This document shows, piece by piece, positions 1 to 20,374 of a stretch of DNA of 20,374 bases. Location: positions 1 to 20,374 of the IMG/VR virus record IMGVR_UViG_3300046010_000554, one strand, 5' to 3'. Numbering within the stretch: the stretch's first letter is position 1; every line of letters starts with the position of its first letter. Position numbers and translations under genes: made by a program. Origin of the DNA: a virus. Below the pieces are notes generated by a model. That model was not told the origin of the DNA and made no database searches. It was given only the letters and a program-made list of their open reading frames with translations.

Positions 1-14
1 GGCCAAAAACAAAC

Positions 15-20
15 TATAAT
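15..20 (+). promoter_or_regulatory. Candidate -10 box upstream of structured RNA
   Basis: A perfect TATAAT lies at 15-20. A start site 7 bases downstream would be at about 27, which is exactly the first base of the strong inverted repeat described next. The matching -35 box would lie left of the window edge, so it cannot be checked. There is no TG extension. The call rests on the box and its spacing to the structure. Confidence 0.3.
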
Positions 21-26
21 GACAAC

Positions 27-201
27 GGGGTGGTAGCTGGGCTTCCCCCGCCCAACCTTCACGGGCTATCACCCCACCTTTACAGGGCGTTAAGCCGCCC
101 CAAGAGGATGTGGCAAGTAGCGAGTTTTGCGGCTTTCTGCGTTACATGAAACAGTCCACCAAATCTTGCCCTGTCTTTTTACTCTTGTATAAGACTTAGG
201 G
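27..201 (+). ncRNA. Candidate structured small RNA, no known family recognised
   Basis: This stretch is GC-richer than its surroundings and has no convincing gene. Visible pairings are: 27-37 with 65-75 (11 bp, one G:U), enclosing 38-42 with 50-54 (5 bp, loop of 7); 85-89 with 96-100 (5 bp, loop TTAAGC); 117-122 with 140-145 (6 bp, one G:U), competing with 112-117 with 165-170 (6 bp); and 173-177 with 191-195 plus 169-172 with 198-201 (9 bp with a TT bulge). The last hairpin is followed by only a short TTT, so it is a weak terminator at best. A TATAAT sits 7 bases before the first stem. I do not recognise a tRNA, 6S RNA or riboswitch. It could instead be the 3' end of a longer transcript or a DNA-level signal such as an origin. 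A reading frame open from the left edge to a stop at 147-149 competes with this call but gives a protein tail I do not recognise. Confidence 0.3.
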
Positions 202-230
202 TTTGTCCTAATAAACTTTTCTTTACTATG

Positions 231-239
231 TGGTATAAT
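231..239 (+). promoter_or_regulatory. Extended -10 promoter for the rightward mini-operon
   Basis: TGGTATAAT at 231-239 is a textbook extended -10 element (TGn plus a perfect TATAAT). No good -35 hexamer is visible at 15-18 bases upstream, which fits extended -10 promoters that do without one. Transcription would begin near 246. It gives a leader of about 25 bases before the first start codon at 271, with the ribosome-binding site at 256-264. It is likely read by host sigma-70 RNA polymerase. Confidence 0.6.
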
Positions 240-270
240 GTAGTTATAGTAATTGAAAAGGGGGAATTAA

Positions 271-450
271 ATGTCTGCATGGAAAAAAGTAATTCGCTAT
301 TCATTACGAGTAGATGGCAAATTTGAAAACCAATATACAACGCTAGAAGCTGCTAAACGCCAAGCCGCAAAATATCAAGCAAAAGGCAAATCAACTTTAA
401 TCAAAGAAGTAGAAGTCGAATGTATGTCTGTTAATTTTGGTGTAATTTAA
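271..450 (+). CDS. Small unknown phage protein, 59 aa (first gene of rightward operon)
   Basis: The gene starts at ATG 271 behind a strong purine-rich site (AAAAGGGGG, 256-264) and stops with TAA at 448-450. The product begins MSAWKKVIRYSLRVDGKF and is rich in Lys. Its pattern suggests two beta strands (residues 6-20), one amphipathic helix (about 25-39) and a last strand (43-50). This shape loosely resembles the small three-stranded DNA-binding folds of integrase arm or AP2 type, but that is only a guess from pattern. It is the first gene after the extended -10 promoter, so it should be expressed early and strongly. Function is not known. The good ribosome-binding site, the downstream operon and the balanced composition make it a believable gene despite its size. 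Confidence 0.72.
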   Translation: MSAWKKVIRYSLRVDGKFENQYTTLEAAKRQAAKYQAKGKSTLIKEVEVECMSVNFGVI

Positions 451-470
451 AAATTCATAAAGGGGGATTT

Positions 471-563
471 ATGAAAGATGTTTTATTAGGTGTAATTGGG
501 GGGCTGATTGCCTTTGGCATACCAGCTATTGTGTATGTTGTATATACAGGGGGTATATCGTGA
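471..563 (+). CDS. Single-span membrane mini-protein, 30 aa
   Basis: ATG at 471 is preceded by AAAGGGGGA (459-467), as strong as the sites of its neighbours, and TGA is at 561-563. The peptide starts MKDVLLGVIGGLIAFGIPA and is almost wholly hydrophobic from residue 4 to 26, then ends GGIS. It is therefore predicted to be one transmembrane helix with a very short charged N-terminus. Its stop overlaps the GTG start of the next gene by four bases (GTGA at 560-563), which suggests translational coupling. The role is unknown. Small phage membrane peptides of this kind can act in superinfection exclusion or host membrane alteration, but nothing here proves that. Confidence 0.6.
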   Translation: MKDVLLGVIGGLIAFGIPAIVYVVYTGGIS

Positions 564-769
564 GTTATATTAATACCATTATGATGGGCGATACGCCTGT
601 CGATGTTTACGGCACAGAATGTTCAGCCGAACCCGATGTGGGCCTAATGACTGACTATGTTGATATTGAGGACTTAAAAATAGGCGGTGTAAGCGTCTAT
701 GAGTTGTTTGCGTCTTACGGTCTATTAGACAAAGCGCAAGAATATATTAACGATTCATGGGGGGGATAA
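560..769 (+). CDS. Small acidic unknown protein, 69 aa
   Basis: The gene starts at GTG 560 behind AGGGGG (548-553), with its first bases shared with the stop of the gene before. The product starts MSYINTIMMGD and is acidic (many Asp and Glu, few Lys), with the segment TDYVDIEDLKIGGVSVYEL in the middle. No membrane span or known motif is visible. Small, strongly acidic phage proteins are often inhibitors of host DNA-binding enzymes or DNA mimics; that is a family-level analogy only. Its TAA at 767-769 overlaps the next ATG by one base. Confidence 0.72.
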   Translation: MSYINTIMMGDTPVDVYGTECSAEPDVGLMTDYVDIEDLKIGGVSVYELFASYGLLDKAQEYINDSWGG

Positions 770-996
770 TGAAAGCGTTTCCAAGTACAGAACCTATTTA
801 TGGCAATGACATTATTGGTGTTAAAGAAAGTGCAGGCATGGACTTGCGAGATTACTTTGCAGCTAAAGCTATGCAAGCCGATATAACAAATTATGAAGAT
901 AACAGCAAATTTGGCCCTGATTTTTGGTCATGTGAAAGTATTGCAAAAAGAGCATACAACATGGCTGACGCAATGATGAAAGCGAGAGAAGAATGA
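769..996 (+). CDS. Small unknown protein, 75 aa
   Basis: I place the start at ATG 769-771, not at the in-frame ATG 757. The G-run at 759-765 is the ribosome-binding site in the style of the neighbouring genes, and the TAATG overlap with the previous gene is typical. The upstream ATG has no such site. The product begins MKAFPSTEPIYGND and includes a likely helical C-terminal half (CESIAKRAYNMADAMMKARE). It is mixed in charge and has no membrane span or motif I can name. The segment MDLRDYFAAKAMQADI is also seen in small uncharacterised phage and prophage proteins that begin with a short Met-Asp-Leu-Arg-Asp-Tyr-Phe-Ala-Ala block; their function is unknown. Confidence 0.75.
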   Translation: MKAFPSTEPIYGNDIIGVKESAGMDLRDYFAAKAMQADITNYEDNSKFGPDFWSCESIAKRAYNMADAMMKAREE

Positions 997-1196
997 ATAC
1001 ACCATACAACACAGGCAAAGTAAAGATTGGGTGCAATTACCAAAAGCCACGGTATGTTGAAGAAGATATGGATATGCTACGGTTACAGTCTTATTTAATC
1101 CATGACCCCGCCCGTTTAAAGCGAGAGTATTGGACTAACAAAGTCCTAATTTGGGTTGGGGTGTTTGTTTTAACTATCGCAATCTTGCAAAGCTAA
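993..1196 (+). CDS. Small C-terminally anchored membrane protein, 67 aa
   Basis: ATG 993 overlaps the previous stop by four bases (ATGA), with GAGAGAAG just upstream as a moderate ribosome-binding site. Residues 1-48 are soluble and basic (MNTPYNTGKVKIGCNYQ, then an acidic-to-basic stretch with HDPARLKREYW). Residues about 50-66 (KVLIWVGVFVLTIAILQ) form one hydrophobic span, so the protein is predicted to be anchored at its C-terminus with the soluble part in the cytoplasm. It ends 27 bases inside the 3' end of the oppositely oriented endolysin gene. Function unknown. It is the last gene of the rightward operon. Confidence 0.7.
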   Translation: MNTPYNTGKVKIGCNYQKPRYVEEDMDMLRLQSYLIHDPARLKREYWTNKVLIWVGVFVLTIAILQS

Positions 1197-1691
1197 TTGT
1201 CTAGCTTCTTCGACCCGATTAAGCCATCCACGAATAAAACGGGCTTGGTCGGGTTTTCTTGCAACTATCCCTTGATAGAAGTCTGCCCTAGCGTCTGAGA
1301 ACTTTGTAATAAGGTCTTTAGCGTTTGAAGCATTAATTGCTGCCATAGTCTTAGGCCCGATAATTCCGTCAGCCACCACCCCGATAGCCTGTTGTAGCGT
1401 CTTAACGCTTCGCCCTGTTCCTGCATTAACGGCAAAATCAAATACCACATAATCTAGCCCTTTCGGTAAAACTTCACAATAGGCAGCGTTCCAATACTTT
1501 TGTTTATACAGTTTACCGACCTTTTCAGAGGTCAAGGCACGCATATCGGCTTCGGATACAGGGTGACCTACAAATTCTTCCCAAACACGCTGGGTAACGC
1601 CTAAATTGGTTTTACCGCCTGAATCTAAAGGGTCGTTTACATAACCGCCTTCGTGTTTAAGCACACGGGCTAAACACTCCTCAAATCTCAT
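1170..1691 (-). CDS. Endolysin: GH108 family lysozyme with peptidoglycan-binding domain
   Basis: This 173-aa protein cuts the peptidoglycan glycan chain at the end of infection. Residues 12-33 carry the hallmark of glycoside hydrolase family 108: KHEGGYVND, then GGKTNLGVT. Glu14 in HEGGY is the expected catalytic acid. From about residue 88 (NAGTGRSVKTLQQAIG, then DGIIGPKT) comes the associated C-terminal domain (PG_binding_3 type). Full length fits the family (about 170-190 aa). There is no signal peptide or membrane segment, so it should need the holin encoded next to it. Its ATG overlaps the stop of the holin gene by four bases. Its 3' end overlaps the last rightward gene by 27 bases, tail to tail. 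Confidence 0.93.
   Translation of the reverse strand: MRFEECLARVLKHEGGYVNDPLDSGGKTNLGVTQRVWEEFVGHPVSEADMRALTSEKVGKLYKQKYWNAAYCEVLPKGLDYVVFDFAVNAGTGRSVKTLQQAIGVVADGIIGPKTMAAINASNAKDLITKFSDARADFYQGIVARKPDQARFIRGWLNRVEEARQLALQDCDS
1212..1260 (+). terminator. Candidate intrinsic terminator of the rightward operon, inside the antisense endolysin gene
   Basis: Bases 1213-1225 (ACCCGATTAAGCC) pair with 1242-1254 (GGCTTGGTCGGGT) along 13 bp with two G:U wobbles, loop 1226-1241. The stem runs into TTTTCTT (1254-1260). It lies 17 bases after the last stop codon of the rightward genes, the expected position. The 16-base loop is larger than usual and the T-tract is interrupted by a C, so strength is uncertain. 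Confidence 0.5.
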
Positions 1692-2056
1692 TTCTTCAGG
1701 TTTGCCATGATACGGCTACCAAATAAGAATCCAAAAGCAATGTTGGCAGCTTCTAAACCAATACGCTGTACATACTGGTCAACGGGTAAAAATAAGGTGC
1801 ATAGTCCTACAACAATGACGGTCAAAGCCCCGATATAACGGCTAGAAGCCCTTAAATCAATCACCCATTGGCTAGGTTGTCCGTATGGGTTATCCAGCTT
1901 TGCAAGGGCTTCTAAACGAGCAATTTCGCTGTTATCAAGCTGAATTTGCTCTGCAATGGTGGTTGGGCGAACTCCACCGTTAAAACGCCCTATGAGTTGT
2001 TTAATGCCTTCTACGCCTACTGGGACTAAAGCACCTATGATTGTTTCGAGAATCAT
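1688..2056 (-). CDS. Holin, GTA-type three-helix family (probable)
   Basis: A 122-aa membrane protein directly upstream of the endolysin with a four-base overlap. It starts with an amphipathic segment (MILETIIGALVPVGVEGIKQ), has a soluble charged middle (residues 25-72) and two hydrophobic spans (about 75-92, GALTVIVVGLCTLFL, and 101-116, IAFGFLFGS). This layout and the N-terminal sequence match the holin family first described for gene transfer agent release (GTA_holin_3TM). It would form lesions in the inner membrane that release the signal-less lysozyme. The family call rests on sequence pattern and position, not on a search. Confidence 0.8.
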   Translation of the reverse strand: MILETIIGALVPVGVEGIKQLIGRFNGGVRPTTIAEQIQLDNSEIARLEALAKLDNPYGQPSQWVIDLRASSRYIGALTVIVVGLCTLFLPVDQYVQRIGLEAANIAFGFLFGSRIMANLKK

Positions 2057-2265
2057 CGCTTAAACACCATATCGGCTATCCAAGTAACAAAGCCGCCAAA
2101 TACTGATGCCGCCCCCATAATTGCCCAAAGACTTCCCTTAGACCGTTCTGCCATAGCAACCAATTTTTTAATATCGGCTTCCATGGTGTCAACCTTCTTT
2201 TCCATGGTTTCAAATTGAGCCACTAACTTACCGTATTTGTAAGGGTCGAGGAAGTCATCAGCCAT
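2053..2265 (-). CDS. Coiled-coil plus transmembrane lysis-cassette protein (XhlA-like)
   Basis: This 70-aa protein begins MADDFLDPYKYGKLVAQFE. It has a heptad-like helix at residues 15-40 (FETMEKKVDTMEADIKKLV) and one C-terminal hydrophobic span (about 46-67, LWAIMGAASVFGGFVTW), ending with a basic pair. That plan is the same as in XhlA-type proteins, which sit in the inner membrane and work with holins. It overlaps the holin gene by four bases and follows the basic-tailed gene with one base between. It could be a second holin or a holin regulator. I cannot tell which from sequence alone. Confidence 0.6.
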   Translation of the reverse strand: MADDFLDPYKYGKLVAQFETMEKKVDTMEADIKKLVAMAERSKGSLWAIMGAASVFGGFVTWIADMVFKR

Positions 2266-2266
2266 A

Positions 2267-2434
2267 TCATGCTTTCTTGCGTACCGTTTTTACTGGCGAC
2301 TTTTTTGCAACGGTTTTCCGTTTAGTCGCAACTTTTTTAACGGGTTTTGGGCAATCAAAAGTTTTAAATACATCAGCCCAATACACCTTTTTGGTGTAAC
2401 CCATCTTATCGAATACCCAGTCAATGATAAACAT
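2267..2434 (-). CDS. Small protein with a lysine-rich, histone-like tail, 55 aa
   Basis: ATG is at 2432-2434 behind AAAGGTG (2440-2446 region), and TGA is at 2267-2269. The N-terminal half (MFIIDWVFDKMGYTKKVYW) is a small hydrophobic/aromatic segment ending in a possible helix. Residues 33-55 are a Lys/Ala/Val/Thr-rich tail (KKVATKRKTVAKK, then KTVRKKA) with a KxVAxK style typical of histone H1 or nucleoid protein tails. It fits exactly between its neighbours (two bases on one side, one on the other), which supports it being real. Such a tail could bind nucleic acid, phosphate groups of lipopolysaccharide or the acidic membrane surface. Given the lysis neighbours, membrane or lysis work is as likely as DNA binding. 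Confidence 0.65.
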   Translation of the reverse strand: MFIIDWVFDKMGYTKKVYWADVFKTFDCPKPVKKVATKRKTVAKKSPVKTVRKKA

Positions 2435-2436
2435 TA

Positions 2437-2841
2437 TTACACCTTTAAGGCTTTAAGTTCATCAAGGGTAGTTGCGTCATCAACCAGCTTAGTAATATCA
2501 CGCAGACGCTGTTTTTCAGCCACAATCGCAGAAGTATCAGCACCGCTTTCTAAGGCACGCTGAAATGCTACATCTTGGGCTTCTAGCAAAGGTTTACGCT
2601 CGGCACGCAAACGGTCTTTGGTAATGGCTTTAGCTTTGTCAAAGTTTACAGAAACTACATCGTCAGCCAATTCCCAAGCATTAAAAAAGTCATTGTGTTC
2701 GTTGGGTAATGTATCGCTATCAACAATAATTGCACCAGCAGGGCAGTCTTTTGTTAATACTTGTTCAATAGGCAATTCTCCAGTAGGAATGCAAACGGAA
2801 ACACCGCCATTGTCGTTAGTGAATATGATTACTTGTGCCAT
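2437..2841 (-). CDS. Probable tail-fibre accessory or assembly chaperone
   Basis: A 134-aa soluble protein starting MAQVIIFTNDNGGVSVCIP. Its N-terminal half is a small beta-rich domain with the ending DFFNAWEL. The C-terminal half (about 70-134) is helical, with RLRAERKPLLEAQDVAF and KQRLRDITK, a pattern that recalls tail assembly chaperones in which an R-x-E-R-x-x-L-L motif precedes a late L-R-D-I motif. It directly follows four fibre genes, the usual place for a fibre chaperone. N-terminal sequences of this type are common among uncharacterised aquatic phage proteins. Function by context and motif only; it may also be a virion accessory protein. Confidence 0.6.
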   Translation of the reverse strand: MAQVIIFTNDNGGVSVCIPTGELPIEQVLTKDCPAGAIIVDSDTLPNEHNDFFNAWELADDVVSVNFDKAKAITKDRLRAERKPLLEAQDVAFQRALESGADTSAIVAEKQRLRDITKLVDDATTLDELKALKV

Positions 2842-2850
2842 GATTTATCC

Positions 2851-3291
2851 TTATGAACTAATAAAAATTGCACTAATAAAGGTAGCGTCTTGGGGTCCTG
2901 ATGTTCTCAGTCTATATTGCGTTGTAGAAACAAGTGTTGGTGCAGTTCCAGTTCCACCACTAGCATAAGGAAATAAAGCACCAGGAGCGGTTCCACCCTC
3001 GAAAGAACCAGCCATACAGTAAGTAGCATTAGGCATCGCAGTTGTAAAGTTTACGGTGTAGTCACCAGTTCCATTATCAGTAATAGAACTTACATTAAAT
3101 GAACTATTAATTGCTACCGTTCCTGTTCCGTTAAAGTTTACCCACGCTTTAGCAATACCAGTCATTCCGTTCTGTGTTGCAAGAACTCCGCTTGGTGCAT
3201 TTAATGTAGTTACTGTTCCAGTAGTAATTGTGCCAGCAGTTATTGTTGCGGCACTAAAGTTTGGTGTATCGCCCGATATAGTTAATGGCAT
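2851..3291 (-). CDS. Short tail-fibre or receptor-binding protein, 146 aa
   Basis: The N-terminal 40 residues (MPLTISGDTPNFSAATITAG, then TTGTVTTLNAPSG) are a low-complexity Thr/Gly beta segment like trimeric fibre shafts. From residue 46 there is a domain with IAKAWVNFNGTGTVAI, then DNGTGDYTVNFTTAMPNA. This domain recurs at the ends of many phage fibres, where it is probably a beta-sandwich tip. The chain ends FISAIFISS. It is the last of four consecutive fibre genes and may form a separate small fibre or be joined to the virion through a partner, since it has no long anchor domain. It lacks the C-terminal motif shared by the two genes upstream. Confidence 0.72.
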   Translation of the reverse strand: MPLTISGDTPNFSAATITAGTITTGTVTTLNAPSGVLATQNGMTGIAKAWVNFNGTGTVAINSSFNVSSITDNGTGDYTVNFTTAMPNATYCMAGSFEGGTAPGALFPYASGGTGTAPTLVSTTQYRLRTSGPQDATFISAIFISS

Positions 3292-3294
3292 ATA

Positions 3295-3915
3295 TTAGCC
3301 CTCGTAAAGAATGTTGATTGTGCCAGCGTCAAAGGTGTCTGTTCCGTTTACGGTGGTGATGCGAACTCGGTCTAATGTGCCACCGATATTTGTAACATTA
3401 CCGCCACCATTACAAGTTACTGTGGTAGAGTTTTTAGCACTATGACTTGAAACCCATGCGTTAGCACCAATCAATGTAATTGTCATTATTCCTGACATAG
3501 TATTAGAAGCTGTTGCGTTTTGCATAGCAAATCCAGCAGTAGAAGCAGTAGTTCCACCACCGCTACTAATGGATGTAGAAACATAACCTGAAGTAACTAC
3601 GCCAGTACTAATTCCAACTTGAACTAAAACAGAACTAGTGCCGCTTCCTGAAACTCCAGCAAATATAACACTAATTCTTTTTACCCAGCTAGGTATTCCA
3701 GTAAAGTCAACCGATGTACCGCTTGCAGATACAGCAGTTCCGCTAGTAATTACGCCACCACCAAATGTTCCCGTAGCGGTTAAATTATTAGCAGTAACAC
3801 CGCCTGACGCTACTGTTAATCTAGTAGTACCATTACTTTGTAGTTCGATTGTTCCACTTGTATCAGCAGTTTGTACTAAACCGCTTGATGTGGATGCGTT
3901 TAAGGTTACAGGCAT
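3295..3915 (-). CDS. Tail-fibre protein, paralogue of the gene upstream (206 aa)
   Basis: Residues 1-50 are a fibre-like segment (GLVQTADTSGTIELQSNG, then TTRLTVASGG) often seen as a repeat or link in phage fibres. Residues 56-206 form a domain shared with the product of 3925-4518: both have SASGTSV, then IPSWVxRI, then GVSxxGT, and both end in GTDTFDAGTINILYE. The middle of the domain is much more different than its two ends. This pattern fits a receptor-binding head whose loops vary while the core is kept. The role in host recognition is inferred from family and place. Confidence 0.75.
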   Translation of the reverse strand: MPVTLNASTSSGLVQTADTSGTIELQSNGTTRLTVASGGVTANNLTATGTFGGGVITSGTAVSASGTSVDFTGIPSWVKRISVIFAGVSGSGTSSVLVQVGISTGVVTSGYVSTSISSGGGTTASTAGFAMQNATASNTMSGIMTITLIGANAWVSSHSAKNSTTVTCNGGGNVTNIGGTLDRVRITTVNGTDTFDAGTINILYEG

Positions 3916-3924
3916 ATTTATTCC

Positions 3925-4518
3925 TTATTCATACAAAATGTTAATAGTGCCAGCATCGAAAGTGTCTGTGCCGTCCATGTATAAACGAACAGCAGTAGCT
4001 ACTGCTCCTAAATCTACTGAACCACCACCATAAGAAGGAATGGTTGAAGTTGCTGTTCCAATATTTGATGTATATGTCCAAACATTAGTAGATAGTCGAG
4101 TACAAACAATTGTTCCTGAATATAAAGCTGCCGCAACCGCAGTTCTTTGTATAGCAAATCCATCAGTAAACGATGAAGATGCCGCAGTTCCACCAGCAAT
4201 TGCACCAACAATAGAAACATAGGTGGCTGAATATGTAGGAGTTCCACCTGTTCCTAATTGAACTCGCATAGCTGTTGTTCCATTAGTGGAAACACCTTGT
4301 ATCATTACAGTTATGCGTTGAACCCATGATGGTATAGATGTAAAAGCTACAGAAGTGCCACTTGCAGATACAGAAGTACCAGCAGTAATAGCACTATTTT
4401 GACCAGCAACAACCAGTGTTCCCGTAACGGCAGGTAAATTTAAAGTATTAGTACCAGCAACGGCTGGTTCTGAAAGCGTAATACTTCCGCTAGTTGAGCC
4501 TAATAAGACAATAGACAT
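3925..4518 (-). CDS. Tail-fibre protein, paralogue of the gene downstream (197 aa)
   Basis: The first 40 residues (MSIVLLGSTSGSITLSEPA, then TLNLPAVTGTLVVAG) are a typical fibre N-terminal repeat found in many phages, where the TLNLPxxTGTLV stretch leads into the shaft. Residues 44-197 are the domain shared with the next gene, ending with the same 15-residue motif. The N-terminal parts of the two paralogues differ, so the C-terminal domain has been duplicated or joined onto different stems. It would be a trimeric beta-structured fibre tip outside the virion. Nine bases separate it from each neighbour. Confidence 0.75.
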   Translation of the reverse strand: MSIVLLGSTSGSITLSEPAVAGTNTLNLPAVTGTLVVAGQNSAITAGTSVSASGTSVAFTSIPSWVQRITVMIQGVSTNGTTAMRVQLGTGGTPTYSATYVSIVGAIAGGTAASSSFTDGFAIQRTAVAAALYSGTIVCTRLSTNVWTYTSNIGTATSTIPSYGGGSVDLGAVATAVRLYMDGTDTFDAGTINILYE

Positions 4519-4527
4519 ATATTTTCC

Positions 4528-5427
4528 TTATAAAACGACCCAGCGACTACCGCTTGGTACAGTTACCACGACACCGCTATTAATTGTAATGGGTGAAACA
4601 GTCGATGCGTTCTTTCCCGCAGGAATTTGATAAGAAGCCGTTACCGTTTGGCTGTTTTCCACAAATACTTGGTCACCGCCATTACCTGTTGCTCCACCGC
4701 CAATTTGACCCCATACGCCTACTTTATAAGAACCTACAACCGTTGCTGAGCCTGCGGGGTCGGTCAGCATCGTATAAGTAAAGGTTGTATCGCCTGTAAC
4801 AGTAATGCTAAAAGTGCCGTTATACGCACTTGGCGTAGCACCACTAACCGTTACAAAAGCACCTGTGGTTAAGTTATGATTGGCGGCAGTTGTTAAAGTA
4901 GCGGTGGTCGTGCTGTTGGTAATCGAACTAATGGTCTGTCCGCTATATGTCGAATAGCCCTCAAAAGTCTGTAAGGTGGTGTTATAACGAATTGAACCTA
5001 CAGCAGGGGTAGCCGAGCGTTGAGCAGTCGTACCGTTTGGCAGTTTTACCTGACCTGTGCCGTTTACCGCCAAATTACCAGCCATTGTGGTATCGCCAGT
5101 AACCGACAAAGTGCTATTTAATGCAGTAGCACCTGTAACCGTTAGGGTAGAAGAACATACCACAGCACCACCAAAAGTAGGGGTGTTAAATTGAGAATAG
5201 TTAATAGCATCGCCATTAACTGTACCAGTAGCAAGGTTTGTAACCTTATTACTATTCATGTTTAATGGGCCAGTCATCGGGGTCTGACCATCGCTTGCTA
5301 CCGAACCCGTGAGTGCGGAAGCAATATCGTTCATGGTGTTATTAGCCCATGTTGACGAAATAACTGTTTGGCTAACTACTGGATTACCAGCAGGTAGGGA
5401 ATATGTACCTGACCCGTTTCTACTCAT
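4528..5427 (-). CDS. Tail-fibre protein with N-terminal adaptor, FCCH-like module and C-terminal cap (299 aa)
   Basis: Residues 1-70 (MSRNGSGTYSLPAGNPVVS, then STWANNTMNDIASALT and MTGPLNMNSNKVTNLA) are a very common phage fibre N-terminus thought to attach the fibre to the tail. A repeat-like shaft follows (90-130, TLTVTGATALNSTLSVTGDT). Residues 137-160 carry the RSATPAVGSIRYNT motif. Residues 166-236 are a beta module like that called E1-FCCH-like in automatic annotation (NHNLTTGAFVTVSGATPSAY). The last 42 residues (258-299) end GSRWVVL and match the end of the fibre at 18092-19660. It is probably the anchor fibre to which the three smaller products relate. It overlaps the gene upstream by four bases. 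Confidence 0.85.
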   Translation of the reverse strand: MSRNGSGTYSLPAGNPVVSQTVISSTWANNTMNDIASALTGSVASDGQTPMTGPLNMNSNKVTNLATGTVNGDAINYSQFNTPTFGGAVVCSSTLTVTGATALNSTLSVTGDTTMAGNLAVNGTGQVKLPNGTTAQRSATPAVGSIRYNTTLQTFEGYSTYSGQTISSITNSTTTATLTTAANHNLTTGAFVTVSGATPSAYNGTFSITVTGDTTFTYTMLTDPAGSATVVGSYKVGVWGQIGGGATGNGGDQVFVENSQTVTASYQIPAGKNASTVSPITINSGVVVTVPSGSRWVVL

Positions 5428-6908
5428 TTTTGTTCCTTTTTCTTAGCACCTGCTCGCATTAAAGCAGCTAATTTATTGACATCACCTTTTCTCATTTTAG
5501 TGGCAGCAGCCCTAGCACCATAAGCACCAGCAGTTAAACCCAATCCTAATGGGCCACTTACGGCAGTAGTCAAAATAGATGGCAATATGCTACTAACTGA
5601 GCTTGTTGGGGCGAATTTACCAAAAATACGAACCACATTTTGCAAATTAGAACCACGAACAGCTTGTTTAATGGCTTCTTGTTCCTCAGCCGTAAACATC
5701 CGCATACGCTTTTCGTTAGTGGCTAACTTTTTAAGTTCGTTGTACAAAGCATTTTCTAAACCTGACTGAGAAAACTTGCCTTTAGTCAATTCTGCTGTTT
5801 CTAACATATCGTCAAAAATTTCAGCCTTGCTCATGCGACTGTAAACATCTCTAGCTTCTTTCCAAGCTTGTAAACCTTGTTTGTCACCAGCTTTGATAGA
5901 TGATTCAGGAATATTCAAAACATAATCGTCAAATTTGTCTTTAAGAATAGTTGCCAAGCGTTTTTCTTCAAGGTCATTACTTTTTTGTGCGCCCTGAATA
6001 AACTTACGCAAAGTCTTTAATTCATTGTAATCTTTAGGAATTTTGGCGTTTTGCAATTCATCAAATGCTACGCTTAATTTAGGATATGAACGAGCGTCAT
6101 AACCTTCTTCACGCAACTCTTTTCCAAAAGTTTTCATAGTATTAGAAAAATCTTTTGCGTTTAGTTGAATATTAGATTCTTTAGCTTGTTTAAATAATTG
6201 GCTAGACATTGTTGCCAAATCTTCAGCAGAAGGGGCTGTAGCAATACGCATTTCCATTTCAGATGGCGTTCTGCGTAACGCTTCTGCTACTTTTGCAGGT
6301 GCTGTTTTAACAACTTCAGGCACAGCTTGAATAGCTTGACTTACGGGCTGTACAACATTTTGTCTAACTGTAGGTGTTGCCGTTGAAGCCATTCGAGCAT
6401 AACTAGGCAACATACCAGTTGTAGGAATAACAGGTGGCAATTTAGCGGCTTCTGCTACCTGACCAACATCTTGTAAAAATTCTTGGGCTACAGGGCTTGT
6501 AGGCGTGTAAGTCATGCGTCTAGCTAAATCACTTTGGGCTTGTTGACCCACTTGTATTCCTCGTTGTGTGCCAAACTCAGGGCTTGTAGCCGACTTATAC
6601 ACACCGTATGCAGAACTTACAGGGCCTGCAACCGCAGCAGAACCAACAGTTAATGGCACTTCATACAAAGCTTTAACCCTATCCATCATAGTGCGCTTTG
6701 GTTCAGGTTTTGGTTCGGGTCTTGGTGTTTGGCTAACAACTGTAGGCACATCTGAGTTAATAATGTTTGAACCTAAAACTTGCTTAGTTTTTGGGTTATA
6801 CAGTTTTTGGGCTTGAGCAATAACTTCTTCTTGAGTAGCCCCAACTGGGCCAATCAATGTTATTTCTTTACCGTCAGGGGCAACGACTGTATATTCTTTT
6901 TCAGCCAT
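5424..6908 (-). CDS. Probable virion internal / DNA-ejection protein (494 aa)
   Basis: The N-terminus (residues 5-37, YTVVAPDGKEITLIGPVGA, then a helix TQEEVIAQAQKLY) is a short domain seen at the start of many virion proteins of short-tailed phages. A Pro/Glu/Lys linker follows (62-71, PRPEPKPEPK). The rest is mostly helical, with a long charged region (about 215-420). Near the C-terminus a small-residue, hydrophobic, possibly membrane-active stretch (SILTTAVSGPLGLGLTAGAY) is followed by a basic tail. Length, helix content and the place between other such proteins and the fibres agree with ejection proteins that leave the capsid with the DNA. No enzymatic motif was seen. The ATG overlaps the previous stop by one base (TAATG). 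Confidence 0.6.
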   Translation of the reverse strand: MAEKEYTVVAPDGKEITLIGPVGATQEEVIAQAQKLYNPKTKQVLGSNIINSDVPTVVSQTPRPEPKPEPKRTMMDRVKALYEVPLTVGSAAVAGPVSSAYGVYKSATSPEFGTQRGIQVGQQAQSDLARRMTYTPTSPVAQEFLQDVGQVAEAAKLPPVIPTTGMLPSYARMASTATPTVRQNVVQPVSQAIQAVPEVVKTAPAKVAEALRRTPSEMEMRIATAPSAEDLATMSSQLFKQAKESNIQLNAKDFSNTMKTFGKELREEGYDARSYPKLSVAFDELQNAKIPKDYNELKTLRKFIQGAQKSNDLEEKRLATILKDKFDDYVLNIPESSIKAGDKQGLQAWKEARDVYSRMSKAEIFDDMLETAELTKGKFSQSGLENALYNELKKLATNEKRMRMFTAEEQEAIKQAVRGSNLQNVVRIFGKFAPTSSVSSILPSILTTAVSGPLGLGLTAGAYGARAAATKMRKGDVNKLAALMRAGAKKKEQK

Positions 6909-8290
6909 TATTTAACTCTCCAACCACCTTGTTGAGTTTGTGTGGGCATACCAGCCCGTTTGCGAGCCAATTCCATACCTTTAATTACATTTTCTTCAAA
7001 TTCTCTTGCGGCTTTTACAAACTCAAGCTCAGATTGTGCCAAGCTCATTCTGTTTAAAGCTGCTGTTGCTTTAGTACCTTCTTGTTCAGTAATTTGACCT
7101 GCACCCCTAATTGTTTCGTAGGCTTGCAAGAATGTTTGACCACCAATTTGTTTAAAGCGTTCTTTAAAATCAGTTGTAGAAGTTCCTGGAATAAAGCCAG
7201 CAGCACCAAATCCACCGCCAATACCGCTAACACCAACAGCAGTATTAAATCCTTCGTGTGGTGCTACTTTGCCGTATTCAATGCGTTCTTTTCCTGTTTT
7301 GGGGTCTTTTACAACTTTTGCATCACCAATTAAACCGTTAATGTTATTAATTGTGTCTTGCATGAAGTTAATTGCCGCAGGAGCTTTTTCAGCATATTCT
7401 TGTTGGCGTTTAGTTTTATCAACAAACACTTGCTTATTTGCTTCAGAAACATCTCTTGGTGACATTCCACGACCAACCGTATAAGACGCTTGGGTCATAG
7501 TTGGTTGATTGCCAACAGTAGGTTGACCGATAGGTGTGCCAAGAGTTTGACCTGTAGGTGTGCTTACAGCTTGATTAGGCGTAAATTGAACATTGCCACC
7601 ATAAGGGCTTACAGGCTGGTTTGCTTGCGGTCTTGTTCCGCTTGAAGGCAAAGCCATTCCAGTATCATATTGGAATCTTGCACCTTCTAATGAACTAAAT
7701 GCAGGTTTAGTTCCACCCTCAACAAATGTTGACAAAGGATTATCAGAATTAACATTAACCCAACCTTGTCTTTCGCTTCCGTCAGGATTTGGAATGGATG
7801 CTTTTTCCCATTTTGGCCCTTCAGTAAGTTTTTTCAATGCAACTTGCTGTAATGCAGGGTTGTAGGCAGTAGAGCCAAACAAATAAGCCGCTTGTGGGTC
7901 AGCACCAGCACGATATGTTTGGTTAGGTATATTGCCACCTGTTTGGGTTGGGCCAGCTTGCTCGAATACAGCTTCTTTACCACGCAACAAAGTTTGGTAT
8001 TGTTGGGCTTCGTTTGCGTATTGTTGGCGTAATGCTTTAGCTAAATCTGCACTAGCTTTGTCGCCCTTTTCAGCCAATCTCATTCCAGCATAAGTTTGCA
8101 ATAATGGTGCAGCGTATTGAAAGAAACTAGGTGCAACATAACGCCCACTCACCATCTGACCTGAAGGCATTTGTTGACCTTGTTGCATAAGCAACTGAGC
8201 CATTTGTTGTTGGCGATTAAGTGCCTGTTGTTGTTGCAGTATTTCGGGTGGCAGATTGCCAGCAAGATTTAGCGTTTGTGGTTGAGCCAT
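6908..8290 (-). CDS. Gln-rich probable virion internal / ejection protein (460 aa)
   Basis: Residues 1-45 are strikingly rich in Gln and Met (LPPEILQQQQALNRQQQMAQ onward), like the start of several ejection proteins of short-tailed phages. A helix with hydrophobic segments follows (about 50-75). The middle (110-280) is Gly/Pro/Thr/Gln-rich and probably flexible. The C-terminal part (285-450) is a helical domain with VGVSGIGGGFGAAGFIPGTS as a Gly-rich hydrophobic core, then a long charged helix (KAAREFEENVIKGMELARKR). I see no catalytic motif. It is placed between the S74-domain and 494-aa virion proteins. Function by context: internal virion protein. Confidence 0.58.
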   Translation of the reverse strand: MAQPQTLNLAGNLPPEILQQQQALNRQQQMAQLLMQQGQQMPSGQMVSGRYVAPSFFQYAAPLLQTYAGMRLAEKGDKASADLAKALRQQYANEAQQYQTLLRGKEAVFEQAGPTQTGGNIPNQTYRAGADPQAAYLFGSTAYNPALQQVALKKLTEGPKWEKASIPNPDGSERQGWVNVNSDNPLSTFVEGGTKPAFSSLEGARFQYDTGMALPSSGTRPQANQPVSPYGGNVQFTPNQAVSTPTGQTLGTPIGQPTVGNQPTMTQASYTVGRGMSPRDVSEANKQVFVDKTKRQQEYAEKAPAAINFMQDTINNINGLIGDAKVVKDPKTGKERIEYGKVAPHEGFNTAVGVSGIGGGFGAAGFIPGTSTTDFKERFKQIGGQTFLQAYETIRGAGQITEQEGTKATAALNRMSLAQSELEFVKAAREFEENVIKGMELARKRAGMPTQTQQGGWRVK

Positions 8291-8299
8291 GATTAATCC

Positions 8300-8704
8300 T
8301 TAATTGCTAGGAATAAGTTGACCATAAGCACCTACCGATGGCATATTTTTTACAGGTTCATATTGGTCTTGCCCTGTAATTTGGGTAGGCACAGTTCCTT
8401 GACCGCCATAACCATAAACATTGCTTGCACCATATTGATTCATAGCGGTTTGAGCGTTAGCATAAGGGTCAGATTTTTGACCTTTTCTTAGCATCATAGC
8501 CATAGCCAAAGGGTTCATGCCGCCTTGAGCAGTACGCCCAGCGTCTTGAGTTAGCCCTTGAGCTTGTTGCATAGCCATATTTTGATTGGCTTGCTGTTGT
8601 GCAATGTTCTGAAACACAGGGGCTAAACCACCAATATCTTGTGTTTGTGGTCTTGGGTTGCCCATTGGATTTATGGCAAGGTAATAAGGGTTAAAGTCCA
8701 TCAT
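8300..8704 (-). CDS. Gln/Met-rich small virion-associated protein (134 aa)
   Basis: The product is rich in Gln, Asn, Ala and Met, with MMDFNPYYLAINPMGNPRP at the start, a Gln-rich helix (about 30-55), MNPLAMAMMLRKGQKSDPY in the middle and a Gly/Tyr-rich tail (YGASNVYGYGGQGT). There are no enzymatic motifs. Composition resembles the start of the next protein (6908-8290), so they may act together inside the capsid or one may have split from the other. The first of two ATG codons overlaps the stop of the upstream gene by three bases. The role in ejection is inferred from place. Confidence 0.6.
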   Translation of the reverse strand: MMDFNPYYLAINPMGNPRPQTQDIGGLAPVFQNIAQQQANQNMAMQQAQGLTQDAGRTAQGGMNPLAMAMMLRKGQKSDPYANAQTAMNQYGASNVYGYGGQGTVPTQITGQDQYEPVKNMPSVGAYGQLIPSN

Positions 8705-9759
8705 GGTATTAGTCCGTAATCTACGACTTTGTAGCCGTCATCTAGGGTTTTAACTGCGTATGGGTAAACCTGTTCTACTTCGTCAGCCATGACGCCTACA
8801 TGAACGCCATGACCGCCAAATTCACGCTCTTTAAATTCGTCTTTGTATTCAAAGCTATACAAGGTCAAACCGTTTTCTAATACACCAACCGCTTTAATGT
8901 TTTCTTTAGTGCGTGGGTCAGAAAAAGCCATAATGCCCGCACCGCCTAAACCAAATAATCCTTGATTTAAGTTAGCTTGTGCAGCTTGTCTAGCGTTAAA
9001 GTCACCCATTTGGGCGTTGTATTGCATACCTGCCGCACCTAATAAATCAGGGCCACTTGTAGTTGCTTGCTGGGCAGAATTGACATAAGTTGGCGATGTA
9101 ACCTGAGAACCAGTACGCAAAGCACTTAATACATTCAAAGGTTCGTTTCTACGGTAAGCTAACTCGCCTAATTGTTGTTGGCGGGCTTGTAAACCAGCCT
9201 GTAAACCTTGAGTTTGTGCGCCTAACAATAAGTCATTTTGTCTTTGGTCAAAGTTACGGATGGCTCGGTCATAGGCTTCAGAACCAATTTGAATACCTTG
9301 ATTAGCTAATTGTTGTTCTAACCTTTCCCGCCCTTGTTGCATTTGTGGCTCAAGCCTACGCATAATAGCGTCTGAATAAGTTTCACTAGGGTTAATACCT
9401 ATGCTTGGTAATTGACTTACATCAAATGGGTTTTCTAATTGTTGTTGTACATACTCAAGACCTTTGTAGCCTAATTGACCTACTCCATAACCAAGCTGAT
9501 TTTGAATATCTAAAAGTCGTTGTTGTTCAGGACTAAACTTTTGGGTAGCTGACCACATTGGGTTGCCGTATTTATCCTCGCCTGACATTGTGTATTCAAG
9601 CGAGCCATAAGGGGTGTATTGATTAACCCGATTGGCGGCTACCGCTAGACGAGCAGCGTCAATATTGCCTTGTGCCGTTGCCCTAGCTGCTGCTGAATAA
9701 TCAGGTGCAGCAGGCGCACTTGGGGCAGGCCCTAATCCTAAAAATCCACCACCACCCAT
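8701..9759 (-). CDS. Virion protein with C-terminal S74 autoprocessing (intramolecular chaperone) domain
   Basis: This 352-aa protein has a Gly-rich N-terminus (MGGGGFLGLGPAPSAPAAP), then a long helical, Gln-rich body (20-260; SPEQQRLLDIQNQLGYGVGQ, RRLEPQMQQGRERLEQQLAN), and from residue 279 a peptidase S74 domain. In it SDPRTKENI gives the predicted Ser-Lys dyad (Ser280, Lys285), followed by GLTLYSFEYKDE, HVGVMADEVEQVYP and VVDYG. In the family this domain helps a trimer fold and then cuts itself off just before the Ser. Here the carrier is a helical tail or ejection protein rather than a beta fibre. The chain stops at VVDYGLIP, before the C-terminal helix that often follows in this family. 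Confidence 0.8.
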   Translation of the reverse strand: MGGGGFLGLGPAPSAPAAPDYSAAARATAQGNIDAARLAVAANRVNQYTPYGSLEYTMSGEDKYGNPMWSATQKFSPEQQRLLDIQNQLGYGVGQLGYKGLEYVQQQLENPFDVSQLPSIGINPSETYSDAIMRRLEPQMQQGRERLEQQLANQGIQIGSEAYDRAIRNFDQRQNDLLLGAQTQGLQAGLQARQQQLGELAYRRNEPLNVLSALRTGSQVTSPTYVNSAQQATTSGPDLLGAAGMQYNAQMGDFNARQAAQANLNQGLFGLGGAGIMAFSDPRTKENIKAVGVLENGLTLYSFEYKDEFKEREFGGHGVHVGVMADEVEQVYPYAVKTLDDGYKVVDYGLIP

Positions 9760-9760
9760 A

Positions 9761-10195
9761 CTATTCTCCCTTGTTTAGAGGGCATCGGATGTTAAGAAAC
9801 CGACACTCCTCTTTTCTCATAGCCATAATCACCAAATCACCACTCATATGGGCATCAGGTATTTCAGCTACAACCTTAAAGCCCAAATGTCGGTTTAACT
9901 TTAGGGCATCCGTGTTATCAGCACAGATTTGCCCTAGTATAACGCTAAGTCCAAGTTTATTAAAGGGGTAATCAAATACCGCCCATATAAAATCTTTACT
10001 TGCCCAATGCTTCCCAACGCTGCCAATATGGATTTCACAAGCCTTTGGCATAAAGTTGGTATAACCCGCTACAGCGACCAAATTACCGTCTTTTAACTGT
10101 CCTATACATTGGGTCGTTTCGGGTAAGGGGAAATTCAGTATGCGAACCAACCATTCCCCCAAATACCGTTGGTTTTCAGTCGTAACTTGTCGCAT
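9761..10195 (-). CDS. GNAT-family N-acetyltransferase (144 aa)
   Basis: The protein is a compact GNAT fold. There is a beta strand pair about residues 30-60 (GQLKDGNLVAVAGYTNF, then ACEIHIGSVG). A helix follows (WAVFDYPFNKLGL), then a beta strand and the late GNAT motif ADNTDALKLNRHLGFKVVAE, which is the most diagnostic part. The chain is short, as is usual for phage members placed among tail genes. It would use acetyl-CoA to acetylate an amine; the substrate is unknown and may be a host or virion protein. It is flush with the hub gene (0 bases) and one base from the S74-domain gene, so it is fully part of the late operon. Confidence 0.78.
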   Translation of the reverse strand: MRQVTTENQRYLGEWLVRILNFPLPETTQCIGQLKDGNLVAVAGYTNFMPKACEIHIGSVGKHWASKDFIWAVFDYPFNKLGLSVILGQICADNTDALKLNRHLGFKVVAEIPDAHMSGDLVIMAMRKEECRFLNIRCPLNKGE

Positions 10196-11962
10196 TTACA
10201 GAATAGCTCCCCTTTCCATTACATAATCCGTACTAGCCCAACGCACATCAATATCTTGCGATGCAATATTTAGGATAATTCCTGCAGCATAGCCTATACC
10301 TGTCACGCCTTGCCAATTCTTAGAGATGGTATTGCCACCACCCCATTCCGCATCATCCCATAGGCTAGTATCCCAAACGCCCACAGAAACCAAAGCAGGG
10401 TTAAAGGTAACCTGACCCACATTGTTTTGGGTTTCAAAATCGGTGTTAATACCGCATAAAACGGCTGGATTACCGTTATCTGTAAAAAGAATAGGGCGTA
10501 CCATTGTGAACCGTTTTAACTGCCCTCTAGCGTCAAAATAGCTATATGCTTGCTGGCAAGAAGCCTTAATGTTTTGGTCATTGTCTGACAATCCATCCCA
10601 AAACTTGCCAACATAGCCATTACCGCCAAAATACATATCCTCGTCATAGACCTCAAAGCAAGTGGCGTTAATGCCTGAAAAACTAGCCCATGCCTTTGTA
10701 ATGTTGTGCATGACATATTGCTGTTGACCGCCAATAACAGGAATATTAAATATCAACATATTTTGTTTGGCGTAATAATGGATTTGCCAGCCAAATTCGG
10801 TGTTATAAAGGTCTGCGGCTTGACTTACAGCGTAATAAATCTTGTCGGTTACATTAATTCGGGGGTCTAAACGGCTTGATTGCAAAGCACCAGCCAAAGG
10901 CACGATGCCGTCTTGGGTAATTAGCAATAAATCACCAGCAAACTTGAAAAAACAGCGTCTAGCAAAGACTTGACCAAGTTGCCATACCCCAATCAATGAC
11001 CAATCGTTAGGGTCGGATGGGTCAGAACCCTTATAAACAATAACTTCACCGTTATTTGTAATAAAAACAGCGTAATCGTCAACACCGTATCCTGCATCTA
11101 GTGTCCATGTGCCCATTGCCATGATGTAACCACCATTTCGGGCAACTCCACCTAAATCAAACGATGACAAAGCACCACTAATTGCGTTGGCGGCTAGGTA
11201 ATAAAACTTTAAAGTGCCAGTTTCTACAAAATATAGCCGTTCTTTATGCAAATTAATGTGGATAAGGTTGGCAATCGTTGTGCCAGTCAAGAATTTAGCG
11301 ACTGTGTATGACCCTAATGGGCTTGCAGGGCTAGTAGCTGGGGCTGAAAGTGCCGTATAAGTAAATGTTGTACCGTTTACAACTGTGATTTTAAATGTGC
11401 CGTTATATTCTGCGGGGCTTGCACCCGTAATTGTGACTTGATTGCCAGTAACTAGACCATGTGCAACGCTTGTAACTAGGGTACAAGTCGTACCTGAACT
11501 GGTTAAATTGCTAATTGTTTGGGCGGTTGATGTAGTGGCGTACTTAATCCAGTTTGTGCCGTCATAAATAAGGGGTGCGTCTGCACCATTGACCGCTACA
11601 AGAAAGTTACCGCCTGCTGTAGAAGCGTTTACATACTGTAATCTATCGCTTCCTTGCCCCGTTACTACAGAAACAGCCGTGCCAGCACTAGAAACATCAT
11701 AAATTACGCTACCAGCAGCAGCAAATAGCTTGCTCGTAGAACCGCCTGAATACTGCATCAAAGTATCGACTTGCCCAGTAATGCCTGTAGCGTATTGGGT
11801 ATAGCCTTTTCTTAGTTGTATCTCAGATGGGGTTGGGTAGAAGTTATCTAGCACCACCGCATCTAGCGGGTTCATTTCAGCTACAGAATCCCTAGCGTTC
11901 CAACCGCCAATAGGGGATGGCACGGAAGCGGTAACTGCCCTTCGTTGTTGTGGTACTGCCAT
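10196..11962 (-). CDS. Tail hub / nozzle-like beta-propeller virion protein (588 aa)
   Basis: The N-terminus carries PSPIGGWNARDSVAEMNP, then LDNFYPTPSEIQLRKGY, and further on LFAAAGSVIYDV. Next come repeated beta blades such as KERLYFVETGTLKFYYLAA, WTLDAGYGVDDYAVFITN, GEVIVYKGSDPSDPNDWSL and DLLLITQDGIVPL. The set of motifs is that of a large family of tail proteins in short-tailed and some long-tailed phages, probably equivalent to the tail nozzle or DNA-stabilisation proteins (compare P22 gp10 or T7 gp12). An FCCH-like module is inserted at residues 149-221, between blade segments. It is followed by the GNAT gene and preceded by the adaptor-like gene, which is the order expected for head-tail joining. 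Confidence 0.75.
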   Translation of the reverse strand: MAVPQQRRAVTASVPSPIGGWNARDSVAEMNPLDAVVLDNFYPTPSEIQLRKGYTQYATGITGQVDTLMQYSGGSTSKLFAAAGSVIYDVSSAGTAVSVVTGQGSDRLQYVNASTAGGNFLVAVNGADAPLIYDGTNWIKYATTSTAQTISNLTSSGTTCTLVTSVAHGLVTGNQVTITGASPAEYNGTFKITVVNGTTFTYTALSAPATSPASPLGSYTVAKFLTGTTIANLIHINLHKERLYFVETGTLKFYYLAANAISGALSSFDLGGVARNGGYIMAMGTWTLDAGYGVDDYAVFITNNGEVIVYKGSDPSDPNDWSLIGVWQLGQVFARRCFFKFAGDLLLITQDGIVPLAGALQSSRLDPRINVTDKIYYAVSQAADLYNTEFGWQIHYYAKQNMLIFNIPVIGGQQQYVMHNITKAWASFSGINATCFEVYDEDMYFGGNGYVGKFWDGLSDNDQNIKASCQQAYSYFDARGQLKRFTMVRPILFTDNGNPAVLCGINTDFETQNNVGQVTFNPALVSVGVWDTSLWDDAEWGGGNTISKNWQGVTGIGYAAGIILNIASQDIDVRWASTDYVMERGAIL

Positions 11963-11964
11963 GT

Positions 11965-12882
11965 TTAAGTCCCGTAACCAGTATCAGGAATATTGGCGTA
12001 ACCAATAAGCACTTTGCTTGGATATGGGGCAAAACTAAGGGTTGCAGAACCTTTATCGTTGGCTTTGGCTACATTTAAATAGCGGAAATAATCTTGTTGC
12101 AACGCAGTAGTATCAAACCCTTTAATTTGGAAATACTTGAGTTTTGTGCCTAAAACCATCACCGTATCGTCTAGCACGGTTGTGTCAGTATCAGCCGTAA
12201 AACTGTTTTTAACTGCGTTTGTAGCACTTCTAGCCCATCCTTTTGAACGGTATTCAAAGCCTAAGTATTCTTTGGTGTTGTAGGGTGGCCAAATCTGAAA
12301 CTGATTACCCAAAATACGCCATCTAATGCGTGGGCCTGTGGAGATATAACCCGACTTTAGCCATTGCCATTGTTGAGCATCCTCAGGGCCTAACATTTGC
12401 CAATGCTTTGTCTTATCCCAATGGGTATTATCCGTAATGGTTTCAAAGTCAGGCGGCAAATCGTATTTGGTTTGCGAAAAGGTAAAAGTCACGCCCGTGT
12501 ATGTGCCACTTGCTAATTGGCTCATCACAATCGTAGAAGTCGTGCCGTTAAAAGTTACCGAGGATACATAAGTATCTTGGTTAATGCCTGTGCCTTGTAT
12601 TGAGTAATTGCTATTTAGGGCGGTAGCATCGCCAGTAACAATAATGTTATAACTGTTGTCGCTAACCGTATCGCCTACAAAAGTTACGGCATCGGTGTAA
12701 AACCGATACTCCAACTCTAAGGCTTGCCAATCAAATTCTTTAACTAAATCGTAGCCCACACGGTTCATTAGGGCTAAAACTTGCTGAACATCTTGATTGG
12801 TGTTACCAGCAACATAAGTGGGGATAGCAAGGTTTAACTCGCTAGTGGTCTGTTGCACAAGTTGGAGCATCGTTGATGACAT
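11965..12882 (-). CDS. Head-tail adaptor-like / tail tube-like protein (305 aa)
   Basis: Residues 1-55 form helices with MLQLVQQTTSELNLAIPTYV, then LALMNRVGYDLVKEFDWQAL, the hallmark of an adaptor family near the neck of short-tailed phages (compare P22 gp4 or T7 gp11). A beta-rich stretch at 62-135 (VGDTVSDNSYNIIVTGDAT, then STIVMSQLASGTYTG) looks inserted. After it are YDLPPDFETITDNTHWDK, WRILGNQFQIWPPYN and LGFEYRSKGWA, all common in this family. It would join the portal to the tail hub encoded next. The exact match to gp4 versus gp11 could not be settled by eye. Confidence 0.65.
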   Translation of the reverse strand: MSSTMLQLVQQTTSELNLAIPTYVAGNTNQDVQQVLALMNRVGYDLVKEFDWQALELEYRFYTDAVTFVGDTVSDNSYNIIVTGDATALNSNYSIQGTGINQDTYVSSVTFNGTTSTIVMSQLASGTYTGVTFTFSQTKYDLPPDFETITDNTHWDKTKHWQMLGPEDAQQWQWLKSGYISTGPRIRWRILGNQFQIWPPYNTKEYLGFEYRSKGWARSATNAVKNSFTADTDTTVLDDTVMVLGTKLKYFQIKGFDTTALQQDYFRYLNVAKANDKGSATLSFAPYPSKVLIGYANIPDTGYGT

Positions 12883-12885
12883 AGT

Positions 12886-13533
12886 TTAGGCTTCCTCTAT
12901 GGTTTCCGCTTTCTTTTTGCGGGGTTTTTTCTCACCAACTGCCGCAAGTATAGCCGCCATTTGCTCTTGCATCAAAGCCAGCTTCGCATCAGTTTCAGCC
13001 TTAATTCTAGCATTTTCCTCGTCTTTTTTGGCAAGTTCTTGCTTTAACTGATTAATTTCTTCTGCTCGTTTTGATGCTTCTGCGGTTTCTTCGGCTAAAT
13101 TTAAGAAAGTCCGTGCCTTATCCCTAAACGCATGGGGTGACATACCAGCTATCATTCCAATGCGTTGTAGTTGTAAGTCAGAAGCGTTGGCAATAGATTC
13201 TACGGTCATAAACTTCACGCCCCGTAGTTCTTGCGCTTGGGATTGGCTAATTAAAGGCCATTGTTCTACAGGTGTTCCAATGATTTCACTACTAGAATCT
13301 TGGGTTGCCATGTATTGAAGCCATTGGCGTGGAAAACGCTGTTTGTGGCTTTCCTGTGCGTAGGTATCAATTTCCGTTAGGTTATCCCCAGCGACCATTA
13401 TGCGTACAAAGTCAAAGTCCTTGTAGATTGGTCTGCCTGCTTCATTGGATTCATGCTCTAGTTTGACTGCTCGCTTATAAAACTTAACTGCCAAACGAGA
13501 ATCTGCGTCTTGCACATCGCTTTCTATTGCCAT
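12886..13533 (-). CDS. Conserved phage protein with C-terminal coiled coil (215 aa)
   Basis: Residues 14-80 carry blocks (AVKFYKRAVKLEHES, RPIYKDFDFVRIMVAGDNL, HKQRFPRQWLQYMATQD) that recur in uncharacterised structural-block proteins of many phages. Then GTPVEQWPL, LRGVKFMTVESIANASD and RIGMIAGMSPHAFRDKARTF give a helical bundle. Residues 150-200 are a strong coiled coil (AEEINQLKQELAKKDEENAR) and the end is basic then acidic (KKPRKKKAETIEEA). Position after the capsid genes and before the neck protein suggests a minor head or assembly role, but function is unknown. Its ribosome-binding site is AGGAG (13542-13546), partly within a hairpin (see the regulatory entry). Confidence 0.7.
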   Translation of the reverse strand: MAIESDVQDADSRLAVKFYKRAVKLEHESNEAGRPIYKDFDFVRIMVAGDNLTEIDTYAQESHKQRFPRQWLQYMATQDSSSEIIGTPVEQWPLISQSQAQELRGVKFMTVESIANASDLQLQRIGMIAGMSPHAFRDKARTFLNLAEETAEASKRAEEINQLKQELAKKDEENARIKAETDAKLALMQEQMAAILAAVGEKKPRKKKAETIEEA

Positions 13534-13540
13534 TTTTAAA

Positions 13541-13559
13541 TCTCCTAAAGTGGTTTAGG
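13541..13559 (-). promoter_or_regulatory. Hairpin overlapping the ribosome-binding site of the 12886-13533 gene
   Basis: On the minus strand CCTAAA (13554-13559) and TTTAGG (13544-13549) form a perfect 6-bp stem with the loop CCAC. The AGG of the Shine-Dalgarno sequence AGGAG (13542-13546) lies in the 3' arm, 8 or so bases from the start codon. In the mRNA the hairpin would cover part of the ribosome-binding site and so lower or regulate translation. The pairing is seen; the regulatory effect is inferred. Confidence 0.4.
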
Positions 13560-13570
13560 TACTACGGTTA

Positions 13571-13603
13571 AAGAAAAAAGGGCTACCCCAAACGAGATAG
13601 CCC
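13571..13603 (-). terminator. Intrinsic terminator after the capsid genes
   Basis: In the minus-strand RNA GGGCTATC (13596-13603) pairs with GGTAGCCC (13580-13587) over 8 bp with one T:G wobble, loop of 8. It is followed at once by six T (13574-13579), then CTTT. It lies 24 bases past the stop of the gene at 13627. This is a good rho-independent terminator and the only sizeable gap in the late operon. It is likely leaky, since the genes below it have no promoter that I can see. Confidence 0.8.
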
Positions 13604-13626
13604 CTTGTTTTTACTACAATTTTTGG

Positions 13627-13935
13627 TTAAACGCTAGTCTTACCAAACCAACCATACTCACCCGAAACCATTGAAACGGCAGGAGCGATATAAGTTCCAC
13701 CGCCTGAAGTAGCAGCGAATGTTGATGCGTTAATGGTGATGTCGGTTGCATTTGCAGCAATCGCACCACCAGCTTTGGCAAACACATAACGCAAACCATC
13801 GCTACCAAAAGTCTCAGCACCTAAAGGGCCAAAACTTGGAATAGAAACGGCAGTTGCGCCATTGGTGTAGTCAAAACTAATTGGCGTGGTGTTTACTAAA
13901 TCAACACCAGCAATAGGGAGAACTGAATAAGCCAT
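13627..13935 (-). CDS. Capsid-associated small protein, probably decoration or head cement (102 aa)
   Basis: A small all-beta-looking protein (MAYSVLPIAGVDLVNTTPI start, then FDYTNGATAVSIPSFGPLG, YVFAKAGGAIAANATDI, ending GEYGWFGKTSV). It is encoded directly after the major capsid protein, with its own AAAGGAAAA site, and before the terminator. This is the classic place for a capsid decoration or cement protein needed in the same amount as the major capsid protein. The Gly/Ala-rich beta pattern and size (about 100 aa) fit. No similarity to a named decoration family was established by eye. Confidence 0.6.
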   Translation of the reverse strand: MAYSVLPIAGVDLVNTTPISFDYTNGATAVSIPSFGPLGAETFGSDGLRYVFAKAGGAIAANATDITINASTFAATSGGGTYIAPAVSMVSGEYGWFGKTSV

Positions 13936-13952
13936 GATTTTTCCTTTACAAA

Positions 13953-14927
13953 TTAGGTGGTCAAAATACCCTGCAACTGAGCGTTGCTGGTTGTAATATT
14001 GCCGGCCCAGCCCATGAGCTTCACGATTGCGTCTTGGTTGATAGCTTGACGCTCGCCACCAATCGGCACGAAATTACGCTCTTTGTGTGGGCGGAAGAAG
14101 ATGTAATTGGTGTTCAAGAGATACATATAATTTGCGTTCTCTTGGTTACCAATACCACCACCAAGTACAACATCAGCAGATGTACCGCCACCGTAGAACT
14201 TGAGGGATGCGAAACCAGCAGCACCCGATTCTTCGGTAGTAATACGCTGAATTGCTTGCAATGCGCCTACAAAATACTGATATGTGGTGTTACCAGCAAT
14301 GTAAAGGTCAGCCTTGTCTGTGCCACGAATCTGCTTGATAGCAGCTTCGGTCATCTTAGCCAAAGTGTTGGTGGAAGAAAGACCAGTAGTTACTTGGTTC
14401 TGCCAAAAAGACCAGTTTGCACGGTTAATACCACCGTAAGTACCTGTAGTTGGGGAAGTAGAAACTGCGGCAGCTAGACCGTCAATGTTCTTACCACCGT
14501 TACCAGTACCGTCACCATAAATGTCACCCGAAATGCGGTTCAACAAGCGTGCTTCAGAAACTTGCATACGACCATCTAACAAGTCGATGATTGCTTCTTT
14601 GCTTGAGTTTTGGAGCATTTCTAGACCGCTCATCGTTACAGCAGCAGCGTACTGAGCAATTTTGTACTGAGCAGCCGAGATTGGGCTATCAGGAGCAATG
14701 TTCAATACTTCGTAACCGCTATACGAGTTAGCGTTGTTGGTGTTGGGGTCGTTGTACATGATTTCTTCCAAAATCACATTACCGCCTGAGAATGGGCGTA
14801 CATTACCCTTAGAGTTAAGTCTTTGCAGAATCGCATTGTTCTGCGTTAAGTTATCAGCCAATTCACCGCTACGACTTTGAATGGTGGTAGCGATAATATC
14901 GGTGATTGCTGAGTTAGCAAATGCCAT
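13953..14927 (-). CDS. Major capsid protein (HK97-fold, probable)
   Basis: This 324-aa protein follows the scaffold gene and precedes a small decoration-like gene. The N-terminus (AITDIIATTIQSRSGELAD, then LTQNNAILQRLNSKGNVRP) is the arm type found in phage coat proteins. After it come SGGNVILEEIMYND and AVTMSGLEMLQNSSKEAIID. A conserved glycine-rich block YGDGTGNGGKNIDGL and a late stretch ENANYMYLLNTNYIFFRPHK are typical for this coat family, and the sequence ends in a beta strand (KLMGWAGNITTSNAQLQG). The length is right for an HK97-like coat without a fused protease or scaffold. The good AAAGGA ribosome-binding site (14937-14942 region) suits high expression. No cleavage site for prohead maturation is evident. 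Confidence 0.85.
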   Translation of the reverse strand: MAFANSAITDIIATTIQSRSGELADNLTQNNAILQRLNSKGNVRPFSGGNVILEEIMYNDPNTNNANSYSGYEVLNIAPDSPISAAQYKIAQYAAAVTMSGLEMLQNSSKEAIIDLLDGRMQVSEARLLNRISGDIYGDGTGNGGKNIDGLAAAVSTSPTTGTYGGINRANWSFWQNQVTTGLSSTNTLAKMTEAAIKQIRGTDKADLYIAGNTTYQYFVGALQAIQRITTEESGAAGFASLKFYGGGTSADVVLGGGIGNQENANYMYLLNTNYIFFRPHKERNFVPIGGERQAINQDAIVKLMGWAGNITTSNAQLQGILTT

Positions 14928-14948
14928 GATATATCCTTTTTAAGTTAA

Positions 14949-16025
14949 TTAAAGCCTACCGCTCTCTGCTTCGGTCATTTGCGCCATTAACAGAGAACGC
15001 CTGTCCTTTGCTTCGACTTTCGCCTGCGTTCCGTTAGGAGTAACGGATTTTGGACTAACAGCCGTTGCTTTGGCTCGTGCTACTTGCTGGGCCTGAGATG
15101 CTTGTTTTTTTGCGTCAGTCAGGAGTCGTTCCTGTTCTATCGCCCAAACTTCATCGTTCAGCCTTACAGCTTTAGCATAAGCCGTTTCAAGGTCGGGTGC
15201 TTTACCTAGCTCAAGTAATTGAGCCATTTCTTCCCTAACCATGTCAAAGTGCGGAAACCGCTCTTTGTTACTTCTTACACGCTCAATTTCACCAGCCAAG
15301 CGTGATTGTTCTTCTTGCTCAAACCTTGACTTTATCGTGCTAACCTCTTGATTAACTTGATAAAGTTGCTGCATTAACTGTTGTGTATAAGCATCAGTCG
15401 GTGCAGTTGGTTGTGCATCACCATTTAAGTTTACTCCATAATCTTGTGCAAGTCTATGAAACATTTGCACTTTTTGGTCGTATGGGGCTTTGGTCAACAT
15501 CATGTGCGCCCGACCAAGATTGCTTATCCAAGCGGCAGGGTGGATTCCTTGGGCTTGGAGTTCGGGGATAAACGGGTTAATTGCTTCCTCAAGCACCTTT
15601 GCTCGTTCCGCTTCCGCTTTATATACGCTAACGCCCTTTTTAAATTCATTCTCTCGTTGGTTAAGGTATTCAAGGTGTTTTTTGCTTTCTTCTTTAGTTA
15701 ATGTTTCGCCTTTGGCTATCTTGTCCCATAAAGGTAATAGGTCTTTCTTCCAAGTTGTAGGCTTTGGTATATCAACTTCCGCATTTGGTTCTTCGGGCTG
15801 TTCGGATGCAACCTCATCTTCTGCAATATTCTCAGGGCTTGCTTCCTCTGTAGGCGTTTCCTCTTTTGCGACAAAGCGACCTTTTTCATCCCGTACTGGT
15901 TCGTCTTGAGAAACTTCGACTTGCACTTCCTCATGTTCTTCCTCTGTATCTACGGGTTTACCCTCATCTTGAGGTTCTAACACATCCTCTAACGCTGCTT
16001 CCAACATCTCTCTGCGGTCTGCCAT
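14949..16025 (-). CDS. Capsid scaffolding protein (358 aa)
   Basis: This is a highly charged, helix-rich protein. Residues 1-90 are very acidic (LEDVLEPQDEGKPVDTEEE, then repeated Glu/Val/Ser). Next are KPTTWKKDLLPLWDKIAKGE, KKHLEYLNQRENEFKKGVSV and LEEAINPFIPELQAQGI, which is a block common in scaffolds of short-tailed phages. Two long helical stretches follow (about 215-265 and 270-320, QVNQEVSTIKSRFEQEEQSR), and a basic C-terminus (LMAQMTEAESGRL at the very end) fits a coat-binding tail. Placement immediately upstream of the major capsid gene (21 bases) supports the call. AGGAG precedes its ATG. Confidence 0.85.
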   Translation of the reverse strand: MADRREMLEAALEDVLEPQDEGKPVDTEEEHEEVQVEVSQDEPVRDEKGRFVAKEETPTEEASPENIAEDEVASEQPEEPNAEVDIPKPTTWKKDLLPLWDKIAKGETLTKEESKKHLEYLNQRENEFKKGVSVYKAEAERAKVLEEAINPFIPELQAQGIHPAAWISNLGRAHMMLTKAPYDQKVQMFHRLAQDYGVNLNGDAQPTAPTDAYTQQLMQQLYQVNQEVSTIKSRFEQEEQSRLAGEIERVRSNKERFPHFDMVREEMAQLLELGKAPDLETAYAKAVRLNDEVWAIEQERLLTDAKKQASQAQQVARAKATAVSPKSVTPNGTQAKVEAKDRRSLLMAQMTEAESGRL

Positions 16026-16034
16026 GTCTGCTCC

Positions 16035-16409
16035 TTAACGATAGTTTAGTTTGGCGTAAGCAAGTTCGGCAATCTTGCGTTTACGGGTTTCTTGGTCTTT
16101 ACGGCTTAATTCAACAGGCTTATGTTGTAAAGGTACATCGTTGCCTAGTTCAATCATTCGGTGCTGTTTAAGGTGTTCCCGATGGTGGCTACGGCTTTTA
16201 ATCCATGTGCCATCAACCTGAGATACATAACCTTCAATATCTGACATGACCATTGGGGCTTCTTTGGCAGTCATTTCTTCCTTTTGCCGCCAAGCTTCTT
16301 CCGCCTCAGGTGTGCCAAGAGTAAATCCCCAAAAATCTAGGTATTTTTCCTTATCTGATTTTGTAACTACATGATTTGATTCAGAGTAACCGCATTTAGG
16401 GCAAATCAT
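16035..16409 (-). CDS. Small CxxC (single zinc-knuckle-like) phage protein (124 aa)
   Basis: I set the start at ATG 16407-16409, which overlaps the upstream stop by four bases (ATGA) and has GGAG with good spacing. An in-frame GTG at 16442 would add 11 residues but has GGA directly abutting it. The product starts MICPKCGYSESNHVV, so one CPKC pair sits at residues 3-6. There is no second Cys pair, but a His-rich segment (KSRSHHREHLKQH) could supply other metal ligands. The block DGTWIKSRSHHREH occurs in uncharacterised phage proteins next to head genes. It lies between the glycosyltransferase and scaffold genes. Function unknown. Confidence 0.7.
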   Translation of the reverse strand: MICPKCGYSESNHVVTKSDKEKYLDFWGFTLGTPEAEEAWRQKEEMTAKEAPMVMSDIEGYVSQVDGTWIKSRSHHREHLKQHRMIELGNDVPLQHKPVELSRKDQETRKRKIAELAYAKLNYR

Positions 16410-17299
16410 AGTTTCTCCAATAAATTTGGGAGTTTGTGCCACTCCTGTTTTCTTAGCGGTACGATTGAGTCATACCACACCCCATGTTTCCATCGCCAAC
16501 AAATGTATTCATCGTCAGGCAACAGTAAAAAACATTTGACCCCTAATGCACCAGCAAGGTGAGCCGTAGCGGTATCAGGGGCAACTACCGCTTTTAATGA
16601 CTTCATATGGCAAGCGGTCTTGTAAAAGTTTTCTTTCCAGCCGTCTTGCGGCAAAGGCACAAAAATATCGTCATTGGTAATGTTTAGGGAATAACAGTCG
16701 CTACCAAGGTTTTCCCGCAAAAAATTTACATCCACGGATTTAACATAATGGAGTGGCCCACCGCTTGCGTGCCAGTTCACCCCTATCTTGCGCTCAATCC
16801 CGCTTGGCGTAGCGTTTAAATAGCCCTCAGAGCCTACAATCTTGGTCTTGCTAATAGGATATGACTGACGCACATACAACGGAGCGTGTAGGGCAAAGAA
16901 TGGCAGGCTCATGCTGCCAATCCAATAGTCAGCTTCTAGTGGTCTGCCTTCATCTCTTATACAAGACAAAGTGTCAATACAGTCCATTTGCCCTAGTATT
17001 TGCATCATGGATTTATGGCACATCACGGATACTTCTTTAGCCCCCCAAGCCTTGAGCATTGGCAAGAATCTAGCAAACTGAATAATATCCCCAAAGCCTT
17101 GTTCCATTTGCACGGTAATGTGTTTGCCGTAAAGGCGTTCCCCATCCCATTTTGGTGCATCTATGAACTTTTGCCATTGTTCCCCTGTGGCTTCACGGGT
17201 CTTTTTGTGCCACCGAAACTCAAACAATCGGAATCCCGACTGGTAGTGACCTAAATGTAGTAAATCAACGCCTTTTTGATATTGCGTATATGGTGTCAT
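16406..17299 (-). CDS. Glycosyltransferase, GT9/GT41-like (TPR-linked heptosyltransferase superfamily)
   Basis: Residues 1-35 look like one leftover TPR-type helix pair (YQKGVDLLHLGHYQSGFRLF). Residues 45-85 have DGERLYGKHITVQMEQGFGD followed by IQFARFLPMLKAWGA, the hallmark of bacterial TPR-linked glycosyltransferases. GVNWHASGGPLHYVKS (about 172-187) and VAPDTATAHLAGALGVKCFL (about 239-258, the nucleotide-sugar binding end) complete a GT-B fold, with WRWKHGVWYDSIVPLR near the end. All three blocks are present, so it may well be active. Substrate unknown: a virion protein, a host surface polysaccharide or a peptide. It lies in the head operon with four-base overlaps on both sides, so it was probably kept as part of it. 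Probably cytosolic. Confidence 0.8.
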   Translation of the reverse strand: MTPYTQYQKGVDLLHLGHYQSGFRLFEFRWHKKTREATGEQWQKFIDAPKWDGERLYGKHITVQMEQGFGDIIQFARFLPMLKAWGAKEVSVMCHKSMMQILGQMDCIDTLSCIRDEGRPLEADYWIGSMSLPFFALHAPLYVRQSYPISKTKIVGSEGYLNATPSGIERKIGVNWHASGGPLHYVKSVDVNFLRENLGSDCYSLNITNDDIFVPLPQDGWKENFYKTACHMKSLKAVVAPDTATAHLAGALGVKCFLLLPDDEYICWRWKHGVWYDSIVPLRKQEWHKLPNLLEKL

Positions 17300-18090
17300 A
17301 AAAGCATCAGTATTGATTCTTCGTCATCCAACTCAGCTTGTCGTTGGGCTTCAAGAATCGCTAACTGTGCTTGTATATAAGCCTGTTGCCTTCTTAGTTC
17401 TACCGCCCTAGCTAACTTACTGCGTTGGTTCTCAAGGTAGGCGATAGACTGCTCTAGTTCTGTAGTATCGACTGACGGTATATCAGCCTTAACCTCTTGA
17501 ATAGATTGTAGTTTATTTTGTTTTTGTTTTGCAACAATTTTTGGTGGGTCAACCAAGTCACGGAGTTGTTGCTTTCTCCGCTTCTTAGCTTCTTCTTGTG
17601 CTTTGTAAAGGGCTAATTGTTTTTCCCGAATCTTACGGTCTAGGTTTCTAGCCCTACGGATTTCTTCAGGTGTAAAGCCGTCATGCGTATCTATACCCGA
17701 TGGTGGTTCAGGGGCAGGGCCTGTAGTGCCAAGCAACAAAGCGGTATCAGTTCCGTCTGTTGTATTGATGACTCCATTTACACGAACTGCACCTAATAGG
17801 CTTGCGGTGTCTGTGCCATCTGTAGCACTTAGTACGCCACTTACAGCTACTGCGCCTGTAAATTGGTCGGTGTCGGGGCTATCTGTAGTGTCAATAACCC
17901 CATCAACTCGATTCTCGCCACTTAGTAAAGCAAAGTCATTGCCATCGGTGGTATTAATTTGACCAGCAACTAAGACCTCGCCCGATAAATTAGCGGTGTC
18001 ATTGTTATCCGTTGCATACAGAATACCCGTAATAACGGGCAAACTAATGTCCGATATTGCCTGTTCGGAAAAGGCGTTAAAGCCTAGCAT
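17296..18090 (-). CDS. Virion protein with five 21-residue repeats and a C-terminal coiled coil (264 aa)
   Basis: The first 15 residues (MLGFNAFSEQAISDI) are a short start peptide seen in many phage virion proteins. Residues 20-124 are five tandem repeats of exactly 21 residues with the consensus V-x-G-x-I-x-T-T-D-G-x-D-T-A-x-L-x-G-x-V-x. A Pro-rich linker (GPAPEPPSG) follows, then a strongly charged coiled coil (HDGFTPEEIRRARNLDRKI to the C-terminus). Asp residues in TTDGxD could hold metal ions in a beta-roll or beta-solenoid. It lies between the long fibre and the glycosyltransferase and overlaps the latter by four bases. A fibre or minor head structural role is inferred. The ORF looks complete. 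Confidence 0.68.
   Translation of the reverse strand: MLGFNAFSEQAISDISLPVITGILYATDNNDTANLSGEVLVAGQINTTDGNDFALLSGENRVDGVIDTTDSPDTDQFTGAVAVSGVLSATDGTDTASLLGAVRVNGVINTTDGTDTALLLGTTGPAPEPPSGIDTHDGFTPEEIRRARNLDRKIREKQLALYKAQEEAKKRRKQQLRDLVDPPKIVAKQKQNKLQSIQEVKADIPSVDTTELEQSIAYLENQRSKLARAVELRRQQAYIQAQLAILEAQRQAELDDEESILMLL
17719..18033 (-). repeat. Five tandem 63-base coding repeats
   Basis: These encode residues 20-124 of the 264-aa protein: repeat starts are at 18033, 17970, 17907, 17844 and 17781 (reading leftward). Each is 63 bases, i.e. 21 codons without indels. Protein similarity is clear, with TTD or ATD and G in fixed places, but the repeats have diverged, so slipped-strand copying is not recent. 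Confidence 0.75.
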
Positions 18091-18091
18091 C

Positions 18092-19660
18092 TTATAGGAC
18101 TACCCAACGAGAGCCACTAGATACGGTAACGCTTACCCCTGAATTAACGGTTATTGGCCCTGCGGATGTTGCAGAATCACCGCTTGCAATCGTATAGCTT
18201 GCCGATACAGTCTTGCTATTCACCACAATACCGTTACTTGCCCGCATGACTTGGGCAGTTAAAGTTGTGCCGTTATAGGTAAAGTTAGCAGATTGGTTAG
18301 GCGTAGTTGTGCCTTGACCATACGGCACATAATTGGTCGTGTAAGTAAAGTTTACGGCTGGTGCGCTGTTTGTTACCGTAAAGCTAGGATATGTGCCAGT
18401 TACCGATATGCCTGTACCCGCAGATATTGCAACCACTTGGTCAGGTGCTGTATTAGTAATTGTAAAACTAGGGTAAGTTCCTGTAGTGCTAATTCCTGTA
18501 CCAGCACTAAGACTAACCGTTTGGTCAGGTGCTGTATTCGTTACAGTAACGCTACCAGTCGAACCCGATACGGATATTCCTGTACCAGCAGAGAGAGCGG
18601 TAACACCAGTATTGGCTATGGTTACTGAACCCGCCCCTTCGGTGATTGATATGCCTGTGCCGTCTGTAAGGTTTGCGTTCTTCCATACACCAACTGGGGT
18701 TGTAGTAGCGTCATAAATCAATACATTACCGCTTTGGGGGCTAGTAATGCGTACATCATGGAGTTCGTCTAATTCGTAGCCATTATCAACTTTTACATAG
18801 ATAGAACCAACAATGTTATCAACCCGCTCAACCCAACCAATAACTACGAGTTGGTCAGGGGCTTGGGGTTTGGTGGTGGTGACTGCACCAGCCGTTGTGG
18901 GCGATAAATAGACAGTCGCACCAGCCGTTAAGCCTTGTGTGTTTAGCTTGTATAAAGCACCCGATACGATAATGAAACCCTCTGCACCGCTAGTCATGGT
19001 TTCAGCAACCAATCCAATCGTGCCAAAAGAAGTAGCTTCTACATCAGCCCTAGCCAATTTGACGGCTACTCGGTTGCCTTGTGCGCCTGAGATATAAACT
19101 ACTTGGCCTTTGGTTAAGGTTGTACCGCTATCGTTATAAACCCGTGCATATTGTTGCGTACCGACTTGTAGCGTTACATTGCCACCCTTTAATCCGTTAG
19201 ACAGAACACCGTCACCGTCATCCCAAAATAGCTTTGCTACAGCAGATGTTTCGGCTGCGGCTGTGTCAAAAGTAATGGAATCAGGGGTAGATATATCGCC
19301 TGTAATGCCTGAGATATTTACGATGGTTTGGCTAATTGAGCCTGTAGCGTCTGTATATACAGCCTTGCCTGCGGGGTAATCGCACCAAATCGTCTTTTGC
19401 CCTGCACTAAATGTAACTACGCTACCACTATTGCTAGACGCTAGAATGGTGTCACGAGATAGCGTAGATGGTGCGGTATAAGTGCCAATACCCACTTCCC
19501 ATTCTGAGCCACCGTCAAGGTAAACCGCATAGTAAGTGGTATTGCCTGTGCCAATTTGACCAAACGAATCATAGCCAGTAACTGCCCCCGCAAGGCTAAA
19601 CGAGCCTGTGCCAGTCGTGGTCGTAGTTTCCTTTACACGGTCTTTAAGAACTAGTGCCAT
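18092..19660 (-). CDS. Tail fibre / virion fibre protein with beta repeats and C-terminal cap (522 aa)
   Basis: The N-terminal 105 residues (MALVLKDRVKETTTTTGTGS, YDSFGQIGTGNTTYYAVYLD, WCDYPAGKAVY) form a domain common at the start of phage virion proteins. Residues 160-325 are a beta domain ending in DELHDVRITSPQSGNVLIYD, known from many phage fibres. Then come four similar units of about 25-28 residues (332-433) built on AGTGISVTGTYPSFTVTN. The last 42 residues (481-522) match the end of the fibre at 4528-5427 in 28 of 42 positions by eye. It would be a trimeric external fibre. Its ATG lies ten bases inside the upstream HNH gene and its GGAG site lies entirely within that gene. Confidence 0.78.
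   Translation of the reverse strand: MALVLKDRVKETTTTTGTGSFSLAGAVTGYDSFGQIGTGNTTYYAVYLDGGSEWEVGIGTYTAPSTLSRDTILASSNSGSVVTFSAGQKTIWCDYPAGKAVYTDATGSISQTIVNISGITGDISTPDSITFDTAAAETSAVAKLFWDDGDGVLSNGLKGGNVTLQVGTQQYARVYNDSGTTLTKGQVVYISGAQGNRVAVKLARADVEATSFGTIGLVAETMTSGAEGFIIVSGALYKLNTQGLTAGATVYLSPTTAGAVTTTKPQAPDQLVVIGWVERVDNIVGSIYVKVDNGYELDELHDVRITSPQSGNVLIYDATTTPVGVWKNANLTDGTGISITEGAGSVTIANTGVTALSAGTGISVSGSTGSVTVTNTAPDQTVSLSAGTGISTTGTYPSFTITNTAPDQVVAISAGTGISVTGTYPSFTVTNSAPAVNFTYTTNYVPYGQGTTTPNQSANFTYNGTTLTAQVMRASNGIVVNSKTVSASYTIASGDSATSAGPITVNSGVSVTVSSGSRWVVL
18362..18667 (-). repeat. Four imperfect 25-28-residue coding repeats in the fibre
   Basis: Units begin at residues 332, 357, 385 and 413 with (S/T)xGTGIS. 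The last three have a strict 28-residue spacing, with TxTNTAPDQ or a close variant at their end. They fit a beta-solenoid or trimeric shaft. Confidence 0.7.
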
Positions 19661-20130
19661 GCATATTCTCCGTGATATTTATTTCTAGCTTCAATAGCAA
19701 CCAGTTCAGCTAATTCAAAATTGTCAAATCTGCCCATGTAAACATTTTTTTTATCTTTGTTTACACGCACCATCCATTTTTGCTTTGCTTTATCCCAACA
19801 TACGCCTTTGACGCCACTATTGTTGTTTTTGCGTAGTTTGGTATTACATAATTGCTCTGAACGATTTGCTGAGCGTAAATTTTCAATAGCGTTGTTTTGA
19901 GGATTGCCATCAATGTGGTCAATTTCTTTTGGCAAATAACCGTGGTGCATTAAAAAAATAATACGATGCATTTTATGTTTTTTGTAATTAAAACAAATAT
20001 TTACATAACCATGTTGGTCAGGTGAGCCAGCTTTTTGACCCAATTTGTTACGATTGGAAGTCCTATTTTTCCAATAAAGCTCCCCATCTTTGTAATCAAA
20101 ATGGTGCAAGGCTAACTCTTGCGTAATCAT
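19651..20130 (-). CDS. HNH homing-type endonuclease with C-terminal AP2 domain (159 aa)
   Basis: Residues 10-60 give FDYKDGELYWKNRTSNRN and HKMHRIIFLMHHG. The HNH core is IDHIDGNPQNNAIENLRSA (residues 70-88), with His55, His72, Asn79/80 as likely metal or catalytic residues. The C-terminal AP2-like DNA-binding domain covers about residues 105-155 (SGVKGVCWDKAKQKWMVRV, then a Lys-rich hairpin, MGRFDNFELAEL, ending YHGEYA). The gene starts in a TAATG overlap with the gene before. Its stop lies ten bases inside the next gene, whose Shine-Dalgarno site it contains. A DNA-cleaving mobile gene that targets a related phage's same site is the usual role of this family. Confidence 0.9.
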   Translation of the reverse strand: MITQELALHHFDYKDGELYWKNRTSNRNKLGQKAGSPDQHGYVNICFNYKKHKMHRIIFLMHHGYLPKEIDHIDGNPQNNAIENLRSANRSEQLCNTKLRKNNNSGVKGVCWDKAKQKWMVRVNKDKKNVYMGRFDNFELAELVAIEARNKYHGEYAWH

Positions 20131-20374
20131 TACTGATTGCTCCGAATGATAGTACCTGCGGAGATACTGACAACCTGACCCGTTGCGATACTTGTATTGT
20201 TTAGAACCAAGTCAGCATCGCTTGTGGCTACCGAACCATCCATGACTACGGTAGAACCGTTGGATTGGGTGATACGAAAGAATGATGCCGTGCCAGTTGC
20301 TACTGCCGTGCCGTTAGTCACAGTAGATAAAGTAATCGTGCCGTTGCTATCTGTACCAAATGAGCCAGTTACTG
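20130..20374 (-). CDS. C-terminal part of a virion/tail protein, cut by the right edge
   Basis: The frame is open from the window edge (20374) to TAA at 20130-20132, so only the last 81 residues are seen, and a GTG at 20321 is not needed as start. The visible part (NGTAVATGTASFFRITQSNG, TVVMDGSVATSDADLVLNNT, SIATGQVVSISAGTI, ending RSNQ) is a beta-rich domain found at the C-terminus of many phage virion proteins. Length and start lie outside the window. Its stop overlaps the ATG of the endonuclease gene by one base. Confidence 0.72.
   Translation of the reverse strand, partial: VTGSFGTDSNGTITLSTVTNGTAVATGTASFFRITQSNGSTVVMDGSVATSDADLVLNNTSIATGQVVSISAGTIIRSNQ

Follow-up and report, generated by a model that had tools for sequence, protein, structure and literature searches.

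Between their replication or recombination genes and their lysis genes, phages carry early accessory clusters of small, variable, co-directional genes. The cassette described here likewise consists of small, variable and co-directional genes leading from the replication/recombination side to the lysis side; it differs in that fixed genes (O2, O3 and O5 below) frame its variable slots, and in that a conserved structured RNA heads it. Among described RNAs, two kinds offer themselves for comparison with the latter. Type III antitoxin RNAs of the ToxI kind are made of tandem short pseudoknot repeats and adjoin a gene for a ToxN-like nuclease. The other is Atu_At1 (Rfam RF02496), a little-studied small RNA of soil bacteria of the Rhizobiales, whose Agrobacterium copy, pAT_55271R, is a 118-nt RNA running at ~140 nt on Northern blots, a discrete expressed species whose ends are confirmed by 5' and 3' RACE and whose abundance changes with growth condition (RPKM 45, 866, 3597 and 877) (PMC3738593).

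The window, meaning the whole stretch of DNA analysed here, is an entire IMG/VR virus record of 20,374 bases. As a sequence-only reading had proposed, five rightward open reading frames occupy positions 271-1196 of the + strand: O1 (271-450, 59 aa), O2 (471-563, a 30-aa single-span peptide), O3 (560-769, 69 aa, with a GTG start), O4 (769-996, 75 aa) and O5 (993-1196, 67 aa, with a conserved N-terminal part and a C-terminal membrane span). The overlapping GTGA, TAATG and ATGA junctions that it described are seen in the cluster, as are G-rich Shine-Dalgarno-like stretches ahead of O1 to O4, with none ahead of O5. Its two single-span products are O2 and O5, whose maximal Kyte-Doolittle hydrophobicity (19-residue window) reaches 2.33 and 1.86 respectively, against 0.86 or less for O1, O3 and O4. 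The extended -10 promoter that it placed at 231-239 (+) is present as TGGTATAAT, but there is no -35-like hexamer upstream and the site is statistically weak; scanned with a generic consensus, the first 3 kb gave 5 promoter-like sites versus 6.4 in shuffled sequence, which is no excess.

Frames this short, for which Pfam gave no match above cut-off in any of O1 to O5, might be chance ORFs. In comparisons with relatives, however (equal-length matches only, at least 50% identity), all five are under purifying selection, with dN/dS of 0.16 for O1 (2 comparisons), 0.26 for O2 (41), 0.06 for O3 (11), 0.21 for O4 (1) and 0.23 for O5 (46), the range of 0.06-0.26 thus including O1 and O4 on 2 and 1 close comparisons. 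Gene order is also conserved, contig L085 having all five genes in the same order, and because of this order and the low dN/dS the frames are taken to be more than chance. One of the variable positions described below (slot B) is, moreover, cleanly empty rather than broken in four contigs. A chance origin is hence scarcely credible for the set: it is already refuted by these comparisons for O2, O3 and O5, the comparisons for O1 and O4 being few. The cluster ends head-on against a GH108 endolysin gene (1170-1691, - strand; Pfam PF05838, 2.4e-28, and PF09374, 1.3e-16; phrog_315 endolysin) that is convergent with O5 and overlaps its end by 27 nt.

At its left edge the window cuts a gene of which only the end remains (1-19, +; bases 2-19 translate as AKNKL-stop), and relatives carry a whole PD-(D/E)XK exonuclease gene at this place. 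Since the window starts in the last codons of this exonuclease, the cluster stands behind an early gene of the same strand. Further left, beyond the window's start, relatives carry on this strand a 74-aa gene, the gene of a replication initiation protein (NGO0469 family of NCBIfam, E 1.3e-58), a 65-aa gene and the PD-(D/E)XK exonuclease, to which L087 adds an ERF recombinase, and beyond these upstream genes lies a divergent YdaS/Cro-like regulator. Replication and recombination genes upstream on the same strand support the earlier assignment of the cluster to an early-type module, and are consistent with its being the distal, accessory end of the phage early region. The phage group looks lytic, because no integrase was found among 15 long relatives, though the records may be incomplete. 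The five-gene cluster is real, yet of an ordinary kind among phage accessory modules; it belongs to a freshwater phage, and its genes are in part swappable cargo.

What the sequence-only reading missed are two exchange slots within the cluster and a structured RNA just upstream of it. The slots emerge when the window is compared with 11 contigs (L085, L002, L089, L086 and L091-L097) that share 89-97% DNA identity with it in O2-O3 and 90-97% in O5, and with the more distant L098 and L099 (76-78%). The five genes are not one fixed unit: two slots change content or stand empty. In slot A, between the promoter region and O2, the window has O1, as do L085 and L086; L002 and L092-L097 have different small ORFs there, and L089 and L091 lack any such ORF. 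Slot B, between O3 and O5, holds O4 in the window and L085, and different alleles of the O4 family in L002, L089, L092 and L095. In this slot L094 carries a 148-aa fusion, L093 a pair of unrelated ORFs, and L098 and L099 an ORF of 211 aa, and just 0-2 nt are left in L086, L091, L096 and L097. Since slot contents vary at near-identical flanks, O2, O3 and O5 are backbone and O1 and O4 are cargo. O2 is present in most related cassettes, and O3 is itself sometimes missing in farther relatives, e.g. L003. The single-gene mobility of cargo is suggested by O1, which has 4 relatives in IMG/VR and seems to travel alone, because L087 carries it (6001-6180) at 85% identity while the endolysin of L087 is just 53% identical to that of the window. 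The same 211-aa gene that lies in slot B of L099 (6198-6833) is found in L129 between the replication gene and the exonuclease (3956-4591), and cargo therefore changes place. We suggest that the slot genes O1 and O4 may be accessory proteins aimed at particular hosts, and that they would be exchanged by recombination between conserved borders.

The cluster had been described as having no recognisable product. This is partly wrong, as both O4 and O3 match known families; those families have no assigned function. The O4 family has at least 567 confirmed loci in an IMG/VR scan, and by tblastn O4 matches 58 of 50,697 phage records, including Pseudomonas phages D3 (orf38, 1e-5) and PAJU2. Its members read PAFP or MKAFP, then GMxLRDYFAAKAM, then AYxxADAMxKAR, separated by variable linkers, and O4 has all three elements, with its AFP start, LRDYFAAKAM and ADAMMKAR. 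It matches the C-terminal third of phrog_2201 (5.7e-20), as well as phrog_37111 (8.7e-10) and phrog_20565 (3.8e-8); relative to these and to D3, O4 is the module alone, which elsewhere forms the C-terminal part of longer proteins. A weaker match (3.4e-4) leads to phrog_30599, labelled transcriptional regulator, and searches of Pfam and NCBIfam gave no match and no meaningful match, respectively. An AlphaFold2 model of O4 (pLDDT 83, pTM 0.64) predicts a beta-hairpin followed by helices; a structural relative was sought and rejected, the best Foldseek E being 4.2 with no similar solved fold, and a sequence match among solved structures (best E 0.031, a molecule named 4D2) was dropped.

In slot B of L094, an RNA polymerase alpha C-terminal domain (PF03118, 1.2e-14) is joined in one protein to the O4-family module, and L004 has a gene with the same domain (1.7e-10) that overlaps the start of an O4-family gene. 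Fusion or coupling in these two contigs hints at a role in transcription. The domain is not a regular companion of the family: among 50 records (49 of 80 O4-family loci, plus L094) it occurred in 2 only, both times at the module, and L094 had been chosen for its fusion, so that L004 alone is independent. In L082 (MW202462.1), tblastn placed an O4-family frame at ~1090-1233, between the erf and exonuclease genes, where nothing is annotated except the exonuclease start. Literature searches covering few subscription journals gave no match for the motif LRDYFAA and only unrelated matches for GGPAFP. The O4 family is a clear candidate for functional work.

O3 has 25 loci and 3 partial matches in phage records; its residues 4-42 match phrog_18992 (5.1e-6), its C-terminal part has no match there, and its AlphaFold2 model has a pLDDT of 63. 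O5 has 81 loci and no match in phage records at E<=0.1, and PADLOC matched none of O1 to O5. Superinfection exclusion, which, with host take-over, the sequence-only reading had raised for such clusters, is possible for this one. O2 and O5 would act at the inner membrane, and their single hydrophobic spans, their fixed place in the cassette and the abutment of O5 on the endolysin gene could be taken to mean that the cluster serves mainly to supply a membrane module, one that excludes superinfecting phages or times lysis. We regard this as unlikely, given that O2 and O5 have no family match and that the convergent orientation sets O5 apart from the lysis operon.

More surprising than the gene cluster itself is the conserved pseudoknotted RNA that precedes it, at 84-172 (+). 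It comprises four nested helices, P1 (84-88/168-172), P2 (102-105/164-167), P3 (110-114/154-159) and P4 (117-122/140-145), and a pseudoknot (92-98/129-135) in which AAGCCGC pairs with GCGGCUU of the P4 loop. This upstream stretch is better conserved than the proteins, L169 having 74% nucleotide identity over 117 nt as against 43% for its O5. From 176 matches with full flanks we obtained 104 distinct cores, of which 38 representatives with less than 93% identity make up alignment A1. Across these 38 sequences 96.9% of 1025 pair cells are kept versus 82.5% in shuffles, a percentage biased towards the structure because the latter was read by eye and then counted on the same alignment. Double changes and slid controls are stronger evidence: double changes occur in 18 of the 27 pairs, compared with 10.6 in shuffles, and the covariation score of 0.423 stands against 0.148 in shuffles and at most 0.093 in slid controls. 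The pseudoknot helix is paired in 100% of cells, with five of its seven pairs invariant and one double-changed in 9 sequences. A local hairpin in its stead (columns 11-14/21-24) was rejected, being paired in 93.4% of cells with one double-changed pair. The structure contains 32 G.U cells versus 2 A.C cells and therefore belongs to the + strand transcript, the strand on which it is conserved. Folded alone by minimum free energy, the window copy does not yield this structure, and its z-score of -1.18 is unremarkable. Because single-base indels occur inside the core, a non-coding core is favoured. TTTT follows P1 within 14 nt in only 24 of the 38 sequences, so that a shared terminator is not evident, and AGGATG is invariant in all 38.

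The RNA pattern is found in at least 120 stretches of IMG/VR, and in a genome collection of 84,980 species it gave 2 chance-like matches; these cellular matches (L384 and L385) have no RNA 3' half by eye and were left out of all counts. Its surroundings were followed in 136 contexts, which are distinct sequences and not independent lineages, 126 of them with at least 300 nt upstream. A PD-(D/E)XK exonuclease lies directly upstream on the same strand in 120 of these 126, with a median of 67 nt (range 39-643) from its stop codon to the RNA. In four of the six exceptions the RNA stands almost gapless behind a SprT-like gene (L299 by Pfam; L300, L328 and L343 by eye), in L326 it is upstream of a YqaJ-like exonuclease gene (by eye), and in L373 the exonuclease was not recognised. 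Downstream, 69 of the 83 contexts with more than 2.5 kb of sequence have, among the next five ORFs, one that is convergent and measures 100 aa or more, mostly after 2-4 small ORFs, and in 31 it resembles the endolysin of the window.

Several smaller elements flank the core. Between the exonuclease and the RNA (27-75, +) is a leader that, by eye, forms a hairpin (GGGGTGGTAGC / GCTATCACCCC) and varies in sequence between phages; it carries a CCTTCAC motif and may be part of the RNA. A TATAAT at 15-20 straddles the exonuclease stop codon, as it does in many, not all, relatives; the RNA may be transcribed from it, or it may simply be coding sequence. Within 200 nt after the RNA, 74 of 130 contexts have the dyad TTAAG(N2-6)CTTAA. 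The window does not contain it and has TTAGGGTTTGTCCTAA at 196-211 instead, a dyad by pattern and a possible operator. The dyad has 98 other copies, and the 40 listed are mostly found 1.7-3.5 kb upstream, close to the divergent regulator, a place read by eye for a few of them. Some relatives, such as L160, carry by eye TTGACA-17-TATACT at the dyad region.

When the first 300 bases of the window were compared with Rfam, RF02496 was alone among 4227 families in being reported at E<=10, with a match at 78-174 that spans model positions 1-108 of 108 (26 bits; E 0.024 and 0.011). The gathering cut-off of this family is 60 bits, so that the window RNA lies below it, and some of the pairs are non-standard. 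Full-length matches at E<=1 were obtained in 11 of 18 other phage records, at 12.8-27.1 bits and all below the cut-off, and none in the other 7. Searched with a 100-nt plasmid copy, 199 of 72,556 plasmid records gave a match, mostly those of Agrobacterium and Rhizobium, and twelve plasmid copies share a pre-loop strand, a hairpin with a UUUU..UUUC loop and pairing between the two, with compensating changes by eye in L393 and L398. Common to the phage and plasmid RNAs are thus the order of helices, the GU(C/U)AA strand, and the UUUU..UUUC-loop hairpin with its loop pairing to the 5' strand. They differ in that the phage RNA is A+T-richer and scores 26 bits against the cut-off of 60, in that the plasmid RNAs carry additional sequence separating P4 from P3 and form a local 5' hairpin that is less well kept in phages, and in their neighbouring genes. 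Of the two, it is the Agrobacterium RNA for which discrete expression is known.

The resemblance might also be convergence, an unrelated phage fold having arrived at similar loops. Scores against RF02496 are sub-threshold, the reverse search with the phage RNA model R1 found none of L387, L388 and L389 at E<=10, and a viral intermediate with the rhizobial loop, sought among viral contigs, turned up in 0 of them. We nevertheless consider convergence improbable, as a single family of 4227 was reported, as the match runs the whole length of the model in the window and in those 11 other records, and as the 12 plasmid copies agree with the phage RNA in the order of helices and in how the loop pairs. 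Because full-length but sub-cut-off matches and shared plasmid-copy features are accompanied by a failed reverse search, the phage RNA is probably a divergent relative of Atu_At1 and not a member. The pAtC58 copy is just upstream of ligD and near Ku genes, two other Agrobacterium copies are upstream of ligD, and one Rhizobium copy is near Ku. A general tie to DNA-break repair was rejected, as the other six annotated copies are near other genes: BrkB; GABA transaminase with AbiEii/UdgX-type genes; CsbD; a PRC-barrel protein; VirK; and a chemotaxis protein. Two further plasmid records are without annotation at the RNA copy. Literature searches that covered few subscription journals gave no match for Atu_At1 by name, none in a combined Agrobacterium search, and no fitting title for a phage RNA of this kind; 55271R was traced to a single paper.

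Taken as a whole, the locus is somewhat better explained than not, in our estimation, as an early-region cassette with two slots and a trans-acting pseudoknotted RNA. Its layout from left to right would be the exonuclease end, the ~90-nt pseudoknotted RNA, a promoter, a slot with O1, the fixed pair of O2 and O3, a further slot with O4, and O5 as a fixed membrane protein, head-on to the endolysin. The phage RNA would accumulate as a discrete trans-acting small RNA, like its probable Agrobacterium relative, and its invariant loops and pseudoknot may bind a host or phage factor, thereby serving the early programme. That the RNA is discrete and acts in trans through its invariant loops is what we infer, and its constant place behind the exonuclease would also fit a role in cis.

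The chief competitor of a trans-acting RNA is such a role in cis, at the 3' end of the exonuclease. In this case the RNA, standing where exonuclease and cargo meet, would be an attenuator, an antiterminator or a conserved 3' end, and would protect the exonuclease mRNA or determine how much transcription reads through into the five small genes, as its fixed position (in 120 of 126 contexts behind the exonuclease, at a median of 67 nt from its stop and followed by small genes) and the TTTT soon after P1 in 24 of 38 sequences might suggest. Yet the RNA of L326 is upstream of a YqaJ-like gene and four others are behind SprT-like genes, so that the RNA is not tied to one message; the Agrobacterium relative is a discrete RNA with its own mapped ends; and a promoter-like site lies between the RNA and O1. 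We therefore hold a cis role to be a serious but lesser possibility.

The RNA could also serve as a decoy and thereby neutralise some host defence, of which type III toxins and RNA-binding regulators such as CsrA are examples. The AGGATG that is invariant in 38 of 38 phage sequences resembles a CsrA site; there is just one such site, however, contigs have single RNA copies among the matches listed, and the plasmid copies L393-L396 do not keep GGAUG, on which ground a CsrA sponge was rejected. As to the toxin, the tandem repeats of ToxI-like antitoxins are not seen with the phage RNA, which has one match per contig among those listed, and its adjoining gene is the PD-(D/E)XK exonuclease in 120 of 126 contexts. 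A precedent is the phage mimic described for the ToxI pseudoknot (PMC3475682). On balance we think a decoy very improbable, and retain the discrete trans-acting RNA as the preferred reading.

Small genes beside phage early regions are a main source of unknown anti-host functions, and as fixed and exchanged small genes can now be seen apart, experiments can be aimed accordingly. The RNA connects an orphan, expressed rhizobial sRNA to a large set of phages, and its covariation-backed structure offers a pseudoknot to break and restore. It is tempting to speculate, as a tentative reading that we would not yet favour, that one pseudoknotted fold is common to many freshwater phages and rhizobial megaplasmids as a functional trans-acting sRNA, which on the phage side would belong to the recombination/early module. 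The RNA might then act on a host factor, for instance a nuclease, RNA polymerase or an RNA-binding protein, and the slots may be a site at which anti-host proteins are exchanged.
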